Source: Lachnospiraceae bacterium (GTDB lineage: Bacteria > Bacillota > Clostridia > Lachnospirales > Lachnospiraceae). Taken from it: a stretch of 46,637 nucleotides of DNA. Below the pieces are notes generated by a model that saw only the letters and a program-made list of their open reading frames with translations, was not told where the DNA came from and did not search any database. Location: contig JAFYCS010000094.1 of NCBI GenBank assembly GCA_017539565.1, forward strand, positions 1 through 46,637, written 5' to 3'. This document shows, piece by piece, positions 1-46,637 of the stretch (position 1 is its first letter; the number at the start of each line of letters is the position of its first letter). Both the position numbers and the translations under genes were made by a program.

Positions 1-121
1 CCGACAGTCTGCTGTTTTTCGTGGAACGGCAGCGGATACAGTCCGGTCCGTATGGTTCAAATACAGTCAGTTCATCACGTCTTTCAAATATGATACGGTC
101 TTTTTCTATAGTGATGCTCAT
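1..121 (-). CDS. N-terminal fragment, probable family 31 glycoside hydrolase
   Basis: The gene starts with ATG at 121 behind a GGAAGGAG ribosome binding site and runs off the left edge, so only about 40 residues are visible. The piece with EPYGPDCIRCRSTKNSRLS resembles the first beta-strands of GH31 alpha-glucosidases and alpha-xylosidases, where a similar segment precedes the catalytic barrel. No catalytic residue is in the window, so the family call rests on this one motif. It diverges from an AraC-type regulator, a common arrangement for sugar-use genes, which suggests that the neighbour controls it. Confidence 0.45.
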   Translation of the reverse strand, partial: MSITIEKDRIIFERRDELTVFEPYGPDCIRCRSTKNSRLS

Positions 122-201
122 AAGTTTTCTCCTTCCGGGATGGTTTTGCTGACATTATATTGTTAAGTCCCAGTAAATTCTTGAATATTTATGTTATTTA
201 C

Positions 202-230
202 TTGCACTATATTGCTTTTTTCTATATCAT
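202..230 (+). promoter_or_regulatory. Candidate promoter of the AraC-type gene
   Basis: TTGCAC at 202-207 and TATCAT at 225-230 are separated by 17 bases and lie about 60 bases upstream of the regulator start. The surrounding 122-290 interval is AT-rich and shared with the divergent glycosidase gene. Confidence 0.35.
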
Positions 231-291
231 GATATCAACATGACCGGAACACGCCGGTTATTGGATCACCTACTTTATAAAAGGCAACGTG

Positions 292-1173
292 ATGAAGAAT
301 AAAACCTCATTACACACAGAAAACATAATACACAAAACCGGTTCCAGCCCTTTTTCCCTGCACCACACGATAATAGATCCGGATTTTAACAATGCCCTGT
401 ATCTTCATTGTCATCCGGAGGCTGAATTCTTCATAATGGAAAAAGGGAAAGTAGATTTTTATGTTGAAGGCAGCTACTACCGGCTTAAGGAAGGAGATGC
501 GATATTTATCCCACCCGGGATGCTGCATAACGCGGTTCGATGTGAAGGTGATAAAAAGCTTATAAAATACTCTGCCATCGTATTCTCCACTGAGCCTATG
601 GAACGTTGCTTTCCTGCATCCGGCAGTCCCTATTTTGAAGGACTCAGTTTCCACAGGCCGGAATGTATCTATACCGCTCTATCCGGGAAAAGTGAAAACA
701 AAAAACTGCTCTCCGAGATCAGTGAAATATTAAAATACCGAAATAAAGAAGTTTCTTCCTGTGAACTGACTATACAGGGCCTTTTGTTCGTATGCTGGCA
801 GGAACTGTATAATATCCACCTTTCAAAAATACATGCTGCAACAGACGACAACACTTTATCCAAAGATCTGTTAAGAAGCATGGACTATATGCAGCTGCAT
901 TACTCCGAGCCCTTAAGCCTTAAACAGTTATCGGAAATCTCCGGTTACAGCGAAAGCTACTATTGTCACAGTTTTCATGATTATACCGGAAGCACACCCT
1001 TTGAACATCTGAATCGCATCCGTATAGTAAAGGCCTGTGAGTTCTTAAGCACCACAGACAAAAAAATAACCGATATCGCTTCCCTGGTGGGATTCAACAA
1101 TATCAGTTATTTCAACCGTACATTCACTAAAGTGATGGGGGCCACCCCGTCGGCATACAGGAAGACGAAATGA
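292..1173 (+). CDS. AraC-family transcriptional regulator with N-terminal cupin domain
   Basis: A one-component transcription factor. Residues about 30-85 form a cupin-like sugar-sensing barrel (HCHPEAEFF, then EGDAIFIPPGMLH). The last 100 residues hold the double helix-turn-helix of the AraC family, ending in the typical DIASLVGFNNISYFNRTFTK and TPSAYRK motifs. About 293 residues is the normal family length. ATG at 292 is preferred because AAAAGG lies 7 bases upstream; a GTG at 289 is also in frame. It is divergent from the probable GH31 gene and likely activates it in response to a sugar. The ligand cannot be told from sequence. Confidence 0.9.
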   Translation: MKNKTSLHTENIIHKTGSSPFSLHHTIIDPDFNNALYLHCHPEAEFFIMEKGKVDFYVEGSYYRLKEGDAIFIPPGMLHNAVRCEGDKKLIKYSAIVFSTEPMERCFPASGSPYFEGLSFHRPECIYTALSGKSENKKLLSEISEILKYRNKEVSSCELTIQGLLFVCWQELYNIHLSKIHAATDDNTLSKDLLRSMDYMQLHYSEPLSLKQLSEISGYSESYYCHSFHDYTGSTPFEHLNRIRIVKACEFLSTTDKKITDIASLVGFNNISYFNRTFTKVMGATPSAYRKTK

Positions 1174-1176
1174 ACC

Positions 1177-2613
1177 TTAAATATACCCCAGAAACGCTTT
1201 CAGATTTTCATCATCGATAAGATCCTCTTTGTTAAGTCCGAAGGATCCGCCGGGAACGATCTTAAGGTAACGATCCAGGAACTCATCATAAGTTTTAGCC
1301 TCAAAGCAGTCCGGAGTTATGAAGAATTCCCTGCTGGCACCTGCAGTACGGTCACCGGCAGTAACATTTACCTTGTAGTCACCTGACTGAAGCTTCGAAA
1401 AAGCATATTTCTCCAGGCCCCATCCGTGGAGATCAACAGGCTTTAAGGGTGCGGAATAGGTATCCACAACCGGATTATTTCTAAGGGCCGCATCCTGATA
1501 ATCTTTTGTCAGCTTCTTTACAAAGTCTTCCGCGGAGCTGACGCTGTATACAGAGAAATCATCATTCTCATCATATCTTTTTACATATTCCCATTCGCCG
1601 TCAACCTGCTTTATAGAGTATTGGCAGAAACTCTCAAGCATCTCCTTTTCAAGCCAGCGGTAATCTTTCTTTACATTTTCGTATGCCTTATCCAGATATA
1701 CCTGAATGTCCGTGCCGAACTTAAACTTTTCTTCGGGATTGTAATTCTTAACTGTCTCTTTCGTATAGTCATACAGGAAATCAATAAACTCATCCGCGGT
1801 ACTTCCGTCGGTCCACTCCCTGACCTCCCTCTCTCCCCTGAATGTTCCCATCTCCATACCAAAGATGTATTGTCCGTGACGGGGCACGATAACATAGGGC
1901 GTTTTTCTTTTCATCTGGGTCACAGTGGCCCAGGGATAAAGCTCTCTTAATTTTTCCAGCGCTTTTTCGTAGTACACGCTGATATCCGTACCGTATTTAA
2001 ATTTATCGGGATCTGCTGAAGGATTCCTGTTAAGTTCCTCTTCGCGTTTTTTCTCCCTCAGACTTTCTGCTTCCCGTTCGTATACATCATCCGGACTTAA
2101 AGCTGTCCAGGCCCACACTTTGTCCATGCTGTAACTGGCCAGGGCCGATGCATAGATAAAGAGTCCTTCTTTACCATCGGGGAACTGATCCCATCGTCCG
2201 GCAGCCAGGCTTCCGTCAGTCATTATCAGCAGACAATACTGCTCGCTTTCAGGCAGATTTCCGTCCTTTAAGGATTTAAACTCACCGATCTTTACGCTGT
2301 ATTTATCTTCATCTTCGAAGCCTAAATTTATCTGCCGGATCTTTTCATCTTCCAGACATTCTGTCAGATCGTATCTTTTAAGGAAATGCCATTTGGCCAC
2401 TTCGCTCACATCAACAGAATCCGCCGTTCCCCGTCCGAAATGCCCGGCTAAAGTCTCACTATCACCGCTGTTCGGATACCATTGTCCTGCGGTATGACGC
2501 CCGTCCCTTAATTCAAGCAGGCAGAAATCTCCATACTCCGGCATATCATCTTTTTTAACATCATGAAATTCATTAAAAGCCAAAACCAGTTTTGTATGAT
2601 CGCATTTATACAT
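1177..2613 (-). CDS. Repeat-built protein of unknown function
   Basis: A 478-residue protein that I do not recognise as a whole. It has no signal peptide or membrane segment. Two copies of one module occupy roughly residues 20-50 and 115-147, each with an aromatic CLLxxxDG core followed by AGxW, similar in feel to DUF551-type modules. Two copies of another module begin near residues 200 and 297 with KFKYGTDISVYYEKA and KFKFGTDIQVYLDKA. It therefore looks like tandem duplication of two domains. The ATG has GGAG 8 bases upstream. It starts 21 bases after the MerR-methyltransferase stop and is probably the last gene of that operon. Its end lies 3 bases from the convergent AraC gene. Confidence 0.7.
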   Translation of the reverse strand: MYKCDHTKLVLAFNEFHDVKKDDMPEYGDFCLLELRDGRHTAGQWYPNSGDSETLAGHFGRGTADSVDVSEVAKWHFLKRYDLTECLEDEKIRQINLGFEDEDKYSVKIGEFKSLKDGNLPESEQYCLLIMTDGSLAAGRWDQFPDGKEGLFIYASALASYSMDKVWAWTALSPDDVYEREAESLREKKREEELNRNPSADPDKFKYGTDISVYYEKALEKLRELYPWATVTQMKRKTPYVIVPRHGQYIFGMEMGTFRGEREVREWTDGSTADEFIDFLYDYTKETVKNYNPEEKFKFGTDIQVYLDKAYENVKKDYRWLEKEMLESFCQYSIKQVDGEWEYVKRYDENDDFSVYSVSSAEDFVKKLTKDYQDAALRNNPVVDTYSAPLKPVDLHGWGLEKYAFSKLQSGDYKVNVTAGDRTAGASREFFITPDCFEAKTYDEFLDRYLKIVPGGSFGLNKEDLIDDENLKAFLGYI

Positions 2614-2634
2614 AGTCTACACTCCTGTCATCAT

Positions 2635-3816
2635 CTATTTCCTGCAGTGCCAGAAATAAGCAAAGGTTTCGATCACTACCTCTCCGTCCTTTTCCATCTT
2701 TTTTTCAAGGTGTCTTTCCAGCTTATCACGCTTAGAAATCATAAACTTTTCCTGCCCGTCAAAGATCTCCTTAAATTTGTCAAAGAGCTCCGCAGCATCA
2801 GTATAGTGCCATTTATTGGACAGTGTGACAAGCTCCACTTTATTAAAGTACTTCTTAAGCATTTCAACCGTGTCATCTGCCATTTTCTTTTTTGCAGCTA
2901 TCTTTTCATCTACAAATGGCGCCTTGATCTTAAGCTCCGTGAACACATCCTGCAGATAGCGATACCAGCTGTCCGCTCCCGGACAGTTATAGGAAAACAC
3001 ACCTTTACCAGACAAACATCCTGCCGCCCGGGCGACCATTGCCTCCGGATCCTTTAACTCATATCCCAGATAGTGGGCGATGATCATGCTGTATTCTTTA
3101 TTCTTTTCGATCTTTTCCCAGGCTGCATCTGTCTCCAGATCCTCGAATAAAAGGGATATCTTCACCCCCTTCGGAAAGCTGTCTTTATTATCGGCAAGAT
3201 ATTTTTCAAAATCATCTGCCCAGCCTCCCCGCACATCTACCGCATATATCTTTGAGCCTTCAGGTATCCTGTCACGGTTATTCCTCCACAGCTTGGCATA
3301 GCCGCAGCCCAGATCCAGTATCTTATCTTTCTTCTTAAACTCAAGAGAATCGAATATCTTCACATACCAGTCAGGTTCCTGAACAGTATGCTTAAGGGCA
3401 TCCCAGTGATGCTCATCAGCCTTACGGTCTATATTTATGCTCTGCACTATGGAAGCCACATCATCCCAGTCAAGCTCACTGCCTCTGCGCTCCAGCGCTC
3501 CGTTTATGGCGGCTATCACGTTATCTATCTGGCGGCGCTTTTCCTCCATGTTCTTAAGCTGCATGCGCAGTGCCTCTTCCACATTCACCGCTTCACCAGC
3601 CACCAGATTATCCCTTATCTCTTCCAGCGAAAAACCTATTGCCTTAAGCGCAACTATCTTTTCCAGTATCTGCAGTGATGCGTTGTCATAAAGCCTGTAA
3701 TTACCTTCCGAATAATCGGCTGGCTTAAGAAGCCCCTTCTCATCGTACAGGCGTACTGCCTTCTGGGATACTCCCGCTTTTTTGGCTATCTCACCGGATG
3801 TCATTTTCTTATCCAT
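2635..3816 (-). CDS. MerR-family regulator fused to a SAM-dependent methyltransferase
   Basis: Residues 1-75 are a MerR winged helix (GEIAKKAGVSQKAVRLYDEKGLL), followed by the family's dimerising coiled coil to about residue 110. Where a small effector domain is usual, the rest is a class I methyltransferase with the SAM motif KILDLGCGYAKLW near residue 165 and an acidic strand end in YAVDVRGGW. ATG at 3816 is chosen because GGAGAG lies 8 bases upstream; an upstream in-frame start lacks a site. It is the third gene of the ABC exporter operon. MerR proteins activate promoters with 19-bp spacers, and two such promoters occur nearby at 7547-7577 and 8575-8605, so it probably controls both. Whether the methyltransferase part is catalytic or only senses a ligand is unknown. 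Confidence 0.88.
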   Translation of the reverse strand: MDKKMTSGEIAKKAGVSQKAVRLYDEKGLLKPADYSEGNYRLYDNASLQILEKIVALKAIGFSLEEIRDNLVAGEAVNVEEALRMQLKNMEEKRRQIDNVIAAINGALERRGSELDWDDVASIVQSINIDRKADEHHWDALKHTVQEPDWYVKIFDSLEFKKKDKILDLGCGYAKLWRNNRDRIPEGSKIYAVDVRGGWADDFEKYLADNKDSFPKGVKISLLFEDLETDAAWEKIEKNKEYSMIIAHYLGYELKDPEAMVARAAGCLSGKGVFSYNCPGADSWYRYLQDVFTELKIKAPFVDEKIAAKKKMADDTVEMLKKYFNKVELVTLSNKWHYTDAAELFDKFKEIFDGQEKFMISKRDKLERHLEKKMEKDGEVVIETFAYFWHCRK

Positions 3817-3840
3817 TTTTATATCTCTCCGAAACAATAA

Positions 3841-3898
3841 GATTCTTCGTCGCTATGCTCCTCAGAATGACACGGCCATTTCACGCTCTGAATGACAC
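3841..3898. repeat. Dispersed hairpin repeat, degenerate copy
   Basis: 3841-3871 carries GATTCTTCG, then CTCAGAATGACA, and a second partial copy ends near 3898. It matches the GATCCTTCGCTTCGCTCAGG-type repeats elsewhere in the window and sits between two genes of the ABC/MerR operon. Confidence 0.7.
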
Positions 3899-3901
3899 AA
3901 A

Positions 3902-5701
3902 CTAACTATACATCTTTTCCTGTGCTTTGTACATATCGGCGTAGATGCCACCGGAGAGCTTAACCAGGCTGTCGTGGGTGCCGCGCTCCACTATCTCACC
4001 GTCCTTAAATACCAGCAGCTTGTCACAGAATTTACAGGAGGCCAGGCGGTGCGATATAAATATGGCAGTCTTATTCTTTACCATGCTGTTAAACTGCTCG
4101 TATATCTCCTTTTCGGCTATGGGATCCAGAGCTGCCGTAGGCTCGTCCAGTATCAGTACAGGGGCATTCTTGTATAGTGCCCTGGCCAACGCTATCTTCT
4201 GCTGTTCGCCGCCCGAAGGCTCAAATCCATTCTGGTCATAGTATCTGAATACAGGCGTCATAAGCCCCAGCTTAAGGGAATCCACTTTATCTTTTAAGCC
4301 CACTTCTTCAAGCAGCGGTATGAGCTTTTCATCAGAAACCTTATCCGGACTGTCACAGATAAGATTCTCCTTTATGGAGAAATTAAGCAGATAGAAATCC
4401 TGGAAAACTACGGAAAGTATCTTCATATAGCTGCTGTAATCATAATCCATTATGTTTACATTGTTAACGATTATCTCTCCTTCCGTGCATTCATACAGTC
4501 TGCATAAGAGTTTAATGAAGGTAGACTTTCCGGCACCGTTTAAACCTACCACCGACCAGTGCTCCCCGCTCTTTATAGTAGTATTGATATTCTTAAGGGC
4601 ATACTCTTTGCTTCCCGGATACTTAAAGGATACGTTCCTAAACTCTATAACGATGCCTTTTGAAACATCAGGATCCTTATCTCCCTTTTCCTCATATACA
4701 TTTCCTTCAACGTAACTGATGAACTTTTCCGAATATCCGCAGAATTTCTTTAATTCAAGTATCTGCTTAAGTACCATATTGATGGATGCAACGATGGTGG
4801 TAACCGCAGTTGAAAGCATCGTAAAATCACCTATGCCTATCTTTTTATTTATTACCATCACAGCCAGCATCAGATAGACAAGCGCTGCCGTTACCGCAAG
4901 ATTTATCTTGGAAGCGGTAATGTATTTCTGAGATTCCTTTGCATGGCTCTTATTTATCTCCGACTGTTTATCATTAAAGCCGTCAACCCTTCCAAGCATC
5001 ATATCCTTGGCGTTAAAAAGCCTTATATCTTTTCCGTACTTGATATCGGAAAGCCCGTGAAGCAGGTAGTGATAAGCCCTGTCCGTCACCGCAAGACGCT
5101 GTATCTGATCCATCTTTATCTTATTAAGCCTGCTCTCAAAAAAAGTATTGAGAGTGACATTTATGATAATAAGGAAGACCGGAAGCAAGGTATACCTGAA
5201 TACTATTGCAGCCGAAAGCAGGATGACCACGATATTTACCGTCAGTAAAGCTATAGCACTGAACAGTCCTTTTGAGCCCCCCGAGTATCCGGAATCGATG
5301 CCGGTCCTGGCATCTGCCAGACTGTCCAGGGTCTCCTTATTCTCGGTAGTCTCGTACTTAAGCTCCATGCTCTTTTTTCCGACAGCTGCTTCTAAGTGTC
5401 TGTCCAGCCCCGTATAGTATTCCCTGTCAAGTTCCAGGTCCGTAAATACAGTCACAATCTTGATCAGAAAATCCGCAAGCACCATAACAGCAGCGATCTT
5501 AATGATGACGGAGATATCAGCTTTTACCATGATGGCATCTATCATCATCTTAGGGCCAAACATGTTTATAAAGGGCTGTATCATCATGGCAAGGATCAGG
5601 ATCGCATACAAAAGATAAAAGCCTTTTTTATATTTCCTCATCGCGGATGCAAAGTATCTTATGGGTTTTGATTTGATGCTTTTATCATCTTTCTTCTTCA
5701 T
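3902..5701 (-). CDS. ABC exporter half-transporter, second subunit
   Basis: About 599 residues: an N-terminal membrane domain of several helices (first helix near residues 30-55) followed by a nucleotide-binding domain. The latter has Walker A GLNGAGKSTF, signature PSGGEQQKIALARAL, Walker B VLILDEPTAALDP and the H-loop FISHRLA. This is the type IV exporter fold of MsbA/MdlB-like proteins. ATG at 5701 is chosen because GAGGAGG lies 9 bases upstream; longer in-frame starts would overlap the previous gene by 80 bases. The start overlaps the stop of the first ABC gene by 17 bases, which implies translational coupling and a heterodimer. The substrate is unknown; drug or peptide export fits the MerR control. 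Confidence 0.9.
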   Translation of the reverse strand: MKKKDDKSIKSKPIRYFASAMRKYKKGFYLLYAILILAMMIQPFINMFGPKMMIDAIMVKADISVIIKIAAVMVLADFLIKIVTVFTDLELDREYYTGLDRHLEAAVGKKSMELKYETTENKETLDSLADARTGIDSGYSGGSKGLFSAIALLTVNIVVILLSAAIVFRYTLLPVFLIIINVTLNTFFESRLNKIKMDQIQRLAVTDRAYHYLLHGLSDIKYGKDIRLFNAKDMMLGRVDGFNDKQSEINKSHAKESQKYITASKINLAVTAALVYLMLAVMVINKKIGIGDFTMLSTAVTTIVASINMVLKQILELKKFCGYSEKFISYVEGNVYEEKGDKDPDVSKGIVIEFRNVSFKYPGSKEYALKNINTTIKSGEHWSVVGLNGAGKSTFIKLLCRLYECTEGEIIVNNVNIMDYDYSSYMKILSVVFQDFYLLNFSIKENLICDSPDKVSDEKLIPLLEEVGLKDKVDSLKLGLMTPVFRYYDQNGFEPSGGEQQKIALARALYKNAPVLILDEPTAALDPIAEKEIYEQFNSMVKNKTAIFISHRLASCKFCDKLLVFKDGEIVERGTHDSLVKLSGGIYADMYKAQEKMYS

Positions 5702-7517
5702 CTTTTTCATCCTCCTCTTTTTCAGCTTCCTCTCTGTAGAACTGCGCCTGGGTTTCATACAGTTCATAGTACTTTCCCTTTTTCTTCATCAGTTCCTCAT
5801 GGGTGCCGTACTCCACCAGATGTGAATCCTCGAACATTGCCACCTTATCGCAGAACTTCGTCGAAGATAATCTGTGGGAGATGAATATTCCCGTACGCTC
5901 ACCAATCAGATCGTTAAAGCTGGTATACAGCCTTTCTTCCGCCAGGGGATCCAGTGCCGACGTAGGCTCATCCAGTATTATCACCGGTGCATCCTTATAC
6001 AATGCCCTGGCCAGTGCCAGCTTCTGTTTTTCTCCGCCGGAAAAATCCACGCCGTCTTTCTCTATCACCTTCATTACCTGGCTCTTATCACCGTTTTCAA
6101 GCTTGGCAATCTTCTCCGAAAGCCCGCAGCGCTTAAGGCAGTCTTTTACTTTTTCTTCATCGGTATCACTTAAGCTTTTCATGGATACGTTTTCCGCTAC
6201 GGTAAAGGGATATTCCTCCACATTCTGGAAAACTGCAGAGAAATATCTGAATATCTCTTCCCTGCTCATATCCGCACATTCTTTACCGTTTAAAGTGATC
6301 TGCCCCTCTGCAGGTTTGTAGAAACCTGAAAGCAGTTTTATAAAAGTGGTTTTCCCGGCTCCGTTAAGTCCCACAACTGCAAGCCTCTCACCATACGGAA
6401 CGGATATCGAAACATGTTCAAGAGCATTTTTCTTCTGCCCTTCATAGCAGAAGCTCACATCCTTAAATTCAAACGCCGGTCTAGCTTCCATTGCAGACAG
6501 CTCCTGTGCCGGTATGTCTTTAACTTTGTAGCGGTTTATGAAAGCCCTGAAATCCTTTACTTCCAGCGACTGCCTTTTGATCTCCGTATACTCATGGATA
6601 AAGTCGCTCAACGCCTTTATGAAGATGTGCACCGCAGCAACATAGAGGGTGAACTCCGCTACCGTAAGCTTATCCATGGACAGCTGCCAGATCAGGAAGG
6701 CATAAAGGCTTACTTCCTCCAGCAGGGCTATAGGCATGCAAAGGGCATGGGATCTGAACCAGATGTTTCTCGACAGCTTATACTTAGCCAGTATATCCGA
6801 ATTGATCCCCAGATACTTCCTGTAGATCCAGTCCTTCATGTCATATACTCTTATCTCCTTTGCGGAGGTGAAGTGGTTTGTCAGATACCCCATATTAAAG
6901 TGCTTTCTCCAGTAAGGTCCAAGGGCATCCCATACCTGCTCCTTATCTTTAAGCTTGGTCTTATCCACCACCATAAATGAGAGTAATAAAAGTCCCAGCA
7001 GTATTACTATCAGCAAAGGGTGCAGGCCGGATACAAGGATCCCTGCCATGATCATCTGTACAATGAGCCTTGCGCATTTTACGGTAGAATCCATCATGCC
7101 TTCTATGCCCTGGGTCTTAACGTTCATGACATTCCTTATACGCTCATGTTCATCCAGCACCTTAGGATCTTCCATGTTGGCATACTCCATGGATGTCATG
7201 GTCTCCGTAAGCTCACGCTTAAAACGAACCAAAGCATGTTTCATTCTGTAAGGGGTATTGTTTTCGACATAGCCTGCTATAAGATATACGATAAGCATGA
7301 CTATGGAATTGATCCCGATCAGGATCAGAGTCTTATTAAGTGCATCACCCGTCGTCAGTGAATCGATGATGAGTTTTACCATCATCGGGATGATAAAAAG
7401 TGATACCGTCTCCGCTATGATGCCCAAAAGCTGAATGCCCAGTAAATGCTCATTCCCGCTTTTCATTCCGCGAATGACATAGGATAAGTTGCTGCAAAAT
7501 CCGTATTTTTCTTTCAT
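5685..7517 (-). CDS. ABC exporter half-transporter, first subunit
   Basis: A 610-residue fused permease and ATPase. The membrane domain covers about residues 20-310 and the ATPase follows with Walker A GLNGAGKTTF, signature FSGGEKQKLALARAL, Walker B VIILDEPTSALDP and ISHRLSS. The C-terminal tail is strongly acidic and basic (about 15 charged residues). It is the first gene of the operon, 30 bases downstream of a MerR-type promoter, and a purine-rich GGAGAGGGAAGGG precedes its ATG. With the next gene it should form a heterodimeric exporter. Neither half obviously lacks a catalytic glutamate (both have LDEPT). Confidence 0.92.
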   Translation of the reverse strand: MKEKYGFCSNLSYVIRGMKSGNEHLLGIQLLGIIAETVSLFIIPMMVKLIIDSLTTGDALNKTLILIGINSIVMLIVYLIAGYVENNTPYRMKHALVRFKRELTETMTSMEYANMEDPKVLDEHERIRNVMNVKTQGIEGMMDSTVKCARLIVQMIMAGILVSGLHPLLIVILLGLLLLSFMVVDKTKLKDKEQVWDALGPYWRKHFNMGYLTNHFTSAKEIRVYDMKDWIYRKYLGINSDILAKYKLSRNIWFRSHALCMPIALLEEVSLYAFLIWQLSMDKLTVAEFTLYVAAVHIFIKALSDFIHEYTEIKRQSLEVKDFRAFINRYKVKDIPAQELSAMEARPAFEFKDVSFCYEGQKKNALEHVSISVPYGERLAVVGLNGAGKTTFIKLLSGFYKPAEGQITLNGKECADMSREEIFRYFSAVFQNVEEYPFTVAENVSMKSLSDTDEEKVKDCLKRCGLSEKIAKLENGDKSQVMKVIEKDGVDFSGGEKQKLALARALYKDAPVIILDEPTSALDPLAEERLYTSFNDLIGERTGIFISHRLSSTKFCDKVAMFEDSHLVEYGTHEELMKKKGKYYELYETQAQFYREEAEKEEDEKDEEER

Positions 7518-7546
7518 AACCCTTCCCTCTCCTTTCTTTTAAGGAA

Positions 7547-7577
7547 AGGATAAGGGGTGCCCCAGGGGAAGGGTCAA
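7547..7577 (-). promoter_or_regulatory. MerR-type promoter with 19-bp spacer for the ABC operon
   Basis: On the minus strand TTGACC (7577-7572) and TATCCT (7552-7547) are separated by 19 bases, the long spacer that MerR proteins correct by DNA distortion. The spacer contains CTTCCCCTGGGG, identical to the spacer start of the promoter at 8575-8605. It lies 30 bases before the first ABC gene. Confidence 0.8.
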
Positions 7578-7586
7578 GCATAAATT

Positions 7587-8477
7587 TTAAATATTTTTTG
7601 ACATATATCCACAGGTAAAAGGGAAGAAATCAAACTTTTGGGTTCCGGTATGTACATAGCCCAGATCTTCATACCACTTCCGGAGGACTTTGTTTTCTTC
7701 AACTATACCAATGTTCATTTTAGTAAAGCCCATTTCAGCCGCCCTTGAAAGGGCATCAAACATAAGGATCTTACCGATATTCTTGTGACGGTGATCCGGG
7801 AGCACACTCAGATTATTAAGTTCACATTCCTGTTCAGTCTGAACAGATAATGAGTAATAACCGATCAGTTCGTTATCTTCAAAATACCCGAACATGGGAC
7901 GATGCTCACCATCAAGCTGCCAGTATATCCTTTTTTCATCCGTGGCAAATGCCGTAAATCTGGGCGCATTCTCCTGTGTAAAGCCGAACTCATCTGCCAC
8001 AGTCCCGAAGCTTTTCCTTATCACATTAACACAGTCAGCGATGTCCTTATCCTCTATCGCTCTTACCGGCCAGGGCAGTTCCTTTGTACTGATAATCGTC
8101 TCCGGCTTCTGATCCTTTACGGCTATCTGGTAATCATCCTCATAAACTAATGTCCCCGGTATATCATCACACTCGGAGATAAAAAGCTTTTTACCGTATT
8201 TATCTGCCATCCTGCGGTAAAAGACCATTTCATAAAACATACGGTTCGCTTTATCATTATCCTTATACCAGGTGATGGCGCCTTCCGGATTTCCCTGCTC
8301 ATAATAAGGTGGCACCGGCAGTACTTTTTCAAAATAAGCGCGGTTTCTCCAGTATTCTTTTTCTTCTTCTTCCGTAAGCAGCTTCGCATCAACAAGCTTT
8401 CCGACAGCTGTAAATAAGCCTCTGGGCTGCTTTGTAAGGTATGCAATATCTTCTGTATGGATCCTGTAATATCTCAT
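7587..8477 (-). CDS. GNAT-family N-acetyltransferase with an N-terminal extension
   Basis: A 296-residue protein. The last 140 residues form a GNAT fold, with the acetyl-CoA loop region NNLSVLPDHRHKNIGKILM and the closing strand KWYEDLGYVHTG. The first 140 residues (RIHTEDIAYLTKQPRGLF, then LVYEDDYQIAV) form a separate domain found before some acetyltransferases; its role is unknown to me. ATG at 8477 has AGGGGGA 5 bases upstream. The gene sits alone between the two MerR-type promoters and has its own standard promoter, so it may not belong to the MerR regulon. The substrate cannot be predicted. Confidence 0.85.
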   Translation of the reverse strand: MRYYRIHTEDIAYLTKQPRGLFTAVGKLVDAKLLTEEEEKEYWRNRAYFEKVLPVPPYYEQGNPEGAITWYKDNDKANRMFYEMVFYRRMADKYGKKLFISECDDIPGTLVYEDDYQIAVKDQKPETIISTKELPWPVRAIEDKDIADCVNVIRKSFGTVADEFGFTQENAPRFTAFATDEKRIYWQLDGEHRPMFGYFEDNELIGYYSLSVQTEQECELNNLSVLPDHRHKNIGKILMFDALSRAAEMGFTKMNIGIVEENKVLRKWYEDLGYVHTGTQKFDFFPFTCGYMSKNI

Positions 8478-8508
8478 AGTGGTCCCCCTAAATTTACTGA
8501 TACATGCT

Positions 8509-8537
8509 ATCTTAACGCACACATGGCAGTGAGTCAA
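8509..8537 (-). promoter_or_regulatory. Promoter of the GNAT gene
   Basis: TTGACT (8537-8532) and TAAGAT (8514-8509) with a 17-base spacer lie about 30 bases before the ATG at 8477. A GGGTATACCC palindrome sits a few bases upstream near 8547-8556 and could be an operator. Confidence 0.65.
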
Positions 8538-8574
8538 TAAACCGGGGGTATACCCGGGAATCTCCAAAAAAGTC

Positions 8575-8605
8575 TTGACCCTTCCCCTGGGGAATGCTTT
8601 ATAAT
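8575..8605 (+). promoter_or_regulatory. MerR-type promoter with 19-bp spacer for the phosphodiesterase gene
   Basis: TTGACC (8575-8580) and a perfect TATAAT (8600-8605) are 19 bases apart. The spacer holds the dyad TTCCCC-T-GGGGAA. CTTGACCCTTCCCCTGGGG is the exact reverse complement of the segment at the ABC promoter, so one MerR protein probably reads both. Confidence 0.85.
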
Positions 8606-8674
8606 TGCAAATATAGCGTGGTAGCAGCCTTACACACTGCTGCACGCGATTGAAGTAAATACGGAGGTACTCTC

Positions 8675-9859
8675 ATGAGCACAAGACTAACTTATAAACC
8701 GGATTATGATAACTGCCTCGTAAATCTGTCCAACTCGATCTTAAAGAAGTTCAATACCGAAACCACCGCAGATACTCTGGTTCTGGCTGATAAGTATCTT
8801 AAAGGAGAATATAAGAATGTAGTGCTTCTGGTACTTGATGCCATGGGTACTTCGATAATAGAAAAACACCTTGAAAAGGACGGCTTTTTCAGAAGCCACT
8901 TTGTTGGTTCCTTTGATTCGGTATATCCGCCTACAACCGTTGCCGCGACCACTTCGATATTAAGCGGACAGTATCCCAATGAACACGGCTGGCTGGGCTG
9001 GGATATGTATTTTCCACAGCTGGACAAAAATGTGAGCGTGTTCAATAATAACGAGCAGTTGTCGGAAAAAGAAGATGCCGTTCCTACAGGTGAATATCCG
9101 GACGGCAGAAAAAAATGGCTGGAGGACTCCGTCAAAGAGCCTGTTCCCGCCGCTGAAGAAAACGTGGCATTTAAATACATCCCCTATATAAACATAGTCG
9201 ATAGGATCAACAATGCAGGCGGAAGGGCGCACGCCGTAATGCCCTTTTTACCGCCTTTTCCACAGACTATAGAGGAGATCCTTAAGCAGATAACATCACT
9301 GTGTAGTGAAGACGGAAAGAAATTCATCTATTCTTACTGGAATGAACCGGATGGTACCATGCACAGGACAGGGACAAACAGTCCGGAAACTCACAGCATG
9401 GTAAGCGGTCTTGAAAAAATGGTCGAAGAAACCGTAAACAGCCTGTCCGATACCCTGTTCCTGATCACGGCGGATCACGGGCATATGGACAGCATTAATC
9501 ATTGTATCCTTGATTATCCTGAAATACTTGACTGCCTGGTTAGAAAGCCCTCCATCGAGCCGCGTACGTTGAACTTTTTTGTAAAAGATGAATACAAAGA
9601 AGGCTTCCCCGGGATATTCAGAAAGTATTTCAATGACGCATTTCTTCTCCTCACCAGAGAAGAAGTTCTTTCAGAAAACTTATTCGGAAAAGGTAATACA
9701 AGGGAAGGTCTGGAAGAAATGATCGGTGACTACGTTGCGCTGTCAGTTTCTGACGTCAGCTTATTTAACACACATATTGAGGCTCAGGAGATGCCGGGAG
9801 GCCATGCGGGACTGACTCCCGAGGAAGTCATTATACCTCTTATCGTTATTGAGAAGTGA
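8675..9859 (+). CDS. Type I phosphodiesterase / nucleotide pyrophosphatase-like protein
   Basis: A 394-residue member of the alkaline phosphatase superfamily. The metal-binding and nucleophile motifs are visible: VLLVLDAMG near residue 50, PPTTVAATTSILSG with the nucleophilic threonine near 90, YWNEPDGTMHRTG near 225 and ITADHGHM near 260. No signal peptide is present, so it acts in the cytoplasm. GGAGG lies 7 bases before the ATG. It is transcribed from a promoter matching that of the ABC/MerR operon and is likely co-induced with it; it may hydrolyse a phosphodiester in the compound being sensed, but that is inference. Confidence 0.85.
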   Translation: MSTRLTYKPDYDNCLVNLSNSILKKFNTETTADTLVLADKYLKGEYKNVVLLVLDAMGTSIIEKHLEKDGFFRSHFVGSFDSVYPPTTVAATTSILSGQYPNEHGWLGWDMYFPQLDKNVSVFNNNEQLSEKEDAVPTGEYPDGRKKWLEDSVKEPVPAAEENVAFKYIPYINIVDRINNAGGRAHAVMPFLPPFPQTIEEILKQITSLCSEDGKKFIYSYWNEPDGTMHRTGTNSPETHSMVSGLEKMVEETVNSLSDTLFLITADHGHMDSINHCILDYPEILDCLVRKPSIEPRTLNFFVKDEYKEGFPGIFRKYFNDAFLLLTREEVLSENLFGKGNTREGLEEMIGDYVALSVSDVSLFNTHIEAQEMPGGHAGLTPEEVIIPLIVIEK

Positions 9860-10394
9860 GGGTACTGCCTTTAAGCAGTCCCTCTTCTTCAAGTTTCCTT
9901 ATCAGTCTCTCTTCTCTTTCATACAAGCGTATCGCCCACTCTTCATCATTTAACTCGCCGTGATGGTGTGTGCGATTCGTTTCTATTGCGGTTTCCGGAT
10001 CTACCCACCTCAGTTCAAATTCTGCTTTTGCCTCATACGCTTCAAGCTTCTGAGCTGTTGTTCCTTCATATACATCACACAGATAATAGTAATGCTCCTG
10101 TATGAACAGGTCGTCGATCATCCCTTTTTCTTTCTTGATCACAAGACCGTATTCCCGTATGGAATCCTCTATGACTTCCAGCCCGGTTTCCTCCCTGATC
10201 TCCCTGATCAGAGTCTCCTTCTGCGTTTCCCCTTCATCCATGCCGCCTCCGGGGATCGAATAGAAATCATATTTTCTGCTGTAAACAAGCGCAAGCTTCC
10301 CGTTCTTTATGATGATCCCACGGACAGAAGGTCTGATGCCCACAGTCCCGTCCGTTTTGTAATCTTTATAATCATATTCAAAAAGAACTCTCAT
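9846..10394 (-). CDS. Nudix hydrolase
   Basis: A 182-residue protein with a complete Nudix box, GGMDEGE followed seven residues later by REIREETGL, which binds Mg2+ for hydrolysis of nucleoside-diphosphate-linked substrates. ATG at 10394 has GGAGGA 6 bases upstream; a GTG at 10400 directly abuts that site. Its 3' end overlaps the convergent phosphodiesterase gene by 14 bases. The substrate is not predictable. Confidence 0.88.
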   Translation of the reverse strand: MRVLFEYDYKDYKTDGTVGIRPSVRGIIIKNGKLALVYSRKYDFYSIPGGGMDEGETQKETLIREIREETGLEVIEDSIREYGLVIKKEKGMIDDLFIQEHYYYLCDVYEGTTAQKLEAYEAKAEFELRWVDPETAIETNRTHHHGELNDEEWAIRLYEREERLIRKLEEEGLLKGSTLTSQ

Positions 10395-10430
10395 CTTCAC
10401 TCCTCCGGATCAGTACTTTTACGGATCATG

Positions 10431-11474
10431 TCAGCTGTTCTTTATCAGAGTCATGCATTCTCCCGATGCCTTGAATCCCAGTTTTTCATATAGAAAGCGG
10501 CCTTCTTCCGTTGCATCCAGACTTATTTCCGTCGCACCTTTATTCCATGCTTCATCGATCAGCATCGTGACCATTTCCCGGGCGATACCCTGCCGACGCC
10601 ATTCTTTCAGTGTAAACACATTCATAAGATGCGCTCTCTTACCCGTAGGATGGGAAAATGTTGGCATCATATATATGTAACACATTGAAGCACACCCTAT
10701 GACCCTGTCACCATCCATGGCCATGACCGTAGTCTGGTCACCGTTTTCAAAATACCTGCGGCTGTTATCAACCAGCACCTTATCAAATATATATCCGTAT
10801 TCCAGACCGTTTACAATCTTAAGCATCTCCAGACGGCTGCTCATCATAAGCTCCATATCTTCTTTAGCAGCGATCCTGCAGCTGACACTATAGGACAGTC
10901 TGTCGGGCAGATGATGCAGATACATATCCAGGGAATCCGTACTGTTCTCCAGAACCTTCATAAGCCCCTTATCCGGATATGAATGATTGTCGTGATAATC
11001 CTCTTCGCCTTCGCTCTTTATCTTAAACGCAAGTATCTCCTCATCCGTCGAAAACTGTGCATCAACACCTTCTTTGTTGCCTCTGGCATCAAGTCTGATC
11101 CACTTGTCAAGTGATGAGACATATACAGTATTCATTGCATGGATACAATAACCGGTATCAGGTGTATCACCCAGGGTCAGACGCTGATAACTGAATCCCG
11201 AAGGTATACCGTTAGCGCGAAGCAGTGCCGCCATGAGATTTGCCTTTGCCCAGCATATCCCTACGCCCTCTCTTAAAGTATCACTTGCAGACACAGTAAC
11301 ACGCTTATCCTGCGCATCCCATGAATGCCTGATACCGTCCCTGACAAAAAGATAAGTCTTCTTTATCAGCTCCACCTCATCAGCAGCTTCTGACTTAAGC
11401 TTCTCAGCCAGAGCCTTTACTTCCGGTGAATCGTGGTCCACATATTTTGTTGCTTCCAGATATTCATTAAACAT
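10431..11474 (-). CDS. Transglutaminase-like domain fused to a GNAT acetyltransferase
   Basis: A 347-residue two-domain protein. The N-terminal half has the transglutaminase-like triad context: Cys in EGVGICWAKANLMAALLRA near residue 75, His in CIHAMNTVYV near 115 and Asp in RLDARGN near 130. The C-terminal half, from about residue 200, is a GNAT fold with LKEWRRQGIAREMV as the acetyl-CoA loop and FLYEKLGF at the end. GGAAAGGG lies 8 bases before the ATG. No signal peptide is seen. Protease or amidase activity combined with acetylation is suggested by the fold, but the pathway is unknown. Confidence 0.82.
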   Translation of the reverse strand: MFNEYLEATKYVDHDSPEVKALAEKLKSEAADEVELIKKTYLFVRDGIRHSWDAQDKRVTVSASDTLREGVGICWAKANLMAALLRANGIPSGFSYQRLTLGDTPDTGYCIHAMNTVYVSSLDKWIRLDARGNKEGVDAQFSTDEEILAFKIKSEGEEDYHDNHSYPDKGLMKVLENSTDSLDMYLHHLPDRLSYSVSCRIAAKEDMELMMSSRLEMLKIVNGLEYGYIFDKVLVDNSRRYFENGDQTTVMAMDGDRVIGCASMCYIYMMPTFSHPTGKRAHLMNVFTLKEWRRQGIAREMVTMLIDEAWNKGATEISLDATEEGRFLYEKLGFKASGECMTLIKNS

Positions 11475-11502
11475 GGTCTGAACCCTTTCCGCTCAGCTTT
11501 AT

Positions 11503-11766
11503 TCAAAATCTATTCGCAGCCCGCATGTATTGCGACTCAGCCGTCCTGCAGTGAGCATCCAGCAGGGGTCTGTCGTTATACGGAGGTACCTTGCGCAGAT
11601 CATCCTCGCTGGACATGATGTTAAGTGCTGTTCCGAAATCCCTGAGATTCCCCCTGGAGTCTCCCATGTCATTAGACTCCTTGACGCTTAAGACTATCAT
11701 TCTCAACGCCAGACCGATCCCAAGTGCGATACCGATCAGTATTCCTACTATAGCCCAGAATCCCAT
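11503..11766 (-). CDS. Small single-pass membrane protein
   Basis: An 87-residue protein with one hydrophobic helix at residues 3-27 (glycine- and isoleucine-rich) and a hydrophilic tail. It begins 2 bases after the zinc-ribbon gene's stop and has only a weak internal AGG-type site, so it is probably translationally coupled to it. I do not recognise a family. Confidence 0.6.
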   Translation of the reverse strand: MGFWAIVGILIGIALGIGLALRMIVLSVKESNDMGDSRGNLRDFGTALNIMSSEDDLRKVPPYNDRPLLDAHCRTAESQYMRAANRF

Positions 11767-11768
11767 AA

Positions 11769-13040
11769 TTATCTACCTGCCCTTTCTCTGACAAACTTAC
11801 TGGTAGTGTTTGAAGTAGTGAGTCCTATGCTGACCATCATTGCTTTATACTTCTTTATTGCAACTGACCACGTCTTATATATACCTAAGCCTGTCAGCAT
11901 AAAATACATACCGAAGATCCTTCCGTCGTCTGCATGCTCCAGGAGAGCCGGTGTCAGCCAGGCCCCTATGATCGCAAATATTGTGCAGAAAAGCACGGCC
12001 AGGATGCCAAACACCGTAAAAGCTTTTTTCTTTACAAAAGGGACCGCCCCCACCATCTTTCCGGTCTGCCCGTTTACCAGAATGGTATAGGGTTTATCTT
12101 CATAGCGGAAAGTCAGAAACCAGACCGGAAGCAGTGCATATTCCCGCTGTAATACCTTGTGCACGGGAGCACTGGATTGCAGGCTGGTTTCTCCGTGTTT
12201 TACGGTTGCTTTCATATTCTCATTAAAAAGCACCTTGGCACGCATGAAAGCCAGTCCGTCAAGATCTTCCGTTCCCATATCGAAGCGGTCGGAATAGAAT
12301 CCCGAAAGATATGCGGCATCAAACTCCTGCAGCTCGCGCATATTATAGGGTTCAAGACGCTGTGATGAATCATCATTAAAATTCTTTGAAGCATCCAGCG
12401 TCATCTTTTTAAAAACACAATCGCCCGTTCTGTGGGCATAACGTGTCACCGTGGTTTTTCCCCGCCTTACTGTATACTTCCAGTACTGGTCATCCCCGTA
12501 ATACATGTCATAAAGCCAGAAAGGAATGTATATGCCCCTCAGTTTATCCACCTTGAAGTGCTTGATATCCTCCGGGATATACCTGCCCTGTGCCAGTCTT
12601 CCCCTGATCATGGATTCAGCCTGTTCTTTCGTGATCCTGAAAGGTATTATATAGTCCGGCTGAAGATAATCCTCCACGCGGTCCATCACAACCGTAGCCT
12701 GCCCGCAATATACGCAGAAAGAAGAACTCTCCACACCGTTCACAGCCAGCTCCGCTCCGCAGGCATTGCACCTGAGTATCTTCATCTGCAGGGTAGCATG
12801 GGCACGCTCCGCCTCTTTTTGCTGCCAGTCATTCGTCTGAGCGGGAATACTTTCCTGTGTCATGAACCCATACGGATTCCCGATATTTCCCACGCCTTCA
12901 TACAGTCCCGTCCTGCTGAGCATTGCGTTCAGCTCATCAATCGTGTGTTTTGACCCGCAATAAACGCAGTACATCTTCTGCTCTGACGGTGAAAACTCCA
13001 TTGTGTTGCCGCATCCCGGGCAACGGTAATTCATAAGCAT
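11769..13040 (-). CDS. Zinc-ribbon membrane protein (TFIIB-type zinc ribbon family)
   Basis: A 423-residue protein with two zinc ribbons, CPGC...CVYC at residues 6-30 and CNAC...CVYC at about 75-95, then a middle domain (IPFRITKEQAESM, then IYIPFWLYDMYY), and two or three membrane helices near residues 325-390. Similar Firmicute proteins are annotated as TFIIB-type zinc-ribbon or PriA-like proteins, but no helicase motif is present. GGGGAG precedes ATG 13040; a second ATG lies two codons on. The function is unknown. The downstream 87-residue membrane protein is probably a partner. Confidence 0.75.
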   Translation of the reverse strand: MLMNYRCPGCGNTMEFSPSEQKMYCVYCGSKHTIDELNAMLSRTGLYEGVGNIGNPYGFMTQESIPAQTNDWQQKEAERAHATLQMKILRCNACGAELAVNGVESSSFCVYCGQATVVMDRVEDYLQPDYIIPFRITKEQAESMIRGRLAQGRYIPEDIKHFKVDKLRGIYIPFWLYDMYYGDDQYWKYTVRRGKTTVTRYAHRTGDCVFKKMTLDASKNFNDDSSQRLEPYNMRELQEFDAAYLSGFYSDRFDMGTEDLDGLAFMRAKVLFNENMKATVKHGETSLQSSAPVHKVLQREYALLPVWFLTFRYEDKPYTILVNGQTGKMVGAVPFVKKKAFTVFGILAVLFCTIFAIIGAWLTPALLEHADDGRIFGMYFMLTGLGIYKTWSVAIKKYKAMMVSIGLTTSNTTSKFVRERAGR

Positions 13041-13220
13041 CCTTTTTCTCCCCTGTCTTGATCGGATACAACAATTGTTAACAGAATTATTCTACATTAA
13101 AGCTTGTATATATATCCACCTATCAGACATTGATTTTTCGCTACCGTTAGTTGACTGCCCTCTCATTTGAAATGCAAAACGGCAGTAAACATCAGTATTA
13201 TATCATATATCCATATAAGA

Positions 13221-13248
13221 TTGATATTTTGTGCATATATGATAAAAT
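13221..13248 (+). promoter_or_regulatory. Candidate promoter of the lipoprotein gene
   Basis: TTGATA (13221-13226) and TAAAAT (13243-13248) are separated by 16 bases, about 47 bases before the ATG at 13295. Confidence 0.45.
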
Positions 13249-13294
13249 AGCTATCGTTGGTTTTATCAATACAGATAAACAGGGAGGAGAAATT

Positions 13295-14191
13295 ATGAAA
13301 AAGAGACTTTTAATGCTGACACTCATCGGTGCACTGGGCTGCACCGCACTTACCGCCTGCGGTAAGGAAGCTGAACCCGCACCTGCTGATGAAAAGCAGG
13401 AAAAGGAAGCAGACACGGAAGAGAAAGAAGAAAAGAAGGAAGAGGAACCCGAAGCCCCCGAAGATGATGCGCCCGTCGAAGTTGACGCAGAAGACTACGA
13501 TACCATCTTTGAGCCGCTCCTTGGCGAGTGGTCATACGCGGACGATGACATGGACCCCATGTACCTTACGGTTTATTCCGAGGGCGGCCAGTACTATTAC
13601 GAACTGGAGGACATGTCGATCCTTGGCTCCTCAAAGGGTACGGTTGAACTGTTCAGTGAGGAACACCCCGACGGCAGCATATCCCTCTGGTACAGATTCG
13701 TAGATGAAGACGGAAACGAATGGACGTCCTTTGCTGTAAATGAGGATGAGGCCTTCCCGAACGATATCTACTCCGGCCAGGACGGTGCCCTGCATTTCAT
13801 ACGTACCGCTTCCGAAGCACAGATGACTGAGCCCGGCATGGGCGATGTGCAGGGCTACTTCTTTGTAGGTACCTGGGAGTGCGACGGTTACACGATGGAG
13901 ATCCTCGATAACGGAGACAACAGTTACTTTGTATCAATCGAAAGCCCCGAGGAAAAAAATGTTTATCAGGTATGGGAATATATATGTAATTTCGATGAAG
14001 AAAACGAATTCCTTTTCAGTGATAACGGCGAGCTTATAGTTATTGAAATGGCAAATGGCGAAGTCAGCTCAAAACATTCGGAATATGGCAACGGATCGGT
14101 AAACTTCTACTTTGATGAAGGCGGTATCGTCTGGGCCGATCATGAAGATCCTTCCCATCAGGATATGGTCTTCGAGTTCGTTTCAGAGTAA
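13295..14191 (+). CDS. Secreted lipoprotein with acidic linker
   Basis: A 298-residue lipoprotein. The signal peptide ends in the lipobox LTAC with the lipidated Cys at residue 22. An acidic and lysine-rich linker follows to about residue 70, then a beta-rich extracellular domain. GGGAGGAG lies 6 bases before the chosen ATG; an upstream in-frame start would bury the signal peptide. It is convergent with another lipoprotein gene and shares a terminator with it. The family is unknown. Confidence 0.8.
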   Translation: MKKRLLMLTLIGALGCTALTACGKEAEPAPADEKQEKEADTEEKEEKKEEEPEAPEDDAPVEVDAEDYDTIFEPLLGEWSYADDDMDPMYLTVYSEGGQYYYELEDMSILGSSKGTVELFSEEHPDGSISLWYRFVDEDGNEWTSFAVNEDEAFPNDIYSGQDGALHFIRTASEAQMTEPGMGDVQGYFFVGTWECDGYTMEILDNGDNSYFVSIESPEEKNVYQVWEYICNFDEENEFLFSDNGELIVIEMANGEVSSKHSEYGNGSVNFYFDEGGIVWADHEDPSHQDMVFEFVSE

Positions 14192-14221
14192 GACGTTCTA
14201 TTTAACAATCGTTACTGCAAC

Positions 14222-14258
14222 AAAAAAGATCCTTTGGCGTAAGCCGAAGGATCTTTTA
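14222..14258. terminator. Bidirectional intrinsic terminator
   Basis: AAAAGATCCTTTGGC (14224-14238) pairs with GCCGAAGGATCTTTT (14243-14257) around a GTAA loop. It has an A-tract on one side and a T-tract on the other and lies between two convergent genes. Confidence 0.85.
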
Positions 14259-14269
14259 GATTCCGAACC

Positions 14270-15643
14270 TTAGTCTACGTATGTCACATGATCCAGATCA
14301 TAGAATACATACCAGTTGGTACCGTACTGCCAGAGAACACCCTTAATGATAAGATCCCTGTCATTTTCAGGCTTGTCTCCACCGCCTGCTATCCAGGTCA
14401 TACCCATCATGGAATGTGCGCCGTCAGCAGTAAAGAACTTGAAACCGCCGCTCACAAATTGTCCGTGAAGCTCAAATACGCAGCCTTTCGCATCTTCGCT
14501 CTTCATAAGCTTCGAAACTTTATCCCTGTAATTATCGGCCTCTTTATCATCCCACTCGATATTCTCTATCACGTAGTCCGGTTCCTGGTCAAGATTAACA
14601 CCATCAAGAGTTATATCCATGATGTTATCTACCTCGGGATTAGGATAAGGGCTTCCTGCTGCAAGGGATGCTGCTATAGCCTCTTCCTTTTCCTTCTGGA
14701 GTGCTTCCAGGTTTGCCTTTGTGGTAAGCTCAAATGCAGGCTTATAACCTGTAAGGTTCATATCATCATCATATACAGGGAACAGACCGAATTCTGTAAC
14801 CTTGCCGTCTGCAGTGATGGTGAACTCCTGCTGCCAGCTGTTGCTGTAGGTAGTCTCGCTTCCGCTCTCACCGCCGTCCTCAAGGAGTGAGCCTGCATCC
14901 ACTACCTGGATGCCTGCATCCTCGGCATTATCATATATAAGCATCAGCACATTGGCTGCCTGCACTTCCCAGCGTCCCATCATATCATCCATGCCGGTCA
15001 CGGATTCCACGAAGGTTCCGTCCTCGTTCAGAACGATCTGCTGATACTTGGTGCTTGAAAGGTCACGGTATGCAACCAGGCCTGCAAATGCATCGTTATA
15101 CCACTGCTGATCCTTGCAGCCGAAATCCGGATGGCATCTCTTCCATACGGTACCGGTCTTGAAATCGTAGCAGGTGAAGTTATCCTGGAAGGTAAAGTCG
15201 TAATCATAAGTTACGCTCTTATCCTTCATGAAGGTGAACTCACCGGTGACGGCATGTCCATTGCCGCCGTCACGCAGAGGCATATCGATCAGGTCATCAT
15301 CTTTTCCATCCAGAACCTTGTACTGGCAGAATGCCAGGCCAACACAGTCATCGCGCTTGGATGTCTGGGTAAGGGTGAAGGTCAGCTCCGAAGAAGTATC
15401 TCCATTGGGATACCAGCGGTCTGAAGTGTCCTCATCGCTGTTTAATGATCCGGGATGGATCATTGAAGGATCGATGTTTGCGGGATACTTAACCACAGGG
15501 TCAACAACCTCTTCTTCTGCCTCTTCAACTTCTTCCTCTTCCTCAACATTAGTTTCCGGCTTGGTATCGGGTTCCTTACCTTCGCATGCTGCCAGGGTAA
15601 GACCTACGCCCATTGCCAATGCCAACAGTCTTGCCTTTTTCAT
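14270..15643 (-). CDS. Secreted lipoprotein
   Basis: A 457-residue lipoprotein with lipobox LAAC (Cys 20), a glutamate-rich linker at residues 30-50 and a long hydrophilic extracellular region rich in Asp and Tyr. GGAGGAGG precedes the ATG by about 10 bases. I recognise no enzyme motif. Its architecture (signal, acidic linker, beta-rich domain) parallels the convergent lipoprotein, but the sequences are not obviously homologous. Confidence 0.8.
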   Translation of the reverse strand: MKKARLLALAMGVGLTLAACEGKEPDTKPETNVEEEEEVEEAEEEVVDPVVKYPANIDPSMIHPGSLNSDEDTSDRWYPNGDTSSELTFTLTQTSKRDDCVGLAFCQYKVLDGKDDDLIDMPLRDGGNGHAVTGEFTFMKDKSVTYDYDFTFQDNFTCYDFKTGTVWKRCHPDFGCKDQQWYNDAFAGLVAYRDLSSTKYQQIVLNEDGTFVESVTGMDDMMGRWEVQAANVLMLIYDNAEDAGIQVVDAGSLLEDGGESGSETTYSNSWQQEFTITADGKVTEFGLFPVYDDDMNLTGYKPAFELTTKANLEALQKEKEEAIAASLAAGSPYPNPEVDNIMDITLDGVNLDQEPDYVIENIEWDDKEADNYRDKVSKLMKSEDAKGCVFELHGQFVSGGFKFFTADGAHSMMGMTWIAGGGDKPENDRDLIIKGVLWQYGTNWYVFYDLDHVTYVD

Positions 15644-15668
15644 AATCTTGTTCCTCCTCCTGTTGATG

Positions 15669-15728
15669 GTGTGTTTACAGTTCCAATAAACACACGTTGT
15701 ATTATATGCATTTTTATGGTTTTTTCAA
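15669..15728 (-). promoter_or_regulatory. Promoter and leader dyad of the lipoprotein gene
   Basis: TTGAAA (15728-15723) and TATAAT (15706-15701) are 16 bases apart. Immediately downstream, GTGTGTTTA and TAAACACAC form a perfect 9-bp inverted repeat with a 9-base loop (15669-15695), which could be an operator or a 5' UTR hairpin. Confidence 0.6.
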
Positions 15729-15812
15729 GATGTTTTTGTGGAAATTCATCAAAAGACTGCAAATCCGACAGATTAGTGATAGAATCATTACAGAGGAAGG
15801 TTAATAACTCCT

Positions 15813-16613
15813 ATGAAGCAGTTATCTTTTTTACCTGAAGAAAATATCGATCCCCGGTCTCCGATGACGATCAACTGGAACCTGTGGCACGGATGCACCA
15901 GGGCCAGTGCCGGATGTCTGCACTGCTATATGTACCGCCGGGATGAGTCCGTCGGCAGGGATCCTTCTGTCGTCCAGAAGACCGACAGCTTCGATCTGCC
16001 GGTGAGGATCTTACGCTCCGGAAAGAACAAAGGAAGATACAAGATCCCCTCCGGATCCCACATATACACCTGCTTTTCTTCCGATTTCTTCCATCAGGAT
16101 GCGGATGAATGGCGGGATGAAGCCTGGGATATGATGCATGAGCGATCGGACTGCACCTTCTTCATGATCACAAAGCGCGCGGAACGGATCGCAGATCATC
16201 TGCCGAAGAGCTGGGGTGAAGGCTGGGAGCATGTAACCATAGCCGTTACCTGTGAGAACCGGGAAATGGCCGATAAACGGCTCCCCATTTACCTGTCCCT
16301 GCCGCTCTTTCATCATTCCGTGATGATAGAACCTATGCTGAGCGCAGTGGATCTGAGACCCTATATCGAAAAATACAGATCAGCGGACGGATCCCCTGTC
16401 ATCAAGCATGTATCTGTAGGTGGCGAATCCGGCGCTGATGCCAGGATATGTGATTATGCCTGGGTAAAGGACGTCCACTCACAGTGTATAGAGAACGGCA
16501 TAAGCTTCTACTATCACCAGACCGGAGCAAAGCTGTTAAAAGACGGGAAGCTTTACAATGTCCCCAGGCCGATGCAGCACGCGCAGGCGCATCGTGCCGG
16601 GTTAGACACTTAA
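15813..16613 (+). CDS. DUF5131 (phage Gp37/Gp68-like) family protein
   Basis: A 266-residue protein matching the DUF5131 family: an opening NWNLWHGCTRASAGCLHCYMYR with three cysteines spaced like a radical-SAM-related cluster site, then a central FMITKRAERI and a late HVSVGGESG. The purine-rich GAGGAAGG lies 12 bases before the ATG, a little far. Family members occur in phages and chromosomes; the function is not established. It stands alone between minus-strand lipoprotein genes. Confidence 0.85.
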   Translation: MKQLSFLPEENIDPRSPMTINWNLWHGCTRASAGCLHCYMYRRDESVGRDPSVVQKTDSFDLPVRILRSGKNKGRYKIPSGSHIYTCFSSDFFHQDADEWRDEAWDMMHERSDCTFFMITKRAERIADHLPKSWGEGWEHVTIAVTCENREMADKRLPIYLSLPLFHHSVMIEPMLSAVDLRPYIEKYRSADGSPVIKHVSVGGESGADARICDYAWVKDVHSQCIENGISFYYHQTGAKLLKDGKLYNVPRPMQHAQAHRAGLDT

Positions 16614-16626
16614 GAAAAATATCTGA

Positions 16627-17634
16627 TCACCGTTCAAGATATGCGTTGATTACATCATAATCCTCGCATTGTGTTATGCTCAGAAAGCGGCTTGAAGGAT
16701 CCACATAAACATAGTGGGGCTCTGCACAGGTCATGCCCTCCGGCCCTACATTCCTCATATAGTAGATGTCAATCGTACCATCAGAAGCAGTCTCTATGCC
16801 ATCAACACTGTTATTGTTTTTCCAGTCTTCAAAGCAGTCAAATCTGACTATCTCGAATCTGTAACCCCGGAAATCTCCGGCTATACTCATATCCCCGGAA
16901 GCATCAATGCTATCCAGCTTATCTTCTGCATATTCTTTGAGTGAAGCGTAGCCAGAAACTGACGCAGAAGTATCTTCTTTGATCCTGTTTGATGCCAGGT
17001 CATAATATTTATAAGAATAATCACGTATACTGTTCTCAATACGGAAGTACGGTGAATACAGATCAGCATATGTTAATCCCGTATCTTCAAGATATTTCTC
17101 TACACTTACGCCATCAGGCAGCATATCATCTGTCAATCCGAATACGTTTCTCAGATGATCAGCATCAATTATCACTATATCCCTGCTATCCGTAAGCTTT
17201 TTGTTTTCTGATATCTCGTTTGTATACGAAACGATCTTTTCCCAGTTATCAGGAAAACCACCATAACCCGTCTTTTCCGTTAATATAAGATTATGATCAT
17301 CATCGTAATATTGAAGCCGGATGTAAAACGCAAAAGGATCTTTCTCATCGCCGGATATTTCAGGAAGCACATTTATTTCTTTTATAAGCTGCATCGCTGC
17401 TTCGCCCGTCATCAGGGAAAAGTTGGATTCCTTATAAGGCCCGCCTGATCCGCCGTCATTTACGAGTCCGACACAATTATTGTTTTCTCTGTCTCCCGTT
17501 GCAGCATCGATCTTCAACGTATATATTCCAATTTCCGTATCATGCAAATCAAAAGAGCAGCCGGTAATACACAGGAACACAGCTGTAAGAATATGTATAA
17601 GTATTACGATTTTACAATGCGTTTTTCTATTCAT
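16627..17634 (-). CDS. Secreted lipoprotein of unknown function
   Basis: A 335-residue protein with a signal peptide and lipobox ITGC (Cys 26), followed by a hydrophilic domain with many Asp and Tyr residues. The ribosome binding site is weak. It runs in the same direction as the next lipoprotein gene upstream, 58 bases away, and may be co-transcribed. No family was recognised. Confidence 0.72.
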   Translation of the reverse strand: MNRKTHCKIVILIHILTAVFLCITGCSFDLHDTEIGIYTLKIDAATGDRENNNCVGLVNDGGSGGPYKESNFSLMTGEAAMQLIKEINVLPEISGDEKDPFAFYIRLQYYDDDHNLILTEKTGYGGFPDNWEKIVSYTNEISENKKLTDSRDIVIIDADHLRNVFGLTDDMLPDGVSVEKYLEDTGLTYADLYSPYFRIENSIRDYSYKYYDLASNRIKEDTSASVSGYASLKEYAEDKLDSIDASGDMSIAGDFRGYRFEIVRFDCFEDWKNNNSVDGIETASDGTIDIYYMRNVGPEGMTCAEPHYVYVDPSSRFLSITQCEDYDVINAYLER

Positions 17635-17692
17635 ATACTATCCGGGAAAACTGTTTTCCCGCTATAATGATCCCTTCATACCAAAACAAAAA

Positions 17693-18586
17693 CTATCTGG
17701 GTTCATGCGCCCATATTTCCATCCACAAGCATTTATCGTTGCAAAAATACTGTATACTTGCATTATAATTTGGAATTTTCTGCGGATAAACATATTTATT
17801 AAACACAGCCAGATAGCCTCTGTCATCATAGGATACCTCACCAGATGAGTATCCAAAGTCTTCTTTTATTTCAGTAGAAGATCCGGTAAACCTGACTCCA
17901 CCATTTGAATAAATAAAATGTAAGTCCTTTGCTGATCCACTATTGATATAATCGGCGGCATAATCATTATATCCATTAGTCCATGGCCCGCCATTCATAT
18001 ATAGATGTCCATCTGATACAGTCACATCATCAACAATCAAATCTCCAAGCTTTGTACCTACGGGAATCCCTTTGGTTCTAACAAGGAACTTGAATGCAAT
18101 ATCTTCGCCAATGGACCCCAAAACTATGCCTCCGTTTTCAACATCCTCTTCCAACATATATGTATTATAGCTTTCATCTCTGATCTCATATGTCCCTGGT
18201 TCATATAGATCTATACCAACTTCATAAAAATCTCTTAGAGTCACTTTGCCCAATTCAAGTACCGAATCCCCTATCTGAATATACACACCATCCTCCAATG
18301 CGGTGTTCAGTACTCTTGGGTCAATCTCATAATATTTTTCAATTTCAAACTTCTTAGAGGTATCATCAACCTCTTGCATAGCTTCTTCTATAACTTCTTC
18401 TATAACTTCATCCGATTTACTTGTACTTTCAGAATAGGAATCGTTTGATTGTATCTCGCTTGTTACTATGGTTTCTGAACTGCTTGATACATCAGAAGAT
18501 GGCGAGGCACTTGAAGCAGATGAACCGCATGAACACAATAAATATCCGCTTAATACGGTTACCATAACAAAAATAGTCTTATTCAT
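17693..18586 (-). CDS. Secreted lipoprotein with Ser/Glu-rich linker
   Basis: A 297-residue protein with lipobox LCSC (Cys 20), a serine-rich then glutamate-rich linker to about residue 75, and a compact domain with EPGTYEIRDESYN and a C-terminal NYNASIQYF. GGAGG lies about 12 bases before the ATG. No family was recognised; it is the upstream partner of the previous lipoprotein. Confidence 0.75.
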   Translation of the reverse strand: MNKTIFVMVTVLSGYLLCSCGSSASSASPSSDVSSSSETIVTSEIQSNDSYSESTSKSDEVIEEVIEEAMQEVDDTSKKFEIEKYYEIDPRVLNTALEDGVYIQIGDSVLELGKVTLRDFYEVGIDLYEPGTYEIRDESYNTYMLEEDVENGGIVLGSIGEDIAFKFLVRTKGIPVGTKLGDLIVDDVTVSDGHLYMNGGPWTNGYNDYAADYINSGSAKDLHFIYSNGGVRFTGSSTEIKEDFGYSSGEVSYDDRGYLAVFNKYVYPQKIPNYNASIQYFCNDKCLWMEIWAHEPR

Positions 18587-18712
18587 TTCTTTATATCCTC
18601 CAACCTAAAAACAAGGAAAAAACAGAAACACATACGAAATAGCACATATTTCAGTATAAATCTCTTGTGGCTACTTTTTAGGAAAAGCGCCTAATAACAT
18701 ACAGTCTGTCTA

Positions 18713-19453
18713 TTATTCTTCATCACAGAATTTATCTATACGATCAAGATTTGATTTCTTTAATTTATATCTACACCGCATCTTTTGTATCGGCTCATCA
18801 AACCCTTTATCCTGGCTGATGACAAAAATACTTTCATAATCCTTATCTACCAGTATTTTATTTAAATCATCCAGTATTCTCATATCAACGGCTTGTTTTC
18901 CTGACTTAACAGGTATAACTTCACCTATGTTTTTTCTTTTTAGCTTAACTATCAGTCCTGGTTGTGTAGCATAGAAAATAAATACATCATCTTCATCCCT
19001 ATAGTCTATGCCTGACATTCCTTCTTTTATATGATTATCTGCATCAAAAATATATAGTTTTTTCTTTTTCGTATCTTCCTTCTTCTTTGATTCTGTAGAT
19101 TGGGGTTCACTGATAACTGTTAGATAGCTAATAACGCTGTTGTCTATCTTTTTAGATTCATAAAAGTGGGAAATCAAATCATGTTTTCTTAGTTCTTTAA
19201 GGCGTAACTGTTCTTGCATGCGCTGTCTTTCCACCTCACCTCTATGCAGCGTTGCCATCCCCCGTGCAACCGATCTTAAAAAATCTGCATAAACCGATGA
19301 ACTCTTAAGTGTAAAAACAACAGATTCCGCCTCTGAGCGCGTACAATCAGTCCATGCCATAATATACCGCACGGCCTGTGATTCACTCTTATGCATCAGG
19401 GCAAAACATGTTCCTCTACATGTAGGATCATTCACAAATCCATCAATCGTCAA
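18713..19453 (-). CDS. PIN-like (NYN-type) nuclease domain protein
   Basis: A 246-residue protein. Residues 130-235 read like a PIN fold: LYIFDADNH gives the first acidic site, AVDMRILDDL the second and VISQDKGFD the third, with the typical order and spacing of PIN/NYN ribonucleases. The first 110 residues form an unknown helical domain with a charged coiled coil (GEVERQRMQEQLRLKELRK). The start appears to be TTG at 19453 with GGAG 10 bases upstream; the first in-frame ATG is 19 codons later. It lies 0.8 kb from a large tRNA array, which makes an RNA substrate plausible but unproven. Confidence 0.6.
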   Translation of the reverse strand: MTIDGFVNDPTCRGTCFALMHKSESQAVRYIMAWTDCTRSEAESVVFTLKSSSVYADFLRSVARGMATLHRGEVERQRMQEQLRLKELRKHDLISHFYESKKIDNSVISYLTVISEPQSTESKKKEDTKKKKLYIFDADNHIKEGMSGIDYRDEDDVFIFYATQPGLIVKLKRKNIGEVIPVKSGKQAVDMRILDDLNKILVDKDYESIFVISQDKGFDEPIQKMRCRYKLKKSNLDRIDKFCDEE

Positions 19454-19691
19454 TCCTATCCATCTCCATTCTATTGGCTGATGATATACAAATACATCCT
19501 ATGTGGAAATTATAGCATACTAACAGCCAACTTTTCCACACATAAATACTGCCATCAAACATGTCTAACATTATTCGTTCCAGTTAAACAGCTACTACCC
19601 AGAATAGCAAAAATGTAAAATCCTATTGGTAGAAGCTGCCATATGCCATTGATATAATAATGATATATAAATGAGAAAGGACGATAATGAT

Positions 19692-19935
19692 ATGGATGGT
19701 TTGATAGAAGTAATACTTTTGATCATATTGGGAATTGGCGGAGCAGCAGGAGCGATATGGTATATCATCAATCCCGAAGAAGCCATGGATTTTGTCATAA
19801 GGCATCCCTCAACTGACAGAACTGGTGATTTTAAGAATTTCTTCGATTTAGAAATATCGTATCAGCGGAGTCTTTTTACTTCTCTTTGATATTTTGCTCG
19901 TCGGTGGATTTATCTTTACATTGTTTGAACAATAA
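19692..19935 (+). pseudogene. Small two-helix membrane protein, frameshifted
   Basis: ATG 19692 (AAAGGA 10 bases upstream) opens a frame with a first helix (IEVILLIILGIGGAAGAIWYI) and stops at 19889. In the +1 frame from about 19848 the sequence continues as YRISGVFLLLFDILLVGGFI and ends at TAA 19935, a clear second membrane helix. One base lost or gained near 19845-19850 would join both parts into about 80 residues. It is either a recent pseudogene, a sequencing error or a programmed frameshift. The family is unknown. Confidence 0.6.
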
Positions 19936-19951
19936 CGATCATAAGGAGTGA

Positions 19952-20176
19952 TCATTTCCTGCAGACCGCTACTATATCACCTATCTCTACTCCAAAAATA
20001 TCAGCCAATACAACAATGTTATCGATAGTAGGCATTGAATCTCCCCTCATCCATTTATATATGGCCTGAGGGGTATTAAAACCAAAAGCAGCCTGTACTT
20101 CTGCTATCTTCATCTTACTATTTTTAATATACATCCGTATTTTTTCCCCGGTTGCTTTCATGTCTATAGTAGCCAT
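19952..20176 (-). CDS. XRE-family helix-turn-helix regulator
   Basis: A 74-residue DNA-binding protein. MKIAEVQAAFGFNTPQAIYKWMRG is a standard XRE helix-turn-helix, and the rest is the usual five-helix fold. AAAGGAGG lies 7 bases before the ATG. It starts 57 bases after tRNA-His in the same direction, so it may be the last gene of the Leu-Leu-His tRNA unit. The dyad at 20768-20788 over that unit's promoter is a reasonable binding site, which is inference. Confidence 0.85.
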   Translation of the reverse strand: MATIDMKATGEKIRMYIKNSKMKIAEVQAAFGFNTPQAIYKWMRGDSMPTIDNIVVLADIFGVEIGDIVAVCRK

Positions 20177-20232
20177 TGTTACATCCTCCTTTGTGTTATT
20201 ATCAGTACCCCTGAAAGGAGTATATTGCTAAA

Positions 20233-20304
20233 GTTGGCTGAACGGAATCGAACCGCCATAGTCGGAATCACAATCCGATGTTTTCCCATTAAACTACAGC
20301 CAAC
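20233..20304 (-). tRNA. tRNA-His (GTG)
   Basis: The acceptor stem TTGGCTG/CAGCCAA carries the histidine-specific extra G at -1 opposite C73. The anticodon loop is TTGTGAT between TCGGA and TCCGA. It is the last tRNA of the unit, 1 base after tRNA-Leu(AAG). Confidence 0.93.
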
Positions 20305-20305
20305 A

Positions 20306-20469
20306 TGCACCAGGGGGCGCATGCCGTCCGGGGGACGGCAGTTATGCGCCGACCGAAGCGGAGCGTAGACATTCGAACTCCCAAGCCAGTTCAGGCACAG
20401 CATTCTTAGTGCTGCGTGTATTCCATAAAACGCACGCCACAAGGCCGTGCTCTTCTCCACCACTGGTGC
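20306..20469 (-). tRNA. tRNA-Leu (AAG)-like gene with two insertions
   Basis: GCACCAG at the 5' end pairs with CTGGTGC at the 3' end, 164 bases apart instead of about 85. The D stem is GTG/CAC, the anticodon arm CAGCA-CTAAGAA-TGCTG and the variable arm GCC/GGC. The D loop carries about 27 extra bases with a GCACG/CGTGC hairpin, and the T arm about 52 extra bases with a long hairpin (20316-20350). The neighbours abut exactly, so the interrupted gene keeps its place in the array. It may be non-functional or processed. Confidence 0.6.
20316..20350. repeat. Strong hairpin inserted in the T arm of tRNA-Leu(AAG)
   Basis: GGCGCAT/ATGCGCC (20316-20322 and 20344-20350) encloses GCCGTCC/GGACGGC (20323-20329 and 20333-20339) around a 3-base loop. 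GCGCCGACCGAAGCGGAG next to it resembles the 32-base element at 21112 and 23711. Confidence 0.75.
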
Positions 20470-20473
20470 TTAG

Positions 20474-20556
20474 TGCGGGATAAGGGATTTGAACCCATAT
20501 GAGGCTGCCCTCCGGAGGTTCTGGGCCTCCTGCGTCTTCCGTTCCGCCAACCCCGC
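20474..20556 (-). tRNA. tRNA-Leu (CAG)
   Basis: Class II tRNA: the acceptor GCGGGGT pairs with 3' ATCCCGC (one A-T closing pair), the anticodon arm is GGAGG-CCCAGAA-CCTCC, the variable arm GAGG/CCTC and the discriminator A73. Position 33 is C instead of U. It begins 7 bases after the T-tract of the Leu attenuator. Confidence 0.92.
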
Positions 20557-20563
20557 AGGTATT

Positions 20564-20591
20564 AAAAAACCGCCTGCGCTATGCAGACGGT
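20564..20591 (-). terminator. Attenuator terminator in front of tRNA-Leu(CAG)
   Basis: ACCGTCTGC (20591-20583) pairs with GCAGGCGGT (20577-20569), followed by six T. Its 5' arm overlaps GTCTGCATAGC (20588-20578), which is the perfect 11-base complement of GCTATGCAGAC (20646-20636) inside the leader ORF. The terminator and the antiterminator therefore exclude each other. Confidence 0.9.
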
Positions 20592-20619
20592 CTTAGGAAA
20601 TATCCTTTGTTTATGTCTC

Positions 20620-20712
20620 TTATATACCGAAATCAGTCTGCATAGCAAAATACTCCTTGTTACCGAGGAGAAGAAGTAAGCTATGCAGTTCCAGATTTTT
20701 GTAATTGTTCAT
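20620..20712 (-). CDS. Leucine-rich leader peptide of the tRNA-Leu attenuator
   Basis: A 30-residue ORF with AAAGGA 9 bases upstream of its ATG. Seven residues are Leu, five in a row encoded by TTA CTT CTT CTC CTC (20679-20665). CTGCATAGC just before the run pairs with GCTATGCAG after it. A ribosome stalled at the run would hide the first strand and free the second for the antiterminator; a ribosome at the stop codon would cover part of the second. This is the logic of amino-acid operon leader peptides. Downstream lie tRNA-Leu(CAG), which reads the two CTG codons, and tRNA-Leu(AAG), expected to read CTT and CTC. Confidence 0.88.
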   Translation of the reverse strand: MNNYKNLELHSLLLLLGNKEYFAMQTDFGI

Positions 20713-20740
20713 TGTAGTTATTCCTTTCGTTTATACCGGC

Positions 20741-20788
20741 ATTCTATCACGGTATTTATCCTTTGACAAGTATACTGCTGGTATACTT
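20741..20788 (-). promoter_or_regulatory. Promoter and operator-like dyad of the Leu-Leu-His tRNA unit
   Basis: TTGTCA (20769-20764) and TAGAAT (20746-20741) are 17 bases apart. A perfect dyad AAGTATAC-N5-GTATACTT (20768-20788) overlaps the end of the -35 box, where a repressor or activator would act. On the plus strand the same dyad is followed by T's, but no plus-strand gene precedes it. Confidence 0.75.
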
Positions 20789-20794
20789 TTTTAG

Positions 20795-20867
20795 CATTCC
20801 CGACACGATTCGAACGTGCATTACAGGGTTCGTGGCCCTGCGGCCTGATCCATTGACCGACGGGAAC
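20795..20867 (-). tRNA. tRNA-Arg (ACG)
   Basis: The acceptor is GTTCCCG/CGGGAAT with G73, the anticodon arm CAGGG-CCACGAA-CCCTG and the T arm GCACG/CGTGT. Position 33 is C. It is the last tRNA of the long upstream run. Confidence 0.9.
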
Positions 20868-20870
20868 ATA

Positions 20871-20942
20871 CAGGGGTATAAGGACTCGAACCTTAAACAA
20901 TGGAATCAGAATCCACCGTGTTACCTATTACACCATACCCCT
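20871..20942 (-). tRNA. tRNA-Gln (CTG)
   Basis: The acceptor is AGGGGTA/TACCCCT with G73 and the anticodon arm GTGGA-TTCTGAT-TCCAT. U33 is normal here although the anticodon starts with C. Confidence 0.92.
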
Positions 20943-20946
20943 AAAG

Positions 20947-21019
20947 TACGAGCGGAGGGATTTGAACCCACGACCACAGGTGTATCAGACCTGTACTCTC
21001 CCAGCTGAGCTACACTCGT
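20947..21019 (-). tRNA. tRNA-Ile (GAT)
   Basis: The acceptor is ACGAGTG/CGCTCGT with A73, the D arm GCTC...GAGT, the anticodon arm CAGGT-CTGATAC-ACCTG and the T loop TTCAAAT. Confidence 0.93.
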
Positions 21020-21025
21020 ATAAAA

Positions 21026-21107
21026 CGCCGCACACAGGATTCGAACCTGCAAGTCCTTCCGGACCAACGGTTTTCAAGACCGCTCCCTCACCACCCGGAC
21101 ATACGGC
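21026..21107 (-). tRNA. tRNA-Ser (TGA)
   Basis: Class II tRNA with acceptor GCCGTAT/GTGCGGC, G73, anticodon arm GCGGT-CTTGAAA-ACCGT and a variable arm GTCC/GGAC. Confidence 0.92.
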
Positions 21108-21111
21108 AAGT

Positions 21112-21143
21112 CTGTCCGCCGACCATAAGGAGGGGGACTAACC
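21112..21143 (+). repeat. 32-base structured element, copy in a tRNA spacer
   Basis: It starts CTGTCCGCCGA and ends AGGGGGACTAACC. The same 32-base frame, opposite strand and with a changed centre, is inserted in tRNA-Gly at 23711-23742. GTCC-CC pairs with GG-GGAC. Confidence 0.75.
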
Positions 21144-21145
21144 AG

Positions 21146-21216
21146 TAAGGGCGAAGAGAATCGAACTCATACGTGCGGGATCAAAACCCGCTGCGCTTCC
21201 TTTACGCTACGCCCCC
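21146..21216 (-). tRNA. tRNA-Gln (TTG)
   Basis: The acceptor GGGGGCG/CGCCCTT has two terminal G-T pairs, and the anticodon arm is GCGGG-TTTTGAT-CCCGC. The T stem has one mismatch. A73 is present, where G is usual for Gln. Confidence 0.85.
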
Positions 21217-21221
21217 TATAG

Positions 21222-21307
21222 CGGCAGCGAGAGGACTTGAACCTCCATCACGGTATCCCGTTACACTGGTTTAGCAAACCAGCCTCTTACCATTAGAGTA
21301 CGCTGCC
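21222..21307 (-). tRNA. tRNA-Ser (GCT)
   Basis: Class II tRNA with acceptor GGCAGCG/CGCTGCC, G73, anticodon arm CTGGT-TTGCTAA-ACCAG and a variable arm with CGG/CCG. Upstream, ACGCTAAA/TTTAGCGT (about 21312-21346) forms a hairpin in the spacer. Confidence 0.92.
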
Positions 21308-21356
21308 ATATACTACGCTAAATCTATCTAAGAATATGCGTTTTAGCGTGGTATCG

Positions 21357-21479
21357 TATCTGCGACAGGACTCGAACCTGCAGTCAACAAACCCGCGAAG
21401 CGGGTGCGATAAGGATTCCGCAGGAATCCCGAAAAACGGATTAGAAATCCGTTGCATTCTTCCATTATGCTACGCAGAT
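21357..21479 (-). tRNA. tRNA-Arg (TCT) with a 49-base insertion in the variable loop
   Basis: The acceptor is ATCTGCG/CGCAGAT, the D stem GCA/TGC, the anticodon arm ACGGA-TTTCTAA-TCCGT and the T loop TTCGAGT. The gene is 123 bases long; removing 21387-21435 leaves an ordinary 74-base tRNA with a 5-base variable loop. The insert is the same element as in the tRNA at 22545-22664. Confidence 0.85.
21387..21435 (+). repeat. 49-base two-hairpin element, copy 1 (in tRNA-Arg)
   Basis: It begins ACAAACCC and ends CCCGAAAA. Hairpin 1 is CCCGC-GAA-GCGGG and hairpin 2 is GGATTCC-GCA-GGAATCC, joined by GCGATAA. Copy 2 has the same length, ends and linker, but base-paired changes in both stems. Confidence 0.88.
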
Positions 21480-21482
21480 ATA

Positions 21483-21555
21483 CAGGCGCAGTAAGATTCG
21501 AACTCACGCTTACGGTTTTGGGGACCGTCGTGCTTACCGCTGACACTATACGCCT
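21483..21555 (-). tRNA. tRNA-Trp (CCA)
   Basis: The acceptor AGGCGTA/TGCGCCT has A1-T72 and G73 as expected for bacterial tRNA-Trp. The anticodon arm is ACGGT-CCCCAAA-ACCGT; position 33 is C instead of U. It begins 3 bases after the T-tract of the Trp attenuator. Confidence 0.92.
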
Positions 21556-21558
21556 ATC

Positions 21559-21600
21559 AAAAAGCCCTGCTTCCGATCTTTTGATATCGTCCGCAGGGCT
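21559..21600 (-). terminator. Attenuator terminator in front of tRNA-Trp
   Basis: AGCCCTGC (21600-21593) pairs with GCAGGGCT (21570-21563), followed by five T. CGGACGATATC (21593-21583) in its loop pairs over 11 bases, with one G-U, with GATATCGTCTG (21678-21668) in the leader ORF, giving a competing antiterminator. Confidence 0.88.
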
Positions 21601-21644
21601 CACATTCTTCCGATTGTTCATCTCACTTTTTTCCGATTCATTCC

Positions 21645-21761
21645 CTAACAATCTTTCAATCTCATTCCAGACGATATCTTATTTTCGCCACTCCAAATAG
21701 ACCAGCTTCGACTGATCTGCTGCGACTGTGATGAAATTTGTCTCAATACTACTGTTATCAT
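21645..21761 (-). CDS. Tryptophan-containing leader peptide of the tRNA-Trp attenuator
   Basis: A 38-residue ORF with AGAGG upstream of its ATG, 25 bases after tRNA-Cys. It contains the pair WSIW at residues 20-23, with TGG codons at 21704-21702 and 21695-21693. The antiterminator strand starts at 21678, just beyond the footprint of a ribosome stalled on the second TGG. An AGATCAG/CTGGTCT hairpin spans the first Trp codon. The arrangement parallels trp operon leaders, but the downstream gene is tRNA-Trp itself. The peptide has no other recognisable feature. Confidence 0.8.
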   Translation of the reverse strand: MITVVLRQISSQSQQISRSWSIWSGENKISSGMRLKDC

Positions 21762-21785
21762 TTTTCTTTCCTCTTTCTTTTTTTT

Positions 21786-21858
21786 AGACGACGACTGGAT
21801 TCGAACCAGCGATACCGGAGTTGCAGTCCGGCCCCTTCAGCCTCTTGGGCACATCGTC
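21786..21858 (-). tRNA. tRNA-Cys (GCA)
   Basis: The acceptor is GACGATG/CGTCGTC with U73, the cysteine discriminator. The anticodon arm is CCGGA-CTGCAAC-TCCGG. Confidence 0.94.
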
Positions 21859-21865
21859 ATTTAGT

Positions 21866-21939
21866 AGCGGGAACCGGAGTCGAACCGGCTATCTCACAGG
21901 GTATGGGCCTGGAATGGTAATTCCGTTCCACTCTCCCGC
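21866..21939 (-). tRNA. tRNA with CAT anticodon (Met or Ile2)
   Basis: The acceptor is GCGGGAG/TTCCCGC with T73, the D stem TGG/CCA and the anticodon loop CCCATAC with C33. The top pair of the anticodon stem is mismatched. U73 is unusual for methionine tRNA, so its identity (elongator Met, initiator or lysidine Ile) is open. Confidence 0.75.
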
Positions 21940-21941
21940 AA

Positions 21942-21997
21942 TTGGAGCACAGGGATTTGAACCCTGAACCAGAACTCTACCATTGAGTTATGCTCCA
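21942..21997 (-). pseudogene. tRNA body lacking the anticodon arm
   Basis: Only 56 bases. The acceptor is TGGAGCA/TGCTCCA, the D arm ACTC-AATGGTA-GAGT, then TCTGGT, and the T arm CAGGG-TTCAAAT-CCCTG, all perfectly paired. The 5' 24 bases and almost all of the 3' half are identical to the tRNA at 22545-22664, which has the missing part. It is either a deletion remnant or a deliberately armless RNA. Confidence 0.75.
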
Positions 21998-22018
21998 TCA
22001 CAGGTGCATTTGCACCCG

Positions 22019-22513
22019 TTATTTACTTATCTTGTCTGCGATACTCGAAGCCGCAAAACTTTCCGGCTTACACTTTGCCTCAAAGCCACAAGCCCGTATC
22101 CATCCAACCAGGCCGGGGATCAGCTCCTTCGTCTTTCCTATATCTGACCAACCGGCATCTACGTGTATGGACAGCATCGTGTCATCACGCATTTTCTTAT
22201 ACCGGACTTCCTCTTCCAGTTCGCCTACAAGCTCCATCATTACTTCAAGCGATCTTGACGTTTCGGTATTCAGCTTCTGCTTTACATTCGTGATCCGGTT
22301 TATTCTGTCTATCTCATAGAAGAAGATTCCACCGTGACCTTCTTTGTAAGCAGCTATGACCGTAACCATCTTCGTATCATTGAAATTCTGGCTGTCTGTA
22401 CCTACAACGATCTGGAATACACCTTCTGCGCTCTTATTCTTGTTGTAGAATGCCAGGATCTTTTCCGGTATCTGCTCGATATTCAATTTTCCGTATGTTT
22501 CACTCTGGAACAT
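22019..22513 (-). CDS. YkuK-family RNase H-like protein
   Basis: A 164-residue protein embedded in the tRNA array. VVGTDSQNF near residue 40, the following GHGGIFFYEIDR and the late HVDAGWSD are typical of the YkuK (DUF458) family, which has a ribonuclease H-like fold. ATG 22513 is chosen because GGAGG lies 9 bases upstream; the longer open frame would run through a tRNA. A GGTGCA-AA-TGCACC hairpin follows its stop. YkuK's function is not established; the location suggests an RNA-related role. Confidence 0.85.
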   Translation of the reverse strand: MFQSETYGKLNIEQIPEKILAFYNKNKSAEGVFQIVVGTDSQNFNDTKMVTVIAAYKEGHGGIFFYEIDRINRITNVKQKLNTETSRSLEVMMELVGELEEEVRYKKMRDDTMLSIHVDAGWSDIGKTKELIPGLVGWIRACGFEAKCKPESFAASSIADKISK

Positions 22514-22544
22514 TCTACCTTTCCTCCATTCCATCATCCTGCAG

Positions 22545-22664
22545 TTGGAGCACGGGGATTTGAACCCTGAACCAGATGTATATTTTCGGGTTTTCTTCGA
22601 AAACCTTATCGCACCCCCTTCGGGGGTTTGTAAGACACCCACTCTACCATTGAGTTATGCTCCA
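22545..22664 (-). tRNA. tRNA-Val (TAC)-like gene with the 49-base element in the anticodon arm
   Basis: The acceptor TGGAGCA/TGCTCCA and the D arm are identical to the armless copy at 21942. After GGTGT-CTTACAA the 49-base element intervenes, and ACATC, which can pair with GGTGT, follows it. If the loop is read as CTTACAA the anticodon is TAC. The exact insertion boundary is ambiguous by a few bases, so the identity is tentative. One T-stem pair is lost compared with the armless copy. Confidence 0.5.
22583..22631 (-). repeat. 49-base two-hairpin element, copy 2 (in tRNA-Val)
   Basis: It begins ACAAACCC and ends CCCGAAAA. Hairpin 1 is CCCCC-GAA-GGGGG and hairpin 2 is GGTTTTC-GAA-GAAAACC, joined by GCGATAA. 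Compared with copy 1 it has three compensatory base-pair changes. Confidence 0.88.
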
Positions 22665-22751
22665 TTGTCTGTGCTTATGTCGCCACAGTGCGCTGCTCAT
22701 TTTCCATCTACCCCTCGTACAGATATAAGGTCACATTTGCTCTAAACCTTC

Positions 22752-22824
22752 TACAGGCGACCGGACTTGAACCGACACGTTCTTGATCCCAAATCAAGGG
22801 GGCTACCAATTACCCTACACCTGT
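22752..22824 (-). tRNA. tRNA-Pro (TGG)
   Basis: The acceptor is ACAGGTG/CGCCTGT with A73, the D stem GGG/CCC and the anticodon arm CTTGA-TTTGGGA-TCAAG. Confidence 0.92.
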
Positions 22825-22837
22825 ATAATTTTTACAG

Positions 22838-22909
22838 TGCGTCCGACAGGACTTGAACCTGCAACCTGACGATTAAGAGTCGCCTGCTCTACCATTGAGC
22901 CACGAACGC
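22838..22909 (-). tRNA. tRNA-Lys (CTT)
   Basis: The acceptor is GCGTTCG/CGGACGC with A73 and the anticodon arm GGCGA-CTCTTAA-TCGTC. It follows tRNA-Lys(TTT) by 4 bases and shares its Lys-rich leader. Confidence 0.93.
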
Positions 22910-22913
22910 TTAG

Positions 22914-22985
22914 TGCGTCTGACAGGATTCGAACCTGCGGTATACGGGTTAAAAGCCCGTTGCCATTCCGCTTGGCTACAGACGC
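22914..22985 (-). tRNA. tRNA-Lys (TTT)
   Basis: The acceptor is GCGTCTG/CAGACGC with A73 and the anticodon arm ACGGG-CTTTTAA-CCCGT. Its first base is separated from the Lys leader stop codon by one base. Confidence 0.94.
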
Positions 22986-22986
22986 A

Positions 22987-23028
22987 TTATTTCGGTTTTA
23001 AATACTTTCGCTTCTGTTTTCGTTTCAT
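22987..23028 (-). CDS. Lysine-rich leader peptide abutting tRNA-Lys
   Basis: A 13-residue ORF, MKRKQKRKYLKPK, with six Lys (four AAA, two AAG). AAAGGA lies upstream of its ATG. The TAA ends one base before tRNA-Lys(TTT), and tRNA-Lys(CTT) follows. No terminator fits between, so if it regulates, it may do so through ribosome occupancy of the tRNA 5' end rather than transcription termination. Such a short basic ORF could arise by chance in purine-rich DNA, but the match to its tRNAs and to the Leu, Trp and Tyr cases argues against that. Confidence 0.7.
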   Translation of the reverse strand: MKRKQKRKYLKPK

Positions 23029-23059
23029 ATTTCTTTTCCTTTCTTTCTATTTGTATTAA

Positions 23060-23133
23060 TTGCAGCAATCGGGATCGAACCGATAACCCTTCGGGTATGG
23101 ACCGAATACTCTCGCCAGTTGAGCTATGCTGCA
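23060..23133 (-). tRNA. tRNA-Met-like (CAT)
   Basis: The acceptor is TGCAGCA/TGCTGCA with A73, the D arm AGCTC...GAG and the anticodon arm TTCGG-TCCATAC-CCGAA. Position 33 is C. A73 and a fully paired first acceptor base pair fit elongator methionine. Confidence 0.85.
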
Positions 23134-23134
23134 G

Positions 23135-23205
23135 AGCCTCCAGGCGGATTTGAACCACCATACACTGCTTACAAGGCAGTAGTCCTACCGTTGGACGATA
23201 AAGGC
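23135..23205 (-). tRNA. tRNA-Thr (TGT)
   Basis: The acceptor is GCCTTTA/TGGAGGC with two G-T pairs and U73. The anticodon arm is ACTGC-CTTGTAA-GCAGT. Confidence 0.92.
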
Positions 23206-23210
23206 TTACG

Positions 23211-23283
23211 CTCCCGGGAGAGGACTCGAACCTCCGACCTTACGGTTAACAGCCGTCTGCTCCACCGATTGAGCTACCCGGGA
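23211..23283 (-). tRNA. tRNA-Asn (GTT)
   Basis: The acceptor is TCCCGGG/CCCGGGA with G73, the anticodon loop CTGTTAA between ACGG and CCGT, and the T arm GGAGG/CCTCT. Confidence 0.93.
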
Positions 23284-23360
23284 ATAATTAGTGTCACAAA
23301 AATATCTGGCTGCCTTGACGGTTGGCATTTAATCTTCCTTCGTCAGAAGAAGAACCATAG

Positions 23361-23432
23361 CAACTCCGGTGGGAATCGAACCCACGCTACCTGATAGACA
23401 GTCAGGCGTGTTAACCGCTACACTACGGAGCC
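23361..23432 (-). tRNA. tRNA-Asp (GTC)
   Basis: The acceptor GGCTCCG/CGGAGTT has two terminal G-T pairs and G73. The anticodon arm is CCTGA-CTGTCTA-TCAGG and the T arm GTGGG/CCCAC. Confidence 0.92.
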
Positions 23433-23451
23433 ATATATATATAATTCTGAG

Positions 23452-23538
23452 TCGGCAGGGCAGGATTTGAACCTGCAGTGTTCACCCTGTGGGTTCCGGT
23501 TTTACAGACCGGTGCGTTCACCATTACGCTACCTGCCG
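23452..23538 (-). tRNA. tRNA-Tyr (GTA)
   Basis: Class II tRNA: acceptor CGGCAGG/CCTGCCG, D stem GCG/CGC, anticodon arm CCGGT-CTGTAAA-ACCGG, variable arm CCC/GGG, A73. The first pair is C1-G72, whereas bacterial tRNA-Tyr normally has G1-C72. Its first base touches the stop codon of the Tyr leader. Confidence 0.92.
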
Positions 23539-23586
23539 TTATAAATAATCTATTAAGCAGTAATAATAATAGTCTTCCATTTTCAT
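23539..23586 (-). CDS. Tyrosine-rich leader peptide abutting tRNA-Tyr
   Basis: A 15-residue ORF, MKMEDYYYYCLIDYL, with five Tyr, four consecutive (TAT TAT TAT TAC). AAAAGG lies about 9 bases before its ATG. The TAA is directly followed by tRNA-Tyr base 1. Upstream (about 23615-23640) CTGTCCG can pair with CGGACAG, and CTGTCCGGACAG is itself a palindrome, so alternative structures precede the ORF. As with Lys, there is no room for a terminator, so translation-coupled access to the tRNA 5' end is the likeliest mode of control. Confidence 0.78.
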   Translation of the reverse strand: MKMEDYYYYCLIDYL

Positions 23587-23660
23587 TGATCCTTTCCTTT
23601 TTCTTTGTTACTTCCTGTCCGCGTGCCTGTCCGGACAGATATAAATTATTAAGTTTTAAG

Positions 23661-23769
23661 AGCACGATACGGGTTACGATCCCGCTCCGCCAGTTTGGAA
23701 GACTGGTAGCGGTTAGTCCCCCTCACTTCGTTCGGCGGACAGTAGTGCATCCGATTACACCTATCGTGC
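23661..23769 (-). tRNA. tRNA-Gly (TCC) with a 36-base insertion before the anticodon arm
   Basis: The acceptor is GCACGAT/ATCGTGC with T73, the D stem GTG/CAC and the anticodon arm CCAGT-CTTCCAA-ACTGG. The T loop is ATCGTAA, without the usual TTC. The gene is 109 bases long; the excess between the D arm and the anticodon arm contains the 32-base element (23711-23742). Function is doubtful. Confidence 0.75.
23711..23742 (-). repeat. 32-base structured element, copy in tRNA-Gly
   Basis: It starts CTGTCCGCCGA and ends AGGGGGACTAACC like the copy at 21112-21143, but with ACGAAGTG instead of CCATAAGG in the centre. Confidence 0.75.
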
Positions 23770-23840
23770 ATTTGGGGAGAGAAGTGCCTGTTTTCTACTC
23801 CCCATATAAAGTTTTAATGTACCGCAGCTTTCGCTGCTAT

Positions 23841-23914
23841 CGACGGTACGGGGGTTGAACCCGTGTGACTGACTTGAAAGGCCAGCTTCTGTATCCGTTC
23901 GAATAACCGCCGTC
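23841..23914 (-). tRNA. tRNA-Glu (TTC)
   Basis: The acceptor GACGGCG/TACCGTC has one mismatch (position 6), G73 is present and the anticodon arm is CTGGC-CTTTCAA-GTCAG. The D stem is weak (TAT/ATA). Downstream spacer hairpins GCAGC-GAAA-GCTGC and TGGGGAG/CTCCCCA lie at 23767-23840. Confidence 0.85.
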
Positions 23915-23916
23915 AG

Positions 23917-23988
23917 CACCCGATAAGGGATTCGAACCCTTGTCTTTCGGCTGAGGGCCGAAAATCACTGCCATTAGACCAATCGGGC
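23917..23988 (-). tRNA. tRNA-Glu (CTC)
   Basis: The acceptor GCCCGAT/ATCGGGT has a G1-T72 wobble and G73. The anticodon arm is TTCGG-CCCTCAG-CCGAA, with C at position 33. Confidence 0.9.
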
Positions 23989-24002
23989 TTATCTTTCTTT
24001 AG

Positions 24003-24075
24003 TGCCTTGTGTTCGAGTTGAACGAACTCCTCCTGGGCTTCAACCAGGCGCTTCTACCGAGTTAGCTTACAAGGC
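24003..24075 (-). tRNA. tRNA-Phe (GAA)
   Basis: The acceptor is GCCTTGT/ACAAGGC with A73, the anticodon arm CCTGG-TTGAAGC-CCAGG and the T arm GTTCG/CGAAC. It is the first tRNA of the array. Confidence 0.93.
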
Positions 24076-24137
24076 TTATGTTCTACCTGTAAGCTGCTAA
24101 ATCGGTTGTACTTTCTGTGTGGTCTTATTGTTCTCAT
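24054..24137 (-). CDS. Possible short ORF running into tRNA-Phe
   Basis: A 27-residue ORF with AAAGGA 5 bases before the ATG. It opens with MRTIRPHRKYNRF and ends inside the tRNA-Phe D loop. It has one Phe and several Arg codons, so it is not a clear cognate leader. It follows directly after the terminator at 24156. Its opening resembles that of the 57-residue ORF upstream (MRTMRTQ). Confidence 0.3.
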   Translation of the reverse strand: MRTIRPHRKYNRFSSLQVEHKPCKLTR

Positions 24138-24155
24138 CTAATTCCTTTCTGCTAA

Positions 24156-24188
24156 TAAAAATGGGAGCCCTTTTTCTTTCAGGCTCCC
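24156..24188 (-). terminator. Intrinsic terminator upstream of tRNA-Phe
   Basis: GGGAGCC (24188-24182) pairs with GGCTCCC (24169-24163), followed by ATTTTTATT. It lies between the 57-residue ORF and the first tRNA, so the array needs readthrough past it. Confidence 0.8.
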
Positions 24189-24224
24189 ACAAAGATCTTA
24201 TGCTGCTGTCCGCACCATATTTCT

Positions 24225-24398
24225 TTATGTTCGCCTCTTGAATTCATATTCCTGCTCATATTTCGGGCGTGATATGACAATACTATCCTTATCTTTTCCG
24301 TCATAATTAAACGCTACGCCCGTAAAATCGGCGCACACGAACCACGACTGCTTGGGCAGTCTGTCGATGTTCATAAGTTGTGTACGCATTGTTCTCAT
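24225..24398 (-). CDS. 57-residue small protein at the head of the tRNA array
   Basis: An ORF with AAGGAG 13 bases before ATG 24398 (a second ATG lies 3 codons later). It reads NIDRLPKQSWFVCADFTGVA in the middle and ends in a basic EFKRRT. It is soluble and lacks a recognisable domain. Three Phe fall within eleven residues (WFVCADFTGVAF), but the ORF is longer than a usual leader peptide. It sits between two terminators in the leader of the array transcript, so it may be either a regulatory ORF or a real small protein. Confidence 0.5.
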   Translation of the reverse strand: MRTMRTQLMNIDRLPKQSWFVCADFTGVAFNYDGKDKDSIVISRPKYEQEYEFKRRT

Positions 24399-24442
24399 TT
24401 GCTTTTTTAGTCTCCTTAAATCTTTAATCTTTCACTTTGCAT

Positions 24443-24498
24443 AAAAAATGGGAAGTGATGGCTTTCATGTATCAAAACATGAAGGACAGGCACTTCCC
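24443..24498 (-). terminator. Intrinsic terminator at the very start of the array transcript
   Basis: GGGAAGTG (24498-24491) pairs with CACTTCCC (24457-24450), with an inner TTCATGT/ACATGAA stem and six T after it. It lies only a few bases after the expected transcription start, so it probably acts as an attenuator. Confidence 0.8.
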
Positions 24499-24508
24499 TC
24501 TGTTGAGC

Positions 24509-24537
24509 ATAATACAACATCACTATTTGTATGTCAA
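24509..24537 (-). promoter_or_regulatory. Strong promoter of the tRNA array
   Basis: TTGACA (24537-24532) and TATTAT (24514-24509) are 17 bases apart. The 24399-24724 interval otherwise holds the terminator at 24443 and a stretch of about 33 codons (KSKAAHPGWKQTEPEEIKD, stopping at TAA near 24617) without a start, possibly a gene remnant. Confidence 0.85.
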
Positions 24538-24724
24538 CACCTTTTTTGAAATTTTTAAAAAAATTTTTGCGCTGGTCTGATTGAGTCCTATAAACACGAC
24601 TCTTTTTTCAAGGTACTTTATGCTTTACAATGTGCCTCTACTGCCAACTTGCATTTCTTTTATGAAATCCTTTATCTCTTCCGGTTCAGTCTGCTTCCAT
24701 CCAGGATGAGCGGCTTTAGACTTT

Positions 24725-27700
24725 TTATTGTACTCTTACAGTAATATATAGTACCTGTTTGTATCCACGAGTTCTTACTGTAATAAGCGCTTTTTGTCCC
24801 TTTTTTGCAGATGATGAAACTTGTATTTTCCCATCAATGACTGTTGCAACATCTGGATTATCAGATTTCCAGTACAATTTATACTGTTTAGAACCTGTAT
24901 TTACAGTTTTTATAGTAATACTTTTACCTGCTGATAATCTTGCCGTATAGTTTCCTCCACCATCATGAATCAAATTATTATCGGTTACAAACCTTATACT
25001 ATCATCTCTTTCTGATATGTTTAGCTGTATACTAGCTTTTTTCTTTCCCTCTGCAGTTACTGCAGTAATAATTGTTCTTTGTGATACCGCTTCGCAAGTA
25101 TATGCAAGTCTCTCTCCATTAGCAAAATCAACCGTTATAGGATTAATCCTTGCATCTGTAAAATCAGTATCATCCAGATCTGCCAGAGTTTTTCCTTTCG
25201 GAAGTATTGCTAATCTAACAGAGACTCCATTTACTGCTTTAATGCCATTCTTTCCCATGCAATCACTTGCCGTAAAAGAAACTTTTTGATCTGTAGTTGT
25301 TTGTGGATTAAACTGTGCAACTGTAATAATACCACGTCCGCCAACCTGATTCGTAACTTTCTTTGCATTAAGAACTATCTTTTTAACCCTCTGTTTGCAT
25401 TTTAGTTTTACACTGATTCTAATGCTATTATCATATAATGATACTGCAGTAATAACAACCTCTCCAGGTTTTAAAGCCTTAAGTTTCCCCTTTCCACTAC
25501 AACTGATCACACTTTCATCACTAGAATATAATATAACACTCTTTAAATCTATCTTTTTGCCTAATGCATTTACTACAGATAATGATGATGATTTTCCTAT
25601 ATATATATCATCTATATAATCTCCGTCCTTGTAAATCACCTTACCTTTACGAACAAACAAATCTCCTTCATTTATTCTCTTCGCTTTAGAAGCAGATGAA
25701 ACCATTATCTTATAACTTCCATATATACTGGTACCCTTTCCATAGTATTCAAAAGGCGTAGCAGTAATAATAACTGGTTCAGTAGATACAGAAACAGCTG
25801 TTATAAGTCCCTTTTCACTAACAATGGCCACTTCAGGATTAGAACTCTCCCAGACAAGCTTTTTACTAGCAACCTTAAAGCCATTATTTGTCATGAATTC
25901 AGCTTTAAGCTGTAAAGTCTTACCCGCTTCAATCTCTGTAATATTCTTCTTATTCTTAAGATTTACTGCTGTAATTTCACCTCCAACAGTCAGTTTACAA
26001 CTTGCCTTAATTTTCCTGCCATCAACAGTAGTTGCTGTAATCGTTGCTTTTCCCGGAAATACAGCTGTCACAACACCATTACTATCAACTTTAGCAACGT
26101 TTTCATTACTACTTCTCCACTCTAACGGAATATTTGCATCCGGGTCTGATGACATAGCAATAGCATGCAATTCAATTTTCGTTCCAACCCCTATTGAGCA
26201 TGTTTTAGGTTCAATAAGGAGTTTATTCACCTCAGTTTGACTTGAAACTTCTTCTATACCATCTTCACTGCCATCAGAAATAACTTTATAGGGGAAGTTT
26301 TTAATCCCACTATTAACTACTTTATATCCTTCTGTCACCGGTACATAAAATACCTCTTGACTATAAATATCTCCCCAACTATAGAATCCGCCAGTTATAA
26401 CAAAACGTCCTGTAGCACTTATAGATGATGTATCAGCTTCTCCAAGGTCAATATAACCTCCTCTAAACTCTATGCTTGTAGCGCAAACACACGTATTTAC
26501 ATAAGCTATCTTCAACACACCCTGTCCATTAATACGAAGAGTACCATCTCCATCTTTTGATCCTCCTCGTGCACCAGTTCTGATTCCACTATCCGCATCT
26601 CTGTCCGTTCCTTGACCAATAAGATAGTTGTTTCCCTGAAGCTTCAAATTCAATGACGATTCGGACATATCTATCATATAGATTTCATCATCCAAGCCAT
26701 CAACCATTGTTCCGCTTCTTCTATCTATGATTACATTACGTAGAGTAAGATTAACAGTATTCGTTTTGTTATACTTACATTTGACAGAGCTAAGGTTAGG
26801 CCCATCTATTGACCACTGAGATGTTGTCACTCCATCCTTTAGCGTTATAATTAGTTCTCTATCCGTCAAAATCTGAACCGATTTTCTTCCAAAATTGTTA
26901 TCAGCAGTTGAATAGTCTTGATCTCTAACAAGCTTTTTTCCATCTGTAGCCCACAGTTTAAAATCACCAACTACCACAGCCTCACCTGAAGAGTTTCCAG
27001 AAAATGAGAACGATATGGTTCTCCATGCTGATGCCTGACGAGTTTCAGTCTCAACATATCTCAAAGAAATTTTAATGTTGCCATCTGACAATCCCTTTAT
27101 TCTCAGATATCCATTTTCATCAACAATATATGTTTCATCTGATATATTCCACTCTTCACCCAAATACCTATACTTCATTTGAAGTTCTTCACCTGCTTTT
27201 TCCACACCAAGATCAAGTGCTACACTTCCGAGTTCATCATCTGAAGTATCATATATATTTATAACAATAGGTTCATCCGGCGCTAATGCCTTTTTAATTG
27301 TTTCTGTTTTAGATGAAATAACATCATTTGAAACTGAACCAAACTTTTGCTTAGCAGCAACACTTATCTTACAGGAAATATCTTCCTTAACAATTAAATA
27401 GTTTTTACTTACCGATCCATCGATAGGTTTATCATCTCTATACCATTGATAAGTAACGCGATTTGCTTCTGCCGGCTCTATTCTTGCCGTCAACACTTCA
27501 CCATAATAGGGTAAACCTTCAATAAAAACATCTGCCAGTTCTACATTATTCTCAGTATATCCAAGTTCAGCCGTTACATTAACCCATTCAGACGCTTGAT
27601 ACAAATCAGATTCAGTATATCGACATGATATTTCAAATATCCCTGGAGTGAATCCATTTAACTCAACGACTCCATTATCACATGTATCATACTCTGTTTC

Positions 27701-29116
27701 TATTAATGTCCATTCTTCTGTTCCTTTCATGCGATATCTAAACTGCACTTTTCTTGAACTGTCATATTCAGTCAGTTCTACAACAACGCTACCATCTTTT
27801 TCATAGAAATTATTATTAACTGAAATAGAAGGTTTTGACAGTGTTGGAGCTTTCAAGATTTTTTCCGTCGGCTCAGAAAACAACGTTATTTCCTCTACTT
27901 CTTCATCGGTTATTGTTTGAATTACACATACAGAAACAGAATGATTAATATCATTATCTGATATTGTATATAAAATGGTATTTGCATTCTCTATCAGCTG
28001 GCTTTCACGATACCATTGATACTGCAAATTATCCGTATTATCTGGAGTTACTATAGCAAATAGATTTTCTCCATAAAAACAGTTTCCACTAATTGATACG
28101 CTATCTATACGTGGAATAGCTTTTCTTACCTTAAACGGTAATAATTCATCTTTATGACTAACAAGTTCATATCCATTAACTATAAAACTCTTGTCTAGAT
28201 CCTCTGAATAATATCCTCCGGAAATGGAAATATCAGCCTCTTTATTAACAACCGGCCCTATGAAACTCCCTCCAGAAACAATAACGACACCTTTTGATCC
28301 TGTTAAACTCTTATTATCTATACCCCGTATTATTCCTCCTTCTATAGACAGTTCAATTCCATCACTATCTATAGCTCCACGACCTATGTTTGAACCAATT
28401 ATCTCACCATCATATATATGTGTTGTTCCTACATTGTATAAACCAACACTATTATTTCCAAAGCTTTCTATTACCCCCCCATACATTGTAAAGAAAGAAT
28501 ACTCGGAAACAACCACTCCAGATGATCCTCTTATCTCACCTCCATACTGACTTAGTTTTCCACCAACATCAGTCATCTTATTTAAACGCACCGCCACGCC
28601 CGTACCATTCAAAATTCCATCATAAAGGTTTAACTCACCATAAACATTTACAACCGAAAGACAATTATCTCCGCCAACCATTCCTTTTTTTTCCGAACAA
28701 TCAAATAGATTTAATTGAGATTTATAGCCTATTTCTATAGCATAATCTTTTGCATCCCTAATAATTTTATGACCATTCAGGCAAATTGAAATCTCACCAT
28801 TGACTGTATACCATGTTGATTCTAATTCAACATCGTTCTCTAAATAATAGTTTCCTGCTTTATCTGGCAAATTATTACTTACAGACCACGGTTGAAACGT
28901 TTTTCCATCATGAATATGTGTTCCCGCCTCATCATCAGATTCATCCACTGAATCCTCTATATCAATAAGTTCAACATCGTCATGAATTATATCTATATCA
29001 TCCTCTCCATTGCCAGCTTCTACATACATGCTCATAGACGAAGTAAGCAACACAGCTATCATAGAGAAAGCTATCTCTCTTTTAAACTTTTGCATCACCT
29101 TGCTGATAACCTTCAT
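24725..29116 (-). CDS. Large secreted protein with parallel-beta repeats and Ig-like (Big_2) domains
   Basis: A 1463-residue exported protein. Residues 1-35 are a signal peptide ending near VEAG. Residues 60-330 show short beta-strand repeats rich in YGG and GGxI motifs, like right-handed beta-helix or listerial-type modules. Residues 340-690 hold two or three Ig-like modules with the recurring YQWYRE and YQWYRD strand, and 730-970 another beta-helix-like region. From about 1000 to the end come bacterial Ig-like group 2 domains (WRSSNENVAKVDSNGVVTA, SSDESVISCSG, WKSDNPDVATV). No LPXTG anchor is visible. GGAGG lies 9 bases before the ATG. It is probably an adhesin or cell-surface protein. Confidence 0.85.
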   Translation of the reverse strand: MKVISKVMQKFKREIAFSMIAVLLTSSMSMYVEAGNGEDDIDIIHDDVELIDIEDSVDESDDEAGTHIHDGKTFQPWSVSNNLPDKAGNYYLENDVELESTWYTVNGEISICLNGHKIIRDAKDYAIEIGYKSQLNLFDCSEKKGMVGGDNCLSVVNVYGELNLYDGILNGTGVAVRLNKMTDVGGKLSQYGGEIRGSSGVVVSEYSFFTMYGGVIESFGNNSVGLYNVGTTHIYDGEIIGSNIGRGAIDSDGIELSIEGGIIRGIDNKSLTGSKGVVIVSGGSFIGPVVNKEADISISGGYYSEDLDKSFIVNGYELVSHKDELLPFKVRKAIPRIDSVSISGNCFYGENLFAIVTPDNTDNLQYQWYRESQLIENANTILYTISDNDINHSVSVCVIQTITDEEVEEITLFSEPTEKILKAPTLSKPSISVNNNFYEKDGSVVVELTEYDSSRKVQFRYRMKGTEEWTLIETEYDTCDNGVVELNGFTPGIFEISCRYTESDLYQASEWVNVTAELGYTENNVELADVFIEGLPYYGEVLTARIEPAEANRVTYQWYRDDKPIDGSVSKNYLIVKEDISCKISVAAKQKFGSVSNDVISSKTETIKKALAPDEPIVINIYDTSDDELGSVALDLGVEKAGEELQMKYRYLGEEWNISDETYIVDENGYLRIKGLSDGNIKISLRYVETETRQASAWRTISFSFSGNSSGEAVVVGDFKLWATDGKKLVRDQDYSTADNNFGRKSVQILTDRELIITLKDGVTTSQWSIDGPNLSSVKCKYNKTNTVNLTLRNVIIDRRSGTMVDGLDDEIYMIDMSESSLNLKLQGNNYLIGQGTDRDADSGIRTGARGGSKDGDGTLRINGQGVLKIAYVNTCVCATSIEFRGGYIDLGEADTSSISATGRFVITGGFYSWGDIYSQEVFYVPVTEGYKVVNSGIKNFPYKVISDGSEDGIEEVSSQTEVNKLLIEPKTCSIGVGTKIELHAIAMSSDPDANIPLEWRSSNENVAKVDSNGVVTAVFPGKATITATTVDGRKIKASCKLTVGGEITAVNLKNKKNITEIEAGKTLQLKAEFMTNNGFKVASKKLVWESSNPEVAIVSEKGLITAVSVSTEPVIITATPFEYYGKGTSIYGSYKIMVSSASKAKRINEGDLFVRKGKVIYKDGDYIDDIYIGKSSSLSVVNALGKKIDLKSVILYSSDESVISCSGKGKLKALKPGEVVITAVSLYDNSIRISVKLKCKQRVKKIVLNAKKVTNQVGGRGIITVAQFNPQTTTDQKVSFTASDCMGKNGIKAVNGVSVRLAILPKGKTLADLDDTDFTDARINPITVDFANGERLAYTCEAVSQRTIITAVTAEGKKKASIQLNISERDDSIRFVTDNNLIHDGGGNYTARLSAGKSITIKTVNTGSKQYKLYWKSDNPDVATVIDGKIQVSSSAKKGQKALITVRTRGYKQVLYITVRVQ

Positions 29117-29233
29117 TTATGTACCTCCTTTATATTTAATACAATACATACAATTAGAATACTAGCTACAACTCTCTTTAGTCTCACTATATCATTCTGC
29201 CTATTCCCTCATCAAATCATTATACCTTATCCG

Positions 29234-29265
29234 AAAAAACTACTTTCCCACCAATTTGGTGGGAA
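29234..29265 (-). terminator. Hairpin downstream of the small HTH gene
   Basis: TTCCCACC (29265-29258 on the minus strand) pairs with GGTGGGAA around a 5-base loop, with TTTTTT five bases later. It lies between the HTH gene and the large secreted protein; readthrough is needed if the two are co-transcribed. Confidence 0.6.
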
Positions 29266-29359
29266 TCCTCAATACCCCCCGTCAAAAATCCGACATTTCA
29301 CCGCCGACCTTTTCTGATCATTAACCACTTTCGAAGCCCTGCCTAAAAGATTAATAGGC

Positions 29360-29566
29360 CTACTCCTCCTTCTTCTTCCTCCAGTTCCTGTATGCACCAG
29401 TGGTGACGCGCCGGTCTACCGGCTTCTCTGAATTTTCGGGAACTACCCAGACGTTACCGAATTTAGTTACTCCCGGGATAATTCCGTCTGAGCACATCTT
29501 CTGTACTCTTCTGGTGGTCAGGTTCCATTTCGCCGCCATCTCGTGTGCTGTAACGTATCCTTCCAT
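29360..29566 (-). CDS. Small excisionase-like helix-turn-helix protein
   Basis: A 68-residue protein. GYVTAHEMAAKWNLTTRRVQ forms a winged helix-turn-helix of the MerR/excisionase type, followed by a wing (GVTKFGNVWVVP) and a basic tail. ATG 29566 has GGAGG 8 bases upstream; an ATG six codons earlier lacks a site. It is the first ORF after a c-di-GMP riboswitch. No integrase lies nearby, so it is more likely a regulator than an excisionase. Confidence 0.8.
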   Translation of the reverse strand: MEGYVTAHEMAAKWNLTTRRVQKMCSDGIIPGVTKFGNVWVVPENSEKPVDRRVTTGAYRNWRKKKEE

Positions 29567-29604
29567 AAACTTTTCCTCCTTCATGCAAAGCCCAGCAAGT
29601 CATA

Positions 29605-29636
29605 CAAAAAAGCATCTGTTTTGCCAGATGCTTCTT
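29605..29636 (-). terminator. Riboswitch expression-platform terminator
   Basis: AAGCATCTG pairs with CAGATGCTT around GCAAAA, followed by TTTTTT on the minus strand. It lies directly after the c-di-GMP aptamer and before the HTH gene. Confidence 0.88.
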
Positions 29637-29640
29637 AATA

Positions 29641-29717
29641 TTTGCAACTGGCTGCCATTTTACAGGCCCTATAGCTTTGTGCCGCAAGCTTTCGCTTGTT
29701 TTACCAACAATATATAA
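29641..29717 (-). promoter_or_regulatory. Cyclic-di-GMP-I (GEMM) riboswitch aptamer
   Basis: The minus strand shows the GEMM-I core in order: GTAAAACAAGC, a GAAA tetraloop, GCTTGCGGCACAAAGC, TATAGGGCC and GGCAGCCAGTTGC. The conserved CAAAGC, GGGCC and AGCCAGTTGC match the aptamer that docks a GNRA loop to its receptor. With the terminator downstream it should switch transcription of the HTH gene, and possibly the surface protein, in response to c-di-GMP. Confidence 0.9.
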
Positions 29718-29738
29718 TTTTCCCGCCTCACATCTTAT

Positions 29739-29767
29739 ATTATATTCATGGATGCGAAGCAAGTCAA
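29739..29767 (-). promoter_or_regulatory. Promoter of the riboswitch transcript
   Basis: TTGACT (29767-29762) and TATAAT (29744-29739) with a 17-base spacer lie just upstream of the aptamer. Confidence 0.85.
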
Positions 29768-29835
29768 TCCGTAATCTTGTCTAATTCATTTCCTATGTGA
29801 TTGTGCTACTCAGCCAAATCTACCGCGATGGTGGT

Positions 29836-29930
29836 AAGATTCTTCGCTTCGCTCAGAATGACACAGTAATCTGCTCAGAATGACATTGCGATGCGGGAGG
29901 TAGGATTCTTCGCTTCGCTCTGAATGACAC
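29836..29930. repeat. Dispersed hairpin repeat, two direct copies
   Basis: AGATTCTTCGCTTCGCTCAG begins at 29837 and a near copy, with CTCTGAATGACAC, ends at 29930. ATTCT/AGAAT pairs here, where other copies have ATCCT/AGGAT. Confidence 0.85.
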
Positions 29931-29940
29931 AATAATCTGC

Positions 29941-30705
29941 TCAGAACGACACTTCCCGGCGTATTAATTCGATCAGCTCCGGCTCAGGGACTTCATCCGT
30001 TTCAGAGCAGTGAGGTATATAGGCGCAGTCACCGACAGGGGCCTTCAACAGCGTTTTTGCCCAGGTGCACGCAAGGGCATAACGTCCGTAGAGGAAATGC
30101 ATATGGAATCCGTCACGGCATATGGATCTGCCCCCCCTTGCCGGATCGAATTCAGCATGCTTCCTGATATTCTGGATCACATCACCGCAGGGTATCAGGC
30201 CCATCGAATACTTATCGGCTATGGCATGGTAATTTGCCCGTGAGCGCCTGTACATCTCCTGCTGGTCACATCCGTAACGCATAAAGCCTTCATGATCGCT
30301 GTCAGTCTCATAGGCCCAGGTCTGCTGCATGTACAGCTTCGCCCCCGGCACCTCTTTCTTAATGTAATCGACAAGCAGCCCGGTGAAGGGCTCATAGGTA
30401 TCCAGCCATCCGCTGTCGTGGCTGGACTGCTGGGTTACAATATAATCCCAGGGTTTACTGTGGAGGATCTCCGAAATGCCGACATATCGATCCGTTACCA
30501 TTCCGTTCTCCTGATACTGATATGCACGGTCATCCTTCACAACATTCCTCCAATGCCGTTCCAGGGAGCAGCCTCCTATATAAAGATTCACCACGTACAC
30601 GGGAATCCCCATGCTCTCACATATATCATGCAGATATGCCGTAGCATCACGTGAGAAACTGTTTCCGATAGCTAATATATACTTTGTCTTCAAATTATCC
30701 TCCAT
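29941..30705 (-). CDS. DUF4886-family SGNH-like hydrolase
   Basis: A 254-residue cytoplasmic protein of the SGNH hydrolase fold. AIGNSFSRDA near residue 14 carries the nucleophile serine, YIVTQQSSHDSGW near 90 the oxyanion block and RDGFHM near 200 the catalytic Asp-His pair. GGGAGAAGG precedes the ATG. It starts 9 bases after the stop of the flavodoxin-fold reductase, so the two are co-transcribed. It is probably an esterase or acetylhydrolase of unknown substrate. Confidence 0.82.
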   Translation of the reverse strand: MEDNLKTKYILAIGNSFSRDATAYLHDICESMGIPVYVVNLYIGGCSLERHWRNVVKDDRAYQYQENGMVTDRYVGISEILHSKPWDYIVTQQSSHDSGWLDTYEPFTGLLVDYIKKEVPGAKLYMQQTWAYETDSDHEGFMRYGCDQQEMYRRSRANYHAIADKYSMGLIPCGDVIQNIRKHAEFDPARGGRSICRDGFHMHFLYGRYALACTWAKTLLKAPVGDCAYIPHCSETDEVPEPELIELIRREVSF

Positions 30706-30714
30706 ACCTTCTCC

Positions 30715-31344
30715 CTACCTTGTGAAGTTCGTCCAAACACGTTCCTCTGTTTCGGGAAGTCCTATTTGATCCTTTCCCAATACGATACTCTTCATGAGGA
30801 ATACCATATTTCTGGCAAGGACACGCATTACCTGTCTTCCCTCGTCATCAACCTTTCCCTCACCGGGTTCCCAGCCGTAGATATTATTCCAGTACTGGCT
30901 GGTTGCTACAGGCATGTTGCAAAGGGTAAAGAACTTGTTCAGTTCATCAAAGGTGGCCGTGCATCCGGAGCGTCTGGCTGAAACCACGCTGGCCCCTACC
31001 TTCAGACTTTTATCAAAATGTGTGCTGTAGAAGAGCCTCTGCAAAGCCGACATCAGTGTACCGTTTGCAGAACCGTAATATACCGGTGATCCTATAACAA
31101 GCCCATCCGCTTCTTCAAACTTAACAGCCAGTTCATTTACGATATCATCGAAAACACATTTTCCGTTTTTACGGCAGGTCTCGCATGCTATGCATCCCCT
31201 GATATCCATACGGCCCAGCAGGATATTATCAAAAGCCACACCATTTTCAGTGAAAACCTGCTCCATCTCATGGAAAGCCAATGCAATGTTTCCCTGCTCC
31301 CTTGGCGATCCGTTCAGCATCAACACTTTTAACTGTTTATCCAT
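30715..31344 (-). CDS. NADPH-dependent FMN reductase / flavodoxin-fold protein
   Basis: A 209-residue flavodoxin-like oxidoreductase: VLMLNGSPREQGNIALAF binds the FMN phosphate, a CIACETCRKNGKC segment near residue 50 recalls the cysteine-rich loop of iron-sulfur flavoproteins, and VIGSPVYYGSANGTL binds the flavin ring. ATG 31344 follows AAAGGAGG by 8 bases; the longer open frame has no site. It is the first gene of a pair with the SGNH-like protein. Confidence 0.87.
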   Translation of the reverse strand: MDKQLKVLMLNGSPREQGNIALAFHEMEQVFTENGVAFDNILLGRMDIRGCIACETCRKNGKCVFDDIVNELAVKFEEADGLVIGSPVYYGSANGTLMSALQRLFYSTHFDKSLKVGASVVSARRSGCTATFDELNKFFTLCNMPVATSQYWNNIYGWEPGEGKVDDEGRQVMRVLARNMVFLMKSIVLGKDQIGLPETEERVWTNFTR

Positions 31345-31462
31345 CCTGCTTTCCTCCTTTGTGATTTTTATCCTATTATACAGACTCCGGGCGGTTTTTC
31401 TCCTTAAAATTTGATACGGCATATATCAGTTCTTGTGGTGTACTGCCCAAACAGGCATAAAA

Positions 31463-31532
31463 AAGATCCTTCGCTTCGCTCAGGATGACACTGCCGTAAG
31501 CCATTGTCATCCTGAACGTAGTGAAGGATCTT
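31463..31532. repeat. Two opposed copies of the dispersed repeat forming a long hairpin
   Basis: AAGATCCTTCGCTTCGCTCA begins at 31463 and its inverted partner ends GTGAAGGATCTT at 31532, so AAGATCCTTC pairs with GAAGGATCTT. It probably serves as terminator for the GNAT gene. Confidence 0.85.
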
Positions 31533-31553
31533 CTGTAAAGACTGTCAATTCAC

Positions 31554-32000
31554 TCAACTGTTGAATGCGGTAATGTTCGCCTCATTCAGCGTAAAGTCGT
31601 AGTAGTTCAAGTCCTCACGTTTAGTCCAGCCTATACATTTCCAGAAAGCGTTACCGATATCATTGCGGGTAAAGGCGATAAGGGATACTTTGTTGATCTT
31701 TTCTGCCTTTAAGGCATTCATGCAGTGCACGACCATTTCTTTCCCTATACCGCGCAGACGGTAGTCTTCCGCAACACATACGTGATAGAGACAGCCACGG
31801 CGTCCGTCATGTCCGCAGAGTATGGCCCCGACGATCTTCCCGTCTTCCTCCGCCACTACGCTGCAGCCGGGGTTACGGTCCAGGAACCTCTCTACGCCCT
31901 CACGCGAATCATCCACGCTCCGTATACCAAAACCGTGTATCGTCATCCACAGAGCACGGACTCCGTCGTAGTCTTCTTTTACCATTGCACGTACGTTCAT
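31554..32000 (-). CDS. GNAT-family N-acetyltransferase
   Basis: A 148-residue single-domain GNAT protein: LYHVCVAEDYRLRGIGKEMV is the acetyl-CoA loop and NAFWKCIGWTKREDLNYY the closing segment. The ribosome binding site AAAGGAGG is embedded in the last codons of the upstream ABC permease gene, whose stop is 1 base before this ATG, so translation is coupled. The link to the transporter is unexplained; the substrate is unknown. Confidence 0.88.
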   Translation of the reverse strand: MNVRAMVKEDYDGVRALWMTIHGFGIRSVDDSREGVERFLDRNPGCSVVAEEDGKIVGAILCGHDGRRGCLYHVCVAEDYRLRGIGKEMVVHCMNALKAEKINKVSLIAFTRNDIGNAFWKCIGWTKREDLNYYDFTLNEANITAFNS

Positions 32001-32001
32001 T

Positions 32002-33372
32002 TCAGGCCTCCTTTGCCGTTATAAGCTTAAGGACATCGCCCAGCTTAACTTTATTGCCCTTGTACAGGGACATTGCCTTGTAGATCTTGCCCGCTACAAT
32101 TACCAGCACCAATGCAAGTGCCAGTGTAAGTGCCAGTGAGATCAATCCTGTAGTCCATCCTACCACACCAAGCGCCAGCTGTGAAGGCATAATAAGTGCT
32201 GCGGTAAAGGGTACGTAATCCATCCACAGGGGAGCACCGTCTGCCGTAAGTCCGCCGCCCATCATCAGCAGCATGAAGGATGCCAGCAGGGGCAGGATAA
32301 AGAGTGAACTCTGGCTGGCCACTTCCTCCCTGTTCGCAGAAATGGAACCTGCGATGGTTGCCATACTTAAGTAGAGTACAAAACCTACTACAAGGAAGCA
32401 TACGCCTATTATCACGTTTTCGATTTTGAACAATCCCAGCTCTTCCATGAACTGAAAGAATGTTGTGATCGGCGACTCATATCCGGGGAATGATGCTTCC
32501 GTGATCTTCACGCCTGCGATCATACCCACCACTATAGCCGCTATCCAGCTGAAGATCTGTATCAGTCCTGCGCAGATTATTGCCAGCAGCTTACCGAATA
32601 CCATCGCCTCCGGATGAAGGCTTATCAGCATCGTATCCATAAGCTTGGATTCCTTCTCCATGACCATAGACTGTGCGGTCGCATTTCCGTATGAAAAGAT
32701 CAGGAAGTAAAGCACCATTATGGTCAGATACGGCATGAGCATCTGGAATACTTCAAGTACGCTGTCCCTGATCAGCTCGTCAGCTCCCTTTTCGTCCTCA
32801 TCGATGGTAAGCCCCTTCGCATATCCGCTTTCGGTATAGGTCTTGTATGAGTTCCCTGCCATAAGTCCCATGATCTTTGACTGGCTCAGTCCCGACAGCA
32901 GCAGGTTGTAGGCTGTTGAATTCATGTCCATGTACTGAAAATAGTTGGACGCTTCCGACTCCGGGATTATACAGTCTTCGGGAAGGATTATATCAGCTCT
33001 GATATAATTGTCTTCCTCATAAAAATGCAGTACAAAAGCGGTAGGTATCTTTCCGGCAGCCTCCAGCGCCTCATCAACGCTGTCTGCAAGCTTATACTTG
33101 ATATTCTTGTAATTCTCTTCCGCAGATCCTGCCAGCAGCATGAGGTCGGGCTTTGATCCCATGTCACTCACGATGTAGATCTCGTCTGCACCGCAGCCGT
33201 CAAGGGGCTGATCATCTGCCTCTTCGTCTTTTGAATTCGCTATCAGCATCATGATGACTGTGGGAGCGATCAGCAATATCAATACCATTACTATGGTAAA
33301 AACTTTATAAGATTTAGTTCCCGTCTGGTTACGCAGCGAGAATGAAAATACTTTTCCGAAATTCCGAAACAT
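32002..33372 (-). CDS. ABC-2 type permease, NatB-like
   Basis: A 456-residue membrane protein with one N-terminal helix (about 25-45), a large extracytoplasmic region to about 215, and five or six C-terminal helices containing NATAQSMVMEKESKLMDTML, the ABC-2 permease signature. AAAGGAGG lies in the end of the preceding gene, whose stop is directly followed by this ATG. With the paralogous permease upstream it forms the channel of a NatAB-like exporter. Confidence 0.9.
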   Translation of the reverse strand: MFRNFGKVFSFSLRNQTGTKSYKVFTIVMVLILLIAPTVIMMLIANSKDEEADDQPLDGCGADEIYIVSDMGSKPDLMLLAGSAEENYKNIKYKLADSVDEALEAAGKIPTAFVLHFYEEDNYIRADIILPEDCIIPESEASNYFQYMDMNSTAYNLLLSGLSQSKIMGLMAGNSYKTYTESGYAKGLTIDEDEKGADELIRDSVLEVFQMLMPYLTIMVLYFLIFSYGNATAQSMVMEKESKLMDTMLISLHPEAMVFGKLLAIICAGLIQIFSWIAAIVVGMIAGVKITEASFPGYESPITTFFQFMEELGLFKIENVIIGVCFLVVGFVLYLSMATIAGSISANREEVASQSSLFILPLLASFMLLMMGGGLTADGAPLWMDYVPFTAALIMPSQLALGVVGWTTGLISLALTLALALVLVIVAGKIYKAMSLYKGNKVKLGDVLKLITAKEA

Positions 33373-34731
33373 TTATGCCTCCTTTGCCATCGACAGCTTG
33401 ATGATATCAAACAACTTAAACTTCTTGCTGTCATTAACGATAAGCTTCCTGTATGTCTTTGCGCAGATAAGGAACAGTACCACGCAGACGACAATCTGAA
33501 GCAGGATCCCCAGTAAAAATGACCACAGCGGTATGCGTCCGCAGATATAGCATACAGGCGCCATATAAGATGATACAAAAGGTATTATCGAAGCCACTAT
33601 GGCAACAATGGGTTTATCCGATGCCATCATCGGCAGGATCATGCCCGCCATATAACCGACCATGTTGATCATGGTAACGGTTCCTGTTGCATTTGCGGCA
33701 TCCTCTATCTTGGTACATCCGCTGCCCAGAAGGCCTGCAAGTATCGAATACATAAAGTAAGTAAGTATCATGCAGGGAAGCATCAGAAGCGCCTTAGGCC
33801 CCGCAAAGGTAAAGAGTTTTGCAAAATTGAGCGAAACTCCCGCTTCCGCCATTGCAGATGCGCCCGGACCTGCAATTGAAGCTGCTATCGTATTGGTGAT
33901 ATGTGAGCCGGTGACACCAAGCACTATCATCATGAATACATAGCACATCATCGCAAGTATCTTACCCATTATAAGAGCCAGGGGACGGACGCTGACCATC
34001 AGGTTCTCTACCAGCTTGGAAGTCTTCTCTTCCATAACCGATGACACAACAAATGATCCTGTCAGAGCTACCAGTATCATAAGTACTATGGAATACATTG
34101 AATTATATGTCTGAAGCTGGCTGTCCGTATAAGTAGAGTTCAGCTTTGCCTCATACTCTTCATAAGTTGATACCCCTCCGGTCTGAACTGCTTTCTGCAG
34201 CACTGCCATCTGTTCGTCACCCAGGTCTGCCGCCGTCCTGCGTGCCTGTGCAAAACGCTCCAGCAGATGATCACACAGCGCATTCAGTTCCGATCCGCTG
34301 ATATATGAGTCATCGGATATTATGGCGTTTATCACGTATGTATCAACTTCATCAGTGTTCTCACGGTCAATAAGGACCGCAATCTCATCATCGGCCAGTT
34401 TTGCAGGTACGGCATCTATATCCGATAATGCTGCCACAGCAAATCCGGTATTTTCAAGCTCTGCATCAGCCGATGAAAAAGGCACATGCGTATCATTCAC
34501 AAAATAGATATTTTTAAGCTCCATCTCATCGTTGATGGCTTCACTGCTGTCTGCAGCTCCCGCCCCTGCTGCCGCTCCCAGATAGGAGATGGGGCCCATC
34601 GTCATCATCATGACAACGAAGATTATAAAACTCAGCCTGTACGCCCGGTTCTTAAAGGTCTGGCTCAGCGTGAATGCAAAGACCTTGGAGATACCTGCGC
34701 AGCTGTAAATATTATTGCTGCTCTTCTTCAT
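33373..34731 (-). CDS. ABC-2 type permease, NatB-like (paralogue)
   Basis: A 452-residue permease with the same layout as its downstream neighbour: a first helix near 35-55, an external domain, then helices with VSSVMEEKTSKLVENLMVSV. ATG 34731 is preferred over a GTG at 34737. The start overlaps the ATPase gene by 20 bases. The two permeases align over their length and come from a duplication. Confidence 0.9.
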   Translation of the reverse strand: MKKSSNNIYSCAGISKVFAFTLSQTFKNRAYRLSFIIFVVMMMTMGPISYLGAAAGAGAADSSEAINDEMELKNIYFVNDTHVPFSSADAELENTGFAVAALSDIDAVPAKLADDEIAVLIDRENTDEVDTYVINAIISDDSYISGSELNALCDHLLERFAQARRTAADLGDEQMAVLQKAVQTGGVSTYEEYEAKLNSTYTDSQLQTYNSMYSIVLMILVALTGSFVVSSVMEEKTSKLVENLMVSVRPLALIMGKILAMMCYVFMMIVLGVTGSHITNTIAASIAGPGASAMAEAGVSLNFAKLFTFAGPKALLMLPCMILTYFMYSILAGLLGSGCTKIEDAANATGTVTMINMVGYMAGMILPMMASDKPIVAIVASIIPFVSSYMAPVCYICGRIPLWSFLLGILLQIVVCVVLFLICAKTYRKLIVNDSKKFKLFDIIKLSMAKEA

Positions 34732-35668
34732 TTGCACCCACCTCTCTTACAAATATCTCGTGGAGGGAAAGCTCGGATAAGTCAAACTTGATCACCGGTA
34801 TTGTTGCATTTACCAGATTCCAGAGCAGTGCATTTGCCTGCTGGTCTCCCGTGACTCTCAGCTCGTACTCATTTTCCTTCTCCGACAGTATCTGTATACC
34901 CAGATCGTTAATGTAGCTGCTGACATCCTGCTCACACTTAAGTGACAGATTGATACGTCCATAGCTCTTCTTGATCTCGTTTAAGTTACCCTGTACCAGT
35001 GCCTTGGAACGTGACATGATGGTGATATCGGTACAGAATTCCTCCACCGATGCCATCTGATGGCTGCTCATGATGATATACTTCCCTTCGGCGATCTGTT
35101 CACGTACAACATCCTTTAAGATATCGGTGTTAACGGGATCCAGACCTGAGAAAGGCTCATCCAGCACCAGAAGCTCCGGATCGGAAAGCATCGCGATCAA
35201 AAACTGTATCTTCTGCTGGTTACCTTTTGAAAGCTGGTCAGGACTCTTGGGCTTAACCTTTTTGATACGTCCTCTGGCATCCTTTGTCTCTGCGGGATAC
35301 AGGTACTCATCCAGCTTAAGGCGTTCCGACCAGTACTTTATCTTCTTCTTGAGCACATCATCTTTAACACCGCGAAGTCGCCCGAAATACATTATCTGAT
35401 CCATAAGCGCATATTTCTGATAGAGGCCTCTTTCTTCTGCCAGATAACCTATGTTGCAGTTTTCAAAGCTTAACGGACTGCCGTTCCAGAGCACCTCTCC
35501 GGTATCCTTATCCAGCATATCCAGTATCATACGTATGCTGGTAGTCTTTCCTGCACCGTTTGTTCCCAGAAGCGCATACACACCGGGCTTATCCATTGAA
35601 AAGCTCACGTGATCCACAACTGTCTTTTCTCCGTACTTCTTTGACAGATCCTTTACTTCCAAACCCAT
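34712..35668 (-). CDS. ABC transporter ATP-binding protein, NatA-like
   Basis: A 318-residue ATPase: Walker A LLGTNGAGKTTSIRM, Q-loop GYLAEERGLYQKY, signature LSKGNQQKIQFL (LSKGN instead of LSGGQ, common in this subfamily), Walker B LLVLDEPFSGLDP, and a C-terminal DUF4162-type domain after residue 225. GGAGG lies 11 bases before the ATG. It is first in the four-gene operon (ATPase, two permeases, GNAT). NatA-like systems export sodium, drugs or peptides; the substrate is unknown here. Confidence 0.92.
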   Translation of the reverse strand: MGLEVKDLSKKYGEKTVVDHVSFSMDKPGVYALLGTNGAGKTTSIRMILDMLDKDTGEVLWNGSPLSFENCNIGYLAEERGLYQKYALMDQIMYFGRLRGVKDDVLKKKIKYWSERLKLDEYLYPAETKDARGRIKKVKPKSPDQLSKGNQQKIQFLIAMLSDPELLVLDEPFSGLDPVNTDILKDVVREQIAEGKYIIMSSHQMASVEEFCTDITIMSRSKALVQGNLNEIKKSYGRINLSLKCEQDVSSYINDLGIQILSEKENEYELRVTGDQQANALLWNLVNATIPVIKFDLSELSLHEIFVREVGANEEEQQ

Positions 35669-35703
35669 CTTTACTATTTCCTCCCTACTGTTTGTTTATT
35701 AAT

Positions 35704-35740
35704 AAGATCCTTCGCTCCCTTTGGTCGCTCAGGATGACAC
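35704..35740. repeat. Dispersed hairpin repeat with extended loop
   Basis: AAGATCCTTCGC then CTCAGGATGACAC, with nine extra bases in the loop (CTCCCTTTGGTCG region), between the ABC operon and the DUF2812 gene. Confidence 0.8.
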
Positions 35741-35792
35741 AACATTTTTTTAGTCGCCCGTGATGACTGTTTTCACCGCCCGGCAGACTATA

Positions 35793-36485
35793 CTACTGAG
35801 TCTTGCCTGCTGCCGTGGTGGCCACGCCATACAGGATAAGTATCAGTGCTATTATCATCATGACCATTCTTACGGGTGTCGGCAGTCTGTCCTGCAGCAG
35901 CAGATTGACTGAATTTATCAGCATTCCCACCGGTACCAGCGCTGAAACCCTGCGTCCGTTATATCCTGCCGGAGTCTCACCCTTCTGTTCGTACAGGCCG
36001 TTCAGTATCCTTTTCGTGCGTACTATCATGTTCATAAAGACGCACACTATAGCCGCCAGCATGAATACGCCGGGCCATCCTTCTGATGCTTTTACTGCCA
36101 GATACACAGAGAATATAAGTCCTAACAGTTCCATCAACCCTACCAGCTTAAAAAGAAGAAGTATCTTTTTATAGTGCTCTATGCGGCTGTCCACATCGGA
36201 ATAGAGTTCAAATGCGCCCTCCTCACGATGCCTCCGTAATATCACCCAGGGTCCCCAGGGCTGGACTATCTCAACGCCCATCTCTTCCATAAACTCCCTG
36301 TATTCAGGCTTTACTGAGAAGAATCCCTGGCCGATATCGATCTGATACTGCCATTCTCCCTTTTCACAGGGTACGAAGCTGTAAAAGCCCATAACAAAGT
36401 TCTTAAGGGCATAGCCGTCGGTCGCCATCTGATCAAGCCATTTTACTTCTTTATCTTTATCAAACATCAATCGAAAGCGAATCAT
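35793..36485 (-). CDS. DUF2812 membrane protein
   Basis: A 230-residue protein. The first 105 residues are the soluble DUF2812 domain (RFRLMFDKDKEVKWLDQMA, GFYSFVPCEKGEWQY); the rest has four hydrophobic helices (about 108-130, 137-155, 182-200, 208-225). Its start overlaps the PadR stop by 4 bases (ATGA). DUF2812 proteins are commonly paired with PadR regulators; the function is unknown, possibly membrane stress or transport. Confidence 0.88.
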   Translation of the reverse strand: MIRFRLMFDKDKEVKWLDQMATDGYALKNFVMGFYSFVPCEKGEWQYQIDIGQGFFSVKPEYREFMEEMGVEIVQPWGPWVILRRHREEGAFELYSDVDSRIEHYKKILLLFKLVGLMELLGLIFSVYLAVKASEGWPGVFMLAAIVCVFMNMIVRTKRILNGLYEQKGETPAGYNGRRVSALVPVGMLINSVNLLLQDRLPTPVRMVMMIIALILILYGVATTAAGKTQ

Positions 36486-36841
36486 ATCTGTCCCTCCAGC
36501 TTATCCGGAAGCCCCGGAGCATCCATCAGCGTCGAATTCTTAAGCAGCTCTGCGATCCTCTCCCGCTCTGCGGTGAATACTTCCCGTCCGGTCTCCGTGA
36601 TCACGTACTCTTTCTTTTTTCGTGATCCGGCATCTGCACTCACCACCGTGATCCAGCCTTTCTTCTCAAGTGTCTGCAATGCTCCGTACAGCGTTCCCGC
36701 TCCAAGTACCACACGCCCTGCCGTCATCTCCTCAACCTCACCTATGATCCCGTATCCGTGATTGGGCCGCCTCACTGCCAGCAGGATATAGAACACGGCC
36801 TCGGTTAAAGGGAGATCTTTTTCAACCGCCTTATTTATCAC
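36482..36841 (-). CDS. PadR-family transcriptional regulator
   Basis: A 119-residue winged-helix repressor: LLAVRRPNHGYGIIGEVEEM, GAGTLYGALQTLEKKGWITV and KKEYVITETGREVF are the standard PadR helices and wing. It is flanked by 4-base overlaps on both sides, so it is the middle gene of a tightly coupled operon. Three CGATATATCG-type boxes at the operon promoter are its likely targets. Confidence 0.93.
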   Translation of the reverse strand: MINKAVEKDLPLTEAVFYILLAVRRPNHGYGIIGEVEEMTAGRVVLGAGTLYGALQTLEKKGWITVVSADAGSRKKKEYVITETGREVFTAERERIAELLKNSTLMDAPGLPDKLEGQI

Positions 36842-37062
36842 TTGTTACGCTCCTTTAAAACCCTGATCCTTACAGAGGCGAATATCATTACAGGTAAAGC
36901 TGCCAGGTTCAGTCCGCCTGCCAGACGCATTATATTATCCGTAAGCTCTATAATGCCGGTATGGCCGAAAAGAAGCAGTATGTACGCTGTTGCCAGAACT
37001 ATAAAGCCGGCAAGCCTGACGCTTTCAAGTACCTTGATAGAAGTGTTGATATCCTTTGTCAT
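36838..37062 (-). CDS. Small two-helix membrane protein of the PadR operon
   Basis: A 74-residue protein with two hydrophobic helices (about 15-33 and 45-63) and a basic C terminus. GGAGG lies 9 bases before the ATG. It is first in the operon with PadR and DUF2812 and is presumably a partner of DUF2812. No family was recognised. Confidence 0.8.
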   Translation of the reverse strand: MTKDINTSIKVLESVRLAGFIVLATAYILLLFGHTGIIELTDNIMRLAGGLNLAALPVMIFASVRIRVLKERNK

Positions 37063-37088
37063 TCATTTATCCTCCTTTTTTCGTCTCC

Positions 37089-37150
37089 CGATATATCGGC
37101 TGTCGTTATATCGTAGTTATAATATATCACCTGCCGATATATCGTGTCAA
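37089..37150 (-). promoter_or_regulatory. PadR operon promoter with three operator-like boxes
   Basis: TTGACA (37150-37145) and TATATT (37126-37121) have an 18-base spacer. CGATATATCG occurs perfectly at 37135-37144 (in the spacer) and 37089-37098, and as CGTTATATCG at 37104-37113. Placement over and after the promoter fits repression. Confidence 0.75.
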
Positions 37151-37221
37151 GTAATATTCTGTATTTTTTCAAAAAAAATTACCCGCGGGGATATTTCAAC
37201 CGTGAAATAACTGATCTCCGA

Positions 37222-38667
37222 TCAGCGCCTTCGCCATGTAGCGGGGCTTAAGAGTACTAAAAGAGGGAACAGTTCGAGACGCCCTGCAAGCATGTCAAAC
37301 ATGAGCACATACTTGGCGAGTTCCGAAAAATGAGCAAAATTCCTGGTAGGACCTACCAGTGAAAATCCGGGGCCTATATTGCCCAGGGCGGAAGCCACTG
37401 CGGTAAAATTGGTGGTATGGTCATATCCGTCCAATGCTACCAGCAGCATGGATACCACAAATATCAGCGCATAAGTGATCAGGAAGATATTGGCGGAACG
37501 AAGCACAGCATGAGGCAGCGCCTTGCCTTCAACCTTGAGCACTTTGACACTTCTGGGATGGCAGAGCTGTGAGAGCTCCTTACCAACCGTCTTAAGATAG
37601 ATGAGCACACGGGACACCTTGATACCGCCGCAGGTAGAACCCGCGCAGCCGCCGATGAGCATCAATAATATCAATATCTCCCTGCACAGTCCCGGCCACA
37701 GATCAAAATCCGCAGATGAAAAACCTGCCGTGGTCATGATGGATCCGACCTGGAAGAAGGCATGCCTGAAACTGCCCTCAGCATCATAGCCGAATCCTAA
37801 TATAAGATTTGCAGCGATCATCGCAGTCGCTATCCAGAAAATTACTGTATAGAGCCTTATCTCCTCGGAGCAGAATGCATCCTTGAACTTGCGGCTCCAC
37901 AGATTGAAGAAGAAGTTGTAGTTAAAGCCTGCGAAAAACAGGAATATCGCGATAACATACTGTACCGCCGGCCCGTATGCGGCGACGGAGTTATTACGCA
38001 CGCCGAAACCGCCCGTACTTGTGGTGGTAAAGGCCGTACAGATACTGTCGAATACGGGACAGCCTGCGACTATAAGGGCTATTATCTCAAGCCCGGTAAG
38101 TATGAAATAAATGATATACAGATAATATGCGGTCTGCCTTACCTTTGGCGCCATCTTGGAGACACTGGGGCCGGGGCTCTCCGCCTTCATCAGATACAGA
38201 TCCTGGCCGCCTGTAGACGGCAGAAGGGCCAGCATGAATACGAGTACGCCCATACCTCCTATCAGCTGGATGAAGCAGCGCCAGAAATTCATGCAATGGC
38301 TTAATCTTTCCACTTCAGGAACTATGGAAGCACCGGTTGTTGTAAAACCTGATATACACTCAAAAAGCGCATCCGTGAATGAAGGTATCTCACGGCTTAA
38401 ATACATGGGAAAACAGCCTGCTACAGACAGCAGCAGCCAGCTGAGCGCTGTTACAACAAAGCCCTCTCTTGCATAAAAAGACTTGTTGCGGGGGCGGCTG
38501 AAACGGCATACCAGTGTCCCCAGTGCCAGGGTAATGGCACCGCAGGCGATAAAGTATATACCGCTGCGCTCATGATAGATCATGGATACAACAAAAGGAC
38601 AGATCATCATAGTACCGATGATCTCCAGGATCTTACCAAGAAGATAGATTATCATTGCATAGTTCAT
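37222..38667 (-). CDS. trkH: Potassium uptake protein TrkH
   Basis: A 481-residue membrane protein with the four pore loops of the TrkH/KtrB family: SGFTTTGASIVP, FTTTSTGGFGVRN, MTTAGFSSADFDLW and ALGNIGPGF, each holding the filter glycine. It conducts K+ into the cell with the ring of TrkA subunits encoded just upstream. Its Shine-Dalgarno AAGGA, 8 bases before the ATG, is supplied by a dispersed repeat copy. The length is typical. Confidence 0.95.
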   Translation of the reverse strand: MNYAMIIYLLGKILEIIGTMMICPFVVSMIYHERSGIYFIACGAITLALGTLVCRFSRPRNKSFYAREGFVVTALSWLLLSVAGCFPMYLSREIPSFTDALFECISGFTTTGASIVPEVERLSHCMNFWRCFIQLIGGMGVLVFMLALLPSTGGQDLYLMKAESPGPSVSKMAPKVRQTAYYLYIIYFILTGLEIIALIVAGCPVFDSICTAFTTTSTGGFGVRNNSVAAYGPAVQYVIAIFLFFAGFNYNFFFNLWSRKFKDAFCSEEIRLYTVIFWIATAMIAANLILGFGYDAEGSFRHAFFQVGSIMTTAGFSSADFDLWPGLCREILILLMLIGGCAGSTCGGIKVSRVLIYLKTVGKELSQLCHPRSVKVLKVEGKALPHAVLRSANIFLITYALIFVVSMLLVALDGYDHTTNFTAVASALGNIGPGFSLVGPTRNFAHFSELAKYVLMFDMLAGRLELFPLLVLLSPATWRRR

Positions 38668-38671
38668 AATT

Positions 38672-38699
38672 AAGATCCTTCGCTACGCTCAGGATGACG
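38672..38699. repeat. Dispersed hairpin repeat between trkA and trkH
   Basis: AAGATCCTTCGCTACGCTCA then GGATGACG. Read on the minus strand, its GAAGGATCTT end lies in front of trkH and serves as that gene's ribosome binding site. Confidence 0.85.
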
Positions 38700-38704
38700 G
38701 GGAT

Positions 38705-40066
38705 TTACGCCCTTATGTCATCCACATCCTTAAGTCCCAGCTCGGTAGTGACTATGATCACGTTGTCGCCGGGAAGTATCTCGTCTTTACCGCCGGGGGT
38801 AATTACCCTGCCTTTACGCAGTATGGCACATACCAGCAGGTTCTTTTTAAGCTTGAGCTCCATCAGGGGCTTGCCTGTTATCTTTGAATCTGCATGTACC
38901 TTGAACTCCAGTACCTCAACACGCTCATTCAGTATACGGTACAGGGTCTCTATATTGCTGCCGTGGGTATTCTCGAGAGCCCTTACATACTGAAGTATTA
39001 TCTTTGTGGTGATGGCCTTGGGGCTCACTACCACTCCTATGGGCAGATCCTTGAGCACCTCATCAAAAGAAATGGTGTTGAGCTTGGTTATGGTCTTTGT
39101 CTTGCCTTTGCTCACCTTATTACAGAACATCGAAAGAACAAGGTTTTCCTCATCCATATTGGTAAGGGCGACCATTGCATCTTTCTCCGTAACGCCTTCC
39201 TCCATGAGTATCTGCCTGTCGGCAGCATTGCCTTCGATGATCATGGCACTGGGCAGCATCTCCGATAAGTGCTCACAGCGTGCATGATCCTGCTCTATTA
39301 TCTTCACGTCTATCGGAAGGTTTGAAAGGTGTTTTGCCAGATAATAAGCCGTGGTACCGCCTCCGGCTATCAGCACGGAGCGGATGGCCTTTGTCTTGAT
39401 ACCGAGTTTCTGGCACAGCCCTACGATCTGTTTGGGCTGAAGTATTACATACATGTTATCCCCGGACAGAAGCTTGGTATGGCCGTTAGGGATTATGACC
39501 GCACCGTCACGCTCTATGGCTGTTACCAGGGTATCACTGCTTATCTTATTTGCAAAATCTATGATCGTCATGCCGTCCACAGGCGAATCCTTGGGAATGG
39601 GCAGACGGACCAGGTCGATACGTCCCCGGGCAAAGGTTGTGATATCCAGGGCACCGGGCACCTCTATGAGCTTGGCTATGCTCTTGGCACAATCAAGCTG
39701 CGGGTTAATGGTCATGGAAAGGCCCAGCTCATCCTGCAGATACTGGACTTCCTCATTGTATATGGGATTCTGTACACGGGCTATGGCATGCTTGATACCG
39801 CTGCGGCGTGCGATAAGACAGCACAGAAGATTAACTTCATCCTGTCCCGTTACCGCTATCATCATATCGCAGTTATGCACTCCTGCTTCCTGCTGTACCC
39901 TGAAGGATGTGGCATTCCCCTCAACAGCCTGTACATCCAGTACAGATACCATGCGTTCCAGCTTGTCTGCCTTGGTATCGATGACGGTTATATCATGTTT
40001 TTCCTCTGAAAGCTGCTGTGCCAGGGCATATCCCACACGGCCACAGCCTACGATGATTATTTTCAT
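38705..40066 (-). CDS. trkA: Trk potassium system NAD-binding regulatory subunit TrkA
   Basis: A 453-residue protein with two RCK repeats. Each has an N-terminal Rossmann fold (IIVGCGRVGYALAQQL at residue 3; VLIAGGGTTAYYLAKHL near 230) binding NAD or ATP, and a C-terminal RCK_C domain (PIPKDSPVDGMTI, DSKITGKPLMELKL). It gates TrkH from the cytoplasm. GGGAG lies 6 bases before the ATG. It is followed 37 bases later by trkH, one operon. Confidence 0.95.
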   Translation of the reverse strand: MKIIIVGCGRVGYALAQQLSEEKHDITVIDTKADKLERMVSVLDVQAVEGNATSFRVQQEAGVHNCDMMIAVTGQDEVNLLCCLIARRSGIKHAIARVQNPIYNEEVQYLQDELGLSMTINPQLDCAKSIAKLIEVPGALDITTFARGRIDLVRLPIPKDSPVDGMTIIDFANKISSDTLVTAIERDGAVIIPNGHTKLLSGDNMYVILQPKQIVGLCQKLGIKTKAIRSVLIAGGGTTAYYLAKHLSNLPIDVKIIEQDHARCEHLSEMLPSAMIIEGNAADRQILMEEGVTEKDAMVALTNMDEENLVLSMFCNKVSKGKTKTITKLNTISFDEVLKDLPIGVVVSPKAITTKIILQYVRALENTHGSNIETLYRILNERVEVLEFKVHADSKITGKPLMELKLKKNLLVCAILRKGRVITPGGKDEILPGDNVIIVTTELGLKDVDDIRA

Positions 40067-40079
40067 TATATTCTCCCAA

Positions 40080-40107
40080 AAGATCCTTCGCTTCGCTCAG
40101 GATGACA
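40080..40107. repeat. Dispersed hairpin repeat upstream of trkA
   Basis: AGATCCTTCGCTTCGCTCAG then GATGACAGG; ATCCT pairs with AGGAT. Confidence 0.85.
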
Positions 40108-40115
40108 GGCAGCTT

Positions 40116-40406
40116 CTACATTATCACGAACTTCCCCGATCCTATCATATAAGCTGCCAGGACCAGGTGAATGCCAAGTATCAGCGGAAATCCCCAGCGG
40201 AAATACCACTTTTTTGTCTTATGCCTGAAAACATACATTCCCAGAAATGTCCCCAGGCTGCCGCCGATAATGCTAAATATGAACAGGTAGGATTCCGGTA
40301 TGCGCCAGCGGCGGTTAACCGCTTTCCATTTATCCAGTCCCATAAGTAAGAATCCCAGCAGATTAACTGCCAGAAGATATATTACAATGATCTTTATAAC
40401 ATCCAT
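40116..40406 (-). CDS. DUF1294 membrane protein
   Basis: A 96-residue protein with an N-terminal helix (4-22), the DUF1294 signature GLDKWKAVNRRWRIPE, a GGSLGTFLGMYVFRHKTKKW loop and a last helix. The ribosome binding site is poor (AGGA directly at the ATG; an in-frame TTG lies at 40415). It lies between the argG terminator and trkA. The function of the family is not established. Confidence 0.82.
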   Translation of the reverse strand: MDVIKIIVIYLLAVNLLGFLLMGLDKWKAVNRRWRIPESYLFIFSIIGGSLGTFLGMYVFRHKTKKWYFRWGFPLILGIHLVLAAYMIGSGKFVIM

Positions 40407-40420
40407 ATCCTGCAATAAAC

Positions 40421-40453
40421 AAAAAGAAAGGGGCAGGGTATCCCCCGCCCCTT
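40421..40453 (-). terminator. Intrinsic terminator after argG
   Basis: AAGGGGC pairs with GCCCCTT around GGGGGATACCCT, followed by TCTTTTT on the minus strand. Confidence 0.88.
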
Positions 40454-40463
40454 ATGTGTCTTA

Positions 40464-41678
40464 TCAATCCTTGTTCAGGTGTTTCATGCCGCGGACCTTG
40501 CTTGCCAGACCAAAGAGGTTGATGAAGCCCTCTGCGTCATGATGGTTGTAAAGGTCACCGGTAGTGAAGGAAGCGATGCTCTCATTGTAAAGTGAATAAG
40601 GAGAGGTCTCGCCTGCCTTGATGATATTGCCCTTGTAAAGCTTGAACTTAACCTCACCGGTAACATACTGCTGGGTGCTCTCGATGAAAGCCTGTACAGC
40701 CTCACGAAGAGGTGTGAACCACTTTCCTTCGTATACTATCTGTGCGAAGAGATTGCCCATATCCAGCTTGGTCTTGGTGGTCTCACGGTCAAGGATCAGC
40801 TCCTCCAGCTGCTGATGTGCCTCGTAAAGGATGGTTCCGCCGGGTGTCTCGTATACGCCGCGGCTCTTCATACCTACGACACGGTTCTCAACTATATCAA
40901 CGATACCGATACCGTGCTTTCCGCCAAGCTCGTTAAGCTTACGGATAACATCGGATACCTTCATCTTCTCGCCGTTAACTGCGGTGGGAACACCCTTCTC
41001 AAAGCTGATGGTAACGTACTCGCCCTCATCGGGTGCCTTCTCGGGTGTAACACCCAGAACCAGCAGATGGTCGAAGTTAGGCTCGTTTGCGGGATCTTCC
41101 AGCTCAAGGCCCTCATGGCTGATGTGCCATAAGTTACGGTCACGGCTGTAGCTTGAATCTGCAGAGAAAGGCAGGTTAATGCCGTGCTTCTTGCAGTATT
41201 CTATCTCGGACTCACGGGAATCCATGGTCCACTTATCATTACGCCATGCAGCGATTATCTTAAGGTCGGGAGCCAGAGCCTTGATGCCCAGCTCGAAACG
41301 GATCTGGTCGTTACCCTTTCCTGTAGCGCCGTGGCAGATAGCTGCTGCACCTTCCTTGCGTGCTATCTCAACCAGCTTCTTAGCGATAAGGGGACGTGCC
41401 ATTGAAGTACCCAGCAGGTACTTGTTCTCGTATACTGCGTGTGCCTGTACGCAGGGTACGATATATTTATCAGCGAACTCATCGGTCACATCAAGTATGT
41501 AGAGCTTCTCTGCGCCGCAGAACTTAGCTCTCTCCTCAAGGCCGTCAAGCTCCTCTGCCTGTCCACAGTCGATGCAGACGCAGATAACTTCGTAATCAAA
41601 ATTCTCCTTAAGCCAGGGTATGATGGCTGTGGTATCCAGCCCGCCCGAATAAGCAAGTATAACTTTTTCCTTTGCCAT
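40464..41678 (-). CDS. argG: Argininosuccinate synthase
   Basis: A 404-residue enzyme that joins citrulline and aspartate with ATP to give argininosuccinate in arginine synthesis. The N-terminal PP-loop VILAYSGGLDTTAIIPWL binds ATP; ICHGATGKGNDQIRFE and SADSSYSRDRNLWHIS are conserved ArgG motifs. ATG 41678 is preceded by GGAGG; the longer open frame starts in the leader. No argH lies next to it in the window. Confidence 0.97.
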   Translation of the reverse strand: MAKEKVILAYSGGLDTTAIIPWLKENFDYEVICVCIDCGQAEELDGLEERAKFCGAEKLYILDVTDEFADKYIVPCVQAHAVYENKYLLGTSMARPLIAKKLVEIARKEGAAAICHGATGKGNDQIRFELGIKALAPDLKIIAAWRNDKWTMDSRESEIEYCKKHGINLPFSADSSYSRDRNLWHISHEGLELEDPANEPNFDHLLVLGVTPEKAPDEGEYVTISFEKGVPTAVNGEKMKVSDVIRKLNELGGKHGIGIVDIVENRVVGMKSRGVYETPGGTILYEAHQQLEELILDRETTKTKLDMGNLFAQIVYEGKWFTPLREAVQAFIESTQQYVTGEVKFKLYKGNIIKAGETSPYSLYNESIASFTTGDLYNHHDAEGFINLFGLASKVRGMKHLNKD

Positions 41679-41708
41679 TTCCTTATCCTCCGGTTTGTAT
41701 ACTTTACA

Positions 41709-41765
41709 GCGGGGACCTCCCCGCAAATTTCGCCCTAGTATAACTCAAAGCGATATTTTTTGCAA
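41709..41765 (-). promoter_or_regulatory. argG promoter and leader dyad
   Basis: TTGCAA (41765-41760) and TATACT (41742-41737) are 17 bases apart. GCGGGG/CCCCGC (41709-41724) forms a dyad in the 5' UTR that could be an operator or hairpin. Confidence 0.7.
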
Positions 41766-41769
41766 GTTC

Positions 41770-42150
41770 TCAGTCTTTCCCAAGATATGCGGTAACTTCC
41801 ACTTCGCACAGAACATTCTTGGGAAGGGTCTTTACTGCCACGCAGCTGCGTGCGGGCTTCTCGGTGAAGTACTTCTCATATACTGCATTGAATGCGGCAA
41901 AATCAGCCATATCAGCCAGGAAGCAGGTGGTCTTTACTACGTGTGCAAAGTCGGTACCGGCTGCCTTGAGTATCTCTCCGGCGTTCTTTATCGCCTGCTC
42001 AGCCTGAGCTTCTATCCCCTCAGCCTCGATATTGCCCGTAGCAGGGTTGATGGGGATCTGTCCCGATGCGTAGAGCATATCTCCCGCTACTATTGCCTGT
42101 GAATAAGGGCCGATGGCCGCAGGTGCGTTGGGTGTGCTGATTTTTTTCAT
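41770..42150 (-). CDS. RidA-family enamine/imine deaminase
   Basis: A 126-residue protein of the RidA (YjgF/YER057c/UK114) family. IGPYSQAIVAGDMLYASGQIP at the start, CFLADMADFAAFNAVYEKYF in the middle and RSCVAVKTLPKNVLCEVEVTA with the conserved Arg and Glu at the end mark the active site. It hydrolyses reactive enamines formed by PLP enzymes. GGAGG lies 9 bases before the ATG. Confidence 0.94.
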   Translation of the reverse strand: MKKISTPNAPAAIGPYSQAIVAGDMLYASGQIPINPATGNIEAEGIEAQAEQAIKNAGEILKAAGTDFAHVVKTTCFLADMADFAAFNAVYEKYFTEKPARSCVAVKTLPKNVLCEVEVTAYLGKD

Positions 42151-42179
42151 TTTAGTTTACCTCCTGATAATATTCATAA

Positions 42180-42219
42180 AAGATCCTTCTTGTGACCCTC
42201 TTGGGCCCGAAGAATCTTA
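42180..42219 (-). terminator. Terminator with repeat-like arms
   Basis: On the minus strand AAGATTCTTC pairs with GAAGGATCTT (two G-U/A-C irregularities), followed by TT. It resembles a diverged dispersed repeat and follows the 76-residue gene. Confidence 0.65.
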
Positions 42220-42447
42220 ATCTTCAAACTGTACCGTAACGTAGAACCCTCTCGGGGTTTCCTGTACTTTAGTTACCACCCCTTTGTTCACATACAGCCT
42301 GTCCCTTAATTTGTAATTGGCGGACATGGCCAGTGAAGGGTCTATAGTATAGTAATAACTGCTGGGCAGAAAACCTTCCGTCACCGTAACTTCCTGACCT
42401 TCCTCAAGGAGTCCAGGCCTTTCCATCTTAAAATCCATCTCACGCAT
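42217..42447 (-). CDS. Small conserved-looking protein of unknown function
   Basis: A 76-residue soluble protein (GQEVTVTEGFLPSSYYY, then YKLRDRLYVNKGVVTKVQ) that looks like a small all-beta fold. GGGAGG lies 8 bases before the ATG. It is in the same direction as the PfkB kinase upstream (33 bases away) and likely co-transcribed. The family was not recognised. Confidence 0.75.
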   Translation of the reverse strand: MREMDFKMERPGLLEEGQEVTVTEGFLPSSYYYTIDPSLAMSANYKLRDRLYVNKGVVTKVQETPRGFYVTVQFED

Positions 42448-42480
42448 ATCACTGCCCTCCCGATACTACAAAGCTGTATT

Positions 42481-43437
42481 TTACCCGAGAGCGAAGGATT
42501 TGGCAAGTGCAATTACCTGCTCACGGTTTTTCAATGCGGCTGTAGCGCCGACAGCTGTGGTAGTGATACCTCCGCAGGCATTTCCGAAGCTCAGTGCTTC
42601 CCTGTCCGATGCTCCCCTAAGCTTTTCGCAGGCAAAGCCGGCCACAAAGCTGTCTCCTGCACCCGTCGCATCAACAGCTTCGATAGGGCATGCCGGGAAC
42701 TGCAGACTCTGCTCCCCGTTCTGAAAATAGCAGCCCCTGCTTCCCAGTTTTATGATCACATTCTTGATCCCATATCCCAGAAAGACTTCTGCCATCTCCT
42801 GCGGATCATCTTTTCCGGTATAATAACGGGCCTCATCTTCATTCGGCGTTATGTAATCGACTAAGGGCAGGCAGTCCCTTAAATCTTCCAGTGAAAGCGT
42901 TCTGAAATTCGGAAGCTTTGTATCGGCAAAGACGATGACTCCTTCTTCTTTAGCCTTTCTTAAGACAGATAAAATGATATCCGGATCATCAAAGGGCGCC
43001 CGGAAGAGTGAGCCAAGTATGATGGCATCAACGTCACTGAATATGTCCGTATACCGTTCGGGATGGAAATTGTAACGGTGGGCCTGATTGGTTATGGACT
43101 TGCGGGTTCCGTCATCATTAACGAACATGGTGGTAACCGGAGTAGGATGTTCGCTTTCCCGGATCACATGCGATACATCAACGCCATAGCTTTTAAGACT
43201 GTTCTGTATCATGTCACCGGCGGTATCTTTCCCAAGGAAGCACAGTATCCCTGTATTCATGCCGAGCTTCGCAGCTGTGACAGCCTCGTTGACCGCTTCA
43301 CCCCCCACGTTCAGGGATGAAGACTCTGCCCGGAAGCCGGACGCAGATACCGGCTCCTTATCAAAGCCTTTTATGATCGAATCCACCAGCGCCGTACCTA
43401 TACATAGAAGTTTTTTTTGTTCAGTCATATCCGTCAT
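42481..43437 (-). CDS. PfkB-family carbohydrate or nucleoside kinase
   Basis: A 318-residue kinase with the two PfkB signatures: LNVGGEAVNEAVTAAKLG near residue 43 and VDATGAGDSFVAGFACEKL near 257, which holds the anion hole and catalytic Asp. It phosphorylates a sugar or related alcohol with ATP; the substrate is unclear. The start could be either of two ATGs three codons apart; AAAGG is very close to the first. Confidence 0.9.
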   Translation of the reverse strand: MTDMTEQKKLLCIGTALVDSIIKGFDKEPVSASGFRAESSSLNVGGEAVNEAVTAAKLGMNTGILCFLGKDTAGDMIQNSLKSYGVDVSHVIRESEHPTPVTTMFVNDDGTRKSITNQAHRYNFHPERYTDIFSDVDAIILGSLFRAPFDDPDIILSVLRKAKEEGVIVFADTKLPNFRTLSLEDLRDCLPLVDYITPNEDEARYYTGKDDPQEMAEVFLGYGIKNVIIKLGSRGCYFQNGEQSLQFPACPIEAVDATGAGDSFVAGFACEKLRGASDREALSFGNACGGITTTAVGATAALKNREQVIALAKSFALG

Positions 43438-43524
43438 ATCCTTTATTCTCTATTGCCGTATTTTTACATCATCAATGTACATTATCTTATCACATCTGAT
43501 GCCGGTCAACAAACAGTCATGTCA

Positions 43525-43554
43525 TAAAAAAACAGGGGGAAATAATCCCCCTGT
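43525..43554 (-). terminator. Intrinsic terminator after the DUF4179 gene
   Basis: ACAGGGGG pairs with CCCCCTGT around ATTATTT, followed by seven T on the minus strand. Confidence 0.92.
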
Positions 43555-43566
43555 CTTACCGCCATA

Positions 43567-45093
43567 TCACTGCAGTGTCACAGTGACCGGATCCGATACC
43601 AGTTCCACCGCAGTCCTGTTTCTTCTGTCGGCATCCTGTACCGACACTTCCTTTTCTATGGCAAAGGTGATCTGTGAGATACCGTCAGCCCATTCGCTGC
43701 TGTAGTTTATGCCGGCTTCTTCGCCAAACTGCTTAAGACCGAATGCATTATCATATATCTCTGCCACAAAACCGTCTACATCGGTTTCACCATACGGCGT
43801 GGTCTTTTTGCTCCCGTCACCGGGTACATTGTACCAGAGCATCAGGTAGGTATTGCCCAGATCATCCCAGGCTCTTATCCTTAAGCATGCACTGAACTCG
43901 ATGTTCTTTTCATCACAGGCTCCGGTATAAACATTCCAGTCCGTCCCATTGCAGACGTCACCGTAAAGTTTAAGTCCGGTACCTCCGATGGAGTATGCCT
44001 TGATATCAAGCGTCTCGTATATGCCATCCAGATCCAGCTCTGCACTGCCGCCGTTTATCGCGATCCTCTCATGACTGCCTTCTCCGAATTCACCCTCAAG
44101 CCTTGTGGTAAATGTATATGTACCCCCATAATCTTCTCCCAGATCGATGATCACCTTTATGGTGCTCTTAAGAGGATCGGGCAGATCTTTTTTATATCCG
44201 TCAAGTTCCTTAAGCCTTCCTGCTATTATCTCTTCGCGGGAGGGTTCTTCTGCCACTTCGGAAAACGAATATTCCTCGGCTGCTATGTCATCCTCCGTGA
44301 CAGCTCCGGCCCACTGCCCTGCCTCTGCTTCTTCGGGATGCTCTCTTAAATATGCAGCCCTCTCTTCATATCTTCTGTCGATCTCATCCATATATTCCAT
44401 CGTCATCGTAGTATCCATAAAGAGGTCAAGATAGAGGGAATTGCCTTCAACGCTGTATCTGTTTCCCCAGTTAAAGAATGCGATATCATCCAGCATCGTT
44501 TCAAGTGAGATACCCGTAACCTCCGTGCAGTTCCAGCATGCACCTTCCGCAGAAGTCGTATCCAGGATATGCTTAAGCCTGCTCAGATCCTTTTCATCAT
44601 CAAAGGTGAACCTGACGCCTACCTTCATATTCGAATAGTCCATACTGATCCCTGTTATCTCCGCATTAGCGATACCATCTTTGACTATTCTTTCAACAAG
44701 CGGCTCTTCGGTGTTTCCTGCCCCGGTATCATATGCCACTTCATAGGTTGCCACCGCACCGGTGACATCATCATACATTTCCTTTGTCACGGTATTTCCG
44801 TTTTCTTCTACCACTCTGGTCTCGGTTGCCCTGACTCTCAGATCGTCTTTCAGATTCTTTCTGTACTGTGATGCAGCATATACTCCACCGCCTACAGCAA
44901 GGAAGCCGATGACTATGATGGCTGCCTTTCCAAGGTTTCCTATCACTCTTGAAGAGTTCGTTCCGCTCTTCCTGTCTATCCTGCTCTTAAGGCGTTTGTT
45001 TATCTGTCTGATCTCGGTTTCCGAAAGTACCTCCTCGTCAAACTCACTGAGATCTGTTTCTATATCATTTAAAATACTGTATGCGTTATTCAT
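43567..45093 (-). CDS. DUF4179 membrane protein, probable anti-sigma factor
   Basis: A 508-residue protein: about 50 cytoplasmic residues rich in acidic and basic helices, one membrane helix (about 55-75, AAIIVIGFLAVGGGVYAAS), then a large extracellular beta-rich region. This matches DUF4179 proteins, which are encoded next to ECF sigma factors and are thought to hold them at the membrane. AAGGAG precedes the ATG by 8 bases, 22 bases after the sigma gene. Confidence 0.88.
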   Translation of the reverse strand: MNNAYSILNDIETDLSEFDEEVLSETEIRQINKRLKSRIDRKSGTNSSRVIGNLGKAAIIVIGFLAVGGGVYAASQYRKNLKDDLRVRATETRVVEENGNTVTKEMYDDVTGAVATYEVAYDTGAGNTEEPLVERIVKDGIANAEITGISMDYSNMKVGVRFTFDDEKDLSRLKHILDTTSAEGACWNCTEVTGISLETMLDDIAFFNWGNRYSVEGNSLYLDLFMDTTMTMEYMDEIDRRYEERAAYLREHPEEAEAGQWAGAVTEDDIAAEEYSFSEVAEEPSREEIIAGRLKELDGYKKDLPDPLKSTIKVIIDLGEDYGGTYTFTTRLEGEFGEGSHERIAINGGSAELDLDGIYETLDIKAYSIGGTGLKLYGDVCNGTDWNVYTGACDEKNIEFSACLRIRAWDDLGNTYLMLWYNVPGDGSKKTTPYGETDVDGFVAEIYDNAFGLKQFGEEAGINYSSEWADGISQITFAIEKEVSVQDADRRNRTAVELVSDPVTVTLQ

Positions 45094-45115
45094 AACATCT
45101 CTCCTTATCTTATTC

Positions 45116-45691
45116 TCACTGCATCACCCTGCTTGGTGTATATATCTTTCTGAGCCGTTTCTTACTTCTCGATGTATGGTTATATACCTGCTCCTTCGGC
45201 ATATCCATGTCCCTGCTGACTTCCTCTATACTGTCACCGTCTATGTATATGCGCTTAAAGATCTCACGGTCTTTGGGTGACAGGCAGGAAAGCATCTGTT
45301 CCGCTTCGCTCTCGATTGCATCTTCGATCTGTGCTATTCTCGGATCTGCCGCCCCGGGTTCCGTCACCATATCATCGATGGACTCTCCCGCCATCATCTC
45401 TTCTTCACGTCTGGCTTTTCTCAGATAGTCGATGGCTCTGTACCTTGCGATGGCCGCCAGCCATGACTTAAATTCGCAGCGCGTTTCATCATAATCATCC
45501 GCATGCTCCCAGACCTTCATCAGCACATCATCGAAGCATTCATCAAGCATATCGGGAATAAGGGAAAGCCTGTTTCTAAGGATCGAACGTAACAGTCCTC
45601 CGTACTTAACCACAACATACTCAAGCGCCCTTTCATCCTTACGGCGCAGGAGTTCTATATAATTGTCATCTGTTATCCTTTTCTTAAACAC
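45116..45691 (-). CDS. ECF-type sigma factor (sigma-70 family)
   Basis: A 191-residue sigma factor with region 2 (YVVVKYGGLLRSILRNRL to SWLAAIARYRAIDYLRKARR) and region 4 (LSPKDREIFKRIYIDGDSIEEVSRDMDMPKEQVYNHTSRSKKRL). The likely start is GTG 45691 with AGGAG 7 bases upstream. The partner DUF4179 gene follows. Direct repeats TTTGAGATGTTCGGT and TTTGAGGTGTTCCGT upstream (45740-45785) may be its own promoter elements. Confidence 0.92.
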   Translation of the reverse strand: MFKKRITDDNYIELLRRKDERALEYVVVKYGGLLRSILRNRLSLIPDMLDECFDDVLMKVWEHADDYDETRCEFKSWLAAIARYRAIDYLRKARREEEMMAGESIDDMVTEPGAADPRIAQIEDAIESEAEQMLSCLSPKDREIFKRIYIDGDSIEEVSRDMDMPKEQVYNHTSRSKKRLRKIYTPSRVMQ

Positions 45692-45794
45692 ATCCCTGCT
45701 CCTTTTTCATATTATTTACCGTCATAACGGAACACCTCAAATGAATTCATCTGTTATTATATACGCACCGAACATCTCAAATCTATCAACATAA

Positions 45795-45828
45795 TAAAAA
45801 AGGCAGAGTTTTTTCTCTGTCTTTTTTG
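45795..45828. terminator. Bidirectional terminator
   Basis: GCAGAG pairs with CTCTGT around a T-rich loop, with A- and T-tracts on both sides. It lies after the ABC exporter gene. Confidence 0.75.
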
Positions 45829-45854
45829 AGGGCAGAAGGAACGTCCCCTTATCA

Positions 45855-46637
45855 TCATTTCAGGTCCTGCATCTGTGCAGTATATAACTTGTAATAAGCT
45901 CCTTTCTTAGCAATGAGTTCCTTGTGGCTGCCGGCTTCCACAATGCCGCCGTCATCGATGTACATGATCTTATCGCAGCCGATTATGGTTGAAAGCCTGT
46001 GGGCTATAATGAAGCTGGTACGGCCCTTCAGCATCGCGTTAAGGCCGGTCTGCAATGCTTTCTCCGTCTGCACGTCTATACTGGAGGTAGCTTCGTCAAG
46101 GACCAGTATGGCAGGATCCGAAAGCAGGGTTCTCGCAAAGGATATCAGCTGCTTCTGCCCCTGTGAAAGAAGCGATCCGCGCTCCTTAACCTCAGTATCG
46201 TATCCGTCCTTCATGTTCCTGATAAATTCGGAAGCGCATACGGTGTTTGCTGCCTGCCTTATCTCTTCATCAGAAGCATCCAGGCGGCCGTAACGGATAT
46301 TATCGGCTATGGTTCCGGAGAAGATAAAGGAATCCTGCAGCATTATGCCCATCTGGGATCTCAGGGATTTTAATGTCACCTTCGAAATATCCTGCCCGTC
46401 GATCAGTATCTGCCCCTTATCCAGATTATAGAACCTTGAGATAAGGCTCACGATGGTGCTCTTTCCCGCACCGGTAGGGCCTACCAGAGCCACGCTCTCT
46501 CCGGGATTTACGCTAAAGGATACGTTATGCAGCACTTCCTTGCCCTTTTCATAGGAGAAGGATACGTTCTTAAATTCCACCTTACCGCTGTTCTTATCTA
46601 CGCGCATATCCTTCATCTCTATGGCGTCCGGAGCATC
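45855..46637 (-). CDS. C-terminal part of an ABC exporter (permease-ATPase), cut by the window edge
   Basis: The open frame continues to the last base of the window (DAPDAIEMKDM at the edge), so the membrane domain lies outside. The visible 260 residues are the ATPase: Walker A LVGPTGAGKSTIVSL, signature LSQGQKQLISFARTL (Q for the usual second G), Walker B ILVLDEATSSID and H-loop IIAHRLST. It belongs to the MsbA/LmrA-like exporters, often encoded as a heterodimer with a neighbour not seen here. Confidence 0.93.
   Translation of the reverse strand, partial: DAPDAIEMKDMRVDKNSGKVEFKNVSFSYEKGKEVLHNVSFSVNPGESVALVGPTGAGKSTIVSLISRFYNLDKGQILIDGQDISKVTLKSLRSQMGIMLQDSFIFSGTIADNIRYGRLDASDEEIRQAANTVCASEFIRNMKDGYDTEVKERGSLLSQGQKQLISFARTLLSDPAILVLDEATSSIDVQTEKALQTGLNAMLKGRTSFIIAHRLSTIIGCDKIMYIDDGGIVEAGSHKELIAKKGAYYKLYTAQMQDLK

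Follow-up and report, generated by a model that had tools for sequence, protein, structure and literature searches.

Spare tRNA genes of Clostridia lie behind leader peptides rich in their own amino acids: a probable family of ribosome-mediated attenuators

Gut and rumen Clostridia carry clusters of spare tRNA genes behind tiny peptide genes that are rich in the amino acids of those same tRNAs. We propose, with a probability of roughly 0.85, that a ribosome-mediated attenuator controls such a spare tRNA block and senses how plentiful the block's own aminoacyl-tRNAs are. The anatomy of the leaders, their relatives and an in-frame match between the core of the leader and the tRNA set behind it were observed directly in the DNA. 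Over 52 leader/block pairs, the leader samples the amino acids of the tRNAs that it would control.

We analyzed a stretch of 46,637 nucleotides (the window) from a Lachnospiraceae genome of 3.37 Mb with 53 Rfam tRNA hits overall. A sequence-only reading of this DNA had described a leader ORF with a run of leucine codons, pairing strands 1, 2 and 3 and an intrinsic terminator, and when we re-read the minus strand, all of them were found at the same positions. The leucine unit is composed of the following features.

20786-20770, minus strand: palindrome GTATACCAGCAGTATAC, a probable XRE operator, touching the -35 and matching the family palindrome at 14 of 17 positions
20769-20741, minus strand: sigma-70 type promoter TTGTCA-17-TAGAAT, by consensus match only, with TG preceding the -10
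20712-20620, minus strand: leader peptide ORF MNNYKNLELHSLLLLLGNKEYFAMQTDFGI, ATG to TAA, with relatives in loci L014, L015 and L020 and cut copies in L016 and L017
20688-20680, minus strand: strand 1, CTGCATAGC, the codons Leu-His-Ser
20679-20665, minus strand: leucine run TTA CTT CTT CTC CTC
20646-20636, minus strand: strand 2, GCTATGCAGAC, the exact reverse complement of strand 3
20588-20578, minus strand: strand 3, GTCTGCATAGC, inside the terminator
20592-20562, minus strand: strands 3:4, intrinsic terminator of -16.2 kcal/mol just before tRNA-Leu(CAG)
20556-20473, minus strand: tRNA-Leu(CAG), by ARAGORN
20469-20306, minus strand: tRNA-Leu(AAG), interrupted by insertions of 29 and 52 nt, as aligned to the intact copy in L015
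20304-20232, minus strand: tRNA-His(GTG), by ARAGORN
20176-19952, minus strand: XRE/Cro-type HTH protein (HTH_3, 1.7e-8), following the last tRNA

A translatable leader ORF, with the Shine-Dalgarno (SD) sequence AAGGA 9 nt upstream of its ATG, stands ahead of the terminator, as in an attenuator. The complements described in the sequence-only reading were rarely equalled in dinucleotide shuffles: 1 of 5000 for the 11 nt shared by the leader and the 5' arm of the terminator, and 12 of 5000 for the 9 nt shared by the two halves of the ORF. The end of the promoter is separated from the ORF by 28 nt. Since the leucine-leader region holds 7 promoter-like sites against 7.5 in shuffles, the consensus match alone is no proof of a promoter.

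The sequence-only reading also held that the controlled tRNA reads the test codons. At the level of amino acids this stands, over the 52 pairs described below. For the codons of the window copy it is inexact, because tRNA-Leu(CAG), by the wobble rules, reads CUG and not TTA, CTT or CTC, and would alone read only the two CTG codons of the leucine leader. These two CTG codons and a CAT lie right upstream of the leucine run, and they correspond to Leu(CAG) and His(GTG), the two tRNAs of the block that are intact. A search of related genomes, which had been suggested as a check, matched 20800-20440 in 4 of 34 same-genus genomes (G001, G022, G031 and G032), where some matches precede a GNAT gene instead of tRNAs; a further match, in G054, was weak (E 9.1e-4). 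In G001 the order on contig C57 is leader, Leu(tag), Leu(cag), Leu(aag), Leu(caa), His, Leu(taa) and an XRE gene, while five Leu tRNAs follow the leader in G031 and four in G022; Leu(AAG) and Leu(TAA) are both intact in all three. In the window, where neither ARAGORN nor Rfam found a Leu(TAA), the block retains Leu(CAG) and His. The leucine run thus fits the larger block of the relatives. The set available for covariation of the pairing strands comprised 8 sequences, all very alike.

The leucine attenuator was also considered as a widespread sequence, and this was rejected: an exact 19-mer occurs in 13 stretches of genome contigs, 7 of them Lachnospiraceae and the other 6 without a tRNA in the DNA examined. 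A 17-mer matched 6 viral contigs, and none had a tRNA in the DNA examined around the match. Two same-genus matches with one mismatch sit, as judged by eye, in apparent diguanylate cyclase coding DNA. As a separate observation, L009 (1501-1656) and L005 (1654-1500, minus strand) carry a window-type attenuator that has a different leader and precedes a GNAT acetyltransferase gene, without tRNAs. The leader in L009, translated by eye, is MKNIRNQQQHSYYCYLHRDMGHIAMQSDFGI, and the L009 gene was assigned to GNAT by Pfam.

The leucine attenuator is one of three in a dense tRNA array of this Lachnospiraceae genome, which comprises 21 ARAGORN tRNAs on the minus strand at 24075-20232. Rfam gave 23 hits in the window, consisting of 22 tRNAs and one c-di-GMP-I. 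Compared with the closest housekeeping tRNA for the same amino acid, the array tRNAs are 59 to 80% identical (17 of 21 comparable; some comparisons are with other isoacceptors, no counterpart was retrieved for 4 of the 21, and the draft genome is incomplete for some), so we regard the array as a second, divergent tRNA set. Its other attenuators and related features are given below.

24537-24509, minus strand: array promoter TTGACA-17-TATTAT, a consensus match
24398-24225, minus strand: first leader, 57 amino acids, with nearly every amino acid present
24190-24161, minus strand: terminator of the first attenuator, 86 nt ahead of tRNA-Phe
23586-23539, minus strand: mini-ORF MKMEDYYYYCLIDYL, abutting tRNA-Tyr without a terminator
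23028-22987, minus strand: mini-ORF MKRKQKRKYLKPK, abutting tRNA-Lys(TTT), which is followed by Lys(CTT) and Pro
21761-21645, minus strand: second leader MITVVLRQISSQSQQISRSWSIWSGENKISSGMRLKDC, with relatives in L014 and L015
21601-21563, minus strand: terminator of the second attenuator, 7 nt ahead of tRNA-Trp
21556-20794, minus strand: block of the second attenuator by tRNA prediction, Trp, Ser(GCT), Gln(TTG), Ser(TGA), Ile(GAT), Gln(CTG) and Arg(ACG)
21479-21357, minus strand: further tRNA in the second block, Arg(TCT), read by eye

The second leader (MITVVLRQISSQSQQISRSWSIWSG..) fits its block of Trp, Ser, Gln, Ser, Ile, Gln and Arg. The first leader is uninformative on matching because it contains nearly all amino acids.

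Several other elements were noted in and around the array. The mini-ORFs MKMEDYYYYCLIDYL and MKRKQKRKYLKPK, together with MIRLLRLRLRSIQLNYL ahead of a Leu tRNA in L086 (6106-6053), each have an SD and run, without an intervening terminator, up to the 5' end of a tRNA whose amino acid is frequent in the peptide; relatives of the mini-ORFs occur in L014 and L015. Seven further tRNA-abutting ORFs found by the identical rule showed little or no amino-acid match. Two-hairpin inserts of about 45 nt (..CAAACCC-CGAAG-GGGTGCGATA..GGATTCCGAAGGAATCCCGA..) interrupt array tRNA genes and, by eye, sit at differing tRNA positions, the anticodon loop included. They are found in the window at 22615 and 21403, in L014 at 5049, 4720, 4510, 3930, 3224 and 2236, in L016 at 6056, in L017 at 340 and in L020 at 7502. 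A search of the window's own genome with the insert-core pattern gave 6 hits against 9 in the reversed control, no excess. It is tempting to suppose a link between these inserts and RtcB. An RNase H-like protein (PF04308, 2.7e-39) is encoded within the array at 22019-22642. Directly behind the array promoter, at 24500-24450, is a strong hairpin with a T-run, seen by eye also in L014 and L015, which looks like an extra terminator at the start of the transcript with no obvious leader ORF. Shortly downstream of the array, the protein encoded at 18713-19453 weakly resembles PIN7/NYN nucleases (5.8e-6 and 8.6e-5, both short of the curated cut-offs). A phage origin was rejected: in a search of phages for distant similarity, which gave 383 records, the best 20 of the 383 covered at most 3% of the query and mostly fell under tRNA annotations. 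Distant DNA matches to the second attenuator in G022 and G018 had no tRNA.

To collect leaders, we used a rule that is blind to composition: an ATG ORF of 20 to 70 codons, preceded by an SD of at least 4 nt and followed within 60 nt by an intrinsic terminator (-13 kcal/mol or better) that lies outside long same-strand ORFs, and with a same-strand tRNA no more than 2.6 kb further on. When several candidate ORFs preceded one terminator, the one with the best SD was chosen, then the longest. The loci were picked through homologues of the XRE protein, which turned up in 45 of the 392 genomes from the order (E 1e-12) and in 71 of the 397 from the family (1e-17), so arrays without an XRE gene are unsampled. 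The rule returned 52 leader/block pairs in 36 of 76 loci, part of which are not independent of the idea, as it arose from the window and several loci read by eye. In 31 of the 76 loci ARAGORN found no tRNA; L016, cut by a contig end, gave no pair, and L017 is outside the 76. A first, stricter filter (40 entries listed) had dropped cases seen by eye and was loosened after its output had been seen. Applied to the final 52, it keeps 38 pairs and drops 14.

The residues of the leaders match the tRNAs downstream. Among the 52 pairs, 0.335 of leader residues were cognate to the block, compared to 0.223 (sd 0.010) when leaders were dealt randomly to blocks with residue frequencies kept; none of 100,000 permutations reached the observed value. 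Clustering the leaders at 70, 50, 40 and 30% identity, which left 35, 25, 20 and 13 of them, gave z values of 9.5, 8.1, 7.5 and 6.2, each with 0 of 100,000. The 20 representatives at 40% identity matched at 0.370 against 0.236 and the 13 at 30% at 0.421 against 0.268 (both 0 of 100,000). Matching also holds for the 38 pairs kept by the first filter (0 of 50,000), for the 14 that it drops, and for the 42 pairs from outside the window's genus (0 of 50,000). The same DNA read in frames +1, +2 and antisense showed no match signal (z of -0.9, 0.1 and -2.6). A housekeeping control of 25 loci with 29 tRNAs of the source genome, mostly with no more than about 700 nt of upstream DNA and with the long-ORF filter off, which can only add hits, yielded one leader-like ORF, not cognate.

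The signal is confined to one part of the leader. By fifths of the ORF, z was 1.3, 10.1, 10.6, 0.8 and 1.2, so that only the stretch from 20 to 60%, here called the core, contributes. Cores name 182 of 194 block amino acids (94%, against 58% permuted), and those of the 20 representatives name 79 of 86 (92% against 55%). In 26 pairs from 21 loci that were retrieved after the idea had arisen, the core match was 0.402 against 0.219 (0 of 50,000), with 75 of 79 block amino acids named against 49.0. Even within homologous leaders, variation tracks the block: 0.469 against 0.402 (0 of 20,000; 20 distinct cores in 3 clusters). Two clusters carry this effect (0.469 against 0.407 and 0.436 against 0.330); leaders in the third, which includes the first leader of the window, track their blocks no better than chance (0.536 against 0.527). 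At the level of codons the match is weak (195 of 301 codon-anticodon matches against 180.6 expected; 65 of 96 against 60.6 in the representatives), so the test codons correspond to the tRNAs by amino acid and only weakly by codon.

Individual leaders illustrate the correspondence. L086, with a tRNA-His, has H where L095, with tRNA-Tyr only, has Y. Further examples, including those of plasmid pRUMAL01, are the following.

L145, in one array: MRSTMMMREMNMRR.. ahead of Met, Met, and MFTLFLRRPHTMREMAPFRRMNRG.. ahead of Arg, Arg
L175: SSSYVLYLSLLLY ahead of Tyr, four Leu and two Ser
L173: RQHEQEKERCWHRQERQF ahead of Trp, Gln, Lys, Glu, Glu, Phe, Cys, Gln, Arg, Arg and His
L090: INKQFNNKQFMQFCKNQKCF ahead of Gln, Cys, Phe, Lys, Lys, Gln, Asn and Met
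pRUMAL01: leader YLYSESLLSLVLESEE, then Leu, Leu, XRE and Glu
pRUMAL01: leader SYDDYQCFFSFSFDWQD, then XRE, Asp, Gln, Cys, Phe, Gln and Trp
pRUMAL01: leader FSYSYSYSS, then Tyr and four Ser

Plasmid pRUMAL01 belongs to the cultured strain Ruminococcus albus 7 (DSM 20455), which is classed in Oscillospiraceae, and it gave the best plasmid match to the XRE protein. Its leaders are outside the 52, and their core matches of 0.53, 0.61 and 0.67 were equalled by 3, 0 and 0 of the 52 other leaders. It was one of two plasmids examined among 53 records with XRE homologues; the other, pMP118 of L. salivarius, had no tRNA. A phage collection gave 12 records with XRE matches, and we examined two: MT835545, with no tRNA nearby, and MT839421, with three tRNAs. 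The core match of a leader on a "Bacteriophage sp." scaffold was 0.35, equalled by 12 of the 52. Finally, a search by leader similarity matched 13 of 392 genomes; five loci were examined, and two (L215 and L216) had tRNAs behind the leader. L216 showed a mild core match (0.30 against 0.14). L215 is a counter-example, with a Tyr/Ser/Glu leader before Phe, Lys, Lys and Gln (core 0.20 against 0.21 for other leaders); its core nevertheless contains each of F, K and Q, and the array is perhaps a rearranged one.

The sequence-only reading had assigned the leucine leader the classical layout of 1:2, 2:3 and 3:4 pairings, and a fold model lent this support. We replaced equilibrium folding of the full RNA with a cotranscriptional model in which the RNA ends at the terminator loop, and scored the cost of opening the 5' arm of the terminator for each ribosome position. 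For the leucine leader this cost was 2.8 kcal/mol without a ribosome, 10 to 11 kcal/mol with the A site on N-L-E-L-H-S-L-L-L-L (codons 6 to 15, the start being 1) and 2.3 kcal/mol with the ribosome at the stop; shuffles gave 4.6 ± 2.2 kcal/mol at the center of this zone. In the minimum-energy folds, strands 1 and 2 were paired when no ribosome was present or when it stood at the stop, and a ribosome at TTA 20679 gave 2:3, so the model predicts mutually exclusive 1:2, 2:3 and 3:4 pairings. L014, L015 and L020 behave likewise. A three-state switch was absent from the model of the window's other two attenuators, which cost 11.5, 11.1 and 3.3 and 12.1, 11.8 and 9.3 kcal/mol (no ribosome, middle and stop).

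Over all 52 leaders, the modelled arm cost averaged 5.8 without a ribosome, 9.3 at the best position in 15 to 50% of the ORF and 5.0 at the stop, with a rise of at least 2 kcal/mol over the stop in 39 of the 52 and in 11 of the 20 representatives. Cognate codons coincided with positions favoring the antiterminator in the whole set (0 of 20,000), and the coincidence was not significant in the 20 representatives (1346 of 20,000). Zone-centre scores against shuffles were high in the window's genus and near or below zero in many others, among the 50 of 52 leaders listed. When the full-length RNA was folded at equilibrium, the terminator hairpin won at most ribosome positions, so any switch must be kinetic. 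Known attenuators do switch kinetically.

Two proteins recur around these leaders. XRE homologues sit in tRNA arrays of other genera, and a palindrome, TTATACC-ANA-RGTATAA, with at least 14 of 17 matches precedes 29 of the 52 leaders against 0.12 expected from shuffles, a count that is partly circular because some of these sequences had served to define the motif by eye. By eye, the palindrome lies next to or over the -35, and we infer from the sequences that it is a putative operator bound by the XRE protein. The second protein is RtcB, an RNA repair ligase. Copies at least 67% identical to that of L086 (Pfam PF01139, 5.4e-56) occur in 16 of the 36 leader loci; rtcB lies downstream of the leader in 13 of these and upstream of it in the other 3 (L085, L086 and L095). 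The remaining 20 have no close rtcB, some of the contigs being cut, and none was found in the six same-genus loci searched (the window, L014 to L017, and L020). The sequence-only reading of a leader-peptide attenuator before tRNA genes is supported; it is too narrow in scope, as this attenuator is one of three in its array and belongs to a wider family, whose members would often control rtcB too. The unit also occurs without tRNAs, since 21 of 39 loci without a pair show a leader-like ORF and a terminator before rtcB or XRE. As a side observation, L134, L136, L137, L138, L143, L144 and L148 have a leader, rtcB and XRE, with no tRNA detected; they are possibly a tRNA-repair-only form of the unit.

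According to our model, RNA polymerase would start upstream of the leader, at a promoter that is probably also under the control of the unit's XRE protein. As long as charged tRNA is plentiful, the ribosome would reach the stop codon, 1:2 would occupy strand 2, 3:4 would form, and transcription would end before the tRNAs. If a tRNA named by the core were scarce, the ribosome would stall there and cover strand 1. Strand 2 would then pair with strand 3 before strand 4 is made, and the polymerase would enter the tRNA genes and, in many relatives, rtcB. The most sensible trigger would be loss of the tRNA itself, for instance by tRNA-cutting nucleases: the spare tRNAs are 59 to 80% identical to those of the host, RtcB repairs RNA, and extra uncharged tRNA would be useless in starvation. 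The natural trigger is thus probably tRNA damage. At even odds, we extend this to mobile, self-sensing islands of replacement and repair, in which divergent, perhaps nuclease-resistant tRNAs and RtcB would be divided into blocks, each switched on by a leader peptide whose translation would fail precisely when an aminoacyl-tRNA of that block is destroyed. Such islands would serve in defense or counter-defense against tRNA-cutting toxins and phage-defense nucleases with no dedicated protein sensor.

The same attenuator might instead respond to amino-acid starvation or slow charging, the extra tRNA tuning decoding in starvation. We think this unlikely, though it deserves serious attention: the leader itself could not distinguish starvation from tRNA loss, and classic attenuators sense starvation (PMC1183508). 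However, a single block can combine many amino acids (eight in L173), a mixture that suits no biosynthetic signal; RtcB is found in 16 of 36 leader loci; and more uncharged tRNA would, by reasoning, give no relief. It is quite improbable that the leaders sense ribosome-targeting antibiotics, as erm leaders do and like bmrB and ABC-F leaders, with the tRNAs aiding survival of translational stress, as reported for the trn operon of Anabaena. The window-type attenuator does also precede a GNAT acetyltransferase gene, and translation inhibitors induce the tRNA operon of Anabaena (PMC10272220). That operon, however, uses the repressor TrcR, and drug leaders need no match to downstream tRNAs, whereas the match here is in frame and limited to the core.

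A very improbable reading is that the attenuator serves rtcB and XRE, with the tRNAs captured later and the match a by-product of common Tyr, Ser, Leu and Glu. The leader-rtcB-XRE loci with no tRNA detected and the 21 of 39 pairless loci would suit it, but the permutation retains residue frequencies, blocks of Met, of Arg, of Gln/Cys/Phe/Asn, of Trp and of His match too, variation within homologous leaders tracks the block overall, and 20 of the 36 leader loci have no close rtcB, some on cut contigs. Chance or an ORF-calling artefact, which the frequency of short ORFs and the loosening of the first filter might suggest, is practically negligible and already contradicted by the null out-of-frame controls and by the agreement of both filters, the later loci and the R. 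albus plasmid.

The proposed attenuation of spare tRNA blocks shares its parts with known systems. T-box riboswitches provide feedback on tRNA charging in Bacillota; here the feedback would likewise be on charging and would be sensed through translation. No T-box match was found in the window at Rfam gathering scores. As in the attenuators of the trp, his and leu operons, there is a leader ORF with test codons, strands 1 to 4 and an intrinsic terminator. Those attenuators control biosynthetic enzymes, whereas the product here is tRNA genes and often RtcB, and a single leader lists several amino acids (eight in L173) that correspond to the set of tRNAs. The leaders of BmrC/BmrD (PMC4191407) and MsrD (PMC10314930) also exert control by a stalling leader peptide in Bacillota; here, in contrast, the core follows tRNA content, with no sign of a drug signal.

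tRNA array units (PMC5966550, PMC12803027) and the Anabaena trn operon similarly hold a dense spare tRNA set, often on mobile DNA and, in Anabaena, inducible. The Anabaena operon is controlled by the RHH repressor TrcR (PMC10272220), and no leader peptides are named in the abstracts of PMC5966550 and PMC12803027 or in the abstract and introduction of PMC10272220, whereas they are present here. In Salmonella, rtcBA is an RNA repair operon under RtcR and is induced by tRNA fragments (PMC7790460), so that RtcB expression is likewise tied to tRNA damage. There the fragments bind a CARF activator, whereas the leaders described here would sense a missing aminoacyl-tRNA, and spare tRNAs would be made as well. 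Leader-peptide attenuation, tRNA arrays and damage-induced rtcB are each already known. What appears new is tRNA genes as the product and the list-like sensing logic, on a known mechanism. No paper on leader-peptide control of tRNA genes was found among the open-access matches listed, as judged by titles and the openings of abstracts; this is no proof, with subscription papers and preprints largely uncovered.

If our proposal of aminoacyl-tRNA-sensing attenuators is true, these bacteria possess a closed feedback loop in which the cell translates a short "shopping list" and transcribes the tRNAs that are missing. This would explain how large silent tRNA arrays are switched on and would link such arrays to RNA repair. 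Because the list can be read from the sequence, the predictions are sharp: a Met list for Met tRNAs, an Arg list for Arg tRNAs and a Ser-Tyr list for Tyr and Ser tRNAs. R. albus 7 offers a culturable host, and the leader cores could act as ready-made sensors of individual tRNAs.
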